Source of the DNA: Bacteroidales bacterium
GTDB lineage: Bacteria > Bacteroidota > Bacteroidia > Bacteroidales > Muribaculaceae
Direction of reading: 5' to 3'
Length of the DNA: 64,000 nucleotides
Assembly: GCA_910575545.1 (NCBI GenBank)
Contig: CAJTFH010000004.1
Location: 1 to 64,000, forward strand
The translations under genes were made by a program, and so were the position numbers. The notes beneath the pieces are model-generated. The model made no database searches. It was not told where the DNA came from and saw nothing but the letters and a program-made list of their open reading frames with translations. Every line of letters starts with the position of its first letter. Position 1 is the stretch's first letter. Below are positions 1 through 64,000 of the stretch, in pieces.

Positions 1-61
1 AATTTCTATTTGCATATCACTAATTTAACCATTCTCAGCGATATATGCAATAGCTTAAAGT

Positions 62-202
62 TTATTTCACATAATCGTCCATATTTTTGACTGAAATTTT
101 CCTAAATCTCATGCGCCAGCCCTGGCAATTTGCGCCCCACAATTGACTGTTTTGGTGATTTTTCGTATCTTTGTGTGTTAATTTGGCGCAGAATTGCGTC
201 AT
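62..202 (-). CDS. Possible small protein divergent from parE (46 aa)
   Basis: A 46-codon frame on the minus strand, ending in TAA, with its ATG only about 3 bases beyond the transcription start predicted for the minus-strand TATCTTTG element at 212-219. The peptide is basic in its C-terminal half and has no domain I recognise. It would be an almost leaderless message. The only support is the promoter-to-start spacing, and the frame also stays open upstream across the parE start, so this may be chance. Confidence 0.2.
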
Positions 203-220
203 ATTAACACACAAAGATAC
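165..220. promoter_or_regulatory. Near-perfect palindrome with two facing -7 elements upstream of parE
   Basis: Arms at 165-182 and 203-220 are perfect 18-base inverted copies. The spacer continues the symmetry (184-190 against 195-201, one G-T position) around a GAAT loop. Each arm carries TATCTTTG, the Bacteroidetes -7 element: 166-173 points right towards parE and 212-219 points left. A TTGA at 143-146, 19 bases upstream of the rightward element, may serve as the -33 box. Predicted starts near 180 (+) and 205 (-) make the two transcripts overlap by about 25 bases. Confidence 0.6.
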
Positions 221-233
221 CCGAAAACAGCCC

Positions 234-2267
234 ATGAACGCCCCCCAGAACCCCTCCGCAACCCCCAACGCCGACTTCGCCGCCGGTGAAGGCCTCCTCT
301 CTTTCGCCAACGCCGACAACACCAACGCTTCCGCCGACGCCGAGAACCCTGATGCCTCAACCGGCTCAGCCGAATATATCGAAGATGACATCAAGACCCT
401 CGACTGGCGCGAACATATCCGCCTGCGCCCCGGCATGTATATCGGCAAACTCGGCGACGGCACATATAACGACGACGGCATATATGTGCTGCTAAAAGAG
501 GTGCTCGACAACGCCATCGACGAATACATGATGGGCTTCGGACGCCAGATTACGGTCGACGTTGACGGCCCGACAGTGACCGTGCGCGACTACGGGCGCG
601 GAATCCCGCTGGGCAAGCTCGTCGACGTGGCATCCAAGATGAACACCGGCGCGAAATATGACTCCAAGGCATTCAAAAAATCCGTAGGGCTCAACGGCGT
701 GGGCATAAAGGCTGTCAACGCCCTTTCGGATTCATTCGTCATCCAAAGCTGCCGCGAAGGGATGATGCGCCGCGCAGAATTCGTGCGCGGCGAACTGGTG
801 AACCAGACCCAGGAAACGGCCACCGACGAGCCTAACGGCACATTCGTGCAATTCACCCCCGACAACACCATATTCCGCGACTTCCACTACAACGAGGAAT
901 TCATCATAACCCTGCTGAAAAACTACACCTACCTCAACACCGGCCTGGCGATAGTTTTCAACGGCAAACGGTTCATCTCGCGCAACGGTCTGCTCGACCT
1001 GCTCAGGGCCAACATGACCAAAGACCCGCTCTATCCAATCATCCACCTCAGCGGCGAAGATATAGAGATTGCCATAACCCACGCAAACCAATACGGCGAA
1101 GAATACTACTCCTTCGTAAACGGGCAGCATACCACCCAGGGGGGCACCCACCTTGCAGCCTTCAAAGAATCCGTGTCGCGCACAATCAAAGACTACTTCA
1201 GCCGCAACTTCGAATACTCCGACATACGCAACGGCATGATTGCCGCAGTGTCAATCAAAGTGGAGGAACCTGTGTTTGAATCGCAGACCAAAACCAAACT
1301 CGGTTCGCGCGACATGGGTCCCGACGGCCCCACTGTGGCAAAATTCATAAGCGACTTCCTCAAAAAGGAACTCGACAACTACCTCCACAAAAACCTCGAA
1401 ACCGCTGAAATCATTCTAAAGAAGGTGCAGGAAAGCGAGCGCGAGCGCAAAGCCATGGCGGGCGTCACAAAAATCGCCCGCGAGCGCGCCAAGAAAGTCA
1501 ACCTCCACAACAGCAAACTGCGCGACTGCCGAGTTCATCTCAACGACCCCAAAGGCGACGAAGACCGCAAACTCGCCTCATCGATATTCCTCACCGAGGG
1601 CGACTCCGCATCCGGATCGATAACAAAAATCCGCGATGTCGAGACACAGGCCGTCTTCTCCCTGCGCGGAAAACCGCTCAACTCCTACGGGCTTACACGA
1701 AAGGTCGTTTATGAAAACGAAGAATTCAACCTGCTCCAGGCGGCCCTTAACATTGAAGACGGCATCGACGGGCTGCGCTATAACAACGTGATTATCGCCA
1801 CCGATGCCGATGTCGACGGAATGCACATACGCCTGTTGCTGCTGACCTTCTTCCTCCAGTTCTTCCCCGACCTGGTGAAGAAAGGCCACGTCTACGTGTT
1901 GCAGACCCCCCTGTTCCGCGTGCGCGACAAAAACGCATCGAAACGCGCCGGGAAAAAAACACGCCAGAATCCCGACCGGGAAAAAGACAATTCCACCGTC
2001 TACTGCTACTCCGACGAAGAGCGCATAGCAGCCATCAACCGTTTCGGGGCAAATGCAGAAATCACCCGATTCAAAGGATTGGGCGAAATATCACCCGACG
2101 AGTTCCGGGGCTTCATCGGAGCCGACATGCGCCTCGACCGCGTCACCCTCCGCAAAGAGGACGGTGTGGCCGAAGTGCTCGAATTCTACATGGGCAAAAA
2201 CACCTCCGACCGCCAGAATTTCATCATCGACAACCTCGTGGTTGAAGACGACTCCCAAATATCCTGA
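234..2267 (+). CDS. parE: DNA topoisomerase IV subunit B (ParE)
   Basis: ATPase subunit of a type IIA topoisomerase that, with ParC, decatenates daughter chromosomes. About 677 residues. The GHKL ATPase part carries [10 protein letters not shown] (near residue 90), DYGRGIP and [14 protein letters not shown]. The TOPRIM part carries EGDSASGS (near 454) and [10 protein letters not shown] (near 522), followed by RFKGLGEI. The N-terminal 55 residues before the ATPase are Ala/Asn/Thr-rich and low complexity, an extension unusual for the family. The frame is open from 171, but that lies inside the promoter palindrome, so the ATG at 234 is chosen. ParE rather than GyrB is inferred from the neighbours: coaD and an S41 protease follow topoisomerase IV subunit B in other Bacteroidales. 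Confidence 0.9.
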
Positions 2268-2278
2268 CACCCCCCGCA

Positions 2279-2731
2279 ATGACACAACAACGCATAGCCC
2301 TGTTCGCCGGGTCATTCGACCCCTTCACAATCGGCCACAAGTCAATCGTTGACCGGGGGTTGCAACTTTTCGACGGAATAGTCATAGCCATAGGCATCAA
2401 TCCTGCAAAAAAGCCCTGGCAACCTCTTGAGCAGCGCATAGCCCTTCTTGAGAAAATCTATGCAGACGATTCACGGATAAAAATCGCCACCTTCTCGGGA
2501 CTGACTGTCGATGCCGCCCGCCGGTTCGGAGCATCATTCCTTCTGCGGGGGGTGCGCACCGTGGCCGATTTTGAATATGAGCGGCAACTGGCCGATATCA
2601 ACCGCAACCTTTCCGGCATCGAATCTGTTTTAATTTATGCATTGCCACAACTCGCATCACTGAGTTCGTCGGCTGTCAGGGAGCTGGCATCACACGGTGT
2701 TGACATCTCCCCCTACGTTCCAACTATTTAA
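2279..2731 (+). CDS. coaD: Pantetheine-phosphate adenylyltransferase
   Basis: Transfers AMP from ATP to 4'-phosphopantetheine, the penultimate step of coenzyme A synthesis, in the cytoplasm. It has 150 residues, close to the usual length. The nucleotidyltransferase signature GSFDPFTIGH is at residues 10-19, and the C-terminal SSSAVRELA segment matches the family's ISSxxxR motif. It begins 11 bases after parE and ends 10 bases before the next gene, so the three are probably one transcript. Confidence 0.95.
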   Translation: MTQQRIALFAGSFDPFTIGHKSIVDRGLQLFDGIVIAIGINPAKKPWQPLEQRIALLEKIYADDSRIKIATFSGLTVDAARRFGASFLLRGVRTVADFEYERQLADINRNLSGIESVLIYALPQLASLSSSAVRELASHGVDISPYVPTI

Positions 2732-2741
2732 CACCTTAAGA

Positions 2742-4394
2742 ATGAAACGCATCATCATAACCCTGTCGGCAATGGCTGCCATCATAGCCTGCCACGGGCA
2801 GCGCAACGCATCCATGCCCGAAATCACCTTCACCCCCCAGCAGAAACTCCATTACGCCGAAAAAATCATAGAAAGCTATTATGTCGACGACGTCAACTCC
2901 GACAAAATTGTCCAGGAGGCCATAGTCGCCATGCTGAAAACCCTCGACCCCCATTCATCCTACTCCGACCCCGAAGAGACAAAAGAACTAACCACCCCCC
3001 TCGAAGGCAACTTCAGCGGCATCGGAATACAGTTCAACATGCTCAACGACACCCTCTTTGTGATTCAGACAACCTCAGGAGGCCCTTCGGAGAAAGTCGG
3101 CATACTGCCGGGCGACCGAATCCTGTCGGCCGGCGACTCGATCATTTCCGGAGTGAAAAGCCCTAATTCAAGAATCCTGAAAATACTCCGTGGCCCCAAA
3201 GGCTCGCGAGTCGACCTGAAAGTTCTCCGCAAAGGCGTCAAAGAACCCATCGATTTCAGCATTACACGCGATGACATACCCATCTACAGCATCGACGCGG
3301 CCTATATGGCCGACCCACAAACCGGCTACATACGCATCTCCCGCTTCGCTGAAGAGACAGATGCAGAATTCCGCAAAGCCGTCAAAAAACTCCGTTCACA
3401 AGGCATGAAACAGCTCATCATAGACCTTGAAGACAACGGCGGCGGTTACCTCAACGCCGCCCACCAGCTTGCCTCCCATTTCCTGAAAAAAGGCGACCTC
3501 GTTGTCTACACCGATGCCCCGAAAATGGGGAAGATGGTCTATGGAGTCGAACAGCCCGGCGACCTCCAGACCGAAAAAGTCGTTGTGCTGGCAAACCAGT
3601 ATTCAGCCTCGGCAAGCGAAATCCTGTCGGGAGCGCTACAGGACAACGACCGCGGGCTGATTGTAGGCCGGCGCACATTCGGCAAAGGCCTCGTGCAGCG
3701 TCCGTTCCCTTTCCCCGACGGCTCAATGATACGACTGACCGTATCGAAATACTACACCCCTGCGGGCCGTTCAATCCAAAAGCCATATGCCGCCGGCGAT
3801 GAGGAAAGCTACCGCAAAGACATCATCCATCGCTACGAGGCCGGAGAATTCTCTTCGGAGGATTCAATCCACCTGCCCGACTCCCTACGGTTCGAGACAC
3901 TGCATAACCACCGGCCCGTCTACGGCGGAGGCGGCATAATGCCCGACCTGTTCGTACCCATCGACACAACAGCCTATTCTGAATACTACCGCGACCTTGT
4001 GGCCAAAGGGATTCTGAACCGCTACTGCATCACCTATGTCGACAACAACCGCAAACAGCTCAAAGCAGACTATCCTACCGAAGAGGCATTCATAAGCCGG
4101 TTCTCCGTCGGCGACCCGATGATGCAGGAAATAGTGAAAATGGGCGAATCCGACAGCATAAAATTCAACCAAGAGCAGTTCGACCGCTCACGGGCAATGA
4201 TGGAGACCATAGTGAAAGGAATAATCGGACGCGACCTTTTTGAAACATCCACCTATTTCAAAGTCGTCAACCCTGTGCTGAATCCGGTCTTCCGGCAAGG
4301 GCTAGAGCTAATCAACGATGACAAACGCTACAACCGCCTTCTACGCGAGGGCAGGAAAGCACAACCTGTTCAGAAAGTCGAAAAAGTGGCCTAA
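2742..4394 (+). CDS. S41 family C-terminal processing peptidase, lipoprotein
   Basis: Tail-specific serine protease of the CtpA/Prc family, expected to act on periplasmic or envelope proteins. The start at 2742 gives a 16-residue signal ending in a lipobox-like AIIAC, so a lipid anchor is likely; the upstream frame overlaps coaD. A PDZ domain lies at about residues 85-165 (GIGIQF, LPGDRI). The catalytic dyad is visible: the SASAS serine cluster near residue 288 and the lysine of TFGKG, 25 residues apart as in E. coli Prc. The C-terminal 170 residues are an extension common in the Bacteroidetes enzymes. It is third in the parE-coaD transcript. Confidence 0.9.
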   Translation: MKRIIITLSAMAAIIACHGQRNASMPEITFTPQQKLHYAEKIIESYYVDDVNSDKIVQEAIVAMLKTLDPHSSYSDPEETKELTTPLEGNFSGIGIQFNMLNDTLFVIQTTSGGPSEKVGILPGDRILSAGDSIISGVKSPNSRILKILRGPKGSRVDLKVLRKGVKEPIDFSITRDDIPIYSIDAAYMADPQTGYIRISRFAEETDAEFRKAVKKLRSQGMKQLIIDLEDNGGGYLNAAHQLASHFLKKGDLVVYTDAPKMGKMVYGVEQPGDLQTEKVVVLANQYSASASEILSGALQDNDRGLIVGRRTFGKGLVQRPFPFPDGSMIRLTVSKYYTPAGRSIQKPYAAGDEESYRKDIIHRYEAGEFSSEDSIHLPDSLRFETLHNHRPVYGGGGIMPDLFVPIDTTAYSEYYRDLVAKGILNRYCITYVDNNRKQLKADYPTEEAFISRFSVGDPMMQEIVKMGESDSIKFNQEQFDRSRAMMETIVKGIIGRDLFETSTYFKVVNPVLNPVFRQGLELINDDKRYNRLLREGRKAQPVQKVEKVA

Positions 4395-4473
4395 AACACC
4401 ACGATTTGCAAATAAAAGTTAACACCACGCCACTTTGCTAAGACAAAACAGAGCGATATAGGGGGGAATAGCC

Positions 4474-4481
4474 TAACTTTG
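4474..4481 (+). promoter_or_regulatory. Promoter -7 element (TAACTTTG)
   Basis: An exact TAnnTTTG element 39 bases before the ATG of the acyl-CoA synthetase. The predicted start is near 4487, giving a leader of about 34 bases. I see no good TTTG -33 box at the ideal distance. Confidence 0.6.
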
Positions 4482-4520
4482 CGCCCGCAAATCTCTCCAA
4501 CACCCCATACCAAAACTGAT

Positions 4521-6323
4521 ATGGCAAACATACTGACAACACTTGTCTCACGGCAGACCCGCAAATATGCCGACCGTCCGGCCGTCTACCGGCGCGACCC
4601 GCAAGGGCAATGGATAGCATATTCCTGGAATGAAATGGCAGCAATGGTCGACCAGGCCTCATGCGCCCTCGAAATCCTCGGAATAAACGAAACCGAAAAA
4701 ATCGCCGTTTTCTCGGCAAACAACCCCAATGTTCTCATAACCGATTTCGCAGCATTCGCAAACCGCGCAGTGCCGGTGTCGATTTATGCCACCTCTTCTC
4801 CGCAGCAGGTTGAATATATCGTGCGTGATGCCGGCGCCAGAATCCTCTTTGCAGGCGATGAAAAACAATACCGCATAGCCCGCGAGGTAATGGCTGCTGT
4901 TGACACACTAACACAGATTGTGACCTACGACGATATAGCGCGCGATGCCGACGACCATACAACACTGACATTCACCCAGTTCCTGAGCCTCGGTGCTGCC
5001 GCGTCAGACAAATGCCGGGAAGAAGTGGCACGCAGAACCGCCGCCGCCGAACCCGACGACATCGCAACACTGCTCTACACCTCAGGAACCACAGGCGACC
5101 CCAAAGGAGCCATCCTGCCGCATTCATGCTTCAACGCGGCAATAGAAATTCACCATGAGCGGCTGACATCGCTCTCTGATGCCGACACTTCGCTCTGCTT
5201 CCTGCCGTTGAGCCACATCTTCGAGAAAGCATGGACATTCTTCGCGCTTGACTGCGGCATGAAAGTCTATGTAAACCGCGACCCGCGCGAAATCCAGAAC
5301 ACAATCGCCGAAGTACACCCCACCTGCATGTGTGCCGTGCCACGCTTCTGGGAGAAAGCCTACGCGGCCATCCAGGAGAAAATCAGCAACATGCCACCAT
5401 TGAGCCGGTGGATGTGCGCCCGTGCCCTGAAAACAGGCCGTAAACGCAACATCGACTACGTGCGTCTTGGCAAACCGGTGCCGGCAATGCTTGAAGCCCG
5501 TTATCAATTCTACAACAAACGCATATTCGCCAAAGTGAAGCGTATAATGGGAATCGAACACGGCAACATATTCCCAACAGCCGGGGCTCCGCTCAGTCCG
5601 GCAATCACCGAATTCTTCAGGGCTATGGGAGTACCCATCGTAATCGGCTACGGATTGTCTGAAACCACAGCCACAGTCAGCTGCTTCCCATATGTAGGAT
5701 ATGAAATCGGCACTGTCGGAACCGTTCTTCCCGGCATCGAAGTCAAGATAGGAGCCGACAGCGAAATCCTCGTTAAAGGCCCCACTGTGATGCGCGGCTA
5801 CTACAACAAGCCCCATGAGACCGAAGCCGTGTTCACTCCCGACGGATTCTTCCGAACCGGCGACGCAGGCTACATCAACCCCGACGGCGACATTGTGCTC
5901 ACAGAGCGCATCAAAGACCTCTTCAAAACCTCAAACGGGAAATACATCGCGCCACAAGCCATTGAAAGCCGTTTGGGTGAAGACAAATATATTGAGCAGG
6001 TAGCCGTCATAGGCGATAACCGCAAGTTCGTCACAGCCATAATCGTGCCTGCCCTCGAAGCCATCAAAGAATACGCACGGCGCAAGCAGATTCAATACCG
6101 CTCACTCGAAGAACTGGTCAAAAACGCCCAGGTGCGCGAACTCATCAGCCGCCGCATCGAAGCCCTGCAAGACGGCCTCGCCTCTTTCGAGAAAATCAAG
6201 AAATTCACCCTACTTCCGAAAGAATTCACAATGGAGGCTGGTGAACTCACAAACACATTGAAAATCAGGCGTCCGGTCATAAACCGTCATTACGCCTCCG
6301 AAATCGAGGCCATGTATGCCTGA
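4521..6323 (+). CDS. Long-chain fatty acid-CoA ligase (AMP-forming)
   Basis: Activates fatty acids by adenylation and thioesterification to CoA. The 600 residues form an AMP-binding superfamily enzyme: the P-loop motif YTSGTTGDPKG near residue 190, GYGLSETTA near 375, and the hinge region RTGDAGYINPDGDI followed by ERIKDLFKTSNGKYIAPQAIE. The large-domain pattern is that of FadD15-like bacterial synthetases. The start at 4521 is chosen because earlier in-frame codons lie within or beside the -7 element. It is a single-gene unit ended by the strong hairpin at 6349-6408. Confidence 0.9.
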   Translation: MANILTTLVSRQTRKYADRPAVYRRDPQGQWIAYSWNEMAAMVDQASCALEILGINETEKIAVFSANNPNVLITDFAAFANRAVPVSIYATSSPQQVEYIVRDAGARILFAGDEKQYRIAREVMAAVDTLTQIVTYDDIARDADDHTTLTFTQFLSLGAAASDKCREEVARRTAAAEPDDIATLLYTSGTTGDPKGAILPHSCFNAAIEIHHERLTSLSDADTSLCFLPLSHIFEKAWTFFALDCGMKVYVNRDPREIQNTIAEVHPTCMCAVPRFWEKAYAAIQEKISNMPPLSRWMCARALKTGRKRNIDYVRLGKPVPAMLEARYQFYNKRIFAKVKRIMGIEHGNIFPTAGAPLSPAITEFFRAMGVPIVIGYGLSETTATVSCFPYVGYEIGTVGTVLPGIEVKIGADSEILVKGPTVMRGYYNKPHETEAVFTPDGFFRTGDAGYINPDGDIVLTERIKDLFKTSNGKYIAPQAIESRLGEDKYIEQVAVIGDNRKFVTAIIVPALEAIKEYARRKQIQYRSLEELVKNAQVRELISRRIEALQDGLASFEKIKKFTLLPKEFTMEAGELTNTLKIRRPVINRHYASEIEAMYA

Positions 6324-6348
6324 ACAGCATAACAACGACCCTTTACAT

Positions 6349-6408
6349 CACGATAATACAAATAAATCGGCCTCCACCACAGGAGGCCGATTTATTTGTA
6401 TTATCGTG
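6349..6408. terminator. Perfect 27-bp hairpin
   Basis: Arms 6349-6375 and 6382-6408 are perfect inverted copies around a 6-base loop. It closes the acyl-CoA synthetase unit on the + strand and sits immediately upstream of the promoter of the next + gene. The stem is unusually long, with a GC-rich tip and an AT-rich base. Confidence 0.75.
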
Positions 6409-6418
6409 AATTAATCAC

Positions 6419-6426
6419 TAATTTTG
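6419..6426 (+). promoter_or_regulatory. Promoter -7 element (TAATTTTG), nearly leaderless
   Basis: A TAnnTTTG match only 7 bases upstream of the ATG at 6434. With the usual start 5-7 bases past the element, the message would have a 5' leader of 0-2 bases. Confidence 0.55.
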
Positions 6427-6433
6427 CGCAACA

Positions 6434-6772
6434 ATGACAGCAGTATTGCGCAAAATATTCGTAACATTGGTGATGGCGGCAACAGTAGCAACCGGCCTTC
6501 AGGCATCATCGCCAAAAGCCTGGGAAGAGGTAAGCACCTCCATCCCGCAGAATGCGCAACCAGTGGATATAGACAGCAACATCTCGATAGCTGTAATTGA
6601 TGATTATATCTACATACATTCCGATAAACCCATAACCGTAAAACTGTTCTCCATTCTCGGGCAGTTGATTTCACAGGAGACAGTGAAAGCCGGCACACAT
6701 CGCATCCATCTAAAATCCCGGGGCATCTATATCCTCCGCGCCGGCACCGCCACCCGACGCATCACCATTTAA
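6434..6772 (+). CDS. Small secreted protein, mostly a C-terminal sorting-like domain
   Basis: 112 residues. Residues 1-25 are a typical signal peptide (basic start, hydrophobic core, cleavage near LQA-SS). After a 25-residue linker the remaining 60 residues have the layout of the type A secretion (Por/T9SS-like) C-terminal sorting domain found on many Bacteroidetes exoproteins: a V-K-L-F-S-I-L-G-Q strand, a conserved-type G turn, RGIYIL and a terminal strand. No cargo domain is present. Function unknown; it could be an envelope peptide or the remnant of a longer exoprotein. Confidence 0.6.
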   Translation: MTAVLRKIFVTLVMAATVATGLQASSPKAWEEVSTSIPQNAQPVDIDSNISIAVIDDYIYIHSDKPITVKLFSILGQLISQETVKAGTHRIHLKSRGIYILRAGTATRRITI

Positions 6773-6781
6773 GAGATTGCC

Positions 6782-6828
6782 TAAGAAACTGTTTGAATTT
6801 GATTCAATAAAATTTAAACAGTTTCTTA
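6782..6828. terminator. 18-bp inverted repeat after the small secreted gene
   Basis: Arms 6782-6799 and 6811-6828 with one mismatch and an 11-base loop. AT-rich and without a clear T-run, so a weaker terminator candidate for the + strand gene. Confidence 0.45.
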
Positions 6829-6855
6829 ATGATCGGCTTGTTTTACAGACATAAA

Positions 6856-6900
6856 AACGGGGGTTGTGTCGCAATCAATGATTCTGACACAACCCCCGTT
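6856..6900 (-). terminator. Rho-independent terminator of the glycogen operon
   Basis: A perfect 15-bp GC-rich stem (6856-6870 with 6886-6900). Read on the minus strand it is followed by TTTTTATG, the classical layout, and it lies 18 bases past the GH57 stop codon. Confidence 0.8.
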
Positions 6901-6917
6901 ATAGATGATTTCTGAAT

Positions 6918-8363
6918 TTATTTCTCAGCCTTGGGGGCACGCGGTTTGCACACACGCTTCGGCTTTGCGGCCCTATCATCGGCCTTCGCCGCTTTTGCAG
7001 CCTTTTTCGGTTTCTCAGCCGGGGTTTCCTCCTTAGCCTCGCGCAACTTATGATCTTCGTTGAGATGCTCTTCGTTGAGGCGGTAGGTGGTCAGCTCCTT
7101 GTTCAGGGTCTCGATTTCACGGGCCTGGTTGCGGATTGTGGTCAACAGCGAATTAAGCTCCTCATTCTCAATCGACATGGGATACTGTTCTTCGACACGC
7201 ACAATGAAATCGGAAAGCACGTTCATATAGTTGGTGAAAGCCTGATAGGGGGTTTCGTAAGGGCTGAAAGCCGCATGCATAGCACCGTCGGCCATATGTT
7301 TGGTCGACATGTAGAACAGATGGTCTGAGGCCTGCAAGCGCCCCCAATCCTGCTTTAGCTGCCGGTTATCGGCCAGACGAACACGCTCAGCAACGGAATA
7401 GAGCTTGCGGAAAGCCTCGTTCTGCAGCTGGTTGCCGAGCCATGCCGAAGTGTCGCGGGCTTCGTCGGCCCACGAAATCGGATGCACTATCGACAATTCT
7501 GCCACCGGCTTGAGGGTTTTGACCGCCTCTGACGGGGTGATGAATTCAACACCACGCTCGGCTGCAAAACGGGGAAGCGCCTCAAGGAACTGGAAGATAC
7601 CGGTGTCAGCCCCTTGCATTTCGCCAAAAGTCTCAAGATTCATAAACAGGTTGAAAACCTGCTCTTCCTGGGGAGTATCCGCAATCCAGCCGATATATTT
7701 GTCGGCCGTCAAAGGATATTCGTTCCAGGATGTATTGGAGAAACGGTAGGTGATGTCATCTGACAATTTGTCGTTTTTAAGCAGCAGTTTCAGCTTAGGG
7801 GCGGAAGCGGCGGAATACACATAGTTAGGCGACTTCCATCCGAGAATATGTTTGGCACCCTCGGTGATGCACCCCTTGAATCCCATATCGAGAATCTGCG
7901 GAGCCAGCTCATCGGAATAAATAAGCTCTGCATTGCGTAACACCTTCGGCTTAACACCGAACAGCTCGTTAATCTTATCGCTGTGGAGCTTGACCTGGAT
8001 GCGGAACTCTTCCGGATCGGCGAGCGATGCCAGCGAATGGTCGTAGGTCTCGGCCAGGAATTCAACCTTCCCTGTGGCAGCGAGTTTTTTAAGTATGTCA
8101 ACAAACTCCGGCACATACTGCTCACACTGCTCCAGCGCAACGCCGGTAATCGACAGAGCGCAACGGAAAGCCCCGTTGGTCTCCTCAATCATCTTCAAAA
8201 GGCTTTGGGCGGCAGGGATATAGCTGCGGTGTGCTATGCGTGTGATGATATCGTCGTTTGCGAAATCATCATAATAATAATGGTCGTTACCTATGTCGAA
8301 GAAACGGTAGCGCTTCAGACGGAACGGCTGGTGAATCTGAAAATAGAAGCAAATAGCTTTCAT
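6918..8363 (-). CDS. GH57 alpha-amylase-like protein
   Basis: 481 residues. HQP at residues 11-13 is family motif 1, and the motif-3 segment LRNAELIY contains the expected nucleophile Glu146. In motif 4 the usual Asp of the DYETFGE pattern is replaced: the sequence reads MNLETFGE with Asn242 (codon 7638-7640). GH57 members with substituted catalytic residues are known among Bacteroidetes, so this protein may bind glucan rather than cleave it. The last 40 residues are a Lys/Ala/Pro-rich basic tail. It is third in an operon with the glycosyltransferase and debranching enzyme, so a role in cytoplasmic glycogen or maltodextrin handling is inferred. Activity cannot be decided from sequence. Confidence 0.85.
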   Translation of the reverse strand: MKAICFYFQIHQPFRLKRYRFFDIGNDHYYYDDFANDDIITRIAHRSYIPAAQSLLKMIEETNGAFRCALSITGVALEQCEQYVPEFVDILKKLAATGKVEFLAETYDHSLASLADPEEFRIQVKLHSDKINELFGVKPKVLRNAELIYSDELAPQILDMGFKGCITEGAKHILGWKSPNYVYSAASAPKLKLLLKNDKLSDDITYRFSNTSWNEYPLTADKYIGWIADTPQEEQVFNLFMNLETFGEMQGADTGIFQFLEALPRFAAERGVEFITPSEAVKTLKPVAELSIVHPISWADEARDTSAWLGNQLQNEAFRKLYSVAERVRLADNRQLKQDWGRLQASDHLFYMSTKHMADGAMHAAFSPYETPYQAFTNYMNVLSDFIVRVEEQYPMSIENEELNSLLTTIRNQAREIETLNKELTTYRLNEEHLNEDHKLREAKEETPAEKPKKAAKAAKADDRAAKPKRVCKPRAPKAEK

Positions 8364-8414
8364 ATCTTGATTTTGTTATTTTATTGTCTGTTAATGAATG
8401 TATTAATTGCCGGA

Positions 8415-9674
8415 TTACCAGCCGAGCACCTTGTGGTAGATGTCTATCACCTTCTTGCCGGCCTTGTCCCAGGTAATCTGGTTCACCTCGGCCAGACCAT
8501 CTTCACGCAACTGGTTATACATCGCCGGATATGTGATTATCGAATAGATGGCGTCGGCCATGGCGTCGATATCCCAATAATCGGTCTTAATCACATTAGT
8601 CAGGATTTCAGCGCAACCGCTCTGCTTTGAAATAATCGAAGGCACACCCATCTGCATCGCTTCAAGGGGCGAAATGCCGAAAGGCTCCGACACCGAAGGC
8701 ATGATATAGACATCCGACGCTTTCAGCATCTCATAAACCTGTTTCCCTTTCTGGAAACCGGGGAAATGGAAACGGTCGGCGATGCCACGCTCTGCGGCAA
8801 GGTTGATCATCTTATCCATCATATCGCCCGAACCGGCCATGACGAAGCGCACGTTGTGGTCGAGCTTCAGCACCTTGGCAGCCGCTTCAACGAAATATTC
8901 CGGCCCTTTCTGCATGGTGATGCGGCCAAGGAAAGTCACTATTTTGTCTTTCGGTTTCTGCACCTCCACATCAAGCAGTTCGCGGCTCAGGGGCACAACC
9001 GCATTGTGGACGGTGGTGACTTTTGCCGGGTCGATGCCATATTTCTCGATAACGGTCTGTCGTGTCAGGTTGCTCACAGTGATGATGTGGTCGGCATGCA
9101 GCATTCCGTCGCGCTCGATACCGAAAACCGTGGGGTTGACATTGCCGCGCGAGCGGTCATAATCGGTGGCATGCACATGTATCACCAGCGGTTTCCCCGT
9201 CACCTGCTTGGCATGTATGCCCGCAGGATAGGTCAGCCAGTCGTGGGAGTGGATTATATCGCAGTCAACAGTGCGTGCAATAACTCCCGCCACTATCGAA
9301 TAATTGTTGATTTCCTCAAGCAGGTTATCGGGATAACGCCCCGAAAACTCTATGCAGCCGAGGTCATTGGTGCGCATGTAGTTGAAATCGGCATAGATTT
9401 TGTCGCGCAGACGGAAATACAGGTCGGGATCCATCACCTTCCCTATCCGGCTCTCAACATAATCGCGGCTGACGTCGCGCCATGCCACCGGCACCTGCGA
9501 AGCGCCGATGATGTGGGCAAACTCCCTGTCTTCATCGCCGAATGGCTTGGGTATGACAAAGGTTATGTCCATATCTCCGCACTCCCACATGCCTTTTGTC
9601 AGGCCATAGCTGGCGGTTCCTAAGCCGCCGAGGATATGAGGGGGGAACTCCCACCCGAACATTAATGCTTTCAT
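8415..9674 (-). CDS. Glycosyltransferase, probable glycogen synthase (GT4/GT5 fold)
   Basis: 419 residues with the GT-B layout: N-terminal WEFPPHILGGLGTASYGL glycine-rich loop, DIIHSHDWLTYPAG, and a C-terminal nucleotide-sugar site with GRITMQKGPEYFVEAA and the E-x7-E motif in SEPFGISPLEAMQMG. This gene lies between a debranching enzyme and a GH57 protein in other Bacteroidetes and is annotated there as glycogen synthase; the glucan product is inferred from context. It starts 24 bases after the debranching enzyme stops and ends 51 bases before GH57 begins. Confidence 0.85.
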   Translation of the reverse strand: MKALMFGWEFPPHILGGLGTASYGLTKGMWECGDMDITFVIPKPFGDEDREFAHIIGASQVPVAWRDVSRDYVESRIGKVMDPDLYFRLRDKIYADFNYMRTNDLGCIEFSGRYPDNLLEEINNYSIVAGVIARTVDCDIIHSHDWLTYPAGIHAKQVTGKPLVIHVHATDYDRSRGNVNPTVFGIERDGMLHADHIITVSNLTRQTVIEKYGIDPAKVTTVHNAVVPLSRELLDVEVQKPKDKIVTFLGRITMQKGPEYFVEAAAKVLKLDHNVRFVMAGSGDMMDKMINLAAERGIADRFHFPGFQKGKQVYEMLKASDVYIMPSVSEPFGISPLEAMQMGVPSIISKQSGCAEILTNVIKTDYWDIDAMADAIYSIITYPAMYNQLREDGLAEVNQITWDKAGKKVIDIYHKVLGW

Positions 9675-9698
9675 ATCGTGTTATGCGTGGTTTCTGTG

Positions 9699-11642
9699 TT
9701 ATGAATCAAAACGTTTGAGAGTGCGGATAGTGCGGAGCACCTCGGCGATATTCGTGGCATGGGATATGGCGCCGCGGCCTGAGAAGGGGGGATTGCCGTC
9801 GTAGAGCTGCGACAGCGAGCCTATGCAACCCTGCGACATCTCCTCCTCGAAGCCTATCATCATACGGTCGATATAGCTCACTCCGCTGCGTCCGAACACT
9901 TTCAGATAGGCGTCGGCATAGAAGCCCATCAGCCACGGGCGAGCCGGACCGTTGTGCATGGCCATCTCCCGGTCATAGGGCGACCCGAGATAGAACGGGC
10001 GGTAGCCGTAGCTTTTAGGGGAAAGCGTACGCAAACCTTTGGGCGTAAGAAGCTCACGGGTCACGACATCAAGCACACCTTTGCGCTGGCGCCGGTCAAG
10101 CGGCGAATAGTCAAGCCCGATGGCAATAGCCATGTTCGGCCTCACCGACGGGTCGGCATAGTTGCCGCTCACATAATCATAGAGATAACCGAAATCATTG
10201 AGGAACGTATTGACAAACGGCTCTTTCATCTTATCAGCGACATCAATCCATGCCCGGCGGCGCCCCGCCAGCTGCGGATTCTCCTCCACAAGGTCAGCGG
10301 CAAACATAAGGGCATTATACCAAAGCGCATTGATTTCAACCAGATAGCCCGTGCGTGGAATCACCGGGCGCCCTTCCCACACCGAATTCATCCATGATGC
10401 CGGAGTGATGGTGCCGTCGGTAGCCAACAGCCCGTTGTCGTCGACATGCAGCCGCGGATGATTGCCGGCAAGCACGAAATCGAGCAGGTCGGCAACGATT
10501 TCGCTGTAGCGGGCGGCAGCCTCAGTGCGTCCATAATTACGAGCATACTGCTGTATAGTCCAGATTGCCCAGCCTGGAATGTCAGGCAGGTCAATTCCAT
10601 GTATCGTGCGGGAGATATGTCCGTCGGTCATATAGCGGTTAAGCGCGCCGATGGCAGTCGCCATGATTTCCTCGAAGTCGCCACGATGGTCGATGGCTAT
10701 GGTATTGCCAGGGAGCGACATGAATGTGTTGCGTGCCAGGATAGTGCCCCACGGATAACCTGAAAGCATGTATTCGTGGGTGCCTTTCTTCAGATAAAGC
10801 TGCTTGGCAGAATTCTTAAGGCAGTTGAAGAAACTGGTGCGTGCAGTGCGCGAAGCGATCTCACTTTCATACATCTTCGCGAGGCTCCTTGTGCTGATTT
10901 CCGACAATCCGGCAGAGAAAATGATGCTCTCCCCCTTTTTGATGTTCACCTGGAAATAGCCGGGCACCCAGAGGTCTTCAGTGTAGGGAACACCACGCTC
11001 AAGGTCTTTGACATATTCCACGTTCTTATACCAGTTCGGGTCATAGACAAACTCAGGCTTACGGGTCAACTGCATGTAGAGCGTAGGATAACCCTCATAA
11101 AGGCAACAGGCGACACCGTTCTGCACCGGCGCACACTCAGTGTTGAGGCGGTCGTTGGCAATCACAAGCGCATTGCTCTCGCGAAACGACAGGAACGGGC
11201 GGAACTGCAACGTCGTGGGCGAATGCGCCTCGACAAGAGTGTAACGGATCAGCACACGGTTCTCCTGCGATATGAATATCACCTCTTTTGTCAGAATCAC
11301 GCCACCCACACGATATGTGGTGCGTGGCACGCTCTCGCAGTCAAACTCGCGGATATATTTGTGACCCGCAGGGCTGTAGACACCTCCCTGATACCGGTGG
11401 ATACCCAGATTGAACTGGGCTCCATGCTGGATTACCGTCTCATCAAGCGACGACAGCAGCACATGCGGCCTATACTCCTCATCGCCAATCGGCACAACCA
11501 GCAGCCCATGCTGTTTGCGCGTATTGCAGCCGACAATGGAAGTGCAATGATAAGCACCCGCCTGATTCGTCCGGAGCATTTCTTTCGGCAGCGACTGCTC
11601 CAGGTTAATCATCAGATTCTTATCAAACTTTAGATAACTCAT
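9699..11642 (-). CDS. Glycogen debranching enzyme (amylo-alpha-1,6-glucosidase, GH133-like)
   Basis: 647 residues. An N-terminal beta domain (about 1-270; GAYHCTSIVGCNTRKQHGLLVVP) matches the bacterial debranching N-terminal family, and an alpha/alpha-barrel follows, with GYPWGTILARNTFMSLPG, HISRTIHGIDLPDIPGWAIW, EINALWYNALMFAADL and NGPARPWLMG. It is expected to hydrolyse alpha-1,6 branch stubs of glycogen in the cytoplasm. First gene of the three-gene operon, preceded by a leader of about 275 bases. Confidence 0.9.
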   Translation of the reverse strand: MSYLKFDKNLMINLEQSLPKEMLRTNQAGAYHCTSIVGCNTRKQHGLLVVPIGDEEYRPHVLLSSLDETVIQHGAQFNLGIHRYQGGVYSPAGHKYIREFDCESVPRTTYRVGGVILTKEVIFISQENRVLIRYTLVEAHSPTTLQFRPFLSFRESNALVIANDRLNTECAPVQNGVACCLYEGYPTLYMQLTRKPEFVYDPNWYKNVEYVKDLERGVPYTEDLWVPGYFQVNIKKGESIIFSAGLSEISTRSLAKMYESEIASRTARTSFFNCLKNSAKQLYLKKGTHEYMLSGYPWGTILARNTFMSLPGNTIAIDHRGDFEEIMATAIGALNRYMTDGHISRTIHGIDLPDIPGWAIWTIQQYARNYGRTEAAARYSEIVADLLDFVLAGNHPRLHVDDNGLLATDGTITPASWMNSVWEGRPVIPRTGYLVEINALWYNALMFAADLVEENPQLAGRRRAWIDVADKMKEPFVNTFLNDFGYLYDYVSGNYADPSVRPNMAIAIGLDYSPLDRRQRKGVLDVVTRELLTPKGLRTLSPKSYGYRPFYLGSPYDREMAMHNGPARPWLMGFYADAYLKVFGRSGVSYIDRMMIGFEEEMSQGCIGSLSQLYDGNPPFSGRGAISHATNIAEVLRTIRTLKRFDS

Positions 11643-11932
11643 TAGTTCTTAAGAAAAATATGTGGTTATTATTATTATTACGTCAATCTATCACCCGTGC
11701 CGGCCTGGCAAACCGGACCGGCTATCATCCATGAATCGGGAACGCCATCCGGAGACGTATCCCTCTATTAAAGGCTATTCAGGAGTGGCGTCAAAAGCGC
11801 CTGGCAACGGCCATAAATCCATCGCTCCCTATCCCGTCTAAATCACATCTGGCTGAAATTTTAACAGGCAGTCAGTTCATGGCATTATTCACACAACGAA
11901 AATAGTTGATATTTTACTAATTCACAAATTTA
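11643..11932 (-). promoter_or_regulatory. Promoter and long leader of the glycogen operon
   Basis: The minus-strand element TAAATTTG lies at 11925-11932, which predicts a start near 11919 and an untranslated leader of about 275 bases, the longest in the window. It holds a GC-rich hairpin (11699-11705 with 11716-11722, one mismatch) and a GGCG/CGCC stem near 11790. I do not recognise a known riboswitch. 11933-12097, up to the tadA stop, is AT-rich and shows nothing else. Confidence 0.4.
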
Positions 11933-12097
11933 TATTAAATTTTTTCAGAAATTTCCATTTTTTTGGCTCACCAACATGAAAAATCGCCGCTGTTTTGTCC
12001 ACCTTGCAGTAATTTTATGCTCAAAGGCATATCTTTCCAACCATTTTCCTCCAACCCGCCAACACAACCTCGATTGCCATAACACACCGGCTTAAAT

Positions 12098-12547
12098 TCA
12101 ACGGCGGCTGCGGAAAAATTCCTGCATAAGAGCCATACATTCCCCGGCCAGCACACCTTCGGTCACAGTAGCACGCGGATGAAACGGCTTCCGGGCCACC
12201 AACGTAGAATATCCCCTCTTTTCATCCGGCGCACCCACAACAATCCTCGGCACCTGCGCCCAGCCGATAGCGCCCGCACACATCAGGCAAGGCTCAACTG
12301 TCACATAAAGAGTGCATTCCCTCAGATACTTCCCCCCCAACGTCTGGGCCGCTGCAGTGATAGCCTGGATTTCGGCATGGGCAGTCACATCACCCAATGT
12401 CTCAGTCAGATTATGCCCCTTCCCCACAACAATCCCTTTACACACCACCACAGCCCCGATGGGAACCTCCCCCATATCACCGGCCTTCCTGGCCTCAGCC
12501 AACGCCATCCTCATCCACCTCTCGTCGTCATTCATTACCATAAGCAA
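12098..12547 (-). CDS. tadA: tRNA-specific adenosine deaminase
   Basis: Converts A34 to inosine in tRNA-Arg. 149 residues with the zinc deaminase motifs HAE (with catalytic Glu) and PCLMC, plus GEVPIGAVVV in the N-terminal part. The Met at 12535 is an equally good start; the alternatives differ by four residues. No clear -7 element is visible upstream; a long inverted repeat separates it from the helicase gene, which is also on the minus strand. Confidence 0.92.
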   Translation of the reverse strand: MLMVMNDDERWMRMALAEARKAGDMGEVPIGAVVVCKGIVVGKGHNLTETLGDVTAHAEIQAITAAAQTLGGKYLRECTLYVTVEPCLMCAGAIGWAQVPRIVVGAPDEKRGYSTLVARKPFHPRATVTEGVLAGECMALMQEFFRSRR

Positions 12548-12613
12548 TCAACCGTTTATATCAAAACGGCACTTCCGCCCCCCTTATTGCCCGAATATAT
12601 AAACCTCAAAACC

Positions 12614-12753
12614 GTAAGTAAGTCGTAAAAATTATTTTATATTATCGGAGAGATTTTTCGAGAGGTTTTAGCCTGAGAATGAAGGAGTGTAGTTGTCTAC
12701 ACGACTGAATATGAAGGCTAAAACCTCTCGAAAAAGCTCCGCCGATAATATAA
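12614..12753. repeat. Long inverted repeat, copy 1 of a dispersed intergenic element
   Basis: Nested stems: 12637-12648 with 12742-12753 (12 bp) and 12654-12674 with 12715-12735 (21 bp, perfect), around a loop with a small stem (12687-12692 with 12697-12702). The left half (12614-12686) matches, in opposite orientation, the sequence at 23346-23425. There is no open frame, and it sits between two minus-strand genes. Confidence 0.75.
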
Positions 12754-12842
12754 CGTCTGAAGATTCATGATATGCGTAATAATTTTGATTACCCGCCTAA
12801 AACTAAAACCGGAGTCATCAGACAGTCGGACAGGTCTGATAA

Positions 12843-15800
12843 TCATCCAACCTCAATAATCTGCCCGGTCAACGGAAACCACAGATAACCGCGACACCGA
12901 TGGCCTGCGGCAGAAAGGAGCGACATATAGTCGCGCACCTGCTCGAAATAAGAGCGCCGGTTCCTGGCACCGAACTTATAATCTATCACAGCCACACTGC
13001 CGTCGGCCAGCCACACTACCCGGTCAGGGCGACGCAGCGTCTGCGGAGCGGTGAGAGGGCGCTCCGTCACCACCCGCCTGAACCCCTCGAACCACGGGCG
13101 CACACGCCTGTCGGCCAGAACCTGACGGAGCACCGAGCCGCAATCGGCCTTCTCAGCTGGTGAGAGTTTATAACGGTAGGAGGTCGACGCGAGAGCCTTA
13201 GGCAGGTCAGAGAGTGAACGCATCCGGCTCAACACCGCATGGAAGAATATTCCCCTGTGCCTATCGTCGGAAATGTCGAAATCCACGAGGTTCTCGAAAT
13301 CCATCGACGCACAGATTTCCGACTTTTCATTAACCACATACTCATCAAGCAACACTGCCGTCGCTTCATCGTCCATATCCTCAGCCACACGGCCACCGGC
13401 TCCTTGCCGCTTCTTGCACGGCATCGTAGGATGGCCGAGTGTGAATTCAAGTTCGCCCGATTCAAGACGGCGCATACCCTCCGACAACGGCACCATCCAT
13501 GGCTGCGCCCCCAACGGCAACCCGCATTCCGCCAGATGCCCTGACGTCATTGCCCTGAGACCATTGAGCAGGTAGTCGCTCATAAGCATTTCAGGATCTT
13601 TAGCGGCTGCTGTTTTTTTACCGTTTGACGATTCAGCCTTGGCCTCGGCGGCCAATATGTTACTGGCATCTACATAGACAATCATCTCCGCCACGGCACG
13701 GGTGAACGCCACATATGCCACATTCAAGGCATCGGTTTTCTGCTCCGTCTCCCACTCCTGCGCCTCAGCGCGCAATGCGGCAATCTCTTTGTTTTCTTTG
13801 GTGTTAGGCAACGGGAGCATCGGGGGCACGTCAGCCGGATCCACCTCCGGCAGGAACTCCGGCGAAATCCTGTACCAAGACACGCTTTTAACATTCGGTT
13901 CGTTATATTTCACCGTATGGTCCGAACAGTAAGGCAGATGCACACACCCGAACTCCAGACCCTTGGCCTTATGGATGGTCATAACACTTATGGCATCAAG
14001 CCCTTCGGGCGCCTGCACGTTTGAATGGCATCCGGTACGGTCCCACCATTCCAGGAATGAATTGATGTCGTTGTCGCCATTCTCAGAAAAATCCATTACC
14101 AGATCCTGGAATGCCGTGATGAACACATTATCGCGCCGTCGGCCCTCGACAGTCAGGAACCGGTCGATAATCCTCTCGGTCATCGCCATCAGTGTGGGGC
14201 TGTCCATCGATGCCAGACGTCTGATTTCATCATCTATAGCCCCCTGCACTGCATCGGCACTCTCACCTGGCATCGACGATGTGGCCGCCACAGCTTTCAT
14301 CAACGCCTCGTTGTCGGTCAGCCGTCGCATCCGGGGCGTGCCGTCGTCATTAAACACCGGTTCCCCTTTATCATTGCATTCCGGCACCATATCGAAACGG
14401 CACAGTTCAAACCTGTGAGCCATTCGGCAACGGCGGTAGGCCGGATTCACATCAGCTATCGGACGCCCATCCTCATCTACTTCCCCTCCGGGCCGGGTCA
14501 CACTCATTGGCTGCGTGGTAAGACGCAGAACGTTGACAATCATCCTCACCGCAGGCGACAGGTTGATTTCCATCGAATCGGCCGACACTATAGGCAGCAC
14601 CCCGTGGCGCCACGACGGATCCGACTCCATGGCCTCCATCAACCGGGCAATCACTGCTCTTCCCTGTTTTTTCTTGCGTACAAGCACAGCGATATCCCCA
14701 GGTGCGTATCCTGCCGTCAGCTGGCGGTCAATTTCCTGCAGCATCCTGTTGAACTGCAGCTGCTCCATCTCATCTTTCGACAGCTTCCCCCCGGGCGCGG
14801 TCGGCAGGAACTCCACTTTCACATACCCCCCCGACTCCCTGTTTCTCTCAGCCACCTGCTGAATCAATCCGGCATAAGTGGCGCTGACCGGATTTCCGTC
14901 GAGCCCCCGCTCCATATCGCGCGCCATGGCATAGAAAAGCGTGTTGTTAAACCTGACCACATTGGCCGAACTCCGCCAGTTGCAGTTCTCGGAAATATCC
15001 ACCCCCTTCAGCGTCAACGCATCGGGGAAACGGCTCCCCACGAGTTTCTCCACACGGCTTCCCAGCAGTTTCGGGTCGGAATTACGGAACCGGTAGATGC
15101 ATTGCTTCTCGTCGCCGATAATCAAGTTGTCATGCCCGCGGCTGAGGCTTTCAAGCACGAGCGGCTTCAGGTTCTCCCACTGCATCTGCGACGTGTCCTG
15201 GAACTCGTCAATAAGGTAATGCTTTATGGCGGTGCCCATCCGCTCATAGATAAACGGGGTCTCATCCTCGCTTATGATGCGGCGCAGAAGGTCGTTGGTG
15301 TCGGAAAGCAGCAACGTGTCGTTGTCGCGCCGGTACTCATCGAGAAAACGGTGCACCTGGCCGAACAGCCCCATATTGAACGCCCAACGGTGCAGAAACC
15401 CATAAAACCGTTTCTTTTCAACATAAGCCGCAACAACGTTAAGCGTTTCTTCCAAAGCATCCTCAAGCTCTGCCGACGGCTCGGTCTTAGCCTTGAAACG
15501 TTTGGCAGGATTCGCCATCACCGTTTTCCAGCTTCCGGAAAGTTCATCCGGCAACTCCCCCCCGGCAATCTTCTCCATGGCATTAGCCACATGGTGATAT
15601 ATCATGCCGTTGCCCATCTGGAATGTGCGCCGGCAGCTTTCAACAACCGCCTTCTCCATCGGGGCAAGAGCGTTGGCCGGGGAGATAGCCTCCGTGAACC
15701 TCACAATCCTGTCGGGGTCGGATAGATAGCCGTCGATTTCGCAGCGGTTGATCTTATATTTCTCATTGAAGAATTTCCCCAGGTCATCGATAAGGTCGCT

Positions 15801-16433
15801 GTTAAGCCCGGAACTGCGCGACAACAGGTTGAAACCGCCCCCCTTGTCGGCCATCGACTTCATATATTGCAGCAACCAGTTTTCAAGATGCCTGCGTGCC
15901 GAAACCTGCTCTCTGGCCCCGTTGCGGTAATTTATCGAAGTGAGCATGTTCCCCACCGCCACCGCCAGCGGATATTGGTCGTCGATTTCAACATTATGCG
16001 CAGGAGGGAGTTCCAGCTCGCGGGTGAATGTGTTGAGCACCTTCTGGAAAAACGAGTCTATAGTGCTCACGTTGAACCACGAAAAATTATATAGCATATC
16101 ATTCAACGCCCGGCGGGCATGAACCTGCAACCTGCGCGCATCACAACCGAACATCTCCATGAATTCCGCGGCATAAGGGCTGACGCCTTCCTCTCCACCC
16201 AACAAGGCAAGTTCCTTGATTATGCGGTTGGTCATCTCCTCCGTGGCCTTGTTGGTGAAAGTCACCGCCAGGATTTCCCCATGGGCTTTAGGCTTAAGAT
16301 AACCGTAGCTCGACATAGGGCGCAGACGGTAACGCCCGTCAGCCCCCTTAGTGCCGAGCAGCAATTTAAGATATTCCTTCGTAAGGGCGAAAGTCTTACC
16401 CGATCCCGCCGACGCCTTATGTATCTGCAACAT
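12843..16433 (-). CDS. UvrD/RecB-type helicase-nuclease (AddA-like)
   Basis: 1196 residues. The N-terminal Walker A ASAGSGKTFALTKEYL starts at about residue 8, with TFTNKATEEM following. DEFQDTSQMQWENL (motif II) is near 407, GDEKQCIYRFRNSD is motif III, and VMTIHKAKGLEF and VAFTRA are late superfamily 1 motifs. A C-terminal RecB-family nuclease is indicated by FFHAVLS (His motif) and the metal-binding VIDYK near residue 1149. It is expected to process DNA ends for recombination. The usual AddB-type partner is not in this window. It has a promoter at 16456-16463 and an AGGAG ribosome site just before the ATG. Confidence 0.88.
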   Translation of the reverse strand: MLQIHKASAGSGKTFALTKEYLKLLLGTKGADGRYRLRPMSSYGYLKPKAHGEILAVTFTNKATEEMTNRIIKELALLGGEEGVSPYAAEFMEMFGCDARRLQVHARRALNDMLYNFSWFNVSTIDSFFQKVLNTFTRELELPPAHNVEIDDQYPLAVAVGNMLTSINYRNGAREQVSARRHLENWLLQYMKSMADKGGGFNLLSRSSGLNSDLIDDLGKFFNEKYKINRCEIDGYLSDPDRIVRFTEAISPANALAPMEKAVVESCRRTFQMGNGMIYHHVANAMEKIAGGELPDELSGSWKTVMANPAKRFKAKTEPSAELEDALEETLNVVAAYVEKKRFYGFLHRWAFNMGLFGQVHRFLDEYRRDNDTLLLSDTNDLLRRIISEDETPFIYERMGTAIKHYLIDEFQDTSQMQWENLKPLVLESLSRGHDNLIIGDEKQCIYRFRNSDPKLLGSRVEKLVGSRFPDALTLKGVDISENCNWRSSANVVRFNNTLFYAMARDMERGLDGNPVSATYAGLIQQVAERNRESGGYVKVEFLPTAPGGKLSKDEMEQLQFNRMLQEIDRQLTAGYAPGDIAVLVRKKKQGRAVIARLMEAMESDPSWRHGVLPIVSADSMEINLSPAVRMIVNVLRLTTQPMSVTRPGGEVDEDGRPIADVNPAYRRCRMAHRFELCRFDMVPECNDKGEPVFNDDGTPRMRRLTDNEALMKAVAATSSMPGESADAVQGAIDDEIRRLASMDSPTLMAMTERIIDRFLTVEGRRRDNVFITAFQDLVMDFSENGDNDINSFLEWWDRTGCHSNVQAPEGLDAISVMTIHKAKGLEFGCVHLPYCSDHTVKYNEPNVKSVSWYRISPEFLPEVDPADVPPMLPLPNTKENKEIAALRAEAQEWETEQKTDALNVAYVAFTRAVAEMIVYVDASNILAAEAKAESSNGKKTAAAKDPEMLMSDYLLNGLRAMTSGHLAECGLPLGAQPWMVPLSEGMRRLESGELEFTLGHPTMPCKKRQGAGGRVAEDMDDEATAVLLDEYVVNEKSEICASMDFENLVDFDISDDRHRGIFFHAVLSRMRSLSDLPKALASTSYRYKLSPAEKADCGSVLRQVLADRRVRPWFEGFRRVVTERPLTAPQTLRRPDRVVWLADGSVAVIDYKFGARNRRSYFEQVRDYMSLLSAAGHRCRGYLWFPLTGQIIEVG

Positions 16434-16455
16434 CTCTCCTGGTCATTTTTCACCC

Positions 16456-16463
16456 CAAAGATA
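16456..16463 (-). promoter_or_regulatory. Promoter -7 element for the AddA-like gene (TATCTTTG)
   Basis: An exact element on the minus strand, predicting a start near 16450 and a leader of about 17 bases that includes AGGAG. It is divergent from the phoH promoter, about 100 bases away. Confidence 0.6.
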
Positions 16464-16561
16464 CGGAAAATTCCACCATCTTCCACCTCCTGGAAATCAA
16501 TCAACCGCCGCCGACTGTTAATAAGGTGATGGCAAGTGGGATATTTATGGGATATTTTGAC

Positions 16562-16569
16562 TAACTTTG
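16562..16569 (+). promoter_or_regulatory. Promoter -7 element for phoH (TAACTTTG)
   Basis: An exact TAnnTTTG 18 bases before the phoH ATG, giving a leader of roughly 12 bases. An in-frame start at 16567 would fall inside this element and is excluded. Confidence 0.6.
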
Positions 16570-16587
16570 CAACGAGTTTTAACAACC

Positions 16588-17592
16588 ATGATTGAAAGAA
16601 TCGTTATCATCGACAGCGCCGACCCTGTGAGCTTCTACGGAGTCAACAATTCCAACATGCAGCTTCTGCGCAACCTGTTCCCGAAATTGCGCATGGCAGC
16701 CAGAGGCTCTGTCATCAAAGTCATCGGCGACGAAAACGAAACGGCTGAATTCGAGAAAAAAGTAAAAGAGCTCGAAGCCTATTGCGTTAAATTCAACAAA
16801 CTGACCGAAGATGTAATTCTCGACATAATCAAAGGCGAAACTCCCCACGACACCCGTGGCGACGACGTAATCATCTACGGTGTCAACGGCAAACCAATCT
16901 CGGCGCGCACCCCCACACAGCAACTCCTGGTAAAGGCCTTCCAGAAAAACGACCTCACATTCGCCCTCGGCCCTGCGGGCACCGGCAAAACTTATGTTGC
17001 GATTGCACTGGCGGTGAAAGCGCTGAAAAACCGCGAAGTAAAAAAAATCATCCTGTCGCGCCCCGCTGTGGAGGCCGGTGAAAAACTCGGATTCCTGCCA
17101 GGCGACATGAAAGATAAAATCGACCCGTATCTGCAGCCGCTCTACGACGCCCTGGAAGACATGATTCCTTCGGTGAAACTGAAAGAATACATGGAAACAA
17201 AGGTTATCCAGATAGCCCCCTTGGCATTCATGCGCGGCCGCACGCTAAACGACGCAATCATAGTGCTCGATGAAGCACAGAACACCACAACCCATCAGAT
17301 AAAGATGTTCCTGACGCGCCTGGGGGTCAACGCAAAAATGATAATCACCGGTGATGTGACCCAGATTGACCTGCCGCGCACTGTAAACTCAGGCCTCGTA
17401 CAAGCCCTGAGGATATTGCGCGACATCCCCGGCATAGGCAAAGTGGAGTTCGGCAAGAAAGACATCGTGCGACACCAGCTTGTGCAGCGCATCGTCGAAG
17501 CATATCAGGCCTACGACGAAGCCGACAAAGAGGGAAAGAACGCATCAGAAGCATCATCGCCGACAGACCGCCCCGACGGCGACAGCCGGTGA
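16588..17592 (+). CDS. PhoH-like ATPase
   Basis: 334 residues. A small N-terminal RNA-binding-like region (about 1-110) precedes the PhoH ATPase core: Walker [12 protein letters not shown] near residue 130, [16 protein letters not shown], and Walker [12 protein letters not shown]. PhoH family proteins are cytoplasmic ATPases linked to RNA metabolism; the exact role is not settled. The C-terminal 25 residues are acidic and disordered-looking. It is first of a probable phoH-purC-menG transcript; purC begins 47 bases after the stop. Confidence 0.88.
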
Positions 17593-17639
17593 CACACCAC
17601 AAAAAAGTTTTTCCAATCATTCACAACTCCATAACAACA

Positions 17640-18590
17640 ATGGCAACTTTAACAAAAACCGAATTCAGCTTCCCAGGCCAGACCGCTGTTTACCACGGCA
17701 AAGTGCGCGACGTCTATACCATCGCCGACGACCTGCTGGTCATGGTGGCAACCGACCGCATCTCGGCCTTCGACGTGATCCTTCCCAAAGGGATTCCCTA
17801 CAAAGGGCAGGTGCTCAACCAGATTGCATCGAAATTCCTCGAAGCCACAGCCGACATCGTTCCCAACTGGCGCCTGGCAACACCCGACCCGATGGTCACC
17901 GTAGGCTACCGCTGCGAAGGGTTCCCCGTTGAGATGATTATCCGTGGCTATCTCACAGGAAGCGCCTGGCGCGAATATGCCGCAGGCAAACGCGAGCTGT
18001 GTGGAGTGAAGCTCCCTGAAGGCATGCACGAAAACGAGCGCTTCCCCGAACCGATAATCACCCCCACAACAAAAGCAGCCGAAGGGCACGACGAAAATAT
18101 CTCACGCGAGGAAATCATCGCCCAAGGGCTGGTGAGCCGTGAAGACTACGAGCAGATGGAAGCCTACACCCGCGCCCTGTTCGCCCGTGGCTCACAGATG
18201 GCCCGGGAGAAAGGCCTAATTCTGGTCGACACCAAATATGAATTCGGCAAGCGCGACGGCAAAGTAATCCTCATCGATGAAATCCACACCCCCGACTCAT
18301 CCCGCTACTTCTATGCCGAAGGATATCAGGAACGCTTCGAAAAGGGGCTGCCCCAACGCCAGCTCTCGAAAGAGTTCGTGCGCCAATGGCTCATCGACCA
18401 CGGATTCATGGGCAAAGAGGGCCAGCAGGTGCCTGAAATGACCGACGCATTCTGCAACGAGGTGTCGGAGCGCTATATCGAGCTATACGAGCACATAACC
18501 GGATGCCGCTTCGAGAAAGCCCCCGAAGAGCACCTGGCCGACCGCATCTGTGCCAACGTGCTTTCCAGCCTCGACCAATTGAAAAAATAA
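17640..18590 (+). CDS. purC: Phosphoribosylaminoimidazole-succinocarboxamide synthase
   Basis: Joins aspartate to CAIR in de novo purine synthesis, using ATP. 316 residues, the longer single-domain form. Motifs: YHGKVRDVY near the N-terminus, [19 protein letters not shown], and [11 protein letters not shown] with [12 protein letters not shown]. The ATG at 17640 is chosen because it begins the conserved domain; the earlier in-frame start overlaps the end of phoH. Confidence 0.95.
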
Positions 18591-18599
18591 GCCCGCCGA

Positions 18600-19370
18600 A
18601 TGCCCACACCTGAAACAATCAAACCCTACGACGGAGAGCGCCCTAAAGCCACGCAGGTCGAGGAGATGTTCAACTCCATCGCCACGGCCTACGACTTCAT
18701 GAACCGCGCCATGACCCTCGGCATCGACAAACTGTGGAGGGCGCGGGCCGTGAAGATGGTCAAAAAGCAAAATCCGCAAAAGCTGCTCGACGTGGCCACA
18801 GGCACCGGCGACCTCGCCATATCCCTCGCCCGCAAACTTCCCGGCGCAGCAATCACCGGCATAGACCTGTCAGAAAAGATGCTGGCCATAGGGCGCACGA
18901 AGGTGGAGAAAGCAGGATTGGCCGGCAGGATTACCCTCGCAAAGGCCGACTGCCTTGCGCTCCCCTTCGCCGACGGAGAGTTTGACTGCGTGACGGTGGC
19001 CTACGGAGTGCGCAACTTCGAAAACCTCGACAGGGGCTACCGGGAGATGGCGCGCGTATTGAAGCCTGGAGGGATGCTCTGCGTCATAGAACTGTCAGTG
19101 CCCCCCTACCAGCCCTACCGCTCCATCTATAACTTCTATACACGACATATAATACCGACCGTCGGGCGTATCGTGTCAAGCGACCCCTGTGCCTACACCT
19201 ATCTGCCACGCTCGATTGCCGCCATGCCACAGGGGGGACGCATGCTCCAGATTATGGATCATGCCGGACTCACCGGCACCACCCTGCGGAGATTCACATT
19301 CGGCGTATGCACCGTTTACATCGCCTTCAAGCCCGAAAAAGAGAGCGGGGACGCCACTCTCAGGGGCTGA
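18600..19370 (+). CDS. menG: Demethylmenaquinone methyltransferase
   Basis: SAM-dependent C-methyltransferase (MenG/UbiE family) making menaquinone, the respiratory quinone of Bacteroidetes. 256 residues. LLDVATGTGDLAI is the SAM-binding motif I, GIDLSEKML is motif II, and the UbiE signature VAYGVRNFENLDRG is present. It follows purC by 9 bases. A GGGGCT/AGCCCC hairpin (19363-19377) overlaps its stop codon. Confidence 0.93.
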   Translation: MPTPETIKPYDGERPKATQVEEMFNSIATAYDFMNRAMTLGIDKLWRARAVKMVKKQNPQKLLDVATGTGDLAISLARKLPGAAITGIDLSEKMLAIGRTKVEKAGLAGRITLAKADCLALPFADGEFDCVTVAYGVRNFENLDRGYREMARVLKPGGMLCVIELSVPPYQPYRSIYNFYTRHIIPTVGRIVSSDPCAYTYLPRSIAAMPQGGRMLQIMDHAGLTGTTLRRFTFGVCTVYIAFKPEKESGDATLRG

Positions 19371-19440
19371 AAGCCCCGGAAGCCATGCGATTTTGGAAAA
19401 AACACGATTTTTTAGCCAAATTTCGTTAAACCGACCGCAA

Positions 19441-19556
19441 AATACTTGCACAGTTCAAAAATAATGGCTTCCTTTGCATGTGTGTTTTTCATAGTATTAG
19501 ATTAAGATAAAGGTTTAAAGGAAAAAGGTCGTTGTGAAACGGCCTTTTTTTATTCC
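19441..19556 (+). ncRNA. Candidate short transcript with a 13-codon frame and terminator
   Basis: A weak -7-like TACTTGC at 19443-19449 is followed by an ATG at 19464, a 13-codon frame (MASFACVFFIVLD, stop 19503-19505) and a strong terminator-like hairpin (19522-19533 with 19538-19550, including G-T pairs) ending in a run of seven T. It would yield an RNA of about 100 bases. The rest of the 19371-19731 gap holds only AT-rich sequence and the nifJ promoter. Whether this is a leader peptide, a small RNA or just a read-through terminator cannot be told from one sequence. Confidence 0.4.
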
Positions 19557-19677
19557 CCAAGCCAAAGGCCAGCCAGTCTAATTGGTCATATTAGTCCACC
19601 AGGCCACTGTGAGGCTTTCATAAGATTTTGAGAGATTTTTTAAACTCCTTTTTGAGGGGCAACCCAAAAAAAATGAG

Positions 19678-19685
19678 TAACTTCG
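19678..19685 (+). promoter_or_regulatory. Possible nifJ promoter (TAACTTCG)
   Basis: One mismatch to TAnnTTTG, with TTTG at 19651-19654 as a possible -33 box at a slightly long spacing of 23 bases. It predicts a leader of about 40 bases. Confidence 0.4.
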
Positions 19686-19731
19686 TGGGCAGAAATCAAA
19701 TTACCTACTAAATATTATTCTTAGTAATTTT

Positions 19732-22700
19732 ATGAGTACAGAAAAAAAATTCTTGACCTGTGATGGCAACCAGGCCGCTGCACATATTTCATATATGTTC
19801 AGCGAAGTGGCCGCGATCTACCCCATCACCCCGTCATCAACAATGGCGGAATATGTCGATGAATGGGCTGCCGCCGGAAGGAAAAACATCTTCGGCGAAA
19901 CAGTGCTTGTGCAGGAAATGCAGTCGGAAGGTGGCGCCGCCGGTGCCGTTCACGGCTCCCTGCAGGCAGGTGCCCTCACAACAACATACACAGCTTCGCA
20001 AGGTCTGCTCCTGATGATACCGAACATGTATAAAATCGCAGGCGAACAGCTCCCCTGCGTGTTCCATGTTTCGGCCCGCACCATCGCCTCACACGCATTG
20101 AGCATCTTCGGTGACCACCAGGATGTTATGTCGGTGCGCCAGACAGGTTTCGCAATGCTCTGCGAAGGGTCTGTGCAGGAGGTTATGGACCTCTCCGGTG
20201 TGGCCCACCTCGCAACAATCAAATCTTCGATTCCTTTCGTTAACTTCTTCGACGGATTCCGCACATCACACGAAATCCAGAAAATCGAAACTATCGAACA
20301 AGAGCAACTCGCACCACTTCTTGACCGCGAAGCCCTTGCACGCTTCCGCCAGCACGGACTCACCCCACAGGCGCCCGTGTCGCGAGGCATGGCCGAAAAC
20401 GGCGACGTTTTCTTCCAGCACCGCGAGGCATGCAACCCCGCCTATGAGAATGTGCCCGCCGTGGTTGAGGAATACATGAACAAGATTTCCGAAATCACCG
20501 GCCGCAAATACGGCCTGTTCAACTACTACGGCGCTCCCGACGCAGACCGGGTGATAATCGCCATGGGGTCGGTGACACAAGCCGCACAGGAAGCCATCGA
20601 CGCCATGATGGAAAAAGGTGAGAAAGTTGGTCTTGTTTCAGTCCACCTCTATCGCCCCTTCTCGGCAAAACACTTCCTCGCCGCAGTGCCAGCAACAGCC
20701 AAACGCATCGCAGTGCTTGACCGCACAAAAGAACCCGGTGCCAACGGCGAGCCCCTGTTCCTCGATGTAAAAGAGTGCTTCTATGGCAAAGAAAACGCCC
20801 CCATCATAGTGGGCGGACGCTATGGCCTGGCCTCGAAAGACACCACCCCGGCACAGATTATCGGCGTGTTCGAGAACCTCGCACTCCCCATGCCCAAAGA
20901 CCACTTCACCGTAGGCATCGTCGACGATGTGACCTTTACATCCCTCCCCCTCCCCGAAGAGGTGGCGCTCGGCGACAAGAGCACCTATGAAGCCAAATTC
21001 TACGGCCTCGGAGCCGACGGCACAGTTGGCGCAAACAAGAACTCCATCAAAATTATCGGCGACAACACAAGCAAGTACTGCCAGGCATATTTCGCCTACG
21101 ACTCGAAGAAATCGGGCGGCTTCACCTGCTCGCACCTCCGTTTCGGCGACGCGCCAATACGCTCCACCTACCTGGTGAACACCCCTAACTTCGTGGCATG
21201 TCACGTACAGGCCTACCTTCACATGTATGATGTGACACGCGGTCTGCGCGACAACGGCACCTTCCTGCTCAACACAATCTGGGAAGGCGAGGAACTGGCC
21301 AAGAACCTCCCCGCAAAAGTCAAGAAATATTTCGCTGACCACAACATCACCGTCTACTACATCAACGCCACCAAAATCGCACAGGAAATCGGGCTGGGCA
21401 ACCGCACCAACACCATTCTCCAGAGCGCATTCTTCCGCATCACTGAAGTGATCCCCGTTGACCTGGCTGTTGAGCAGATGAAGAAATTCATCGTCAAGAG
21501 CTATGGCAAGAAGGGACAGGATGTCGTTGACAAGAACTATGCAGCCGTTGACCGTGGCGGCGAATACCAGCAGCTCACTGTCGACCCCGCATGGTCGAAC
21601 CTCGCCGTTGAAGCAGACGCCACCAACGACGATCCCGAATTCATCAACAAAATCGTGCGCCCCATCAACGCCCAGGACGGCGACCTGCTTAAAGTCTCCG
21701 ACTTCGCAGCCATCCCCGACGGAACATGGGAAAACGGCACTGCAGCCTACGAAAAACGCGGTGTGGCAGCCTTCGTGCCCCAGTGGAATGAAGAAAACTG
21801 CATACAATGCAACAAATGCGCATATGTCTGCCCCCACGCTGCAATCCGCCCATTCGTGCTCGACGGAAATGAAATGACAGCAGCCCCCTTCGGCGAAAAC
21901 GACACACTCCCTGCAATCGGCAAACAGTTCGCAGGAATGCGCTTCCTCCAGGCCGTCGACGTGCTCGACTGCCTCGGCTGCGGCAACTGCGTCGACGTGT
22001 GTCCCGGCAAGAAGGGCGTGAAGGCTTTGGAAATGAAGGCTCTCGAAACACAGCTCGAAGTGCAGAAAGAGTGGGACTACTGCATCAAGTCAGTTGCGTC
22101 GAAACAGGATCTGGTAGACCTCTCGGCCAACGTCAAGAACAGCCAGTTCGCCACCCCGCTGTTTGAATTCTCCGGCGCATGTTCCGGTTGCGGCGAGACA
22201 CCCTATGTGAAACTCATCTCGCAGCTCTTCGGCGACCACGAAATGGTGGCAAACGCAACAGGTTGCTCGTCAATCTACTCAGGCTCCGTGCCTTCTACCC
22301 CTTACACCACCAATTTCCGCGGCCACGGCCCCGCATGGGCAAACTCCCTCTTCGAGGATTTCGCAGAATTCGGCCTCGGCATGACCATCGCCAACGAAAA
22401 GATGCAGCTGCGCCTCACCGACCTGATGACCCGCGCACAGAGCTGCGAAAACTGCTGCGAGGAAATCAAACAGCAGGCAACCAAATGGCTTGAGAACCGC
22501 GAAAGCGCCGTTGCCACCCGCGAGGTCTACGAAACCATCGTACCCCTCTGCGAAGCGTGCGGATGCGACATATGCAAAGGCATTATAGACCTGAAGAACT
22601 TCATAGTGAAACGCAGCCAGTGGATTATCGCCGGCGACGGTGCCGCATATGATATAGGCTTCGGCGGTCTCGACCACGTGCTCGCATCAGGCAAGAACAT

Positions 22701-23298
22701 CAACATACTGGTGCTCGACACCGAGGTTTACTCAAACACCGGTGGCCAGGCATCAAAGGCGACACCTATCGGTGCAATCGCGAAATTCGCTGCCGCCGGC
22801 AAACGCGTGCGCAAAAAAGACCTCGGTCTTATTGCCACAACCTACGGCTACGTTTATGCCGCACAGGTGGCCATGGGTGCCGACAACGCCCAGACCCTCA
22901 AAGCCATCCGCGAAGCCGAAGCCTACGACGGGCCTTCAATCATCATAGCCTACTCACCCTGCATCAACCACGGCCTGCGCGCAGGCATGGGCCGCTCGCA
23001 GCAGGAAGAGGCAAATGCCGTGGCTTGCGGCTACTGGCACCTGTGGCGCTATAACCCCGCCCTGGAAGCCGAAGGCAAAAACCCCTTCACACTCGACAGC
23101 AAGCAGCCCGACTGGGATAAGTTTGAAGACTTCCTCAAAGGAGAAGTGCGCTATGCATCAGTGCAGAAGCAATATCCCGCCGAGGCAGCCGAGCTCTTCG
23201 CCGCAGCCAAAGACAACGCCCGCTGGCGCTACAACAACTACCTCCGCCTCTCGCGCGAGCAGTGGGGCGTAGAGCCGGGCACACCCGAAGTGAAATAA
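19732..23298 (+). CDS. nifJ: Pyruvate:ferredoxin (flavodoxin) oxidoreductase
   Basis: Oxidises pyruvate to acetyl-CoA and CO2 and reduces ferredoxin; central to anaerobic energy metabolism. A single 1188-residue chain with all fused domains. The N-terminal pyrimidine-binding domain has IYPITPSSTMAEYVDEWAA. Two 4Fe-4S motifs are CIQCNKCAYVCP (near 689) and CLGCGNCVDVCPGK (near 745). CSGCGETPY (near 815) belongs to the third cluster. The TPP-binding region GDGAAYDIGFGGLDHVLASG with NTGGQASKATP begins near 967. Its own promoter and a downstream hairpin suggest a single-gene unit. Confidence 0.97.
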   Translation: MSTEKKFLTCDGNQAAAHISYMFSEVAAIYPITPSSTMAEYVDEWAAAGRKNIFGETVLVQEMQSEGGAAGAVHGSLQAGALTTTYTASQGLLLMIPNMYKIAGEQLPCVFHVSARTIASHALSIFGDHQDVMSVRQTGFAMLCEGSVQEVMDLSGVAHLATIKSSIPFVNFFDGFRTSHEIQKIETIEQEQLAPLLDREALARFRQHGLTPQAPVSRGMAENGDVFFQHREACNPAYENVPAVVEEYMNKISEITGRKYGLFNYYGAPDADRVIIAMGSVTQAAQEAIDAMMEKGEKVGLVSVHLYRPFSAKHFLAAVPATAKRIAVLDRTKEPGANGEPLFLDVKECFYGKENAPIIVGGRYGLASKDTTPAQIIGVFENLALPMPKDHFTVGIVDDVTFTSLPLPEEVALGDKSTYEAKFYGLGADGTVGANKNSIKIIGDNTSKYCQAYFAYDSKKSGGFTCSHLRFGDAPIRSTYLVNTPNFVACHVQAYLHMYDVTRGLRDNGTFLLNTIWEGEELAKNLPAKVKKYFADHNITVYYINATKIAQEIGLGNRTNTILQSAFFRITEVIPVDLAVEQMKKFIVKSYGKKGQDVVDKNYAAVDRGGEYQQLTVDPAWSNLAVEADATNDDPEFINKIVRPINAQDGDLLKVSDFAAIPDGTWENGTAAYEKRGVAAFVPQWNEENCIQCNKCAYVCPHAAIRPFVLDGNEMTAAPFGENDTLPAIGKQFAGMRFLQAVDVLDCLGCGNCVDVCPGKKGVKALEMKALETQLEVQKEWDYCIKSVASKQDLVDLSANVKNSQFATPLFEFSGACSGCGETPYVKLISQLFGDHEMVANATGCSSIYSGSVPSTPYTTNFRGHGPAWANSLFEDFAEFGLGMTIANEKMQLRLTDLMTRAQSCENCCEEIKQQATKWLENRESAVATREVYETIVPLCEACGCDICKGIIDLKNFIVKRSQWIIAGDGAAYDIGFGGLDHVLASGKNINILVLDTEVYSNTGGQASKATPIGAIAKFAAAGKRVRKKDLGLIATTYGYVYAAQVAMGADNAQTLKAIREAEAYDGPSIIIAYSPCINHGLRAGMGRSQQEEANAVACGYWHLWRYNPALEAEGKNPFTLDSKQPDWDKFEDFLKGEVRYASVQKQYPAEAAELFAAAKDNARWRYNNYLRLSREQWGVEPGTPEVK

Positions 23299-23314
23299 TC
23301 CGACCGTCAGAACA

Positions 23315-23347
23315 AAGAGGGGGCGCAGAAACTCTGCGCCCCCTCTT
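23315..23347. terminator. Hairpin after nifJ
   Basis: A perfect 15-bp stem (23315-23329 with 23333-23347) and 3-base loop, 16 bases past the nifJ stop. It has no long T-run but is very GC-rich. It also faces the end of the convergent lpdA. Confidence 0.65.
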
Positions 23348-23425
23348 CCTGCATTCTCAGGCTAAAATCCATCGAAAAATCTCTCTCTCCGATAATATCA
23401 AATAATCTTGACGACTTACTTTTTA
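23346..23425. repeat. Copy 2 of the dispersed intergenic element
   Basis: Reverse-complement match to 12614-12686: the shared blocks are AAGTCGT, ATTATCGGAGAGA, GATTTTTCGA, TTTTAGCCTGAGAATG and an AGGA tail. This copy lacks the second arm that makes copy 1 a long inverted repeat. It occupies the gap between convergent nifJ and lpdA. Confidence 0.65.
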
Positions 23426-23456
23426 CTCATACGTCTTATAAATCTTATACCAAACC

Positions 23457-24797
23457 TCACCTGAGGGCGCGGAGAGCCGCTGTGAGGGCTTCGCTGAGGG
23501 TGGGATGGGCGTGGACGGTGCTGAGGAGAGAGGAGGCGGGGAGGCGCGCCGACATGGCCAGGGCGGCTTCGGCCACGAGATCGGCGGCATGGGGGCCGCA
23601 GATGTGGCAGCCGAGAATCAGGCCGTTGTCGTCGGTGAGTATTTTCACCAGACCGTCGCTCTCACCCATGGAAAGGGCTTTGCCGTTGGCGCGGAAAAAG
23701 GATTTGCCTGTCTTGAAGGATATTCCTGCAGACTTGCACTGCTCTTCAGTCATTCCCACCATGGCACATTCGGGCACAGTAAACACTGCCGACGGAATTA
23801 CCGACAGGTCGACGTTCTCACCCATAACCAAAGCTGCCTGAGCCGAAGCGGCATGTGCCAGCAGACACTGCCCATTACAGTCGCCAATGGCATAGACACC
23901 GGCTACCGAGGTCTCAAAACGGTTGTCGACCTCGATACCGCGGCGCCCGACAGAAATACCGGCCTCTGCGGCACCTTCCGGCACTACCGGACGGCGACCA
24001 ACAGCCATCAGCACCGTTTCCGCCTCAACCGACTGCTCTTTACCTTTTGCCGCGAAATTGACACGTTTCACAACCCCTTCGGCCATCTCAACCGATTTTA
24101 CTTCCGCACCGAGGTGGAATTTCACGCCACGCTTCTGAAGCGCCGTACGCATCCGTTTGGCAATGTCCTTATCAAAGGGGGGCAGAATCTCTTTACAATA
24201 CTCCACAACGGTCACATCCGCTCCGAATGAAGCGAATATGGAGGCAAATTCCATTCCGATCACCCCGCCGCCAATAACTGCCAACGAACTCGGAAGCGAC
24301 TGCAACTGCAACATCTCCGTTGAGCTTATGGTCAGATCAGACCCCTGAATCGGCAAACGGGCAGATTCAGAACCTGTGGCTATCAAAATCTTAGGAGCTG
24401 AGAAACGGCGACCGTCACCAATTTCGACCGTATGCGATTCGATGAAACGAACCGTGCCGGCAACCACATCCGCACCCCCCAAGAGCATGGAGACCCCTTC
24501 CGCCAGTGATGACACCACGCTGTTTTTCCGTTCTACAACAGCCTGCATATCCACACGCATCCGCGCCCCTTCGGGCAACATGATGCCGAACTCCGCTGCT
24601 GCCGCCACATCATCGGCCACCTGAGCCGACCTGCAGAAACATTTGGTGGGTATACATCCCCGGTTGAGGCATGTGCCACCCAAGGCATACTTTTCAACCA
24701 ACAACACCTTGTTTCCCTGCGACACGCCTATAGCCGCAGCTTCATAACCGGCAGGGCCACCGCCGATTACAATCAAATCATATGTCAAAGTTTCCAT
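23457..24797 (-). CDS. lpdA: Dihydrolipoyl dehydrogenase (L-protein)
   Basis: FAD flavoenzyme that reoxidises the dihydrolipoyl arm with NAD. 446 residues from the Met at 24797; a start six codons earlier is possible but leaves an odd N-terminus. FAD motif VIGGGPAGYEAA at residues 10-21, redox disulfide C43/C48 in GGTCLNRGCIPTK, NAD-binding IGGGVIGMEFASIF, and catalytic HAHPTLSE near the C-terminus. As last gene after gcvPB it probably serves the glycine cleavage complex. Confidence 0.93.
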   Translation of the reverse strand: METLTYDLIVIGGGPAGYEAAAIGVSQGNKVLLVEKYALGGTCLNRGCIPTKCFCRSAQVADDVAAAAEFGIMLPEGARMRVDMQAVVERKNSVVSSLAEGVSMLLGGADVVAGTVRFIESHTVEIGDGRRFSAPKILIATGSESARLPIQGSDLTISSTEMLQLQSLPSSLAVIGGGVIGMEFASIFASFGADVTVVEYCKEILPPFDKDIAKRMRTALQKRGVKFHLGAEVKSVEMAEGVVKRVNFAAKGKEQSVEAETVLMAVGRRPVVPEGAAEAGISVGRRGIEVDNRFETSVAGVYAIGDCNGQCLLAHAASAQAALVMGENVDLSVIPSAVFTVPECAMVGMTEEQCKSAGISFKTGKSFFRANGKALSMGESDGLVKILTDDNGLILGCHICGPHAADLVAEAALAMSARLPASSLLSTVHAHPTLSEALTAALRALR

Positions 24798-24819
24798 TTT
24801 CCATGATATTCTCAATGTA

Positions 24820-24894
24820 GGGTCGCGACCTGTCGCGACCGCTGACCGGCTTATTTATATTTGCCGATTTCGCGGTCGCGGCAAGTCGCGACCC
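24820..24894. repeat. REP-like GC-rich inverted repeat between gcvPB and lpdA
   Basis: Arms 24820-24842 and 24872-24894 are 23 bases with two mismatches. Each arm itself contains two TCGCGA palindromes. The layout resembles repetitive extragenic palindromes and may act as an mRNA-stability or attenuation structure inside the operon. Confidence 0.6.
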
Positions 24895-24901
24895 AACGAA
24901 G

Positions 24902-26407
24902 TTATTCCTCTGTTTGCTCCAGAGCATCGAAAGTCACAACCGGGTTAAGGGCGGCGGCCGTGTCGTCGGGATGCGTTATCGGGGTGTTATGGGGAGCATT
25001 GCGCACCACATCGGGCGTCTCGCGGGCTTCGCGGGCGATGTCGTGCATAACAGCGATGAACTCATCGAGTGTCTCCTTGCTCTCCGTTTCTGTCGGCTCA
25101 ATCATCAGCGACTCATGGAAGAGCAGCGGGAAATAGATTGTCGGTGCGTGATAACCATGGTCGAGCAGCCGTTTGGCCACATTGAGCGTGGTGATATGCT
25201 CCGATTTGTCGCGCAGACCGTCGAACACGAATTCATGTTTGCAGACACCCTCAACCGGAAGCAGATAGTCGTCTTTCAGACACTCCTTCACATAGTTGGC
25301 ATTGAGGGTGGCCAGCGGACCCACATCCATCAGACCCTCCGAACCGAGCGACATAATGTAGCTCAGCGCACGCGCCTGAACCGCAAAATTACCGAGGGTT
25401 GCTGATATCGAACCGAGCGCATCCGCACCCATTTCGAGCCTGTAGCCCATTGTGCCATCAGCATTCTCAATCTTAACAACACGTGGGTTGGGAAGGAACT
25501 TCTCCAGTCCGGCACGCACGCCCACCGGCCCTGAGCCGGGGCCACCGCCGCCGTGGGGCGTAGAGAAAGTCTTGTGCAGGTTGATGTGCATGACATCAAA
25601 ACCCATGTCGCCCGGACGGGCAATCCCTAACATCGGGTTGAGGTTCGCACCGTCGTAATACATCAGACCACCGGCCTCATGCACCAGACGCGCGATTTCC
25701 GGAATATCCTTCTCAAAAATGCCGAGAGTGTTGGGATTGGTCATCATCATCCCCGCCACAGTCTCATCAAGCAGCGGGCGTAGGTCGTCGACATCAACAG
25801 TGCCGTCGGGACGGCTTTTCACCTCAACTACCTCAAGCCCCGCCACAGCGGCAGAAGCCGGATTTGTGCCGTGGGCAGAATCGGGCACGATGATTTTGCG
25901 CCGCGCCTTGTCGCCGCGTGCGTCGTGATAGGCACGTATAACCATCAGTCCCGTCAGTTCGCCATGCGCACCCGCAAACGGATTGAGGGTGAACTCGGCC
26001 ATACCGCCGATTTCCGACAGCGACCTCTGCAGTGTGTAATACAACTCCAGATTTCCCTGAACGGCATTATCAGGAGCGGCCGGATGCACATTGACGAAAG
26101 CCTCGTGCGAAGCCATCTCCTCGTTGATTTTCGGATTATATTTCATTGTGCACGAACCCAGGGGGTAGAACCCTGTATCGACACCGAAATTGTTTGTCGA
26201 CATATTGTTGTAGTGGCGCACAACGGTCAGTTCGTCGCATTGCGGCAGACGCAGCGGCTGCTGGCGCAACAATGCGTCGGCGATTACGGGAGGTTGTTGG
26301 CCACCTTCGGTATGCACCTCTCCGATATGGTTGTCGGGCAACCGGTAGCCGCGCCTTCCGGGACGCGATAGTTCAAACACCAGCTTGCCATATAGTTCTC
26401 TGTTCAT
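24902..26407 (-). CDS. gcvPB: Glycine dehydrogenase (decarboxylating) subunit 2
   Basis: PLP-bearing half of the P-protein. 501 residues. GSCTMKYNPKINE and DSAHGTNPASAAVAG are conserved, and the PLP lysine is in INLHKTFSTPHGGGGPG near residue 278. With GcvPA it decarboxylates glycine and loads the aminomethyl group on GcvH. It follows gcvPA by 33 bases. A split P-protein is typical of Firmicutes and archaea, whereas the Bacteroides and Porphyromonas enzymes I know of are single chains of about 950 residues. Confidence 0.95.
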   Translation of the reverse strand: MNRELYGKLVFELSRPGRRGYRLPDNHIGEVHTEGGQQPPVIADALLRQQPLRLPQCDELTVVRHYNNMSTNNFGVDTGFYPLGSCTMKYNPKINEEMASHEAFVNVHPAAPDNAVQGNLELYYTLQRSLSEIGGMAEFTLNPFAGAHGELTGLMVIRAYHDARGDKARRKIIVPDSAHGTNPASAAVAGLEVVEVKSRPDGTVDVDDLRPLLDETVAGMMMTNPNTLGIFEKDIPEIARLVHEAGGLMYYDGANLNPMLGIARPGDMGFDVMHINLHKTFSTPHGGGGPGSGPVGVRAGLEKFLPNPRVVKIENADGTMGYRLEMGADALGSISATLGNFAVQARALSYIMSLGSEGLMDVGPLATLNANYVKECLKDDYLLPVEGVCKHEFVFDGLRDKSEHITTLNVAKRLLDHGYHAPTIYFPLLFHESLMIEPTETESKETLDEFIAVMHDIAREARETPDVVRNAPHNTPITHPDDTAAALNPVVTFDALEQTEE

Positions 26408-26440
26408 AGTCTTAATCTAATGTTAAGTTGATGTTTACGG

Positions 26441-27778
26441 TTAATTTTCACACACTGATTTATAGATTTCAACCAGGCAGTCAACATCCTCGCGGGTCTG
26501 CATCTCGGTGGCGGCCATCAACAGGCAGTTGCCATCCATTCTGATGCCCGGCAGAATCCCGGCCTCGATGCTACGCTCCATAAGCAGGTCTACATCGCAG
26601 TCAAACTCCATCAGGAACTCATTGAGGAACGGTTGACCGGGATATTTCAGCCGGCAACCACCTGCAGCCATCAGGCTCTCGAATAGATAAGCCGCACACT
26701 GGTGGCCGCGGTAGGCAATTTCCTTCAGCCCGTCGGCACCGAGCAGACTCATGTAAATAGCCACATAGAGAGTCATCAGCCCCTGGTTGGAGCAAATGTT
26801 AGAGGTAGCCTTGTCTCGACGGATATGCTGCTCGCGGGCTTGGAGCGTCAACACGAAGCACCTGCGCCCCCGGTCGTCGGTGGTCGCACCGACTATGCGA
26901 CCAGGCATCTTGCGCATCAGCGCCTTGCGGGCGCAGAGATAGCCCAGATAAGGCCCACCGAAACTCAACGGGATGCCGAGCGACTGGGCGTCGCCGCAAG
27001 CGATATCCGCACCCCATTCGCCGGGAGTGCGCAACGCAGCCAAATCGGCCGCAATGCAATTCATAATCAACAGAGCCTTGCGCGCATGAACCATGTCGGC
27101 AACTCCGGTGAAATCCTCGATAATGCCGTAGCGGTTAGGCTGCGCCACAATCACACCTGCCACATCGGCATACGCTTCAAGCATACGCTCCAATGCTGCA
27201 ACCGACATCACTCCGTCTTCAGCCTCGATTGTATCAACCGTTATACCGTGGTAGCGGGCATAGGTGTCTACCACCCGGCGCACGGCATCGCCAAGAGTTG
27301 CCGAAACCAGAATCCGGCGGCGTTTTTTGGCAGCCGCAACAGCCATCATCATGGCCTCGGCTGTGGCTGTGGCGCCGTCATACATCGACGCATTCGATAT
27401 GTCCATCCCTGTCAGGCGGCACATCATCGTCTGGTACTCGAAAATATACTGTAACGTGCCCTGCGAAATCTCAGGCTGGTATGGCGTGTAGGCCGTCAGA
27501 AATTCCGACCGGCCAATCAGCGACACAGCCGCCGCCGGCACATAGTGGTCGTAGAACCCACCACCGGCAAAGCATACGTCAATCTTGCGGTTTTTGGCGG
27601 CAAAAGCGCCGAAACGGTCGCGGACCTCCTTTTCGCTCATCTCCTGCGGGAGGGCATACGGGGCCGTAAGCATCAACTCCTCAGGCACGTCGCTGTAAAG
27701 CCCGCGCAAGTCAGACACGCCGCACTTGTCGAGCATCGAAGCTATATCCTGTGGAGTATGTGGGAAATATCTGTGCAT
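26441..27778 (-). CDS. gcvPA: Glycine dehydrogenase (decarboxylating) subunit 1
   Basis: N-terminal half of the split P-protein, 445 residues, opening with YFPHTPQDIASMLDKCGV as in the family. LTAYTPYQPEISQGTLQYIFEYQTM lies near residue 90, with later conserved segments GADIACGDAQSLGIPLSFGGPYLGYL and NICSNQGLMTLY. It has the aminotransferase-like fold without the PLP lysine, which is on GcvPB. It begins 3 bases after gcvH ends, so the two are co-translated or nearly so. Confidence 0.95.
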   Translation of the reverse strand: MHRYFPHTPQDIASMLDKCGVSDLRGLYSDVPEELMLTAPYALPQEMSEKEVRDRFGAFAAKNRKIDVCFAGGGFYDHYVPAAAVSLIGRSEFLTAYTPYQPEISQGTLQYIFEYQTMMCRLTGMDISNASMYDGATATAEAMMMAVAAAKKRRRILVSATLGDAVRRVVDTYARYHGITVDTIEAEDGVMSVAALERMLEAYADVAGVIVAQPNRYGIIEDFTGVADMVHARKALLIMNCIAADLAALRTPGEWGADIACGDAQSLGIPLSFGGPYLGYLCARKALMRKMPGRIVGATTDDRGRRCFVLTLQAREQHIRRDKATSNICSNQGLMTLYVAIYMSLLGADGLKEIAYRGHQCAAYLFESLMAAGGCRLKYPGQPFLNEFLMEFDCDVDLLMERSIEAGILPGIRMDGNCLLMAATEMQTREDVDCLVEIYKSVCEN

Positions 27779-27781
27779 TGG

Positions 27782-28147
27782 TCAGCCGTTTTTGCAGAAA
27801 GATTCGTAATCATCCTGGTTCATCAGGTCATCGAGTTCTGACATATCGGCCAGTTTCACCTTCACAATCCAGTTGGCCATGGCATCCTGGTTGACCAGGC
27901 GGGGGTTCTCTTCAAGAGCCTCGTTGATTTCAACAACCTCTCCGCTGACAGGGGAGATAAGGTCTGAAGCAGCCTTCACACTTTCGATAGCCCCGAAATC
28001 CTCACCTTTTTCAAGTTCATCGCCAACTTCCGGCATGTCAACATAAACAACGTTGCCAAGCTGTTTCTGGGCATAATCTGAAATGCCGATAAAACCGAAA
28101 TCGCCTTCTACGCGAACATATTCATGTGATTCAGAGAAACGTATCAT
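27782..28147 (-). CDS. gcvH: Glycine cleavage system H protein
   Basis: Lipoyl carrier of the complex; 121 residues, normal length. The lipoylated lysine is K58 in AIESVKAASDL, with the family N-terminus FSESHEYVRVEGDFGFIGIS. The lipoate ligase two genes upstream in the operon is the likely modifying enzyme. Confidence 0.96.
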   Translation of the reverse strand: MIRFSESHEYVRVEGDFGFIGISDYAQKQLGNVVYVDMPEVGDELEKGEDFGAIESVKAASDLISPVSGEVVEINEALEENPRLVNQDAMANWIVKVKLADMSELDDLMNQDDYESFCKNG

Positions 28148-28167
28148 CTTTTATTCTTTTTTGAGGG

Positions 28168-29292
28168 TTATTTTTTATAGGATTTTTTGTAGAATTTCTT
28201 ACCGACAACGGTGCATGGGAATGTTTTCTTGCGGATGCGCACTTTCAGCGGTGTGCCCATAGCCGCACAACGGGTATCAACCAGCGCCATAGCCACACTC
28301 TTATCGGTAGAAATCGAGTGGTAGCCTGTGGTCACATAGCCCACCACCTCGTCGGCCTCATCGAGCACCTCATATCCATGACGCGGAATGGCACGGTCGG
28401 CCAGCTCCAGACCGACGAGCTTGCGTGGCGCTCCGGCGGCTTTCTGCGCAGCCACCGCGTCGCGCCCCATGAAGGGGGCTTTGTCGAGCTTGACAAACAT
28501 GGTCAGGCAAGCCTCAACAGGGGTGATGCTGTCGGCAAGTTCGTCGCCGTAGAGCGGAAGCCCCACTTCGAAACGGAGTGTGTCGCGGCAGCCAAGGCCA
28601 CACGGCTCGCAACGTTTGCTCTCCATCAGCAACCGCCACATCTCAACTATGTCGGCATCGCCGCCATACACCTCGAAACCGTCTTCTCCCGTATATCCAG
28701 TGCGGCTGATCAGAACATCGTGGCCGCTGAACTTCGTTTCTTTGAATGTGTAAAACGTCAGGTCGGAACATCCGATGCCCAGCACCTCCTCAACAACCTT
28801 TTCAGCCGTCGGACCCTGGATCGCCAGCTCGGCAGTAACCTCGCTGAGCATCTCCACATCCACACGGAACGGCTTTCCGGGGGTGTCGGGATTGTCATCG
28901 TTCATCCTTTCGGTAATCCAGGCCTCATCTTTAGCGATATTCGAGGCATTGATTACGAGAAGGTATTTGTTCTCATTGAACTTATAAACCAGCAGATCGT
29001 CGACCACACCGCCGTCGCCATGGAGCATCATGCCATAGAGGCACTGCCCCGGCTGGGCCGCGTCGACATCGTTTGAGAAAATGTAGTTAACGAAACGGGT
29101 GGCATCATCACCCGTAACCATAACTTCGCCCATGTGCGACACGTCGAACACTCCGCATTCGTTTCTGACAGCATTGTGCTCCTCAACGATGCCGCGATAC
29201 TGGATAGGCATGTCGAAACCTCCGAATGGGCTCATCAGAGCGCCCTGCGCCACATGGCAGCTGTGGAGGCATGTTTTCTTGTTTTCTTCCAT
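28168..29292 (-). CDS. gcvT: Aminomethyltransferase (T-protein)
   Basis: Transfers the methylene group from H-protein to tetrahydrofolate and releases ammonia. 374 residues, normal length. GGFDMPIQYRGIVEEHNAVR and VFDVSHMGEV near the N-terminus, the folate-site RTGYTGEDGFEVYG, and GLPLYGDEL. It lies 20 bases upstream of gcvH on the minus strand. The C-terminal 20 residues are rich in lysine. Confidence 0.95.
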   Translation of the reverse strand: MEENKKTCLHSCHVAQGALMSPFGGFDMPIQYRGIVEEHNAVRNECGVFDVSHMGEVMVTGDDATRFVNYIFSNDVDAAQPGQCLYGMMLHGDGGVVDDLLVYKFNENKYLLVINASNIAKDEAWITERMNDDNPDTPGKPFRVDVEMLSEVTAELAIQGPTAEKVVEEVLGIGCSDLTFYTFKETKFSGHDVLISRTGYTGEDGFEVYGGDADIVEMWRLLMESKRCEPCGLGCRDTLRFEVGLPLYGDELADSITPVEACLTMFVKLDKAPFMGRDAVAAQKAAGAPRKLVGLELADRAIPRHGYEVLDEADEVVGYVTTGYHSISTDKSVAMALVDTRCAAMGTPLKVRIRKKTFPCTVVGKKFYKKSYKK

Positions 29293-29322
29293 GGTAGTGA
29301 TATCGGTAATTTATGATTGTTT

Positions 29323-30351
29323 CTACTTGGCGGCTAACAGCAGGTCGGCCAGTTGCCCGGCGGAAAGCCCCATTATGATTCCCGGCACATTAACCCCCTC
29401 CATCGCCGACAGAAGGGCTCCCCGTGTCAGCGGCACACCTTGCAGACGCCTCAGCAAGGTGGCGTCTAAATCGCCTGTTATGAAGAAATCGCCTTTGAGG
29501 TCTACGTTTGATATTACGTGCGGACTGCCTGGCGAAGTCTGCAAATCCACAACGAACTCACCCGCTCCCTCAATGCGCACAGGATTCGGTAGCGCATTAC
29601 GGCCTGAACCGTACCGGCGTCCGTAAATCCACCGTTCCTCAAAATAAGGGGCGGCAATCCGGTTTATCTCTTCTATGTCGGCATCGGTCAAAACCATTTC
29701 GCCGTCACAGATTTCCGCCACAGCAAAACTTTTGAAATCCTGCAATCCTATGGAGTGGTTTTCCCTGATGGTAGTGACACGTGAGCGCACCGATTTAACA
29801 CCCTTGGCATCGAGTTTGGTCTGCGAAGGTGTCAGCGCAGCCGTCATGCGCTCAAGATCGGCATCATATAGCATGGTGCCATGCACTATGGCCCGGCTCA
29901 ACGCACCTGTTCCGCCCGGAATGGGAATGTGATAGAAAGCATACCCGCTCACCTTGCGGTCGCCGATGAGAATGTCATTTCGCCCCGTTGCTCCTGCGTC
30001 GAGGCCGAGACAACGAAGCATCGATGCCACCCTGGAGGTGAAACCCCGGAACGTGGTGGCCACCGATTCACATGTGGTGACATGGCTGAACATGATATTG
30101 TTCATATCGGCAAACACACATCCGCCCCCGCTCTTGCGGCGGTAGGTCTGAATCCCCTCCCGGCGGCAGTAATCAAGGTTGACTTCAGCCTCTATCTGCT
30201 GGTTGCGACCGAAGATAACCGTAGGCTCAACCTGCCACATGAAAAAATACTCCCCGTCGTAGTTGCGTGCCAAATGTTCCTCCATAGCCAGATAGAACGG
30301 CAGCCGCCGGGAAGCGTCAGCAACAGCTTCGGGAAGTCTCACATGAATCAT
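29323..30351 (-). CDS. lplA: Lipoate-protein ligase
   Basis: Activates lipoate with ATP and attaches it to lipoyl domains. 342 residues. The cofactor-transferase core has RRKSGGGCVFADMNNIMFSH and NDILIGDRKVSGYAFY, with the catalytic-type lysine in DRKVSG, and IVHGTMLYDADLE; a C-terminal accessory domain follows. The Met at 30351 is chosen because the longer reading frame runs through the promoter at 30381-30412. First gene of lplA-gcvT-gcvH-gcvPA-gcvPB-lpdA, a grouping that gives the glycine cleavage complex its own cofactor-loading enzyme. Confidence 0.88.
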   Translation of the reverse strand: MIHVRLPEAVADASRRLPFYLAMEEHLARNYDGEYFFMWQVEPTVIFGRNQQIEAEVNLDYCRREGIQTYRRKSGGGCVFADMNNIMFSHVTTCESVATTFRGFTSRVASMLRCLGLDAGATGRNDILIGDRKVSGYAFYHIPIPGGTGALSRAIVHGTMLYDADLERMTAALTPSQTKLDAKGVKSVRSRVTTIRENHSIGLQDFKSFAVAEICDGEMVLTDADIEEINRIAAPYFEERWIYGRRYGSGRNALPNPVRIEGAGEFVVDLQTSPGSPHVISNVDLKGDFFITGDLDATLLRRLQGVPLTRGALLSAMEGVNVPGIIMGLSAGQLADLLLAAK

Positions 30352-30380
30352 TGCTTCTTCATTAATATGATTCGACTTCC

Positions 30381-30412
30381 CAAAGATAATCAAACTTCCC
30401 GTCCCCTCCAAA
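30381..30412 (-). promoter_or_regulatory. Promoter of the lplA-gcv operon
   Basis: On the minus strand TTTG (30409-30412) is separated by 20 bases from TATCTTTG (30381-30388), matching the Bacteroidetes -33/-7 arrangement exactly. The predicted start near 30375 leaves a leader of about 24 bases. Confidence 0.75.
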
Positions 30413-30458
30413 TTTTATTTTAAGCCACCCCGGCGGCGGGAGTAAACGGGAAATTACG

Positions 30459-30466
30459 TATCTTTG
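30459..30466 (+). promoter_or_regulatory. Promoter -7 element for ruvB (TATCTTTG)
   Basis: An exact element 21 bases before the ruvB ATG; leader about 15 bases. It is divergent from the lplA promoter, 47 bases away. Confidence 0.6.
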
Positions 30467-30487
30467 TAAGAAATATAGCGATTGTTC

Positions 30488-31519
30488 ATGAACCAAGAGG
30501 ATTTCGACATACACAACGGCGCCTCCGAACGCGACGGTGAATACGAGCGGGCGTTGCGCCCGGGGCGGTTCGAGTCGTTTGCCGGGCAGGAGAAGATTGT
30601 GGAGAATCTTAAGGTATTCGTGCAGGCCGCAAAAATGCGGGGTGAACCGCTCGACCATCTTCTGCTCCACGGCCCTCCAGGGCTTGGGAAAACCACCCTG
30701 TCGGCAATCATCGCCAACGAATTAGGGGTAGGATTCAAAATCACCTCCGGGCCGGTGCTCGACAAGCCCGGCGACCTGGCCGGCATACTCACATCGCTTG
30801 ATGAGAACGATGTGCTTTTTATCGATGAGATACACCGCCTGAGCCACACCGTAGAGGAATACCTCTACTCGGCAATGGAGGATTACCGCATCGACATCAT
30901 GATTGACAAAGGCCCCGGAGCGCGCTCTGTGCAGCTCTCACTGTCGCCTTTCACCCTGGTCGGTGCGACCACTCGCAGCGGACTGCTCACACCACCCCTG
31001 CGCGCCCGTTTCGGCATCGACTGCCATTTGGAATACTACGACCACGAAGTGCTTGAGCGCATCATCCTGCGCTCGGCAGCGCTCTTAGGAGTGAAATGCA
31101 GCGCCGAAGCCGCCCACGAAATCGCCATGCGCTCACGCGGCACTCCCCGAATAGCCAACTCGCTGCTGCGCCGTGTGCGCGACTTCGCCCAGGTGAAAGG
31201 CTCCGGCGACATAGACCCCGAAATAGCCCGTTACGGCCTCGAAGCGCTTAACATCGACCGCTACGGGCTGAACGACATTGACAACAAACTCCTGCTGACC
31301 ATCATAACGAAGTTCCGCGGAGGGCCTGTCGGACTGACCACCATCGCCACAGCCATGGGGGAAGACCCCGGCACGATTGAAGATGTCTACGAGCCTTTCC
31401 TCATCAAAGAGGGATTCCTCAAACGAACCCCACGCGGCCGGGAAGTCACCGACCTGGCCTGGCGCCACCTCGGCATCCACCACCCCGGTCTCGGCGGCCT
31501 CTTCGGCAACGACGTTTAA
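30488..31519 (+). CDS. ruvB: Holliday junction branch-migration helicase RuvB
   Basis: AAA+ motor that drives branch migration with RuvA. 343 residues. Walker [13 protein letters not shown] near residue 60, Walker [10 protein letters not shown], sensor [18 protein letters not shown], and the C-terminal winged helix [29 protein letters not shown]. The ATG at 30488 is preferred over a TTG two codons earlier. The flippase gene begins 62 bases downstream, as in other Bacteroidales. Confidence 0.97.
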
Positions 31520-31581
31520 CACACATTGCAACCGCCACAGGCCGCAGCCAGAGATCACATAATCCAAGGGAAATCATCACA

Positions 31582-33054
31582 ATGGCAGGAATAAAAAGCC
31601 TATTCAAAGACACGGCCATATACGGGGTCAGCAGCATCGTCGGACGGTTTATCAACTGGTGCCTGGTGCCGATGTATACCTACTGCTTCACAGACGCAGA
31701 ATACGGCGTGGTCACCCACATTTACGCCTATGTGGCATTGGTGCTAACCATACTGACCTACGGCATGGAAACCGGGTTCTTCCGTTTCGCCAACCACGAC
31801 AGATGGCAAAAACCGGGCCAGGTCTACACCACCACCCTCACATCCATCGGGGTGTCATCGGTGTTGTTCATAATCGCCGGATGCCTGCTGTCGGCCGACA
31901 TAGCAGAGTGGCTCGAATGCGGCGCCCATCCGTCGTTCATATGGATGATGGTGATAGCCGTAGGTGTCGACGCCTACACCTCCATCCCATTCGCATACCT
32001 GCGCTACCGCAAACGCCCGGTGAGGTTCGCCACCCTCAAACTCATCAACATCAGCCTAAACATCGGCCTCAACCTGTTTTTCATACTGCTGTGCCCGGTC
32101 ATCTGGCAGAAAGCACCCCAGTGGATCGAATGGTTCTACGACCCTTCATTCGGGATAGGCTACATCTTCATGGCCAACCTCATCAGCTCGCTGACGGTGT
32201 TGCTGCTCCTTGTGCCTGAAATCGTTGCCGAAGGCTACAGTTTCTCCCCGAGGCTGCTAAAAGAGATGCTCCGCTACTCTTTCCCACTGCTGGTGCTCGG
32301 CATCGCCGGCATAATGAACCAGACCATCGACAAAATACTCTACCCCATGCTCATTCCCGACAAAGCCGAAGCCATGGCGGGGCTGGGGGTCTATAGCGCA
32401 AACTATAAAATCGCCATTGTGATGGTCATGTTCATCCAGGCGTTCCGCTTCGCCTACGAACCGTTTATTTTCGCCCAAAACCGACAGCGCGACAACGCAA
32501 AGGGTTATGCCGCCGCCATGAACTGGTTTGTCATCCTTAGCCTGCTGATGTTCCTTGGGGTTATGTATTTCCTGCCGGTACTGAAATATTTCGTATCACC
32601 CAAATATTTCGCCGGGCTGAGGGTCGTGCCCATAATCATGCTCGCAGAGCTGTTTTTCGGCATATTCTTCAACCTGTCGGTGTGGTATAAAATCACCGAC
32701 CGCACCATCTGGGGCACATGGTTCTCGCTCATCGGGCTTGCAGTGACACTGGCGCTCAACATAATCTTCGTGCCACGCTTCGGATATATGGCCTGTGCCT
32801 GGGCGGCCTTCTGCTGCTACGGCGTCATGATGCTGGCAAGCTATCTTGTGGGGCGCCGCAAATACCCCATAGGCTACGACATCCGCCGCATCCTACTCTA
32901 CTTCGCCGCCGCAATGGCCTTGTGGGGGGCGGCCTATCTCGTCACAACCGGCAACAACCTAATCGACTTCCCCACCCGCATCCTGCTGCTGGCCGTCTAC
33001 TGCGGCATAGTCTACCTCGCCGAATTCCGCCACCGCCATCCCCGAACCGCCTAA
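31582..33054 (+). CDS. Polysaccharide/lipid-linked oligosaccharide flippase (Wzx/MATE-like)
   Basis: 490 residues, strongly hydrophobic, about 12-14 predicted membrane helices. The N-terminal DTAIYGVSSIVGRFINWCLVPMYTYCF is typical of the polysaccharide biosynthesis (RfbX/MurJ-like) exporters, and a conserved cytoplasmic loop with YRKRPVRFATLK follows the fourth helix. The substrate is unknown. It probably shares a transcript with ruvB. The + strand base bias flips just after its stop codon. Confidence 0.85.
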   Translation: MAGIKSLFKDTAIYGVSSIVGRFINWCLVPMYTYCFTDAEYGVVTHIYAYVALVLTILTYGMETGFFRFANHDRWQKPGQVYTTTLTSIGVSSVLFIIAGCLLSADIAEWLECGAHPSFIWMMVIAVGVDAYTSIPFAYLRYRKRPVRFATLKLINISLNIGLNLFFILLCPVIWQKAPQWIEWFYDPSFGIGYIFMANLISSLTVLLLLVPEIVAEGYSFSPRLLKEMLRYSFPLLVLGIAGIMNQTIDKILYPMLIPDKAEAMAGLGVYSANYKIAIVMVMFIQAFRFAYEPFIFAQNRQRDNAKGYAAAMNWFVILSLLMFLGVMYFLPVLKYFVSPKYFAGLRVVPIIMLAELFFGIFFNLSVWYKITDRTIWGTWFSLIGLAVTLALNIIFVPRFGYMACAWAAFCCYGVMMLASYLVGRRKYPIGYDIRRILLYFAAAMALWGAAYLVTTGNNLIDFPTRILLLAVYCGIVYLAEFRHRHPRTA

Positions 33055-33167
33055 ACCCTCTGCATCAGGAATCAACCCACATCCCCCTACTCCTCAACCA
33101 CCAACCCAAGGTATGATTCAGAATTTGAACGCAAGCCATGGAATAAGGTTGCTTTTTCAGCCGAAAA

Positions 33168-33199
33168 TTTGGTTAACATTGATAAAAGCGCTACATTTG
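33168..33199 (+). promoter_or_regulatory. Promoter of lpxB
   Basis: TTTG at 33168-33171, 20 bases, then TACATTTG at 33192-33199: a full match to the Bacteroidetes promoter. The predicted start near 33206 gives a leader of about 90 bases. The rest of 33055-33296 shows no gene that I can support. Confidence 0.7.
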
Positions 33200-33296
33200 C
33201 CGAGTTGAATCCCGGTAGCCCATGAGCAATCAAGCTATCGGGGTTTGTCATATGGGTGGAATAACTACAATCAAGAAATATTAGCGGATTTTCAAC

Positions 33297-34421
33297 ATGA
33301 AATATTTCATATCGGCAGGAGAGGCATCGGGAGACCTTCATGGGGGGCCCTTAATCGAGGCTCTGAAGGAATGCGACAAAAATGCGGAATTTGTTTTCCT
33401 TGGTGGCGACTGCATGGCCAAGGCGTCGGGTCATGCGCCGTTGATACACTACCGTGATATGGCCTTTATGGGGTTCAGCGAGGTGTTGCGGCATCTCGGC
33501 AAGGTTTTGGGCAACCTGAAAACCGCCAGGGAAGCAGTGGCGCGTGAGCGCCCCGATGCGCTTGTGCTTATCGATTATCCCAGTTTTAATCTGAAGCTGG
33601 CCGCTTTTGCCCACGGGCTTGGAATTCCGGTCTATTATTATATTTCACCGAAAGTGTGGGCTTGGAAAGAGTGGCGCATCAAAGATATGCGGCGCTACTG
33701 CCGCAAAGTGCTGTCGATCCTCCCTTTTGAGGTGGGCTATTTCAAGGGCAAGGGGATGGAGGTTGAATATGTAGGCAATCCGTCGGTTGAGGAAGTGGAT
33801 GCCCGTGAAGCATCGTTGCCGCCGCGCGGTGAGTTTCTTGCTCGCTGGAATCTGCCGGCAGATAAACCGTTGTTGGCGCTTGTGCCGGGAAGCCGTGTAG
33901 GGGAAATCCGCAACAATCTGCCGGTAATGGATGCTGTGGCGCGGCGCTTTCCGCAGTTTACGGCTGTAATTGCCGGTGCGCCGGGAATCGACGCTTCCAT
34001 CTACAGCGGGTTCTCTTCATTTCCGGTTGTCGGCAACGCCACATTTGAGCTCTTGCGCAATTCTGCTAATGCATTGGTTACGAGCGGCACGGCCACATTG
34101 GAAACCGCCCTGCTGGGCACTCCGCAGGTGGTGTGCTACCGCTCAAACGGTTCCCGCCTGAGCCGCAAGGTGTTGGAGCGGTTCATTAAATGCCCGTTTG
34201 TGTCGCTCCCCAATCTGATTGCGGGTCGCGAAATCGTGCGCGAGCTGCTGCTCGACCGCTGCAATGAAGAGGCGGTTGCCGCCGAACTTGCAGCTATCCT
34301 TCCCGGTGCTCCCTGCCGCGACGAAATGCTGCGCGGCTACGCCCGTATGCGCGGCATCCTGGGCACCTCCGACGCCGCCCGCACCGCCGCCTGCGCCATC
34401 CTCACCGATTTGAAAAATTGA
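33297..34421 (+). CDS. lpxB: Lipid-A-disaccharide synthase
   Basis: GT19 enzyme that condenses UDP-diacylglucosamine with lipid X to form the lipid A disaccharide at the inner membrane. 374 residues. The family N-terminus ISAGEASGDLHGG is followed by YYISPKVWAWKEWRIK, LALVPGSRVGEI and TSGTATLETALLGTPQVV. Codon choice is richer in G/T at third positions than in + strand genes to the left, matching the base-skew switch. The surE gene that often precedes lpxB in this phylum is absent. Confidence 0.95.
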   Translation: MKYFISAGEASGDLHGGPLIEALKECDKNAEFVFLGGDCMAKASGHAPLIHYRDMAFMGFSEVLRHLGKVLGNLKTAREAVARERPDALVLIDYPSFNLKLAAFAHGLGIPVYYYISPKVWAWKEWRIKDMRRYCRKVLSILPFEVGYFKGKGMEVEYVGNPSVEEVDAREASLPPRGEFLARWNLPADKPLLALVPGSRVGEIRNNLPVMDAVARRFPQFTAVIAGAPGIDASIYSGFSSFPVVGNATFELLRNSANALVTSGTATLETALLGTPQVVCYRSNGSRLSRKVLERFIKCPFVSLPNLIAGREIVRELLLDRCNEEAVAAELAAILPGAPCRDEMLRGYARMRGILGTSDAARTAACAILTDLKN

Positions 34422-34441
34422 TGTGCACCAATCGGGGTGTG

Positions 34442-34488
34442 GCAGAATGCTCTGCGAATATCATCCTTTCGCAGGGTTGCGACCCTGC
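34442..34488. terminator. Paired small hairpins between convergent lpxB and the lipoprotein gene
   Basis: GCAGA/TCTGC (34442-34455) and GCAGGGT/ACCCTGC (34471-34477 with 34482-34488, 4-base loop). No T-run; a possible bidirectional terminator or small repeated palindrome. Confidence 0.35.
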
Positions 34489-34499
34489 ATCCAGAGCTG

Positions 34500-35954
34500 C
34501 TATTCTTCGGGGGAAGGCTCGAAGGCTCCGAGTGTGGGCGCAGTGGCCGGGCGGGGAAGGCCGTAGTAGTCGGTTGCGGTGACCGGAAGGGTGAGAGCGG
34601 GGTTGGCGGCGCCTATTGCGGGCGATTTGGGACGCAGACGATAGTCGAACCGGTAGTTCTCGCGCTCGGTGAAATAGAGCGGATCTTTGTCCCAAAGGCA
34701 GCCGATAAAGTGTTCGTCGTCTTCACCGTTGGATTTCATCAGGCAGCAGCGCAGATAAATGCCGGTGTCGTCGAGGTCGCCGTGGCTTAACTCTGTGCCG
34801 TTGCCGTAGATTATCGAGTTGGATATTTCGGCAGTTAAAAATGGCAGTGAGGCATCGGAATCGGCTTCGTCGTTGCTTTCTGTGTCGTTTATCTCAGCTT
34901 CGTTGACATGGACGAACTGCAATGCCGGGCCGCCAAGGGCAGTGAAAAGGTAGTAGTTGGCGATTGTGCAGTGGTTGATTATGTGGCTGCCGCCGACAAG
35001 GCGCAATATTCCCTGTGATGCATCGGCCAGTTCGCAACCTGCGGCAATGATGTTGCTGTGGATGGCCTCGATGATGTAGTTTTTGGTGTTGCGCACCTGC
35101 GAGTTGACCAACGTCAGGGCCGGTGTGTCATCGCCGGTGGCAACATGGTCAAGGGTCAGCCCTGCTGCTGAGTTGCGGATTGTGGCGTGGGTTATGCGGT
35201 TGTCTTTGGAGGTGTTTGTGAACTCGATGCCGCGCCATTGCCCCGACATTATTTCATAGGGGATTGAGGCGGCAACGAAACCGGTGCGGTTGCCTGTCAT
35301 GCTGACGGGATGCTCCGGTGTGCCATCAACATGGAGTGTGCCATGTACCAGTATGCGGGCGTCGTCGTGGAAATAGAGTTCGGTGCCGGCGGGGATAGTG
35401 AGTGTGGCCTCAGGCTCTACCACGAGGCTGTCGTAGACATGATATGGCTTGTCGGACGACAGCTGCGTGTCTGTGGCATAGCGCACGTCGCCGCGAAGCC
35501 TTATGGCATCGCGCCCAGTGGCCTTGACCGGCATCTTGGTTGTCACTCCGTTAGTCAGGAATTCAATATGGGCGAGTATGTCGACCGCCTTATTGAGGTT
35601 GTTTTCCGGCAGTGTGGCTTCCACGAAAATGAATATCGAATCGTGTGCACGGATTTCAACGTTGTTGAATTGGCGTCCGCTGATCCCGTCGACATTCATT
35701 CGGAATGTGCTGTTGGGGTCGTCGCTGAATGTGATCTGGCTGATGTTAAGCCCCTTGCTGTGGCGATTATAGACGATGAAGCGATGGGTGGGTGAAGCGT
35801 CGAGCGTGAACAGCTGCCCCATCCTAACCGTATCTGTCGAGAATGAAGGCTGGTCGGAGGCGGAGTGGGTGAAAGCATCCTCGATGCAGGAGGTCGATCC
35901 TGCCATCGTTGCCGCCACTATGATGATTGCTAATATATGTCGTAGAGATTTCAT
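34500..35954 (-). CDS. Parallel beta-helix lipoprotein
   Basis: 484 residues. The signal peptide ends in the lipobox-like TSC (Cys23), predicting an outer-membrane lipoprotein. An N-terminal Ig-like part (about 35-150) is followed by a right-handed beta-helix (about 175-400) with short repeated strands, and a closing segment with SPAIGAANPAL and DYYGLPRP...LGAFE typical of Bacteroidetes polymorphic-outer-membrane/choice-of-anchor proteins. The substrate or partner is unknown. It is divergent from 36314 across a 359-base gap (35955-36313), AT-rich towards its right end, in which I see no convincing promoter match. Confidence 0.7.
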   Translation of the reverse strand: MKSLRHILAIIIVAATMAGSTSCIEDAFTHSASDQPSFSTDTVRMGQLFTLDASPTHRFIVYNRHSKGLNISQITFSDDPNSTFRMNVDGISGRQFNNVEIRAHDSIFIFVEATLPENNLNKAVDILAHIEFLTNGVTTKMPVKATGRDAIRLRGDVRYATDTQLSSDKPYHVYDSLVVEPEATLTIPAGTELYFHDDARILVHGTLHVDGTPEHPVSMTGNRTGFVAASIPYEIMSGQWRGIEFTNTSKDNRITHATIRNSAAGLTLDHVATGDDTPALTLVNSQVRNTKNYIIEAIHSNIIAAGCELADASQGILRLVGGSHIINHCTIANYYLFTALGGPALQFVHVNEAEINDTESNDEADSDASLPFLTAEISNSIIYGNGTELSHGDLDDTGIYLRCCLMKSNGEDDEHFIGCLWDKDPLYFTERENYRFDYRLRPKSPAIGAANPALTLPVTATDYYGLPRPATAPTLGAFEPSPEE

Positions 35955-36313
35955 GTAAATGCGTGCAAATCCTGTTTCCAGTCACCGGTTATTGGTGCGC
36001 TATTTCCAAGTGTGTTCCGAGTATCTGAAAATATAACGCTGAAGCAGACAGCTTATTGCACCGATTCACATTGAATCCCCATGATGCCGTTCAAATCAGC
36101 TCAGTGTCACTTTATGTCCGGATAGATTAACGTTGAAGCATGCTTCATATTGTTCTGTTTCAGCTTGGCAATGGCGAAAACGTCCGCCGGGAAGAGCCGG
36201 GAATCAGATGGCATATGTTAATATAAATTAATTTGGAGGCTAAAATTTGGATTATTTTACCAAATTAATTATATTGCGAAAAATTAATAAACCAATTCAA
36301 ATTAATATTTGCC

Positions 36314-37535
36314 ATGAGAAAGATTCTCCTCCTTTTGAGCCTTCTGTGTGGCGTGAGCGGCTATGCCGAAGTCAGAACCGTGAAATTCAGAACCGGGTCA
36401 TTCTTGCCTTATGCAGAAGAAACCTTGCCTGAAAAAATTGTAACTACGAGTCCCAATCAAACTGTAGTTAAATATGAATTGATTGACGCAACCATTATAG
36501 ATGACGGACTATATGAAGGGTCGAAATGGTTGCGGGTGCCATCTTTTGGTCTGACTATTGAAGAGGGCACTCCTTCGTTGCCATTTCGTATAGAGACCTT
36601 TGAACTGCCGGTTGGGTGTGATTCGGTGTCGGTGAAAAGTATAGTGGGGCCATATTTTGAAATTTCAATGGAACTAACGCCATCAAGGCCGCCGCTTGTT
36701 GACAGCGGCGATGAGGATTGGACAAAAAATAATGTGAAACCTGTGCGAGCATCTTCATTTAAAGGAGATAGAGATGTGATCAAAATTATTGGATATGAAA
36801 AATATCGTGGAAGGAAACGGGTGTGTATTCAGATTTCGCCGGTTCAATATAATCTTGCGACAATACGGTCCTGACGGTGAAATTCCCAAAGAATTGCAGA
36901 ACCTGAATTTCTATAATAATGGAACTGAAGATGTTGTTGACTCGTTTAATGCAGGACGGTTCTATGTGTTGCATAGGGATCATGGAGCTGTCGATGTTTA
37001 TGGGGATCCTTCAATGATGATCAGGACGGAGGTACCTTGGGCCTATTGCAGCAGCGATTATCATGAAGATTCTAATGGCCTATTTGTTTATTTTGACGAG
37101 CCTGTGTATATTGCTGTAAAAGATGTTATTACCGGGAAGTCGAAAATTCATTATGGAAAACATTTCCCAACATTGACCGCTGATCTTCGTAAGAAAAACG
37201 TATGTATATATGGCCCTAATAGTATTCCATATAAGACTGAAATAGGCTGGCAATTACCAGGTGTGAATAATGGGGACGGTGTCTCACTTAATGTTGTAAA
37301 TAATAATTCAACAAACCGGTTGAGTGTGGCTTATGAATTGCCAGAGACATCAGAACGTGCGGAATTACAAATAAATAATATCTTGACAGGTGCACCGATG
37401 GTTACTCGGTCTATTTCAGCGGCAGATAATTCGGTGGAACTGGATACCTCCTTGTTTGATAGCGGCTATTACGTGGTTGGCGTGACGACTGAGGGTGGGC
37501 AGACCGCACAGGGGCGTTTTGCCGTGGTGAGGTGA
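36314..37535 (+). pseudogene. Decayed gingipain-family (C25) cysteine peptidase gene
   Basis: Two overlapping frames, 36314-36874 (186 aa) and one open from 36780 to 37535 in the +1 frame, read as one product. The first has a signal peptide and a propeptide-like region (WLRVPSFGLTIEEGTPSLPF, then RGRKRVCIQISPVQYN), as in C25 propeptides. The second continues with FYNNG, NAGRFYVLHRDHG, which resembles the segment holding the catalytic His, jumps straight to GDPSMMIRT, a C25 domain-end motif, and ends in a sorting-type domain. The first part of the catalytic domain and the segment with the catalytic Cys are missing, so two internal deletions plus a frameshift are inferred. Base composition is more AT-rich than the neighbours. 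Family assignment is from motif memory and needs a profile search. Confidence 0.6.
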
Positions 37536-37579
37536 GAGGATGGTAATATTAAATTTTAATCACTTAAAATGACATTACT

Positions 37580-38752
37580 ATGAAACGGATATATAAAAGG
37601 CGGATTTTTATCAGCGTAGTGTTAGTGACACTTGCCATGATGTCAGGCTTTGCTGCAGGGTCGATGCCGAGATATGCGTATGTAGAACAAGACGGCTATG
37701 GTTTCAATATCTCAGTTCAACAAGACGGCGAAGTATCAGTTGGAATGAGTGGAGATCCTGATGTTATTCTGTGCAAAATTGATGATAGTTTGATAGAAGC
37801 AGCAGTTGCCGGAGGTGGTGAAATCAGATTGCCTGATGAAATGACATATAATGGTAATCAATATAAGATTAAAAAGATTATGGGTTTGTTTCAGGATACT
37901 GACGGCATTAAAACCGTAGTGTTGCCTAAATATCTTGGAACGATGATTTCAAGCATGAACAATTGTGCTGATTTGTCTTCAATAGTGTTTAATGAAGGGT
38001 TCGGGTCTGTGATGTTCAGCATTAACCAGCTTCCTTCGCTTACGGATTTAAATATATCCGGATTGAATTTCGGCGTTCTTGAAGGTTCTTTAACCGGTTT
38101 GCCAATAAACGAGATTGATTTGTCGGGTTTTTACGGAGTGCAAAAATGCAGTTGTGGCGGTTGGCCGAATGTGACAAGGCTTGAATTCCCGTTGGAGTTC
38201 GGCACGGCGGAGATGAGTACATTCGTGGCTATGCCGAAACTTGAAGAGATAGTGCTGCCTGCAACGGTGGAATGTCTGTCGCCGAATATGTTTTCGGAAT
38301 GCACAAATGTGCGTAGGATTTATGCGAGGTCGATGACCCCTCCCCCTTTGGGAGAGTGGGGCTCGCCCGGAGGGTATCTTAATGACTATGGGGAGGGATT
38401 TTTCAGCGACGAGCCGACGCAGATAGATAAATCGACATGTGTGCTCTATGTGCCGGAGGGTGCTGCTGCGGTTTATAGAGAAAATGAGTACTGGGGCCGG
38501 TTTAAAAACATCGTCGAGTATAACTATGGAGGTGTAGATGAAGTTGCAGTCGAGGGGAGCGTTATCGACCGGCTGAGGGTGTCTGAGGGGTCGATATTTG
38601 TTCCAGGCAGCGGGAAGGCTGTGACGGTCAGCGACCTTAATGGCCGCTGTGTCTACCAAGACCGCCAGGCTGTCGGTAGTGATGTGGCGGTTTCGCCGGG
38701 CATCTACGTTGTTCGCATCGGCGGCGATGTCAGGAAGGTGGCGGTGCGCTGA
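37580..38752 (+). CDS. Secreted leucine-rich-repeat (BspA-like) surface protein
   Basis: 390 residues. The signal peptide is residues 1-26. Residues 95-270 contain BspA-type LRR_5 repeats (IKTVVLPKYLG, LSSIVFNEGFG, LEEIVLPATVECLSPNMFSECTNVRRIYA). CVLYVPEGAAAVYRENEYWGRF is the usual repeat-closing segment, and the last 70 residues form a sorting-type domain (VTVSDLNGRCVYQ, SPGIYVVRIG). Such proteins bind host or bacterial surfaces; the ligand is unknown. It starts 44 bases after the broken C25 gene, is similarly AT-rich, and may be co-transcribed. Confidence 0.75.
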   Translation: MKRIYKRRIFISVVLVTLAMMSGFAAGSMPRYAYVEQDGYGFNISVQQDGEVSVGMSGDPDVILCKIDDSLIEAAVAGGGEIRLPDEMTYNGNQYKIKKIMGLFQDTDGIKTVVLPKYLGTMISSMNNCADLSSIVFNEGFGSVMFSINQLPSLTDLNISGLNFGVLEGSLTGLPINEIDLSGFYGVQKCSCGGWPNVTRLEFPLEFGTAEMSTFVAMPKLEEIVLPATVECLSPNMFSECTNVRRIYARSMTPPPLGEWGSPGGYLNDYGEGFFSDEPTQIDKSTCVLYVPEGAAAVYRENEYWGRFKNIVEYNYGGVDEVAVEGSVIDRLRVSEGSIFVPGSGKAVTVSDLNGRCVYQDRQAVGSDVAVSPGIYVVRIGGDVRKVAVR

Positions 38753-38768
38753 TGTGGGAAAAATTGCG

Positions 38769-38776
38769 TAACTTTG
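38769..38776 (+). promoter_or_regulatory. Promoter -7 element (TAACTTTG)
   Basis: An exact element 25 bases before the ATG at 38802. The alternative ATG at 38787 would have almost no leader. Confidence 0.55.
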
Positions 38777-38801
38777 CGGAAACGCAATGGGAGAATATAC
38801 T

Positions 38802-40304
38802 ATGAAATTAAACCGATGGTTATGGGTGGTTGTAGCTGCGGCCGCAGGCGGACTGATGCCTGCGGCTGCGCTGAGTGTGACTTGCGAAGCCGGAGGCCTG
38901 CGGCAGGCCGTGGGGAATGAAACTGATGCAGTTTCGTTGATTGTCAGCGGGGAGATTAATGCCGCTGACTTCGATTTTATCGCCTTTGAAATGACCGGGG
39001 TCGACAACCTTGATTTGTCAGGTGCACAGGTGGTGGCGTATGAGGGGGAACCGACGTTTACGGGTCGCACGTCTTCCTTGGCGAATGTGCTGCCCGACGG
39101 TGCGCTAATGAGTGTGAAGGCCACAACAATACATCTTCCGAGCACGTTGGGTGAAATCGGAGCCGGGGCCTTGGCCGATGCCGCCGTGAAAACGCTGGTG
39201 CTGCCCCGTTATTTGAAAACTATAGGGGAATCGGCTTTCAGCAATGCGCGCAACCTTGAAAGCATTGTGGTGCCGGAATCGGTAGAGCATCTGGGCAAAG
39301 GGGCGTTTAAAGATTGCCCTTCACTGAAAAGTGTGGAGATAAAAGGCCCGATAGAGGCCGTTAAACAGCAGACGTTTAAAGGGTGCGACGCCTTGACGAC
39401 GGTGATTCTTCCCAAATCTGTCACTTTGATAGCCTCTGATGCATTTGCCGGTTGCCGCTCTTTGGAAATCATTGATTTTCCTTCGTCGTTGGTTACAATC
39501 GGCCAAGGGGCGTTTTATGGCGCAGGGCTGAGGACTGTTGACCTTGCCCATTGCGCGGGGCTTGAAGAGGTTGGCGACTGGGCTTTTGCGGCCAACGGGA
39601 ATCTGGCTGAGGTCGGAATGCCACCGTCGCTGAGGCGTATCGGCAAAGGGGCGTTTTTCAACAACACATCAATGGCACTCCATAGAATGCCCGGATCACT
39701 TGAAAAAATTGACGATTTTGCGTTGCGTGGTATAAAATCAGCACCGGCAGATGTTATTTCCGGAACAAGGGTCACAGATGTCGGCGATTTCGCACTGGCA
39801 AGATGGAGAGGTGTCAGCAAGTTTTATCTTCCATCAGGGCTGGAGAGGCTTGGCGACGGGGCTATGGCAAACTGGTCGGGTCTTTACGCCATATCGGCAG
39901 AATGGGTGGCTGATATCCCTCTGTTGGGCCAGGATGTATGGCGTGGGGTCAAGCAATCGAATGTGATACTTGCCGTGCCAGAGGGTAAAGAAGACGCGTA
40001 TGCCTCCGCTCCGCAATGGCAGGATTTTATGATTAAAGGGGTGACACCCGGAGGGGTTGATGCCTCTGAATCGCCCGTAGAGGGAGTGGTTGCCCGTTTC
40101 GAGGGGATGACGCTTCATCTTTCCGCTCCTGTGGAGATTGCGGGGGCGGATCTGTTCGGCATAGACGGGCGCAGCTATGCCATGGCTGCCGGCGGCGGGA
40201 CTACAAGTCTGGCTATCGACACATCGGCCTGGGACGTGCGGGTGTTGGTTGTGCGTCTGCGCCTGACCGACGGGCGCATTGCTGCGCTTAAACTTTGGCG
40301 ATAA
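38802..40304 (+). CDS. Secreted leucine-rich-repeat (BspA-like) surface protein
   Basis: 500 residues. The start at 38802 gives a compact signal peptide (MKLNRWLWVVVAAAAGG...) and has a GGGAG stretch upstream. Residues 110-360 hold at least eight LRR_5 repeats of about 23 residues (LVLPRYLKTIGESAFSNARN, IVVPESVEHLGKGAFKDCPS, VILPKSVTLIASDAFAGCRS). NVILAVPEGKEDAYASAPQW closes the array. A short C-terminal sorting-like domain follows. It is more GC-rich than its LRR neighbour at 37580 and only distantly similar to it, so not a recent duplicate. Confidence 0.8.
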   Translation: MKLNRWLWVVVAAAAGGLMPAAALSVTCEAGGLRQAVGNETDAVSLIVSGEINAADFDFIAFEMTGVDNLDLSGAQVVAYEGEPTFTGRTSSLANVLPDGALMSVKATTIHLPSTLGEIGAGALADAAVKTLVLPRYLKTIGESAFSNARNLESIVVPESVEHLGKGAFKDCPSLKSVEIKGPIEAVKQQTFKGCDALTTVILPKSVTLIASDAFAGCRSLEIIDFPSSLVTIGQGAFYGAGLRTVDLAHCAGLEEVGDWAFAANGNLAEVGMPPSLRRIGKGAFFNNTSMALHRMPGSLEKIDDFALRGIKSAPADVISGTRVTDVGDFALARWRGVSKFYLPSGLERLGDGAMANWSGLYAISAEWVADIPLLGQDVWRGVKQSNVILAVPEGKEDAYASAPQWQDFMIKGVTPGGVDASESPVEGVVARFEGMTLHLSAPVEIAGADLFGIDGRSYAMAAGGGTTSLAIDTSAWDVRVLVVRLRLTDGRIAALKLWR

Positions 40305-40388
40305 GCCGCTGTGGATTTGCTGCGTGATATATCAAGTCGTCAGGTAAGATTCCGCTGTCGGATTAGGGGAATTGTCGGGCGGATTTCG

Positions 40389-40396
40389 TAAATTTG
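40389..40396 (+). promoter_or_regulatory. Promoter -7 element for dnaX, apparently leaderless
   Basis: TAAATTTG ends four bases before the dnaX ATG at 40401, so transcription should begin at or within a base or two of the start codon. Confidence 0.55.
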
Positions 40397-40400
40397 TTTC

Positions 40401-42299
40401 ATGGAAGAGAACTATATAGTATCCGCGCGGAAATACCGTCCGTCGACATTCTCGTCGGTAGTGGGGCAGAAAGCCCTCACGGCAACGCTACGCAACGCTA
40501 TCGCCACCAACCGCCTGGCACATGCCTATCTTTTCTGTGGGTCGAGAGGGGTCGGCAAAACGTCGTGCGCCCGCATTTTCGCCAAGACCATCAACTGCGA
40601 GCATCCCACCCCTGAGGGGGATCCATGTAACGAATGTGCATCTTGCCGTCAGTTCAACGAGAACAGGTCGCTGAATATCCTGGAACTCGACGCTGCCTCT
40701 AACAACAGTGTGAACGACATACGCGAGCTTACCGACCAGGTGCTCGTACCCCCCACCGAAGGGCGCTACCGGGTGTTTATCATCGACGAGGTGCACATGC
40801 TTTCGTCGGCCGCATTCAACGCTTTCCTGAAAACGCTTGAGGAGCCGCCGTCATATGTGATTTTTATCCTCGCCACCACCGAGAAACACAAGATAATCCC
40901 TACAATCCTTTCGCGCTGCCAGATTTATGATTTCAGCCGCATCACTATTTCCGATATAATCGACCATTTGGAATATGTGGCTTCACAGGAGGGCATAACA
41001 GCCGAGCGGTCGGCTCTTAATGTTATCGCCCGCAAGGCCGACGGAGCTATGCGCGATGCCCTGTCGATCTTCGACCAGGTGGCGGCATCGTCGCGTGGCC
41101 ATATAACATACCAGTCGGCAATCGACAACCTCAATGTGCTCGACGAGCGTTATTATTCGCGCCTCATCGATGCGTTCAAAAGCGGAGATGTGCCACAGGC
41201 ATTGCTGGTCTATAAAGATGTGCGCGACCATGGATTCGATTCGCATTTCTTCATCAACGGGCTGGCGCAATATCTGCGCGACCTGATGGTAGCGAGGAAT
41301 CCGCAGACAGTTTCATTGCTCGACACCGACGATTCTGTAAAAGAACTTATGGCGAATCAGGGGGCCGACATGCAGCCTGAGTTTTTCTATTCGGCAATGA
41401 GCCTATGCAATGAAGCCGACCTGGCCTATCGCCAGTCATCAAACAAGACTTTCCTTGTCGAGCTGTTGCTCATCAGACTATGCCAACTAACAGGCCCCTC
41501 CCACGGTTATAGTGGCGGCGGAGAGGGGCATAGGCTTCAGAAAATAGAAGTCGCAGAGCCTGCCGGCGGTGCTGCGGCGACAAATGCCACACCACAGCCG
41601 GCACCTGCACCGCAACCATATGCCCGGCCGGCATCCAGACCGGCGCATACATCGGCTCCCTCCTCCACTTCTCAAGCGCCGGGGGCTTCACAGACGTCTG
41701 CGGCGGCATCGAAACCGGTTTCATCGGCAGTGCCTGAACTGCGTGCGGGAGGTTCGGAGATTGCATTCATCATGCCTCCTTATAGCGGCATGGGGTCTCG
41801 TCCTGCCGATGCCCCAAGGCCTCAACCCCGGGCCACCGGTCGCGGCCATGTGTCGCTGGCGTCGGCTTTTGCCGAAAAGAAACAGACGGTTCCTGCTTCC
41901 GCATCGGCTGCTACAGTTATGCACCGCACGCCTTACTCCCATGATCGGCTGCTGGCTGAATGGGAGCGTTATATGGCGGCCAATCCGAAAGCGCATCTGC
42001 TGATTAACACCATGCGTGCCCACCAGCCGGTGGCAGGTGAAGACCCGGCCTCTCCGGAATGCTTCACTGTGACAGTGGTTAATCCAGGGCAGGTCGAGGT
42101 GCTGACAAATGAAAAGCCCCGGTTGCTCAATGCTTTGCGTGCCTCACTGGCTAATGATTATGTTGATTTCAGGATAGAACTGAACGAGGATGCCACAGCG
42201 CCGACTGCGTGGAGCGACCGCGATGTGCTCAATCACCTTGTAGAGGCGAATCCGAATCTCGCCCGTCTTATCACCGATTTCAAACTAACCCTCTCATAA
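40401..42299 (+). CDS. dnaX: DNA polymerase III subunit gamma/tau
   Basis: Clamp-loader ATPase. 632 residues. Walker A GSRGVGKTSCA near residue 50, a zinc-binding set CEHPTPEGDPCNECASC, Walker B FIIDEVHML, and sensor ATTEKHKIIPTILSRCQ. Domain III extends to about 360, followed by a Pro/Ala/Ser-rich linker (about 385-500) and a C-terminal domain of about 120 residues. I see no obvious A-rich slippery site of the E. coli type, so only the full-length form is predicted. Confidence 0.95.
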   Translation: MEENYIVSARKYRPSTFSSVVGQKALTATLRNAIATNRLAHAYLFCGSRGVGKTSCARIFAKTINCEHPTPEGDPCNECASCRQFNENRSLNILELDAASNNSVNDIRELTDQVLVPPTEGRYRVFIIDEVHMLSSAAFNAFLKTLEEPPSYVIFILATTEKHKIIPTILSRCQIYDFSRITISDIIDHLEYVASQEGITAERSALNVIARKADGAMRDALSIFDQVAASSRGHITYQSAIDNLNVLDERYYSRLIDAFKSGDVPQALLVYKDVRDHGFDSHFFINGLAQYLRDLMVARNPQTVSLLDTDDSVKELMANQGADMQPEFFYSAMSLCNEADLAYRQSSNKTFLVELLLIRLCQLTGPSHGYSGGGEGHRLQKIEVAEPAGGAAATNATPQPAPAPQPYARPASRPAHTSAPSSTSQAPGASQTSAAASKPVSSAVPELRAGGSEIAFIMPPYSGMGSRPADAPRPQPRATGRGHVSLASAFAEKKQTVPASASAATVMHRTPYSHDRLLAEWERYMAANPKAHLLINTMRAHQPVAGEDPASPECFTVTVVNPGQVEVLTNEKPRLLNALRASLANDYVDFRIELNEDATAPTAWSDRDVLNHLVEANPNLARLITDFKLTLS

Positions 42300-42316
42300 A
42301 CAACACCACATCATGG

Positions 42317-42360
42317 AACACGACCGGCGCCATGTGACATCACATAGTGCCGGTCGTGTT
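42317..42360. terminator. Bidirectional terminator between dnaX and mdh
   Basis: A 12-bp stem (42317-42328 with 42349-42360) plus an inner ATGTG/CACAT stem. On the + strand it is followed by ATTTTAG. It lies between convergent genes. Confidence 0.7.
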
Positions 42361-42377
42361 ATTTTAGTCTTTATGTG

Positions 42378-43379
42378 TCAGTGGATGTTTTTGTTCAGGT
42401 CGTGCCATTTGTCGATGGCAGGGAGAACTCCCATGCCAATCACCTCGTCGCGCAGGGCGCAGAGGTGGGCGTAGCTTTTCTCAAGCTCCTGATCTTCGGC
42501 GGGAGTGCCTTTGATTGGCATCACCTTCACACCATCTTTCGTTATCGAAGTCTCCATGGCCATCATTATGTGGCTGAACTTGTCATTGTTGACATACACA
42601 CCGGCCGGCCAGCGGAAAGGTTTACCACCCATAGCAGCTGCAATCATTTCGATTGACAGATAGGCCGGACTCTGGAACGATGAGCGGCCGCGAAGGTCGA
42701 TGATGTTTTTGCCTCCTTGGATTACACGTAATTTCAGCTCTTCCCAGTCTTCCATCGGCAGTTTTTCAGTGCCAATGATAGTGTTGAGGGGTTTGCCGTT
42801 GATTTCTGTTGTGGATGCGAACACAGCCATCTGCTCGCCATGGCCGCCATATGTGCGGCAATTTACAATCTCAGCTGCGGGCAGGTGGAGGTATTTCGAC
42901 AGTTCGCTTTGCAGACGTGTTGAATCGAGTGCCGCCAAGGTGGTGACCTGCGATGGTTTAAGTCCGGAATATATCAGGGTTATAAGGCCTGTGATGTCTG
43001 CCGGATTGAACACTACAACTATATGTTTCACACCGGGGCAGTATTGGCGCACATCCTTACCGAACTGTTCGGCAATCTGCGCATTCCCTTTCAGTAAATC
43101 CTCACGGGTCATTCCGGCTTTCCTGGCAGCTCCGCCAGAGTTGACGATGTAGTCGGCACCTGTGAGAGCGTCTTTCACGTCTGATGTGAATGTGATGTTT
43201 GCCCCTTCAAAGGCGCAATGCCTGAGTTCTTCGGCCACACCTTCAAGTGCGGGTGCATATGGGTCGTAGAGACAGATATTCGGGGTAAGATGCATCATCA
43301 GGGCCGTCTGGGCCATGTTTGAACCGATCATTCCGGCAGCGCCTACAATGACCAGCTTGTCGTTGGTTAAATATTCCAT
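42378..43379 (-). CDS. mdh: Malate dehydrogenase
   Basis: NAD-dependent malate/oxaloacetate interconversion, used by gut Bacteroidales in the reductive branch to succinate. 333 residues. The Rossmann loop VGAAGMIGSNMAQTALM is at residues 11-27, VNSGGAARKAGMTREDLL carries the substrate-binding Arg, and the catalytic pair is represented by LDSTRLQSEL and YGGHGEQM. The variant is the lactate/malate family form typical of the phylum. It starts 57 bases after the acylase gene, same strand. Confidence 0.9.
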   Translation of the reverse strand: MEYLTNDKLVIVGAAGMIGSNMAQTALMMHLTPNICLYDPYAPALEGVAEELRHCAFEGANITFTSDVKDALTGADYIVNSGGAARKAGMTREDLLKGNAQIAEQFGKDVRQYCPGVKHIVVVFNPADITGLITLIYSGLKPSQVTTLAALDSTRLQSELSKYLHLPAAEIVNCRTYGGHGEQMAVFASTTEINGKPLNTIIGTEKLPMEDWEELKLRVIQGGKNIIDLRGRSSFQSPAYLSIEMIAAAMGGKPFRWPAGVYVNNDKFSHIMMAMETSITKDGVKVMPIKGTPAEDQELEKSYAHLCALRDEVIGMGVLPAIDKWHDLNKNIH

Positions 43380-43436
43380 GTTTATTTTATAAATTAGTTA
43401 TATTTCGTGTAAGATATCAGACGTCCACTCCGATGT

Positions 43437-44483
43437 TTAATACATCGGGGTGAACGGCTCGGAGCGTTTCAGATGCTTGTTGGCGCATCCTACGATGTTT
43501 GTCTCTTTGGAGGTGTCGAGTTTCAGAACAGGGGCGCCATTGTAGAGGTCGAGTGCCGACAGATCGATATAATAGCATCCGGGATTTGTCACAATGTCGA
43601 AATAGTATCTGCGGTCGCGCAGGTTGGCGTATGAGCGCCATTGTGTCGATGACAGATTCGGCTCCCCGGCAATTTCGTAGGTATATGGCACACTCACATC
43701 GTCGATTATGCTGCGGGTTATGCTGACTCCGAGATCGGCATCCGCCACCGGCTTTACGTGGTGGGCAAAGTAGTTGGCACGCACGCAACGGCTGGGGCTG
43801 CTCACTGTGCCTGGAAGCATGTTTTTGCCACCGATGCCGTTCCAATAATCTATTATGGCACGCATCGCCGGCCATTCCGGATCGTTGGTCATTGCGCGGT
43901 AGTCGCCCATATCGTAGATTTTTACCTGGCCGTGGTCAAACTCAAGAATCGCCGATTGACCTGTAGCGTCTGTGATGCCCCAATGAAGAGCCGACACGGT
44001 TCCGCCGTCGAATGTGGCTCCGCCGATAGTGAAATCGTGCTTCTGCAGAAGGTCGACTACCTGTTGTGTTGTGGCGTTCATGTCGAGCAGCCAGCCGACA
44101 AACATGGCAAGCGACATGGGTGGGCGTCCCTTGGTGTCGTCGTTGCTATATACTGTGCCTTTACAGAAAAGTCCGTTCACAACAAGCCCCATTTCATTCA
44201 TCCCCTCTGTTATGCCTCCGTCGTAGCCAACGGCATAGACGGCGCCGTATTTAGATGTCCATTCAACGGCTCCGGGCTGGTCAGAACCCCTTTTTGCCAT
44301 ACCGCGCGGATAGACATACAGGTTGGTGGGTATAGGGGTTTTCCAATCGAGCGAGCGCCCGACAACCATGAGTGAGTCCAATCCTTTATAGAGTACCCTT
44401 GAACAGGCTTCAGATTCAGCCGGAGCCGATAAGGCGGCTGCAAACACCAATGCTGATGCAGCAACTTTAATAATATTCCTCAT
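43437..44483 (-). CDS. Periplasmic choloylglycine hydrolase-family acylase
   Basis: An Ntn hydrolase cleaving linear amide bonds (bile-salt hydrolase / penicillin V acylase family). 348 residues with a signal peptide whose cleavage before Cys27 (SEA-CSRVLY) would expose the N-terminal nucleophile. Family residues are present: R43 and D46 in GRSLDWK, N96 in GMNEMGLVV, N200 in MTNDPEWP, and R232/R235 in SSPSRCVR. The segment DWKTPIPTNLYVYPRGM looks more like the Gram-negative penicillin V acylase-like branch than the classical Bacteroides bile-salt hydrolase, but the substrate cannot be fixed from sequence. A possible -7 (TATATTTC) lies at 44495-44502 on the minus strand. Confidence 0.85.
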   Translation of the reverse strand: MRNIIKVAASALVFAAALSAPAESEACSRVLYKGLDSLMVVGRSLDWKTPIPTNLYVYPRGMAKRGSDQPGAVEWTSKYGAVYAVGYDGGITEGMNEMGLVVNGLFCKGTVYSNDDTKGRPPMSLAMFVGWLLDMNATTQQVVDLLQKHDFTIGGATFDGGTVSALHWGITDATGQSAILEFDHGQVKIYDMGDYRAMTNDPEWPAMRAIIDYWNGIGGKNMLPGTVSSPSRCVRANYFAHHVKPVADADLGVSITRSIIDDVSVPYTYEIAGEPNLSSTQWRSYANLRDRRYYFDIVTNPGCYYIDLSALDLYNGAPVLKLDTSKETNIVGCANKHLKRSEPFTPMY

Positions 44484-44743
44484 AATTCAACCCTTGAAAT
44501 ATAGTGGTAGTGTTTAGTTGTCTCAGATATTAACAACGGCACATGCTCAAGAGTTTAGGCAAAAACGGAATAATCGGATTATGCGAATCTGCAATGCAAC
44601 CGCAAAGTTGCATAACCTGCTATATCACCATGTGTTTCAGCAATTCAAACACACTCTTCGTGATTCCGGGTGGAAACAGTCTCAGTATATTGTTGGGTAA
44701 GATGTTTGTAAACCATTAGGGACGGATGTGCGTTTAACAATAT

Positions 44744-46735
44744 ATGGGAACTGTTAATTTCTGTGATTCATCAAAAAAGACTACGGGGATGGGGGGCGGC
44801 TCTTCGCTGAGGAGGCTGTCGGCGATAGGTTTGATAGTGACCATGGGCATTGTGTTCGGCGATATAGGCACTTCGCCCCTCTATGTGATGAAAGCCATTG
44901 TGGGGGTGAACCATGCGTTTGATGCCGATTACGTGGTCGGGGCAGTGTCGTGTGTGATATGGACGCTGACATTGCAGACCACGGTGAAATATGTTCTTAT
45001 TGCTTTAAGGGCGGATAACAAGGGGGAAGGGGGAATATTGGCGCTTTTCTCCCTGCTGTGCCGGTTGCCGAGACGGTGGCTTTATGTGGTTGCCGCCGTC
45101 GGAGCGTCGACATTGATTGCCGACGGCGTGATAACCCCGGCCATTACTGTTACTTCTGCGATAGAAGGGCTTGATATTATAAGCCCGGGAGTGCCGGTGG
45201 TGCCGGTAGTCGTGGTAATCATAGCCGGTATTTTCCTTATGCAACAGGCGGGTACTGGGAAAATCGGACGATTTTTCGGCCCGTTCATGCTGTTGTGGTT
45301 TCTTATGCTTGGAGCGCTGGGGTGCACACACATAGGCGACTATTCAGGCATATGGAGGGCGTTCAATCCGTGGTATGCGGTCAGGCTGCTGATTGACTAT
45401 CCGGGCTGGTTCCTGATTCTTGGAGCCGTGTTCCTTTGTACGACCGGTGCGGAAGCTCTTTACTCTGATCTCGGCCATTGCGGACGGCTCAATATCTCGG
45501 TCAGCTGGCTGTTTGTAAAAGCCATGCTGATTCTCAATTATCTCGGTCAGGGGGCATGGATTGTCGCTGCCGGGCCGCAGGTGGCGGCATCGGGTGTCAA
45601 CCCGTTCTATGCCATCATGCCGTCATGGTTCACCCCCTTGGGGGTGGTTATGTCGACCGGGGCTGCCATTATTGCCAGCCAGGCGTTGTTGAGCGGCTCG
45701 TTCACGATTTTTTCAGAGGCTATAAACCTTGATTTCTGGCCCCGGTTGAAAATCAAATATCCGTCGACTGAAAAGGGGCAGCTCTACATTCCGGCAATCA
45801 ACTGGCTGCTTCTGGCCGGGTGTCTGGCAACGGTGGCGATTTTCCGCGATTCGTCGCATATGGAGGCTGCCTACGGGCTGGCAATAACCGTCACTATGCT
45901 GATGACAACCGTGTTGCTCACCTTCTATCTGCGCTTCAGAGGGGTGAACCGTTGGTTGTGTGGAATGTTTCTGTTATTCTTTGCCTCGTTGGAGGGGGTG
46001 TTTTTTGCAGCAAACCTGTTTAAGTTCACCCATGGCGGATGGTTTGCCATGCTGGTTGCCGGAATGGTGGTGTTCGTGATGATTGTATGGCGCAATTCCA
46101 CACGCATCCGCAACTCATACATACAATACAAGCCTTTGGCCGGATATATCGACCTTATTGCCGATATACGGGGCGACGCCGATATTCCGAAATATGCTTC
46201 AAATTTGATTTATTTCAGCCGGTCTCCGGATGACTCGCGGCTTGAAAGCAAGCTGCTCTATTCGATTATCAACAAGCAGCCGAAACGGGCCGATCACTAC
46301 TGGGTCATACATATCGAGAATCTCGATTCGCCCGACACATTGGAATACCGTGTGAAGACGGTTTTGCCTGGGGCGTTCTATTTCGTCACTTTCCGCCTTG
46401 GCTTCCGGGTGGAGCCGAAAGTCAGCGTATACCTGCGCCAGGTGGTCGAGGATCTGGTTGCCGGTGGTGAGCTGGATCTGACAAGCAGCTACCCTTCGCT
46501 GAATAAAAGGGGGATTGCAGGTGATTTCCGTTTTATCATCATACACAGGATTTTTTCTGTGGCGAGCGAATGCCCGCGGCTTGCGGCTTTCCTGTTGAAG
46601 ATGCATGAGTTCCTGCGCCATCTGGCCATCTCCGACCGCGATGCCATGGGTCTTGACACCAGTAATGTGACTGTTGAGTCTGTGCCGCTTATTATCTCGA
46701 CGCGCACAGCGCGCCGGATTGTCAGGGTTGATTGA
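44744..46735 (+). CDS. kup: Kup-family potassium transporter
   Basis: Low-affinity K+ uptake carrier of the inner membrane. 663 residues: about 12 membrane helices in residues 25-450 and a cytoplasmic C-terminal domain of about 200. Signature GIVFGDIGTSPLYVMKAI near residue 37, GALGCTHIGDYSGIWRAFNP, and ALYSDLGHCGRLNI. The 260-base gap before it (44484-44743) contains a small GCAAC/GTTGC hairpin and no clear promoter. The last 14 bases overlap the end of the convergent glycosyltransferase gene. Confidence 0.92.
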   Translation: MGTVNFCDSSKKTTGMGGGSSLRRLSAIGLIVTMGIVFGDIGTSPLYVMKAIVGVNHAFDADYVVGAVSCVIWTLTLQTTVKYVLIALRADNKGEGGILALFSLLCRLPRRWLYVVAAVGASTLIADGVITPAITVTSAIEGLDIISPGVPVVPVVVVIIAGIFLMQQAGTGKIGRFFGPFMLLWFLMLGALGCTHIGDYSGIWRAFNPWYAVRLLIDYPGWFLILGAVFLCTTGAEALYSDLGHCGRLNISVSWLFVKAMLILNYLGQGAWIVAAGPQVAASGVNPFYAIMPSWFTPLGVVMSTGAAIIASQALLSGSFTIFSEAINLDFWPRLKIKYPSTEKGQLYIPAINWLLLAGCLATVAIFRDSSHMEAAYGLAITVTMLMTTVLLTFYLRFRGVNRWLCGMFLLFFASLEGVFFAANLFKFTHGGWFAMLVAGMVVFVMIVWRNSTRIRNSYIQYKPLAGYIDLIADIRGDADIPKYASNLIYFSRSPDDSRLESKLLYSIINKQPKRADHYWVIHIENLDSPDTLEYRVKTVLPGAFYFVTFRLGFRVEPKVSVYLRQVVEDLVAGGELDLTSSYPSLNKRGIAGDFRFIIIHRIFSVASECPRLAAFLLKMHEFLRHLAISDRDAMGLDTSNVTVESVPLIISTRTARRIVRVD

Positions 46736-47978
46736 CGATTGCCATGAATCTGTCGGCCACTGCTGAGGCTGAGAATCTGCCGGCCACCGAGTTGTGTTGT
46801 GACTGCCGGGAGAATGACAAGGGGGCGGACAGGGCTTTTGCGAGGCATTCAGCCACGGATTCAGGTGAGCCGTAGTCGGCCACGAATCCGTTTTCTCCGG
46901 GTGTTACTATGTCGGTCTGCCCTCCACGGCCGAAGGTAACGGGAATCGCCCCGGCAGCCATCCCTTCCATGAGTGTTGCCCCCATGGTCTCGAATTTGGA
47001 GGTCGACAGCACCACGGAAGCGGCTGCATAGAGCTGCCGCAAGTCGTTTCCATGCAGCTCGCCGAGATATCGCCAGGGCATCTTGATGACATTGAATGCA
47101 TCAGGGTTTCTTACCCCTCCGAAGAAAACGGCCTCACATTGAGCAGCCATCTCGGGGTGACGCATTACAAAGGTGTTGAGCGATTCAATTGCCATGGGAA
47201 GGTCTTTGACAGGGTCGTCGAGGCGGGCCGCCCCCATTGCGATCAGCTTGCGCGGATTTCCGGCTATTATTCCGCGTATTTTTTCCGGAAGCATATCGGC
47301 ATCAGGTTTCACACGGTATTCTTCAACCGGAAATGCATGCGGGAGCACCTCAATGTCTTTTCCTTGCAACAGGGGGCTTTTGTATGCGATATCGCGTTGC
47401 CAATGGCTGACGGCAATGAATTGCACCGGCAGTTGGCTGAACAACTGCTTTTTCCTTTTCCATACGCGGTGAGAGAGGTCTGTGGCGCTTTTCCGTTGAT
47501 GGAGAAACGGGCATTGGCCGCATCCGGTTGTGAACCGTTGGCATTCTCCCGGCAGGTGGCATATGCCGGTGGCGCACCAAAGGTCGTGCATAACCCAAAG
47601 AACCCGTTTCCCTGAGCTGCATAGTTTATTCAGGCCGCCCAGTGACATAAACCCCTGGTTAATCCAGTTTATGACTACTACATCGGCCTCTTTTACCCAC
47701 TTGTGGCGGCATATGGCGCTTCCGAAGCGTCCGGTCGACACTTTCCAAAGGTCGGCCAGGTTGAATCCGTTCTCGAAGAAAATATCACCCCGCTCGGCCA
47801 CTTTGGCCGCTGATGACACCACCGGGTTTACCTGCCCTACCCACGGCTCGTCGCCGTTTTTATGAGCCACGAGCATCCGGGCGTCTTCCCCCCGGCGTCT
47901 GAGCGCCTTCACCAACCTCTTGGTGACAATGGCGGCCCCCCCCAGCTCATCATTAGTGCTCAGAAACAGAATCTTCAT
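46722..47978 (-). CDS. GT4-family glycosyltransferase
   Basis: 418 residues, GT-B fold: N-terminal STNDELGGAAIVTKRLVKAL, WVMHDLWCATGICHLPGECQ with the cysteine cluster CGQCP common in exopolysaccharide transferases, and C-terminal STSKFETMGATLMEGMAAGAIPV with the E-x7-E donor site. It probably adds a sugar to a surface glycan. It is a single gene with its own promoter at the right edge of the base-skew island. The gene ends inside the kup coding region (46722-46735), leaving no room for a separate terminator. Confidence 0.85.
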   Translation of the reverse strand: MKILFLSTNDELGGAAIVTKRLVKALRRRGEDARMLVAHKNGDEPWVGQVNPVVSSAAKVAERGDIFFENGFNLADLWKVSTGRFGSAICRHKWVKEADVVVINWINQGFMSLGGLNKLCSSGKRVLWVMHDLWCATGICHLPGECQRFTTGCGQCPFLHQRKSATDLSHRVWKRKKQLFSQLPVQFIAVSHWQRDIAYKSPLLQGKDIEVLPHAFPVEEYRVKPDADMLPEKIRGIIAGNPRKLIAMGAARLDDPVKDLPMAIESLNTFVMRHPEMAAQCEAVFFGGVRNPDAFNVIKMPWRYLGELHGNDLRQLYAAASVVLSTSKFETMGATLMEGMAAGAIPVTFGRGGQTDIVTPGENGFVADYGSPESVAECLAKALSAPLSFSRQSQHNSVAGRFSASAVADRFMAIVNQP

Positions 47979-47983
47979 GCCCG

Positions 47984-47991
47984 CAAAGTTA
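47984..47991 (-). promoter_or_regulatory. Promoter -7 element for the glycosyltransferase, apparently leaderless
   Basis: TAACTTTG on the minus strand ends five bases before the ATG (47978), which predicts a start at the first codon. Confidence 0.55.
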
Positions 47992-48081
47992 CATATCTTT
48001 CACCAAAAAGCCTTGAATGCCGACCTTCATTATATTCTCTTACAAAAAAACATCTCCTGACGGGAAAAATGATGCATTGCA

Positions 48082-49161
48082 TCAATAGGAATGGAGGCCG
48101 CTGTTCAACCCGAACCACGTGACCAGCACAACAGCAAAAGCAACCACCCAATAGACACATAACCACCTCTGACCAATCCGCTTAATCCTGATATGGAGAG
48201 GCAACAGATAAACCACCATCGTAAGCAAAGCCATACACTCTTTGGGGTCCCAACTCCAATAACGCCCCCACGCCATGGCCGCCCATACAGACCCTACCAT
48301 AATACCTGCCGCAAGACAAAACACCCCCACCCGGAGCATCCTCACAGGATAATAGCATGATGCAGGCCGGAAAAAACAGACAATCCCGCCCACAGCCAAA
48401 ATGGCGAAGCATGCATAGGCAACCGTTATCAGCACCACATGCACAAACAGTAACGGAGTGACAAGCACCGGTGGCAACACATCGCGGAACCCGACAGCAA
48501 CAGCAGCTGCCAAGGCCGCAAGCCCTCCGGCCAACGAGGCTTTTGACATGCGCCTGTCAACAATGCCGGCAAACAGCAGCGCAACAGCCGTCAACACAAG
48601 TGTATCGCCTCCACATATGGCCGGGAAACACCCCAGCATACACCATCGCCAACATATGAAACCTACCGAGCCGGCAAGCAGCAGCAGCAAAACCGGCGAG
48701 GGGCAGGGATTCCGCATACGGATAATTGGCAGCACCATCGGCAACATACCTGAAACCAAAAGGATATACGACAAATAAACCAATGCCATGCCAACCGGGT
48801 CATGCGCAACCAGCAAAGTCATTCCCCGCCCATCATTATCTTCCGCACCTTTCATCAGCCTGTAGCTGCCGATTCTGACCACACGGTTAGGAGCCAGCGT
48901 ATAAACTGTCGACGAACAACAATCCGCCACCACAATGGACCGGCTGTCGGCATACCCCACATAAAACGGCAACGGGCGGTTATGACAACCCCCTACTTTC
49001 CACATCGCAGCATTGCCGCCATCCTGCCTAAGGCATATATGGCCATACTCCCCTGCAAAGAAACTCACCAAAGCCCCGGCCACAAGCACAACCACGCCTA
49101 TATGTATCAGCGCAAGCCGACGACACCGCAACCGCTTCAACCAAGTTAACGAAACGTTCAT
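48082..49161 (-). CDS. CcsA-type cytochrome c biogenesis (heme handling) protein
   Basis: 359 residues. The CcsA heme-handling signature WGRYWSWDPKECMALLT lies near residue 305, with about eight membrane helices and histidines in FVHVVLITV and LPLHIRIK placed as in heme-handling proteins. A short N-terminal ResB-like piece (one helix, then LRQDGG... to about 100) precedes it. It should deliver heme for attachment to apocytochrome c in the envelope. The ATG at 49161 overlaps the TGA of the upstream gene by 4 bases, so it is translationally coupled. A small stem with a T-run on the minus strand (48070-48084) overlaps the stop. In other Bacteroidales, ccsA goes with the nitrite reductase genes nrfHA; none are here. 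Confidence 0.8.
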   Translation of the reverse strand: MNVSLTWLKRLRCRRLALIHIGVVVLVAGALVSFFAGEYGHICLRQDGGNAAMWKVGGCHNRPLPFYVGYADSRSIVVADCCSSTVYTLAPNRVVRIGSYRLMKGAEDNDGRGMTLLVAHDPVGMALVYLSYILLVSGMLPMVLPIIRMRNPCPSPVLLLLLAGSVGFICWRWCMLGCFPAICGGDTLVLTAVALLFAGIVDRRMSKASLAGGLAALAAAVAVGFRDVLPPVLVTPLLFVHVVLITVAYACFAILAVGGIVCFFRPASCYYPVRMLRVGVFCLAAGIMVGSVWAAMAWGRYWSWDPKECMALLTMVVYLLPLHIRIKRIGQRWLCVYWVVAFAVVLVTWFGLNSGLHSY

Positions 49162-50288
49162 AGACCGCCCATACACTCCATCTCCACCAGCCACCCCGGA
49201 CGGCACACGGCCGCCATCACAACCACATATGGTAATCCGGGAAATTCATGGGATATAATAGCATCCACCACCGCCGCATCTGCCGTATCACGCAAATACA
49301 CCACCCCCTGCAACAAATCAGACCGTCTGCACCCGGCTTCTGCAAGCAACGCATCTATGTTCTCAATCATACGTCTTGTCTGGCCTACGACATCACCGCC
49401 ACAGACAATCGCCCCCCGGTTATCGATACTCGCCGTCCCGGAGATAAATACCAGGCTACGCCCGGGGAAATCCAGTCTGACACCACGTTCAAACGCAACC
49501 CCGTAATCCGACGTCCGATTGAGATTCTCCGGGGCATAGAGATACCTGACCGCAGGCCAGACGCAACCAGAGGCGGCATAGGCATCCATCGACACAACAA
49601 CACCGCCATTTTCCATCGCCCCGGCAATGCCTGTGCTGGCTATATAATGGGTGTCAGACACAAGCCCCACCTCATCGAAAACATTATTACGGGCGAGCAC
49701 CATCCCTTTGTAATTCACATCTATATCCCTGACAAAAAACCATGTGCGATGACACGAATCAGCAAAATCCAGCCCCACGCGCTCCAATGCTCCTATATAC
49801 GACCTTAGCACACGGTCTGTTGCCTTCAAAGAATCAGTCTCGCCAGCCACGCAACAGGAGCCACACCAATATTCGACCTGGCCATTGCTGTCATCAACCT
49901 CAAACAGGCCGTCTTTCTCCGAAACGACAACTCCACTGCGGAAATATACCCACAGCACCACCTTCCCCCCCATAAGAGGGGGTTGCCCTACCACCGACAT
50001 GGCGCAGCGGCTGTCATCAGGCAGCAACATAGCCTGGTTGGCAATATCACTCAGAAACCAGCGTTTCATAACGGGTTTCATTCCATCCAGGTCACGGCTA
50101 AGCGCATTGTAAGCATCAACCACATCGCCAAGCTGTTCTTCAAAACCGGCATAATGAACACCGTCATAAGTTGATACAGGTCGGATATAGGCATGGATTT
50201 CATCGCCACCCCCGTTTTCAGGTGTGAAACGGGCAATATCAACCTGACACTTCCCTTCACCGGTCTCATATCTGTAATATTCTGTCAT
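49158..50288 (-). CDS. RidA/chorismatase-like double-domain protein
   Basis: 376 residues. The C-terminal 120 residues are a RidA (YjgF) domain: FISGTASID, DVVGQTRRMIENIDALLAEAGC, LLQGVVYLRD, and a final VCRPGWLVEMECM in which the Arg aligns with the ligand-binding Arg of RidA. The N-terminal part (YAGFEEQLGDVVDAYNAL, VVGQPPL) looks like a second, diverged copy. The length and two-module layout recall chorismatases of the FkbO/Hyg5 group, but deaminase or binding roles are equally possible. No signal peptide. It starts 14 bases after the regulator gene and overlaps the CcsA gene. Confidence 0.65.
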   Translation of the reverse strand: MTEYYRYETGEGKCQVDIARFTPENGGGDEIHAYIRPVSTYDGVHYAGFEEQLGDVVDAYNALSRDLDGMKPVMKRWFLSDIANQAMLLPDDSRCAMSVVGQPPLMGGKVVLWVYFRSGVVVSEKDGLFEVDDSNGQVEYWCGSCCVAGETDSLKATDRVLRSYIGALERVGLDFADSCHRTWFFVRDIDVNYKGMVLARNNVFDEVGLVSDTHYIASTGIAGAMENGGVVVSMDAYAASGCVWPAVRYLYAPENLNRTSDYGVAFERGVRLDFPGRSLVFISGTASIDNRGAIVCGGDVVGQTRRMIENIDALLAEAGCRRSDLLQGVVYLRDTADAAVVDAIISHEFPGLPYVVVMAAVCRPGWLVEMECMGGL

Positions 50289-50302
50289 TAGCTCAATTGG
50301 AA

Positions 50303-53300
50303 TTATTCTGCAGATTCAACACTATCATACTTGCCTGTCAGGCTATCCATATACTCTCCCGGATTCATACCGAATTCCTTTTTAAAGCACAGGCTGAAAT
50401 ATTTAGGGTCGTTGAACCCCACGGCATAAGCCAGTTCAGAAATCCTTATACCATGTTTTTCTTTCATAATCCGGCAAGCCGACTTAAGGCGGATATCACG
50501 CACAAAAGCCGTGTAAGACAGGCCGGTCAGCAGTTTCAACCTACGGAACAACGTCGATTTCGAGATTCCCATTTCATCTATAAACATGGCCTGGCTGAAA
50601 TCGGGATCGCCCATATGGGCCAGCACACAATCAGTCGCCTTCTTTAGAAATTTCTCATCAATACTCGAAAAATCCAATCCCTCGGAATCAACAGGTTCCA
50701 CTGACCTATGAGCAAGGGCTGCAATAGCATCTCCAGCCCCACTCAGACCCTGATTGACACCTTCTGCTTTGCAGAATTCAATCGCCTGTTGCAGCAGACT
50801 CGTCAGACGGCCTATGCATTCATTCATATTCCTGTGGAGGTCACGCAATTCCGGTGCCGCAGCTTTCATTTCATCCGCCACCGCAGTTATTATTGACAGC
50901 GGATTAAGCCATTCATGCGTTATGTTAGTGAAAAAACGGAGTTTGACACGGTTCAACTCCTCAGCCTGGGCCAGTTCCAATTCCCGGATACGCAACGTGT
51001 TGCGTTGCCTCACCCGACGGCGCCAGACAGAGATTATGACTGCCATAACCCCAAAAAACAGAATGGCATAAATCAAATAAGCCCACCATGTAGCCCATAA
51101 AGGTGGATTTATGACAATGCTGAGGGTTCTTTCTCCTCCAGTCCAGTGGCCATTGACATCGGTGGCCTTCACCCGGAAAAGATATTCTCCAGCAGGCAGA
51201 TTATTATAATAGGCGAAACGTCGCGAATAGTCGGCATTATGCCATTCATTGTCGAAACCGTCGAGTTTATATGCATAACGGTGGAGAAGAGGGTCATTGC
51301 CGAAATCAAACACGGCAAACTCAATGCTGAAATTATTCCGGGAATGGTCAAGGGTGAGTTTATCAGCAGCAGCAGGCGATTTGAGGGAGATACCACGCCG
51401 AACCTCATCCGAGAGCTTATGCCATGAATTTCCGAAAATCTTAACATCCGTTATAACCACAGGCAGGTGTCTGACCTCAACCTGCTCCCCGCTGCCGTCG
51501 ATGACATTCATTCCATGCGGCCCTCCGAAAAACAATCTCCCCGCACTATCGGTCGCCACCGCACCAAGGTTATAGATGTTATCCTGCGCCCCATCGCCCC
51601 TTGTATAAAGCCTATACGACACATTCCCCGAGTCGGCAGGTGCATGAATCCGCAGCAGACCCATGTTTGAGCCTACCCATAATGCCCCTTGGGAATCCGA
51701 TAAGATACCAGCCACTATGTCGCCGGGCAGATTCCACTTCATATGCACCGGTTCGAAGCGGTCGGCTCTGTAGTCATAAAGACTCAGCCCCATTCCGTCG
51801 CTTCCCATCCACAAACGTCCTGTCGCATCATTATAGACCGTGGTAACATTAAATGTGTTGGCATTTCCCTTATTAGGGTCATAATGGTTCACGCTGTATG
51901 ACCCGGCGCTGGTTCCGCTTCCGTCAATACGCAATATTCCCATATTACGGGTGGCCACCCATATGCTGCCGTTTGACCCTTCCGCAAAATCAACCACCTG
52001 TATCCCCTTAAGGTCATCGGTGTCGAACAGGAATGAGCTCCCGTCAGGCAATCTGACACTTAAACCCGGCTGGCATCCAAGCCATAGGCGGCCGCGACTG
52101 TCTTCGAGCATCGCAACAACCCGGTCGCCCGGCAGCCAGCCGCAATTCGACACCGTGAAATGATCAACAGAGCCATTGCTGCGGTTGATTACATAGAGCC
52201 CCCCGTCATAAGTGCCTACCAGGATTCTCCCGTCAGATGTTTCCTCAAGGGAATACACCGTGAACGGCACTGCCGACGAAGCCGCAAACCGGTAGCGGGA
52301 ATCGAGTCTGTCAACCTCTCCGGTCGACGGATTATAAGTGACCAACCCATCGTTAGAGCCTATACTTATCCACATCAGGCCATCCGACGACACAAGCATA
52401 CAACGCACATTATTGCTCCCGGTACGCAATTTGACCGCCTCAAGGCTCTCAAGCATAACCCCGGAAGGGCGTTTTGAAATATTAAAAGCCCCACTGCCGA
52501 GTGTGCTAACCCACATCAGACCCTGCCGGTCTGTCATCAGAGAAGTCACCTCCTGAAACTGATGGCCGGTTCCGAGCGAGCATATGTTTGTGAACTCTCC
52601 GCTTTGATAATCCAACACACTTACCCCCTTGCGTGTGCCGACCCACAGCGCACCGGAAAAGGCATCCTCTGATATGGAATAGATTATGTCGTCTAAAATT
52701 GATTCATCCTTGCCGGGAATGTGCCGGAAATTATCCCATGTTGTTTTCTCAGGCTCATAGGGGTTGTTCAACATGAAAAGGCCGTAACCCCAGCTGCCGA
52801 CCCATATACGGTGGCGGCTGTCCTCAAACACGACATGAGCTGATTTCATTGCATTCATATGCGGATAGGAATACACTATCCCACCTTTGTCGATACGATA
52901 CAATCCCTCATTCCATGTCCCCACCCAGACATTGCCACGGGAATCCTCAAACAAAGATTTGACGGTGGTCTGAGGCATCACTCCTCCCGATCTTTCATAA
53001 GTGAAAAGCGACACCGAATCTTCCTCGGCAAAATATTCAAACAACCCTTGGTCGCTCCCTATCAGCAACCGCCCGTCGCTGACACATAGCATCGTGGATA
53101 TGGCGTTGCCGCAAAATTCATCATGAATGAAGTTGTTAAGTTCACCTGTCTGGAGGTCATACATATCCAGCCCGGCAGTAGTGCCGATCCACAAGCGCCT
53201 ACAATCATCCTCACACAGATATTTGATATTATTACTGCTGAGTATGTTTCCGTTGCGGATGTTCGACCGGAAAACCTCCATGCCGAAACCGTCATACCTC

Positions 53301-53497
53301 GCAAGTCCGTTGCGCGTTGCCAGCCAGATATATCCATAGCTGTCCTGGATAACCTGCTGCACATCATCACACGGAAGGCCATCGGTCGTGGTCACGAAAC
53401 GGGAACGGTGGCTCTTGTCTGATATTTCGGTTATTTCGGCATGCGACACCCCCATGGCAACAGCCATGAGAATGAAACAGGCAGCCCGCCTCAGCAT
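50303..53497 (-). CDS. Propeller-type transmembrane AraC regulator lacking kinase and receiver domains
   Basis: 1064 residues from the Met at 53497, which gives a signal peptide. Residues 30-670 are two-component-regulator propeller repeats (DSYGYIWLATRNGLARYD, DSRGNVWVGTWNEGLYR, DSRGRLWLGCQPGLS), then a Y_Y_Y domain, a membrane helix (about 800-825) and a HisKA-like helix pair with FFTNITHEWLNPLSII (about 857-872). A 70-residue linker then leads to an AraC DNA-binding domain (about 946-1052; FIDEMGISKSTLFRRLK, ISELAYAVGFNDPKYFSLCFKKEF). There are no HATPase N/G boxes and no phospho-Asp receiver, unlike classical hybrid two-component systems. It likely senses a periplasmic ligand and controls this operon. 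Confidence 0.85.
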   Translation of the reverse strand: MLRRAACFILMAVAMGVSHAEITEISDKSHRSRFVTTTDGLPCDDVQQVIQDSYGYIWLATRNGLARYDGFGMEVFRSNIRNGNILSSNNIKYLCEDDCRRLWIGTTAGLDMYDLQTGELNNFIHDEFCGNAISTMLCVSDGRLLIGSDQGLFEYFAEEDSVSLFTYERSGGVMPQTTVKSLFEDSRGNVWVGTWNEGLYRIDKGGIVYSYPHMNAMKSAHVVFEDSRHRIWVGSWGYGLFMLNNPYEPEKTTWDNFRHIPGKDESILDDIIYSISEDAFSGALWVGTRKGVSVLDYQSGEFTNICSLGTGHQFQEVTSLMTDRQGLMWVSTLGSGAFNISKRPSGVMLESLEAVKLRTGSNNVRCMLVSSDGLMWISIGSNDGLVTYNPSTGEVDRLDSRYRFAASSAVPFTVYSLEETSDGRILVGTYDGGLYVINRSNGSVDHFTVSNCGWLPGDRVVAMLEDSRGRLWLGCQPGLSVRLPDGSSFLFDTDDLKGIQVVDFAEGSNGSIWVATRNMGILRIDGSGTSAGSYSVNHYDPNKGNANTFNVTTVYNDATGRLWMGSDGMGLSLYDYRADRFEPVHMKWNLPGDIVAGILSDSQGALWVGSNMGLLRIHAPADSGNVSYRLYTRGDGAQDNIYNLGAVATDSAGRLFFGGPHGMNVIDGSGEQVEVRHLPVVITDVKIFGNSWHKLSDEVRRGISLKSPAAADKLTLDHSRNNFSIEFAVFDFGNDPLLHRYAYKLDGFDNEWHNADYSRRFAYYNNLPAGEYLFRVKATDVNGHWTGGERTLSIVINPPLWATWWAYLIYAILFFGVMAVIISVWRRRVRQRNTLRIRELELAQAEELNRVKLRFFTNITHEWLNPLSIITAVADEMKAAAPELRDLHRNMNECIGRLTSLLQQAIEFCKAEGVNQGLSGAGDAIAALAHRSVEPVDSEGLDFSSIDEKFLKKATDCVLAHMGDPDFSQAMFIDEMGISKSTLFRRLKLLTGLSYTAFVRDIRLKSACRIMKEKHGIRISELAYAVGFNDPKYFSLCFKKEFGMNPGEYMDSLTGKYDSVESAE

Positions 53498-53501
53498 ATT
53501 C

Positions 53502-55013
53502 TTATTGCTGCATGACAACATTTACAGGGTCTTTTTCAAGAGCTTCTATGAATTCTGACCTGGAGAAATCCACAGGTCTGACCATAAACTCGGGAATATT
53601 ATATGATTTGAACAGGCAGCCGTCGGCATCCGGACTCGCCTGCGGAAGCACAAACGGTTTGCTGAAACGGCCGTCAGCTCCCATATGGGTCAGGTAGAGC
53701 CGGGTATATGAGCCGTCATCCCTGCGCGAGCTGAAAATAACCCATTTTCCCGACGACGACCAAGAATGATAGCTTTCCACATCATCGCTGTTGATTTCAT
53801 CAAGCGGCCGTGTCTCCCCCGTTGCAATGTCGAGCATATAGAGGTCGGCATCACGGTGCCAGATGTGGAATGTGCCGAACCCACCTTGGGTAAACATCAG
53901 AAAACGGCCGTCGGGAGAAGGTCTCGGTAGGGTTACGCTTTTCCCCAAGGCAGATGCCCGGTAAACAGTATCAGCCTCCTCGAACCTACGGGTCCGCGGG
54001 TCAAACTTTTTTCTGTAAAGGTCATATTTGAAATCCTTGTAGTTGAGCGCCTGATACAAAGCCATCTCCTTTTCGGTCATTTCAGGCACATGGGCCGACA
54101 CATACCATAGGCTCAGGCCGTCTGGATGCCAGCATGGGAATGTTTCAAGCTCTGCCGGATTGTTGGCAATAAAACATAGCCTGTCAGTATCAAGATCATA
54201 CAACACAAGGTCTGAAGCGGCATCCTGAACCTCTACCTTATTCAAATCGCGGGTATGGAAGGTCTGCGACGTGGTGTTGTTGGAATATGCTATAAGCGGC
54301 TCTGTAGGATGCCATGAAGGATACACACCCGCCGACACAGTTTCTGGAGTCTTCAGGTTGATTTTCTTCAGTGACCCTCCATGGCCTACCAGAGTGCCGC
54401 CATAACCCACTCGCACATGCATCTGCATATTCCCGTCGCGGTTATAGTCCTGATAGGAATGGCAGTTTATGCATTGACCCTCCTTTTCCGTGCTCATGGC
54501 CTGGTTATTAAAAATCTCATGCTCGTCGAAATTCTCGAGATTGCGCTGGCAGATGGCCATGTTTTCGAATCCGATATACCCCGGCTCGATAAGGCGGTAG
54601 GATATATACGGGTCTATGCTGTCGGCCACGGCATTGGCCACAGTGGTATAACGGGTCCAATGCCCACCCTTGCAAGTGTATATATCAGCATATACCGTAT
54701 CGGCATCCGCAAGCAGACGGTGCCATCTGTCAACCGGAATATCCAGCGCCTGCCCGCACACAACGAAGCCGTCCGGATCCGCCGATGTGCGGAAGCAGGT
54801 CAGGAAATCATCGGCATCCTCATTTATGCGGCAGGTCAGGGGTGCGATATTGCGGGGAATGACCAGGCCGGCATAATCGGGAGAAATCGACGCCATCCTG
54901 CCTGCAAGTGAATAATCGGAAGGCAACGCATGGCTGCATGAGACAACCGCAACAGCCATGGCCACTGTTATGGCCGCGCCTATCTGTTTCTTAATATACA
55001 TCCTTTTTAGCAT
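53502..55013 (-). CDS. Beta-propeller (PD40/TolB-like) lipoprotein with a CxxCH heme motif
   Basis: 503 residues. The signal ends in VVSC (Cys26), predicting a lipoprotein. Residues 30-170 are a novel N-terminal region, residue 181 begins CINCH (codons 54459-54473), the canonical c-type heme attachment motif, and residues 225-480 hold propeller repeats (YPSWHPTEPLIAYSNN, FPCWHPDGLSLWYVS, RPSPDGRFLMFTQGG, SWSSSGKWVIFSSRRDDG). A heme-bearing propeller suggests an envelope redox or sensing role. It begins 1 base after the DUF6057-like gene stops and ends 4 bases before the regulator. Met5 is an alternative start. Confidence 0.75.
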   Translation of the reverse strand: MLKRMYIKKQIGAAITVAMAVAVVSCSHALPSDYSLAGRMASISPDYAGLVIPRNIAPLTCRINEDADDFLTCFRTSADPDGFVVCGQALDIPVDRWHRLLADADTVYADIYTCKGGHWTRYTTVANAVADSIDPYISYRLIEPGYIGFENMAICQRNLENFDEHEIFNNQAMSTEKEGQCINCHSYQDYNRDGNMQMHVRVGYGGTLVGHGGSLKKINLKTPETVSAGVYPSWHPTEPLIAYSNNTTSQTFHTRDLNKVEVQDAASDLVLYDLDTDRLCFIANNPAELETFPCWHPDGLSLWYVSAHVPEMTEKEMALYQALNYKDFKYDLYRKKFDPRTRRFEEADTVYRASALGKSVTLPRPSPDGRFLMFTQGGFGTFHIWHRDADLYMLDIATGETRPLDEINSDDVESYHSWSSSGKWVIFSSRRDDGSYTRLYLTHMGADGRFSKPFVLPQASPDADGCLFKSYNIPEFMVRPVDFSRSEFIEALEKDPVNVVMQQ

Positions 55014-55014
55014 A

Positions 55015-56865
55015 TCACGAGGTCTTCAATCCTTTCACAAAGAAGTAATAATACCAGAACGTATCGCCGAATTCAGGCTTGAATATCTCAAGGTTAGCCT
55101 CATCAGACAAGCCGGAATGCCGCTGCGCCATCTGCATGAACCGCGAAAAACGCTGCTCCACACGGCGCTCGATATTGAACTGGCGCCAGTCTATACTACC
55201 CTCCAAGGCGGAATACAATATGGCAGCCTCCTGATAATGAACCGGCAGCCTCTGATGATGGCGCGCATAGAGCATAAAACGGGGCCAGAATTCAGAAATA
55301 TCCTTGAGTATGAGGTTATACTGCAGCGACAGTTCCACCAGTTCGGGCGGGCCGCCGGCAAGCTGCGCAGTCAGCCGGGTAACATAGGTCTCAAGAAGCG
55401 AACCGTCACCGGCCAGCATGTTATCGTAGGCCGACAGATGCCTTATCCGGCTTAATTCACCATCCTGTTCAATCAGTCCGGGGTTATCGGCATATTCCAT
55501 ATACCGGCTTGCCATATCGCTATAGAAAAGCGTCTTCTGCAATGGTCTGAGATATTTGCGTGCGAGGGCATATTCCCCATTGAGCAGCGCACATATGGCC
55601 ATGGTTTTAAGATATTCGGCCTTTGGGCCATATTCCACCATATCTTCCATGCACCATCGGTAAGCATCGTTGACGCGTCCCAGCCGCATCAATATGTCAC
55701 GGCTGATGAACTGCCGCATGACAAATTCCGGACGTGTCGATTCATGTGGTTCATCCGCAAAACAGAAAGTAAACAGGCTGTCGCCGGCCCAACCGAGACG
55801 GTTAAGGGCAAGATGGGTCATCATACCCACAACACGCGAAGGTCGCCCCTGCTGACTGCGTGCACTTTCCACCGCCCCACGCCAGTTACCGGCTGAAATA
55901 GCCCGCCCCATATCCATCGCAACCTTAAAGTTCCCATCTTTATATTGTAGTGCCCGGACTGTCCCGATTCCGAGCAGCATGACCACACCTGACGCCATAA
56001 ACATTCTCCTTGTCCCCCCTGGCCGTGCGCCCATTCTGTAATAGGCAACCACCCCTGTGGCAAACAGCAACGCCACAACCGCATATGGAATCAACAGGCT
56101 GGTCTCATGGCTAAATAAACGGGGCAGACCGCTGGTGTAGATATTCTCCGCCATCAGCCTGTTCCCAGGCACGAAGCGGAAATATGCCACCGGGATAAAT
56201 GCCATCAGTGCCATTCCCAGAGCCACAAGCCACCAATTGCGGCGCTTGGCTATCTCAGAAACCACACAAAGCCCCACCCCCAACAACGCATAGAAACCCA
56301 GACAAGGATATCCGGCAATAGCAGCCACACAAAGCACTGCCATGCACCAAAAAACAGATGAAACAGAACGGTAGCCCCACCATACGCCCACAGCCGAGGC
56401 AAACCCCAGCACTCCGGCAAAAGCGAAACCGGGAAGTTTGAGAGTGAAAATAAGGTCGCCCAACACAACCACAGAAAGCAGCACACACGACGAAGGCAAC
56501 GACGCCATAGGGAACATCTCACCCGGCAGGCGGAATGCCTTATAAACCATAACCCATAGCCCCAACAGCATGGTAATGAAAAACGTGGCCCCCAGCCATG
56601 GATAAAAATAGAACTGCGAGAAGAAAAGCGCCACCCACGAAAGCAACCCGCCGGGAAGTTTCATGCAGTTCCAAAAATAACCGCTCGTCGGCACAAACAG
56701 AGACTGTTCCGAGATGCGCCACAGATAGCCCCCGTTCATTACGGGAAGAATCCAATAAGCGAATATTGTGAAAACAGCCATGGCAATGGCAAGCCACCAC
56801 CATGGCAGATTTCGAGTAAGAGCGGATTCGGCCCGGTTTGGCCGTATCTTTGTATTTCTGTGCAT
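55015..56865 (-). CDS. DUF6057-like polytopic membrane protein with a helical C-terminal domain
   Basis: 616 residues from the Met at 56865; upstream in-frame codons overlap the promoter. About nine to ten membrane helices lie in residues 25-330, the first loop carrying NGGYLWRISEQSLFVPTSGYF. The C-terminal 290 residues look like TPR-type helical pairs (NDAYRWCMEDMVEYGPKAEYLKTMAICALLNGEYALARKYL split over two helices). I recall this as a Bacteroidetes family of unknown function. First gene of the five-gene operon. Confidence 0.65.
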   Translation of the reverse strand: MHRNTKIRPNRAESALTRNLPWWWLAIAMAVFTIFAYWILPVMNGGYLWRISEQSLFVPTSGYFWNCMKLPGGLLSWVALFFSQFYFYPWLGATFFITMLLGLWVMVYKAFRLPGEMFPMASLPSSCVLLSVVVLGDLIFTLKLPGFAFAGVLGFASAVGVWWGYRSVSSVFWCMAVLCVAAIAGYPCLGFYALLGVGLCVVSEIAKRRNWWLVALGMALMAFIPVAYFRFVPGNRLMAENIYTSGLPRLFSHETSLLIPYAVVALLFATGVVAYYRMGARPGGTRRMFMASGVVMLLGIGTVRALQYKDGNFKVAMDMGRAISAGNWRGAVESARSQQGRPSRVVGMMTHLALNRLGWAGDSLFTFCFADEPHESTRPEFVMRQFISRDILMRLGRVNDAYRWCMEDMVEYGPKAEYLKTMAICALLNGEYALARKYLRPLQKTLFYSDMASRYMEYADNPGLIEQDGELSRIRHLSAYDNMLAGDGSLLETYVTRLTAQLAGGPPELVELSLQYNLILKDISEFWPRFMLYARHHQRLPVHYQEAAILYSALEGSIDWRQFNIERRVEQRFSRFMQMAQRHSGLSDEANLEIFKPEFGDTFWYYYFFVKGLKTS

Positions 56866-56891
56866 ATTATATCGCTGATGGTATATAGCCA

Positions 56892-56899
56892 CAAATTTA
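56892..56899 (-). promoter_or_regulatory. Promoter -7 element of the cytochrome/regulator operon (TAAATTTG)
   Basis: An exact TAnnTTTG on the minus strand, 27 bases before the chosen DUF6057-like start and just downstream of the GH43-like gene. Leader about 20 bases. Confidence 0.5.
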
Positions 56900-56927
56900 G
56901 CGATTCTCTATCGCATATCTGCAGCTT

Positions 56928-58715
56928 CTATCGCACAATAAATTTTCGTGTCAGACTGAAGGCCGAAGCGCCATTGCCGGAGCTGAAATAACAGATATAT
57001 ACCCCCTCCGGCAAAGAGGCCGGCAGACCCACAACAGTCTCACCTGCCTCCATAGCAGTAGTGACAGAGAACAGAACGCGGCCGCCACACGGCTCCACAA
57101 CACGCAATTCGGCAACATCAAGCGCCAAAGGCGAGCTGACAACCAGATGCCCCGCATCATAACTGACCTTCACTGAAGATTCCGCTATCGTGGCATCTGA
57201 CAATCCGGCGCTCTCATAAGCCTGCTGGAGGGCAATCTGCTTCAGATTATCCTCACGGTAGCCTTTCGAAAACATATCGGCAGCTTTATAATCATGAACG
57301 AAACTGTCGAAATACAGGCCGAAACGTTGCGACTCCGTTGAATTGTCAGCGGCCATGAACACAGCGCTGTTGGCCAGCTGCGAAGAACCCGACACCGTGA
57401 GCACTTTGCGGCTCTGGCAACTCTGGATCTTGTAACAACCGTCGTCCAAAAGCTCAAGACGCCACTCCTGCGATATATCATCTCTCTTCTGGGCCAGTTT
57501 CAAAGACCCGAAAGTAGACTCGAGATACAGCCCTGAAGCGACATCTGCCAAATGCCACACATAAGGATTCGATGTGGCTTCAAAACGGAAAACGACATTG
57601 GTTGCATCATTGTCATCATCAATGAAATAACCGTTCCCTTTGCTCGAGACCCAGCGGTCTGAATACTTGTCGAGCAGACGAACTTCAACACCGTCGTCAA
57701 CCATGTCGATGCGCTTGAAGCGGGTTGCGTTGTCGAAAACACTCAGATCCCAGCTGTCATGCCATTTCACAGTAGGAAAACCTGAACGGACACTCAACGG
57801 CAACCACACATATTCCGATTTCCCTCCGACATCATTCTTGTTCCAGCGGTCGCCCATATATATGTATGCCCCTTCTCGGTCGGCTACTTTAAGTATGTAG
57901 GTGCTCTGGCTCCTGTAGGTTGTAGCCGCGCCATTGTCTATGGCGAAATTCGGCCCCTCCTCCCATTCGCCGAGTATGTCGGTCGATGATGCGCTGTGGC
58001 CCGGATTGGGATCCCACCCGGAGCACTCCGAGAAGAGGGCGAAATAGGTGTCGCCAACACGCACCACCGCAGGCGCCTCAAGCCGGCGTCCTTTTAGAAT
58101 CTGGGTCTCGGTCACAGGGTTCTGCTCTGTGGTCAGGAAATCGTCTGAGAGCAGCGCTATGTTTATGTCGGTATTCATCCCTGTGGCACAGATATGATAC
58201 CCTTTGCCGTCTGGCCCTACAACGACTGTCTGGTCGCGGCTGTCGTGGCCATTGGGTCTGAACGTGCTTTCAAACTGGTAATCGCCGTCGACTTTATCGG
58301 CCGACGCCACACACACGCGCGCCTCGCCATAGCCCAGGCCATTCTCCCAGTGGATATACATCACCCATTTCCCCGTTTTCTCATTATAAACAACTTTCGG
58401 ACGTTCAAGAATGCATTTCCCTGTTTCCGGATCAAACGCCTGCGAGGCCTTGAACACAAGCCCATGACGAGTCCAGTCATACAGATTGGTCGAAGTGTAA
58501 CAGCTTATGCCATTGCTGGTGCTTCCGGTGCGGTCTTCACCGAACCAGTAATACGTGCCCCCGTCATATACCACACAGCATCCATGGGCATTGATATGGG
58601 AGCCCTTGACATCGCTCCAGGGTTCTCCCGGAGTGAAACTGCTGCGCGCGCCGGCATTCAAGGCAACCGAGCCGGCCAGGATTGAACCCAGCAAGAATGG
58701 AGATAATCTCTTCAT
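56928..58715 (-). CDS. Secreted GH43-like glycosidase with a ricin-type domain
   Basis: 595 residues. The signal peptide is residues 1-23. A five-bladed propeller (about 30-330) opens with INAHGCCVVYDGGTYYWFGEDR and has RPKVVYNEKTGKWVMYIHWE, LEAPAVVRVGDTYFALFSECSGW and YRSQSTYILKV, resembling the exo-beta-1,3-galactanase-like GH43 subgroup. Residues 345-460 look like a beta-trefoil (ricin-type) carbohydrate-binding domain, and the last 75 residues form a sorting-type domain. The substrate is unproved; a galactan or arabinogalactan side chain is a guess from the subgroup. Preceded by the terminator at 58743-58790. Confidence 0.75.
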   Translation of the reverse strand: MKRLSPFLLGSILAGSVALNAGARSSFTPGEPWSDVKGSHINAHGCCVVYDGGTYYWFGEDRTGSTSNGISCYTSTNLYDWTRHGLVFKASQAFDPETGKCILERPKVVYNEKTGKWVMYIHWENGLGYGEARVCVASADKVDGDYQFESTFRPNGHDSRDQTVVVGPDGKGYHICATGMNTDINIALLSDDFLTTEQNPVTETQILKGRRLEAPAVVRVGDTYFALFSECSGWDPNPGHSASSTDILGEWEEGPNFAIDNGAATTYRSQSTYILKVADREGAYIYMGDRWNKNDVGGKSEYVWLPLSVRSGFPTVKWHDSWDLSVFDNATRFKRIDMVDDGVEVRLLDKYSDRWVSSKGNGYFIDDDNDATNVVFRFEATSNPYVWHLADVASGLYLESTFGSLKLAQKRDDISQEWRLELLDDGCYKIQSCQSRKVLTVSGSSQLANSAVFMAADNSTESQRFGLYFDSFVHDYKAADMFSKGYREDNLKQIALQQAYESAGLSDATIAESSVKVSYDAGHLVVSSPLALDVAELRVVEPCGGRVLFSVTTAMEAGETVVGLPASLPEGVYICYFSSGNGASAFSLTRKFIVR

Positions 58716-58742
58716 TTCTAATTTTACTTATACAGATCTATC

Positions 58743-58790
58743 AAAAAGCGGGTGAGCCCATTGTAGAAGCAACAGTCCTCACCCGCCTTT
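58743..58790 (-). terminator. Rho-independent terminator of the duplicated surface-protein gene
   Basis: Stem GCGGGTGAG (58748-58756) with CTCACCCGC (58778-58786). On the minus strand it is followed by five T. It lies between two minus-strand genes, so the GH43-like gene probably has its own promoter. Confidence 0.75.
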
Positions 58791-58799
58791 CCTTAGAAA

Positions 58800-61700
58800 T
58801 TAGTACACAAACCTTATTGATTTAACACCATTGTCCATGCGGAGCACAGCCACGTATATGCCATGTTCCGGAAGATCGATGGTGGCGCCGGCAGCGTAGG
58901 CCCTACGTGACACCACACTGCGTCCGAGCGGATCAAACACATCCACCTCAATCTCCGACGGGATATTAAGAACTGTGAAACCATCGGCATTGGTGGTAAG
59001 CACTGCGTCTTTGAGCGCCTCCACTTCATCAAGGGCATCAACGTCATCGCCGAAGCCTGGCGACAAAGGTGCATAGGCACCCGTCACATCATATGCGAAA
59101 TAGCCAAGTTCACTGTTGGAATTATCAAAACCAACAAGCTGGTCGAGAGTGCGGGCTTTCCCTGTCAGCACCATGTTGTCGACAAGGAATGCAACCGGAT
59201 TGGAACCCCAGCCGCCACCGTTGAGGAAGCGCTCATTATGGAGAATCACTTTAATCTGGCGGCAGTCGGCAGAAGCGGTATAGTCAAGGCCATAAGGCTC
59301 CATGCCCTCCTCGTTGGTGATGGTAACCGAGTTACCTTTGCTGCTGTTCTGAACCTCCTGGATTTTCACAGAACTCATGTTCGTGCCGCTCTTCTTGTCC
59401 ATACCACCTTGGGCGAGGAATGAAAGCGAGTAAGTCTCACCCGGAACGACATCGACAATCTGCGACACAGTGCCCGAACCCCAGCCGTCATTCCAGTTGT
59501 AACGCTGCAGTTTCATAACATGGTTGTTATGGTCGAATGTGTTGTCAATCTCAAAAGGAACAACATCGTATGTGCAGTTATAACGGTCGATAGGATCAAC
59601 AATCCATCCCTGCACCTGGTTGAGCAGACCGTCTTCACGGTAATTGTATTCTCCCTCGAAATCTGCGTTCTTCAGGAGGTTCTCGCTTATCTCGCCGTCG
59701 GCTACTGCCCATCCGGCCTGGTGGCCATAGTCTTCAGCACGCAGAGTGGCATATAGCAACCCGTCGCGGTAAGCCATGATACGGCGGTCTGAGGTCATGG
59801 CAAAACGGTAAACATGCATAAGCCCGTCGTTGTTATAGAACAGCTTCGAACCACCGGTGCCCGCAGTAGCCGGATTCTGTATGCTGATTTTGCTGGTACC
59901 GTTATAGATGCTTATCGCCTCAGGTTCGATACATGCCTTAAAGGCCGCATCTGACGAAGTAACCGCATAAACATCAACCTTTGAATTCCCCTTGGTGAGT
60001 TTGGCCGAGAATTCCACCGTATAGCCGGCTTCACCAGGATTGAACCCGTCAGCAAGACTGTGTGAAAATTGGGGGTCTTTGCCACCGGCGAAGACCGGAG
60101 AGTCATTGATAATCTTCTGCTCCAAGGCACTCCCCTCTCCGACGAGATCGACATATGCACGAGTGTCGCCTGAGCGCAGCACAAGTCGGCCTTCGGTCTT
60201 AGGCATAGTGCTCAGGAGGGTGACAGTCACTTCTCCATCGGAATCGGCCGACAGCTCCTCAGGGAACACGCTAAAGCCGGCAGGTGCGGTCACAGACACT
60301 TTCCCGGCCGAAACAAGATTGGCAATCTTCACCGCCAGAGTTTTGCTCGAACCGGTGCCTGTTATGACAACACGCTCCTCCGACGGAACAATCACCGGAG
60401 TCAGAGGTGCGTATGCCCCGGTGGCGTCGTAGGTGAAATATTCAAGGGTTGCGTCGCTGTTGTTGAACCCTACGAATTGGTCGAGCACACGGCTCTTGCC
60501 CGAGAGCGACATCTCGTCAACCAGGAAATCGACAGGATCCGAACCCCATCCGCCACCGTTGAGGAAACGCTCGTTGTGAAGCACCACCTTAATCTGGCGG
60601 CAATCGGCAGAGGTAGTGTAATCCAGTCCGTAGGGTTTCATACCCTCCTCATTGGTCACTGTCACTGAAGCGCCCTTAGTGTTATCCTGCACTTCCTGGA
60701 TTTTGATGGAGCTCATGTTTGTGCCGCTCTTCTTATCCATGCCTCCACCTGCGAGACACGACAGGCTGTAGGTTTCACCGGGTGCGACATCGACAATCTG
60801 CGACACTGTGCCTGCGCCCCAGCCGTCGTTCCAGTTGTAACGTTTCAGTTTCATCACATGATTGTCCTGGTCAAGCTCCTTGTTGATTTGCTTGTTTATG
60901 ACATCATATGTGCAGTTATATTGGTCGATCGGATCAACAATCCACCCTTCAACCCGGCTGAGCAGTGTGTCAGGTTCGCGGTAGTTGAATTCACCTTCGA
61001 AATTCGAGTTCTTCAGAAGATTTTCCGAAAGCTCGCCGTCGGCCACAGCCCAGGTTTTCTGGTTGCCGTAGTCGGCAGCACGCAGTGTGCTGTAATGCAC
61101 TCCGTCGCGGTAAGCCATGATGCGGCGGTCTGACGTCATGACAAAACGGAATGTATGCGCCAGCCCGTCGTTGTTATAAAACAGTTTCTTACCCCCGGCG
61201 GCACTCGACGAAGGATTGGGGATGTTAATCTTCGAATCGCCGTTGTAGATGCTGATGGCCTGAGGTTCAACACAGGCCTTGAATGCAGCCCCTGCGGTTG
61301 TGACAGCCTCCACATCGAAAGCCGATTTCTTGCTGTCGAGTTTCACGCGGAATTCAACAGTATAGCCCTCTTCGGTCGGGTTGAAATCGTTCTGGCGGAA
61401 ACTGTTGTCTTTGCCGGTATAGGCCGGATTCTCATTCAACGCCTTCTGTTGGAGCGGAGAGCCGTTTCCAACAAAATTAACATAGGCGCGGTAATCGCCC
61501 GACCTGAGAATCACCTTACCGGTTGTTGTCGGAAGAGTGCTCAGCAGCGTCACCGAGACTTTGATGTTTTTGGCTTTTGCCGGAAGTTCGTTGGGGAAAA
61601 CCTCAAATCCCGGCGTAGCGGTCAGTTTGATAGCTTCTGGCAGATTCTCGGCGTTGACAGTGAACGTTGTCGAGTTGCCTGTGCCGTTAATCACATACGG

Positions 61701-61835
61701 TGAATTCACGGCTGCCGCCCTTGCCACCGCAGCTGCTGTCGAACCAAGGGTTACCACAGGGGTAGCCCCCAAAGCACTCCCTCCGGCCAGGAGGGAAAGC
61801 GTCAACAGCACCACCTTGCAATAGTTTTTCTTCAT
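58800..61835 (-). CDS. Secreted protein made of two tandem 447-residue modules
   Basis: 1011 residues. A signal peptide (1-23), then two clearly related modules at about 45-490 and 490-935, and a sorting-type C-terminus (VDVFDPLGRSVVS, GIYVAVLRMDNG). Each module has an Ig-like part ending in LRSGD-RAYV, a jelly-roll (LamG-like) part with LFYNNDGL and MTSDRRIMAYRDG, and a carbohydrate-binding-like part beginning NLLKN-FEGE with RYNWNDGWG. The two copies of the MTSDRRIMAYRDG codons are 1,341 bases apart. Probably a glycan-binding or adhesive surface protein; no catalytic motif is visible. Confidence 0.75.
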   Translation of the reverse strand: MKKNYCKVVLLTLSLLAGGSALGATPVVTLGSTAAAVARAAAVNSPYVINGTGNSTTFTVNAENLPEAIKLTATPGFEVFPNELPAKAKNIKVSVTLLSTLPTTTGKVILRSGDYRAYVNFVGNGSPLQQKALNENPAYTGKDNSFRQNDFNPTEEGYTVEFRVKLDSKKSAFDVEAVTTAGAAFKACVEPQAISIYNGDSKINIPNPSSSAAGGKKLFYNNDGLAHTFRFVMTSDRRIMAYRDGVHYSTLRAADYGNQKTWAVADGELSENLLKNSNFEGEFNYREPDTLLSRVEGWIVDPIDQYNCTYDVINKQINKELDQDNHVMKLKRYNWNDGWGAGTVSQIVDVAPGETYSLSCLAGGGMDKKSGTNMSSIKIQEVQDNTKGASVTVTNEEGMKPYGLDYTTSADCRQIKVVLHNERFLNGGGWGSDPVDFLVDEMSLSGKSRVLDQFVGFNNSDATLEYFTYDATGAYAPLTPVIVPSEERVVITGTGSSKTLAVKIANLVSAGKVSVTAPAGFSVFPEELSADSDGEVTVTLLSTMPKTEGRLVLRSGDTRAYVDLVGEGSALEQKIINDSPVFAGGKDPQFSHSLADGFNPGEAGYTVEFSAKLTKGNSKVDVYAVTSSDAAFKACIEPEAISIYNGTSKISIQNPATAGTGGSKLFYNNDGLMHVYRFAMTSDRRIMAYRDGLLYATLRAEDYGHQAGWAVADGEISENLLKNADFEGEYNYREDGLLNQVQGWIVDPIDRYNCTYDVVPFEIDNTFDHNNHVMKLQRYNWNDGWGSGTVSQIVDVVPGETYSLSFLAQGGMDKKSGTNMSSVKIQEVQNSSKGNSVTITNEEGMEPYGLDYTASADCRQIKVILHNERFLNGGGWGSNPVAFLVDNMVLTGKARTLDQLVGFDNSNSELGYFAYDVTGAYAPLSPGFGDDVDALDEVEALKDAVLTTNADGFTVLNIPSEIEVDVFDPLGRSVVSRRAYAAGATIDLPEHGIYVAVLRMDNGVKSIRFVY

Positions 61836-61950
61836 GTCGATTTGGTTGATGATTATTATGTCTGTTTTTCGGTATGATATATACCTTGTCTGTTTCAGAA
61901 ATGATGCCGGAGGGTTTATGCACTCAAGGCTTGCAAACCGGTCAGTAGTG

Positions 61951-61958
61951 CAAAATTA
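61951..61958 (-). promoter_or_regulatory. Promoter -7 element (TAATTTTG)
   Basis: On the minus strand, predicting a start near 61945 and a leader of about 110 bases for the duplicated surface-protein gene. Confidence 0.5.
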
Positions 61959-62005
61959 ACCAGGAGACATATCCCAACGGTATAAAATTGGTTCAAAAAG
62001 GTAGA

Positions 62006-62048
62006 AAATGGCGCAAGGCCTTGCTTCGAATGCGGTCTTGCGCCATTT
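62006..62048 (-). terminator. Terminator of the FIVAR-repeat gene
   Basis: A 12-bp stem (62006-62017 with 62037-62048). On the minus strand the stem runs into TTTT. It lies 35 bases past the stop codon. Confidence 0.75.
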
Positions 62049-62082
62049 CCCTATAGCGTATCCACGGTTAGAACCGCAGGGA

Positions 62083-64000
62083 TCAACGTACTACGACCAC
62101 ACGGTTGAAGGCCACACCTTCTCCGGCAACGGCCACCACATAACGGCCAGCCATCAGGCTGATGACAACTTCGCCCTGTGCCTTTTCAGCAGCCACCAGA
62201 CGGCCGTCGAGACCGTAGACATTAACCAATGCCCCTTGGGGAAGACCGGAAATATTCAAAACTCCATTTGCGGTGCGGATATCGACTCCCTCGGCATTCA
62301 CCCCCTCTATACCGGCAACCCAACCGGCGAGAGTCAATGCCTTGTAGAGATTGTCATACGCCTTCTTTATATCATTCTTGGTCTGGTTGTCGGCATCAGC
62401 CACAACATCTTTCGCTGCCTCGAGATACATTGCCACAAGGTCATCATCGCATCCTGCCGCAACAAATGCCTCTGCCGACGCAATCAAAGCGTTGATGTCG
62501 GTCAGGTCGTGGGCCGGAATAACCGCTCCCTTGAATGTTTCAACGGCATCTTTAAGCGAAGCCACTGCGGCTATCATATCAGCCTGTGCCGAAGCCTCTC
62601 CGTCAAGGACCGCCTGTGCCGAAGCGATTGCCGACTCAAGGGCGCCAATTGCCGACTGGGGATAATCGCCGGGGGTCATGCCCACTGTGGCGTCATCAAG
62701 CAGGGCCTGAGCCGCAGCAATTGAAGCGTCAAGACCTGTGCTGGCAATGACAGCAGTGGTGAATGTTGATGTAGCTTCGGCAAGTCTGGTTACCTCGGCA
62801 TCTACCGAACCCTGGTTCACAGCTGCACGGTCCATGCCTTCAGCTGCAGCTATCGCTCCGCTCAATGCATCAACCACAGCCTTGGGACATTCCCCTTCAG
62901 CATCTCCGATCACGGTAACTTTAGCCAGCGAAGCCTTGGCTGTTGCAATTGCAGCATCAAGAGCCTGGAAATCGATTGTAACCAATGCCTTATCGAGAGT
63001 CTTCATTGCTTCTGTCAAAGCGGTTGCAGCGGCAGTCACCTCTTCCTGGGTCTTGCTCTTGTCGGCTTCAACATCTTTGGCGGCGGCGAGAGCTTCCTTG
63101 AATCCGTCAATGGCCTCCTGGCTATACTGGCCCTGGAAATCACCTGCAACAAGATTCTGATAAGCCTCTCCTTCAGCTTTGGCGATTGCATTGCGCAGCG
63201 GTGTGCGGTCAACAGCAACTGCACCTGAAACAAATGCATTGCGTGCATCGATAAGACCTTGCAGGTCGGCTACAACAGGCGTGCTTATGGCTTTGGCAGC
63301 ATCTATGGCAGATTTGAACGCATCGATAACTTCTTGCGGACGCTGGCCCTGGTTATCGCAGACATTATCTTTTTCAGCTTCATAGAGGGCCTCACAGCTC
63401 ATAACATAGTCGTTGAGAACATCAGCCACCGGCTGAACTTCAGTGTTACCTTTGAAATCTTCAATAGCCTGTTCAACCTCGGCGGTGAGAGCATCGCAAG
63501 CCTCCTGTTCGCTCACTTCACCGGCCTGTGCCTCATAATCATCCATAAGAGCCTGGAAGGCTTCGATAGCAGACATGTAGTATTGGCCGATTTCAACGCC
63601 GACCTCAGCTCCGGCGGCCTTTTCACGGCCTGCGGCTATAGCAGCTTCGAGGTTGTCTTTTATCACTGTGTTGGGATTATCCTCAAATTCCGTGCGGGCC
63701 TTGTTCAGTGCTTCTGTTGCAGCGTCTGCCTCTTCCTGGCTGATACCTGCAAGAGCCTCGGCTTTATCGATTTCTGCCTGGAAGGCATCGCACTTTGCAT
63801 CGCTCCACTGCCCCACAGCATTCCCACGGTCGATATTTTTCAAAGTGTTTTTAGCAGTTGCAATCGCAATCTCGAGCATGCCGAGATTGGGGTCATTGGC
63901 AGCATCAACACGCATCATACGTCCCTGATGGGCTATGTTGCCTTTGTCAAGAGACTGGAACGCCATATTGTTGCCACTCGAGAATGTCATAACAGAAGTG
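62083..64000 (-). CDS. FIVAR-repeat surface protein, N-terminus beyond the window
   Basis: At least 638 codons; the frame stays open through position 64000, and no signal peptide is seen, so the true start lies to the right. The visible part is about seven Ala/Glu/Asp-rich helical repeats of 70-75 residues with the FIVAR pattern (A-x-A-x...YS/PQ-A-I-x-x-F/L-x-x-A-I-x-x-A), for example GQYSQEAIDGFKEALAAAKD and GDYPQSAIGALESAIASAQA. It ends in a sorting-type domain (VNVYGLDGRLVAAEK, AGRYVVAVAG). Such repeats act as spacers or sugar-binding modules in secreted proteins. The residues at the right edge look like the end of another domain. Confidence 0.75.
   Translation of the reverse strand, partial: TSVMTFSSGNNMAFQSLDKGNIAHQGRMMRVDAANDPNLGMLEIAIATAKNTLKNIDRGNAVGQWSDAKCDAFQAEIDKAEALAGISQEEADAATEALNKARTEFEDNPNTVIKDNLEAAIAAGREKAAGAEVGVEIGQYYMSAIEAFQALMDDYEAQAGEVSEQEACDALTAEVEQAIEDFKGNTEVQPVADVLNDYVMSCEALYEAEKDNVCDNQGQRPQEVIDAFKSAIDAAKAISTPVVADLQGLIDARNAFVSGAVAVDRTPLRNAIAKAEGEAYQNLVAGDFQGQYSQEAIDGFKEALAAAKDVEADKSKTQEEVTAAATALTEAMKTLDKALVTIDFQALDAAIATAKASLAKVTVIGDAEGECPKAVVDALSGAIAAAEGMDRAAVNQGSVDAEVTRLAEATSTFTTAVIASTGLDASIAAAQALLDDATVGMTPGDYPQSAIGALESAIASAQAVLDGEASAQADMIAAVASLKDAVETFKGAVIPAHDLTDINALIASAEAFVAAGCDDDLVAMYLEAAKDVVADADNQTKNDIKKAYDNLYKALTLAGWVAGIEGVNAEGVDIRTANGVLNISGLPQGALVNVYGLDGRLVAAEKAQGEVVISLMAGRYVVAVAGEGVAFNRVVVVR

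What the first reader, a model, noticed from the sequence alone, without database searches (positions are those of the whole stretch)
48082..56899. Five-gene operon coupling a CxxCH propeller lipoprotein, a CcsA-type heme protein, a double RidA protein and a kinase-less transmembrane regulator
The five minus-strand genes are separated by 1, 4, 14 and -4 bases and share one visible promoter (56892-56899). Heme-handling CcsA proteins normally sit beside a cytochrome such as NrfHA; here the only CxxCH protein nearby is the propeller lipoprotein, making it the likely client. A regulator in the same operon and a ten-helix protein of unknown function suggest a complete envelope sensing or redox module. 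I know of no described system with this set; that novelty is inference.
Basis: partly seen in the sequence, partly recalled or inferred. Interest (0 to 1): 0.75.

Follow-up and report, generated by a model that had tools for sequence, protein, structure and literature searches.

The report
Heme propeller lipoprotein with dedicated maturase
In a gut-type Bacteroidales bacterium, a sugar-degradation gene cluster ends in five genes that probably make an unusual heme-carrying propeller protein together with the small enzyme that attaches its heme, and a chorismatase-like enzyme whose link to such heme proteins is unexplained.

Summary
The five genes, their spacing and their coordinates are confirmed. 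The client inference holds up well: the CxxCH propeller is probably a c-type cytochrome. CxNCH is in 87 of 87 relatives examined. All 28 propeller-bearing genomes of 198 in the window's family carry CcsA, against 63 of 170 others. The window's genome has one CcsA hit and no NrfA, NrfH or DHOR. Against: 9 of 50 further genomes chosen for carrying the propeller show no CcsA. The set is not a fixed five-gene system: 105 of 116 other propellers have DUF6057 immediately 5', but only five lie in loci with RidA2 and two with CcsA. The promoter box is weak, and the genes form the tail of a glycan locus. CcsA is a minimal fused CcsB-CcsA. The regulator is a hybrid two-component sensor without kinase and receiver domains. 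The 'double RidA' protein is chorismatase-like, keeps the Hyg5 catalytic Glu position and co-occurs with the propeller in 27 of 28 genomes. That link is the unexpected part. Heme attachment and every activity are untested.

The parts
55015..56865 (-). DUF6057 protein, 616 aa: about 8-10 membrane helices in residues 26-302, then a roughly 310-aa soluble C-terminal part
   Evidence: PF19529 307 bits, cut-off 29.8; hydropathy on A3; immediately 5' of the propeller in 105 of 116 other propeller genes
53502..55013 (-). CxNCH beta-propeller lipoprotein, 503 aa, proposed c-type cytochrome
54459..54473 (-). codons of CINCH, residues 181-185, proposed covalent heme c site
   Evidence: sequence; CxNCH in 87 of 87 propellers of 80 loci against CxxCH in 5 of 592 other ORFs of at least 250 aa
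53766..53768 (-). codon of His416, candidate distal heme ligand
   Evidence: His in 61 of 64; lost with C181, C184, H185 and H386 in the one member (L026) without CxxCH
53856..53858 (-). codon of His386, candidate distal heme ligand
   Evidence: His in 62 of 64; co-lost in L026
50303..53497 (-). hybrid two-component sensor without HATPase and receiver: Reg_prop sensor, Y_Y_Y, membrane helix, HisKA with FFTNITHE, AraC-type HTH_18
   Evidence: alignment with full-length HTCS L175:6061-10227
49158..50288 (-). chorismatase-like protein of two RidA-type domains ('RidA2')
   Evidence: PF01042 54 bits; TIGR04444 37.8 bits (below its 325 cut-off) over residues 152-372; profile hits Hyg5 5ag3 and FkbO 4bps
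48082..49161 (-). minimal fused CcsB-CcsA (359 aa): short ResB/CcsB-like half plus CcsA half with WWD motif and conserved histidines
   Evidence: PF01578 76 bits; PDB 25vk_A E 1.9e-22 in two stretches, 7s9y_A 4.4e-13; alignment
48070..48084 (-). terminator-like hairpin after CcsA
   Evidence: consensus scan; 23 such sites found in the region against a mean of 13.6 in shuffles
56892..56899 (-). TAAATTTG, possible Bacteroidales -7 box (the consensus is recalled)
   Evidence: sequence; TAnnTTTG occurs 17 times on this strand of the window
56928..58715 (-). GH43 with ricin-B lectin domain, directly upstream, perhaps co-transcribed
   Evidence: GH43 upstream of DUF6057-propeller also in L076, L085, L087, L093, L098 and L181
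58800..61835 (-). 1011-aa protein of the same glycan locus (DUF642 over its cut-off; CBM_4_9 25.7 bits, just below its cut-off of 25.9)
   Evidence: the locus continues beyond the window with a full-length HTCS, two BNR_2/CBM9 proteins, SusD and an apparent SusC

Best explanation
The five genes are the tail of a glycan-utilisation locus that makes an envelope redox protein and its maturation enzyme. The propeller lipoprotein is a single-heme c-type cytochrome: CcsA, a minimal fused CcsB-CcsA, exports heme and attaches it to CINCH at the start of a TolB-like propeller (inferred). DUF6057 is its membrane partner (shown as a conserved gene pair; role inferred). The regulator senses a periplasmic ligand with its Reg_prop/Y_Y_Y part and, lacking kinase and receiver, signals directly to its AraC-type DNA-binding domain (inferred from the missing domains). 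RidA2 is a cytoplasmic chorismatase-like enzyme that supplies or clears a chorismate-derived small molecule needed for making or using these cytochromes (co-occurrence shown, chemistry inferred). Confidence is about 0.75 for heme c on the propeller via CcsA, about 0.35 for RidA2 being a working chorismate enzyme, and about 0.5 for the kinase-less regulator being functional.
For: CxNCH: 87 of 87 propellers of 80 loci; C181, C184 and H185 in 63 of 64 of A2. Family, 198 genomes: 28 of 28 propeller genomes have CcsA against 63 of 170 others (p 2.5e-11); as a yardstick, DHOR, an annotated di-haem family, has CcsA in 65 of 66 genomes and NrfA in 8 of 8. 27 of 28 propeller genomes have RidA2 against 12 of 170 (p 7e-23); 39 of 39 RidA2 genomes have CcsA; RidA2 and CcsA lie within 4 kb in 28 of 39; 7 propeller genomes including the window's have CcsA but neither DHOR nor NrfA. 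Order, 149 genomes: 17 of 17 propeller genomes have CcsA against 88 of 132 (p 0.002; without two weak propeller matches 15 of 15 against 90 of 134, p 0.004). Recurrent linkage: G157 RidA2, DUF6057, propeller (opposite strand) and a short CcsA within 5.3 kb (L245); G300 propeller-DUF6057-GH3-SusD-SusC-short CcsA-RidA2 on one strand (L246) (GH3, SusC and SusD by eye); G108 RidA2-DUF6057-propeller (L174), G030 DUF6057-HTCS-RidA2 (L175); G029 DUF6057-propeller followed by a closer FkbO/Hyg5-type protein (L336). CcsA keeps the CcsB-half His, P-His1, WWD, second TM His and C-terminal GLHSY aligned to 25vk_A; roles of these features as in PMC10663686 (abstract and passages).
Against: No heme measurement. 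CINCHSY is modelled as a beta-strand in the heme-free model, unlike the helical start usual for CxxCH (recalled). Nine of 50 propeller-bearing genomes from genome contigs show no CcsA although their propellers keep CxNCH; they are smaller (median 2.3 against 3.0 Mb, p 0.003), which fits incomplete genomes but does not prove it. CcsA occurs within the fetched flanks of only 2 of 116 other propeller genes. The counts are not corrected for shared ancestry. Eleven of the 18 family genomes with CcsA but no DHOR or NrfA have no propeller either, so clients outside these families exist or were missed. Other c-type families were not searched in the window's genome. In the order sample only 8 of 15 strict propeller genomes have RidA2. 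RidA2 scores far below the chorismatase cut-off of TIGR04444.
Confidence: 0.6

Rival explanations
1. CxNCH is not a heme site. It is a metal or disulfide site of the propeller, and CcsA and RidA2 serve some other cytochrome of the genome; co-occurrence reflects shared lineages and gene-rich genomes.
For: The motif is modelled as a strand. Nine of 50 propeller-bearing genomes have no CcsA hit. RidA2 and CcsBA are also found in DHOR/imelysin-type operons. Eleven family genomes have CcsA with no DHOR, NrfA or propeller, so unlisted clients exist or were missed. N183 is also invariant, more than a heme motif needs.
Against: The window's genome has no NrfA, NrfH or DHOR match and its only CcsA hit lies in this gene set. 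Seven of 28 propeller genomes in the family have CcsA with neither NrfA nor DHOR, four of them with a stand-alone RidA2-CcsBA pair (L326, L327, L330, L331). C, C and H of the motif were lost together in L026.
Confidence: 0.2
2. The five genes are an accidental line-up: DUF6057-propeller is one unit, and the regulator, RidA2 and CcsA merely landed downstream in this lineage.
For: None of the loci of the 116 other propeller genes shows this five-gene order (only two of those loci hold CcsA at all). None of the 13 other genomes of the genus in the sample has a propeller match. Propeller-linked RidA2s are not shown to form one clade (weakly resolved).
Against: Members meet again in different arrangements in G157, G300, G108, G030 and, with a closer FkbO/Hyg5-type relative, G029. 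Genome-level co-occurrence is strong. The genes are close or overlapping and a terminator-like site follows the last one.
Confidence: 0.12
3. RidA2 is an ordinary Rid-family imine deaminase or house-cleaning protein, not a chorismate enzyme, and its link to cytochromes is indirect.
For: The best single structure hit is RidA-type (2dyy 8.9e-16); all 40 members match PF01042 and none PF21168 at E <= 0.01; the TIGR04444 cut-off of 325 is not reached (37.8 bits for the window protein).
Against: 40 of 40 members match TIGR04444 at E <= 0.001; Hyg5 and FkbO align over about 255 and 194 profile positions with E369 on Glu334 and C362 on C327 (numbering counted back from the printed chain end); Glu334 is reported as the essential acid of Hyg5 (PMC7170507, passages). 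Clearer FkbO/Hyg5-type relatives that pass the PF21168 cut-off stand beside CxxCH propellers in G029 and G105 and beside a propeller-like (by eye) two-CxxCH protein in G088.
Confidence: 0.35

Closest known systems
System II cytochrome c synthase CcsBA (7s9y/7s9z, H. hepaticus by recall; 25vk_A 'CcsA', 828 aa)
   Same: WWD motif WGRYWSWDPKE, P-His1, C-terminal P-His2 (GLHSY) and further histidines align
   Different: 359 aa in all, with a much shortened CcsB/ResB half; five relatives aligned (four beside RidA2, one) are 525-687 aa, and the short copies in G157 and G300 are 313 and 315 aa
TolB (Tol-Pal propeller)
   Different: a lipoprotein with CxNCH, paired with DUF6057; TIGR02800 35 bits against a cut-off of 343
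Hydrazine synthase alpha subunit (5c2v_A)
   Different: 10% identity; PF18582 is not among the ten families that A2 members match; its hemes sit in domains absent here (recalled)
Chorismatases Hyg5 (5ag3, 5a3k; named so by recall, 'putative pteridine-dependent dioxygenase' in the PDB) and FkbO (4bps)
   Same: two RidA-like domains (recalled); catalytic Glu position and neighbouring Cys-Arg conserved
   Different: below the family cut-off; genomic setting is cytochrome maturation and glycan loci
Hybrid two-component system regulators of glycan loci (HTCS)
   Same: Reg_prop, Y_Y_Y, HisKA and AraC-type HTH; one full-length HTCS is in the same locus
   Different: no HATPase_c and no receiver: the stretch between DHp and HTH is missing
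Imelysin-DUF1111/DHOR iron-uptake operons (PMC3143127, passages seen)
   Same: RidA2 and CcsBA stand beside DHOR- and imelysin-type genes in L166 and L167; RidA2 without CcsBA in L170 and L171 (imelysin by Pfam in L166 only)
   Different: here no DHOR in the genome and none of these genes in the locus; the proposed client is the propeller

Membership tests
c-type cytochrome | conserved CxxCH in an exported protein | tested here: met
   CxNCH 87 of 87; lipobox Cys26 invariant 64 of 64
c-type cytochrome | cytochrome c maturation system in the genome | tested here: met
   window genome 1 of 1; family 28 of 28; order 17 of 17. No hit in 9 of 50 genomes
c-type cytochrome | covalently bound heme | not testable with these tools
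   needs protein chemistry
c-type cytochrome | CxxCH at the start of a helix (usual form, recalled) | tested here: inconclusive
   modelled as strand 181-187 in a heme-free model
System II CcsBA | WWD motif and P-His1/P-His2 in the CcsA half | tested here: met
   alignment with 25vk_A and with eight relatives
System II CcsBA | CcsB (ResB) half with TM His | tested here: met
   residues 34-155 of the GTG-start ORF align to 25vk_A 80-219 including the His (that stretch 7.3e-05); much shortened. TIGR03144 83 bits is below its cut-off of 187.6
NrfHA-linked CcsA | nrfH/nrfA in the genome | tested here: not met
   no match to PF03264 or PF02335
FkbO/Hyg5 chorismatase | score over the TIGR04444 cut-off (325 bits) | tested here: not met
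   37.8 bits for the window protein; 40 of 40 members match at E <= 0.001
FkbO/Hyg5 chorismatase | catalytic Glu of Hyg5 (E334) | tested here: met
   E369, an invariant column of 40 sequences, aligned; role of Glu334 from PMC7170507
FkbO/Hyg5 chorismatase | turns chorismate into hydroxybenzoate or a dihydroxy-cyclohexadiene carboxylate | not testable with these tools
   enzyme assay needed
HTCS | Reg_prop/Y_Y_Y sensor, membrane helix, HisKA and AraC-type HTH | tested here: met
   HisKA 27.5 bits against a cut-off of 26.9; membrane helix by eye
HTCS | HATPase_c kinase and receiver domains | tested here: not met
   absent; present in L175 and in the locus's other HTCS; gap visible
TolB | score over the TIGR02800 cut-off | tested here: not met
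   35.2 bits against 343; the fold is TolB-like
DUF6057 | PF19529 over the gathering score | tested here: met
   307 bits against 29.8; 51 of 51 members of A3 match
Polysaccharide utilisation locus | SusC/SusD pair with glycan enzymes on the same strand | tested here: met
   SusD by Pfam, SusC by eye only, GH43, two BNR_2/CBM9 proteins

The most novel reading that the evidence does not exclude
Gut-type Bacteroidales carry heme-c beta-propellers that work with a dedicated chorismatase-like enzyme. The enzyme turns chorismate into an aromatic compound that the heme proteins (TolB-like propeller with DUF6057, YVTN-like propeller with two CxxCH, and one type of DHOR operon) use as electron mediator, substrate or metal ligand, or that cytochrome maturation itself needs. 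This would be an unrecognised envelope redox chemistry, here switched on from within a glycan locus by a kinase-less one-component HTCS. Hint: taking DHOR matches over 170 bits as one type (a line drawn after seeing the scores), 19 of 19 such genomes in the family have RidA2, and 17 of the 20 remaining RidA2 genomes have the propeller.
Probability: 0.3. Interest if true: 0.85.

Novelty: new variant of a known kind. Interest (0 to 1): 0.64.

Why it matters
It would also give System II a very small fused synthase with one evident client, a convenient minimal case for studying heme attachment. The repeated pairing of chorismatase-like proteins with CcsBA and heme propellers is unexpected and directly testable: one enzyme assay and one gene deletion would say whether chorismate chemistry and cytochrome c are linked. 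The kinase-less HTCS beside full-length relatives offers a natural test of one-component signalling in this regulator class.

Tried and rejected
Considered and rejected or left open: (1) NrfHA as hidden client: no NrfA, NrfH or DHOR match in the genome. (2) One fixed five-gene operon: not seen in the loci of 116 other propeller genes. (3) DUF6057 as a GT-C glycosyltransferase: the only membrane hit was EmbC at E 0.11 and no other Pfam family matched more than one of its 51 members; left open, since its structure could not be predicted. (4) Propeller as a member of the hydrazine synthase alpha family: fold match only, PF18582 not among the families matched. (5) Co-occurrence as an artefact of one sample: repeated in a second, largely separate sample (family; order; at least G000, G025 and G139 are in both); ancestry was not corrected for. 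(6) The chorismatase-like gene of G029 as the start of an aryl polyene cluster: it is followed by SusC- and SusD-like genes (by eye).

Rows dropped before counts: in the order sample the RidA2 set used holds 10 of the 14 genomes; G014, G022, G059 and G137 (partial, E 2e-26 or weaker) were left out. The strict propeller set drops G072 and G131 (partial, E 1e-20 and 6e-24). and one search count only propeller ORFs of at least 380 aa.

Led nowhere: paper searches for DUF6057, for PUL with cytochrome c and CcsA, and for beta-propeller with CXXCH, Bacteroid and lipoprotein gave 0 papers; chorismatase with cytochrome c gave 5 papers, none on this by its listing; Muribaculaceae with cytochrome c and heme gave 35, ten listed, none relevant by title; hydrazine synthase alpha gave 0. 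The RidA2 tree is poorly resolved around the window protein. Coordinates of the model were not available, so distances between CINCH, H386 and H416 could not be measured.
Full report
What is there. Their families are DUF6057 (307 bits), a PD40 propeller lipoprotein with CINCH at residues 181-185, a Reg_prop/Y_Y_Y/HisKA/HTH_18 regulator, a Ribonuc_L-PSP protein and Cytochrom_C_asm. A terminator-like hairpin follows the last gene, and none was found between the upstream GH43 gene and DUF6057. The TAAATTTG box is real but such boxes occur 17 times on this strand of the window. Upstream, on the same strand, are GH43, a 1011-aa DUF642 protein with a near-cut-off carbohydrate-binding match and, running beyond the window, a 1186-aa FIVAR/ricin-B protein, a full-length HTCS, two BNR_2/CBM9 proteins, a DUF5017 protein, SusD and an apparent SusC (SusC by eye). 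The five genes are therefore the end of a glycan-utilisation locus. L181 (G023) has GH43, DUF6057 and propeller in the same order, with genes resembling the 1011-aa protein before them by eye.

The conserved core is DUF6057 plus propeller. In those and 27 further loci, 105 of 116 propeller genes have DUF6057 immediately 5' on the same strand, 6 have it on the other side and 5 have neither; 10 lie near the ends of a stretch. RidA2 is in the same fetched locus for 5 of the 116 propellers and CcsA for 2. The exact five-gene order was not seen again. Of 68 flanking genes scanned (of 84 printed), glycan enzymes are the commonest but not universal: GH2 in 9, ricin-B in 6, GH43 in 5.

Co-occurrence. 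In the window's family (198 genomes) the propeller was found in 28, CcsA in 91, RidA2 in 39, DHOR in 66 and NrfA in 8. All 28 propeller genomes have CcsA, against 63 of 170 others; 27 of 28 (not G314) have RidA2, against 12 of 170; all 39 RidA2 genomes have CcsA; as a yardstick 65 of 66 DHOR genomes and 8 of 8 NrfA genomes have CcsA. Eighteen genomes have CcsA but neither DHOR nor NrfA; seven of them, the window's included, have the propeller and eleven do not. In the order sample (149 genomes) 17 of 17 propeller genomes have CcsA, against 88 of 132, and 8 of 15 strict propeller genomes have full-length RidA2, against 2 of 134 others (dropped rows are listed under Tried and rejected). Against this, 41 of 50 genomes reached through 50 of the 80 loci have CcsA and 9 do not; the nine are smaller on median (2.3 against 3.0 Mb, p 0.003) and keep CxNCH. 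Relatedness of the genomes was not corrected for. Within the family the propeller is spread over 8 of 30 genera.

Recurrent gene linkage. G157 has RidA2, DUF6057, propeller (on the other strand) and a 313-aa CcsA within 5.3 kb. G300 has propeller, DUF6057, a GH3-like gene, SusD- and SusC-like genes, a 315-aa CcsA and RidA2 on one strand (names of unlabelled genes by eye). G108 has RidA2-DUF6057-propeller, and G030 has GH43, a 662-aa gene, DUF6057, a full-length HTCS and RidA2. In G187, G308, G317 and G331, propeller genomes without DHOR or NrfA, RidA2 and CcsBA form a stand-alone pair (L326, L327, L330, L331). Elsewhere RidA2 and CcsBA belong to imelysin-DHOR operons (L166, L167), a type linked to iron uptake (PMC3143127, passages). 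In the RidA2 tree the window protein has no well-supported close partner and the propeller-linked copies do not group together, but the backbone is weak.

CcsA. The window protein aligns to CcsBA structures: 25vk_A in both halves (E 1.9e-22, two stretches) and 7s9y_A in the CcsA half. It keeps a His in the CcsB-like half, P-His1, the WWD motif, the second TM His and the terminal GLHSY; the roles of these features are described in PMC10663686 (abstract and passages). At 359 aa it is far shorter than five relatives of 525-687 aa from loci with RidA2 in the alignment.

RidA2. Its 40-member profile finds Hyg5 (5ag3, E 1e-14) and FkbO (6.7e-10) besides single-domain RidA proteins, the best of which scores slightly better. 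E369 and C362 align with Hyg5 E334 and C327; E334 is reported as the essential acid (PMC7170507, passages; a role of C327 is recalled only). All 40 members match TIGR04444, in the window protein at 37.8 bits against a cut-off of 325, and none matches PF21168. More typical FkbO/Hyg5-type proteins, which do pass the PF21168 cut-off, stand directly after DUF6057-propeller in G029 (L336), beside a propeller-like protein with two CxxCH in G088 (L338; propeller by eye), and, in G105, in a run with CcsBA, an HZS_alpha-domain protein and a lactonase/YVTN-like propeller with two CxxCH (L184). The pairing of chorismatase-like proteins with CxxCH propellers or System II thus recurs in several kinds of locus. 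A further FkbO/Hyg5-type gene in G137 (L337) has no such neighbour on its short contig. No paper on this pairing was found in the listings.

Regulator. Compared with the full-length HTCS of G030 and G078, the window protein lacks the stretch from HATPase_c through the receiver, keeps FFTNITHE and the AraC-type domain, and aligns on both sides of the gap. Whether it works as a one-component regulator or is a decaying copy is open; its reading frame is intact over 1064 aa.

Verdict. The main inference, propeller as CcsA client, is well supported but indirect. The module is a recurrent association in loose arrangement, not a fixed operon. The new lead is the chorismatase-like partner.

Noticed in passing
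L184:3466-18999 (G105): Run of minus-strand genes with a MauG-type di-haem peroxidase, CcsBA (811 aa), a 1331-aa protein with an HZS_alpha middle domain (127.8 bits) plus FGE-sulfatase and NPCBM domains, a FkbO/Hyg5-like protein and a lactonase/YVTN-like propeller with two CxxCH: a hydrazine-synthase-alpha-like heme system in a genome of the same order.
   Followed up: partly
L338:4195-7868 (G088): FkbO/Hyg5-like gene between a 596-aa propeller-like protein (by eye) with two CxxCH and a lipoprotein resembling the 253-aa one of L184.
   Followed up: partly
L263:4288-17612 (G314): Tandem array of four CxNCH propellers, each preceded by a DUF6057-type membrane gene (one of these not recognised); G322 has several matches close together on one contig too.
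   Followed up: no
43437-44483: Choloylglycine-hydrolase-family gene near the locus; a gene with a similar start (by eye) stands directly before RidA2-DUF6057 in L245:5075-6124.
   Followed up: no
L026 (G108:C21:65082-66368): A propeller paralogue that lost CxxCH together with H386 and H416, a natural heme-less control.
   Followed up: partly
L170:4058-7736 (G105): Two RidA2 copies flanking a regulator-like gene (by eye) beside a DHOR-containing operon.
   Followed up: no
L324:6196-10311 (own genome, beyond the window): A second, full-length HTCS in the same glycan locus, so the locus carries one complete and one kinase-less regulator.
   Followed up: partly
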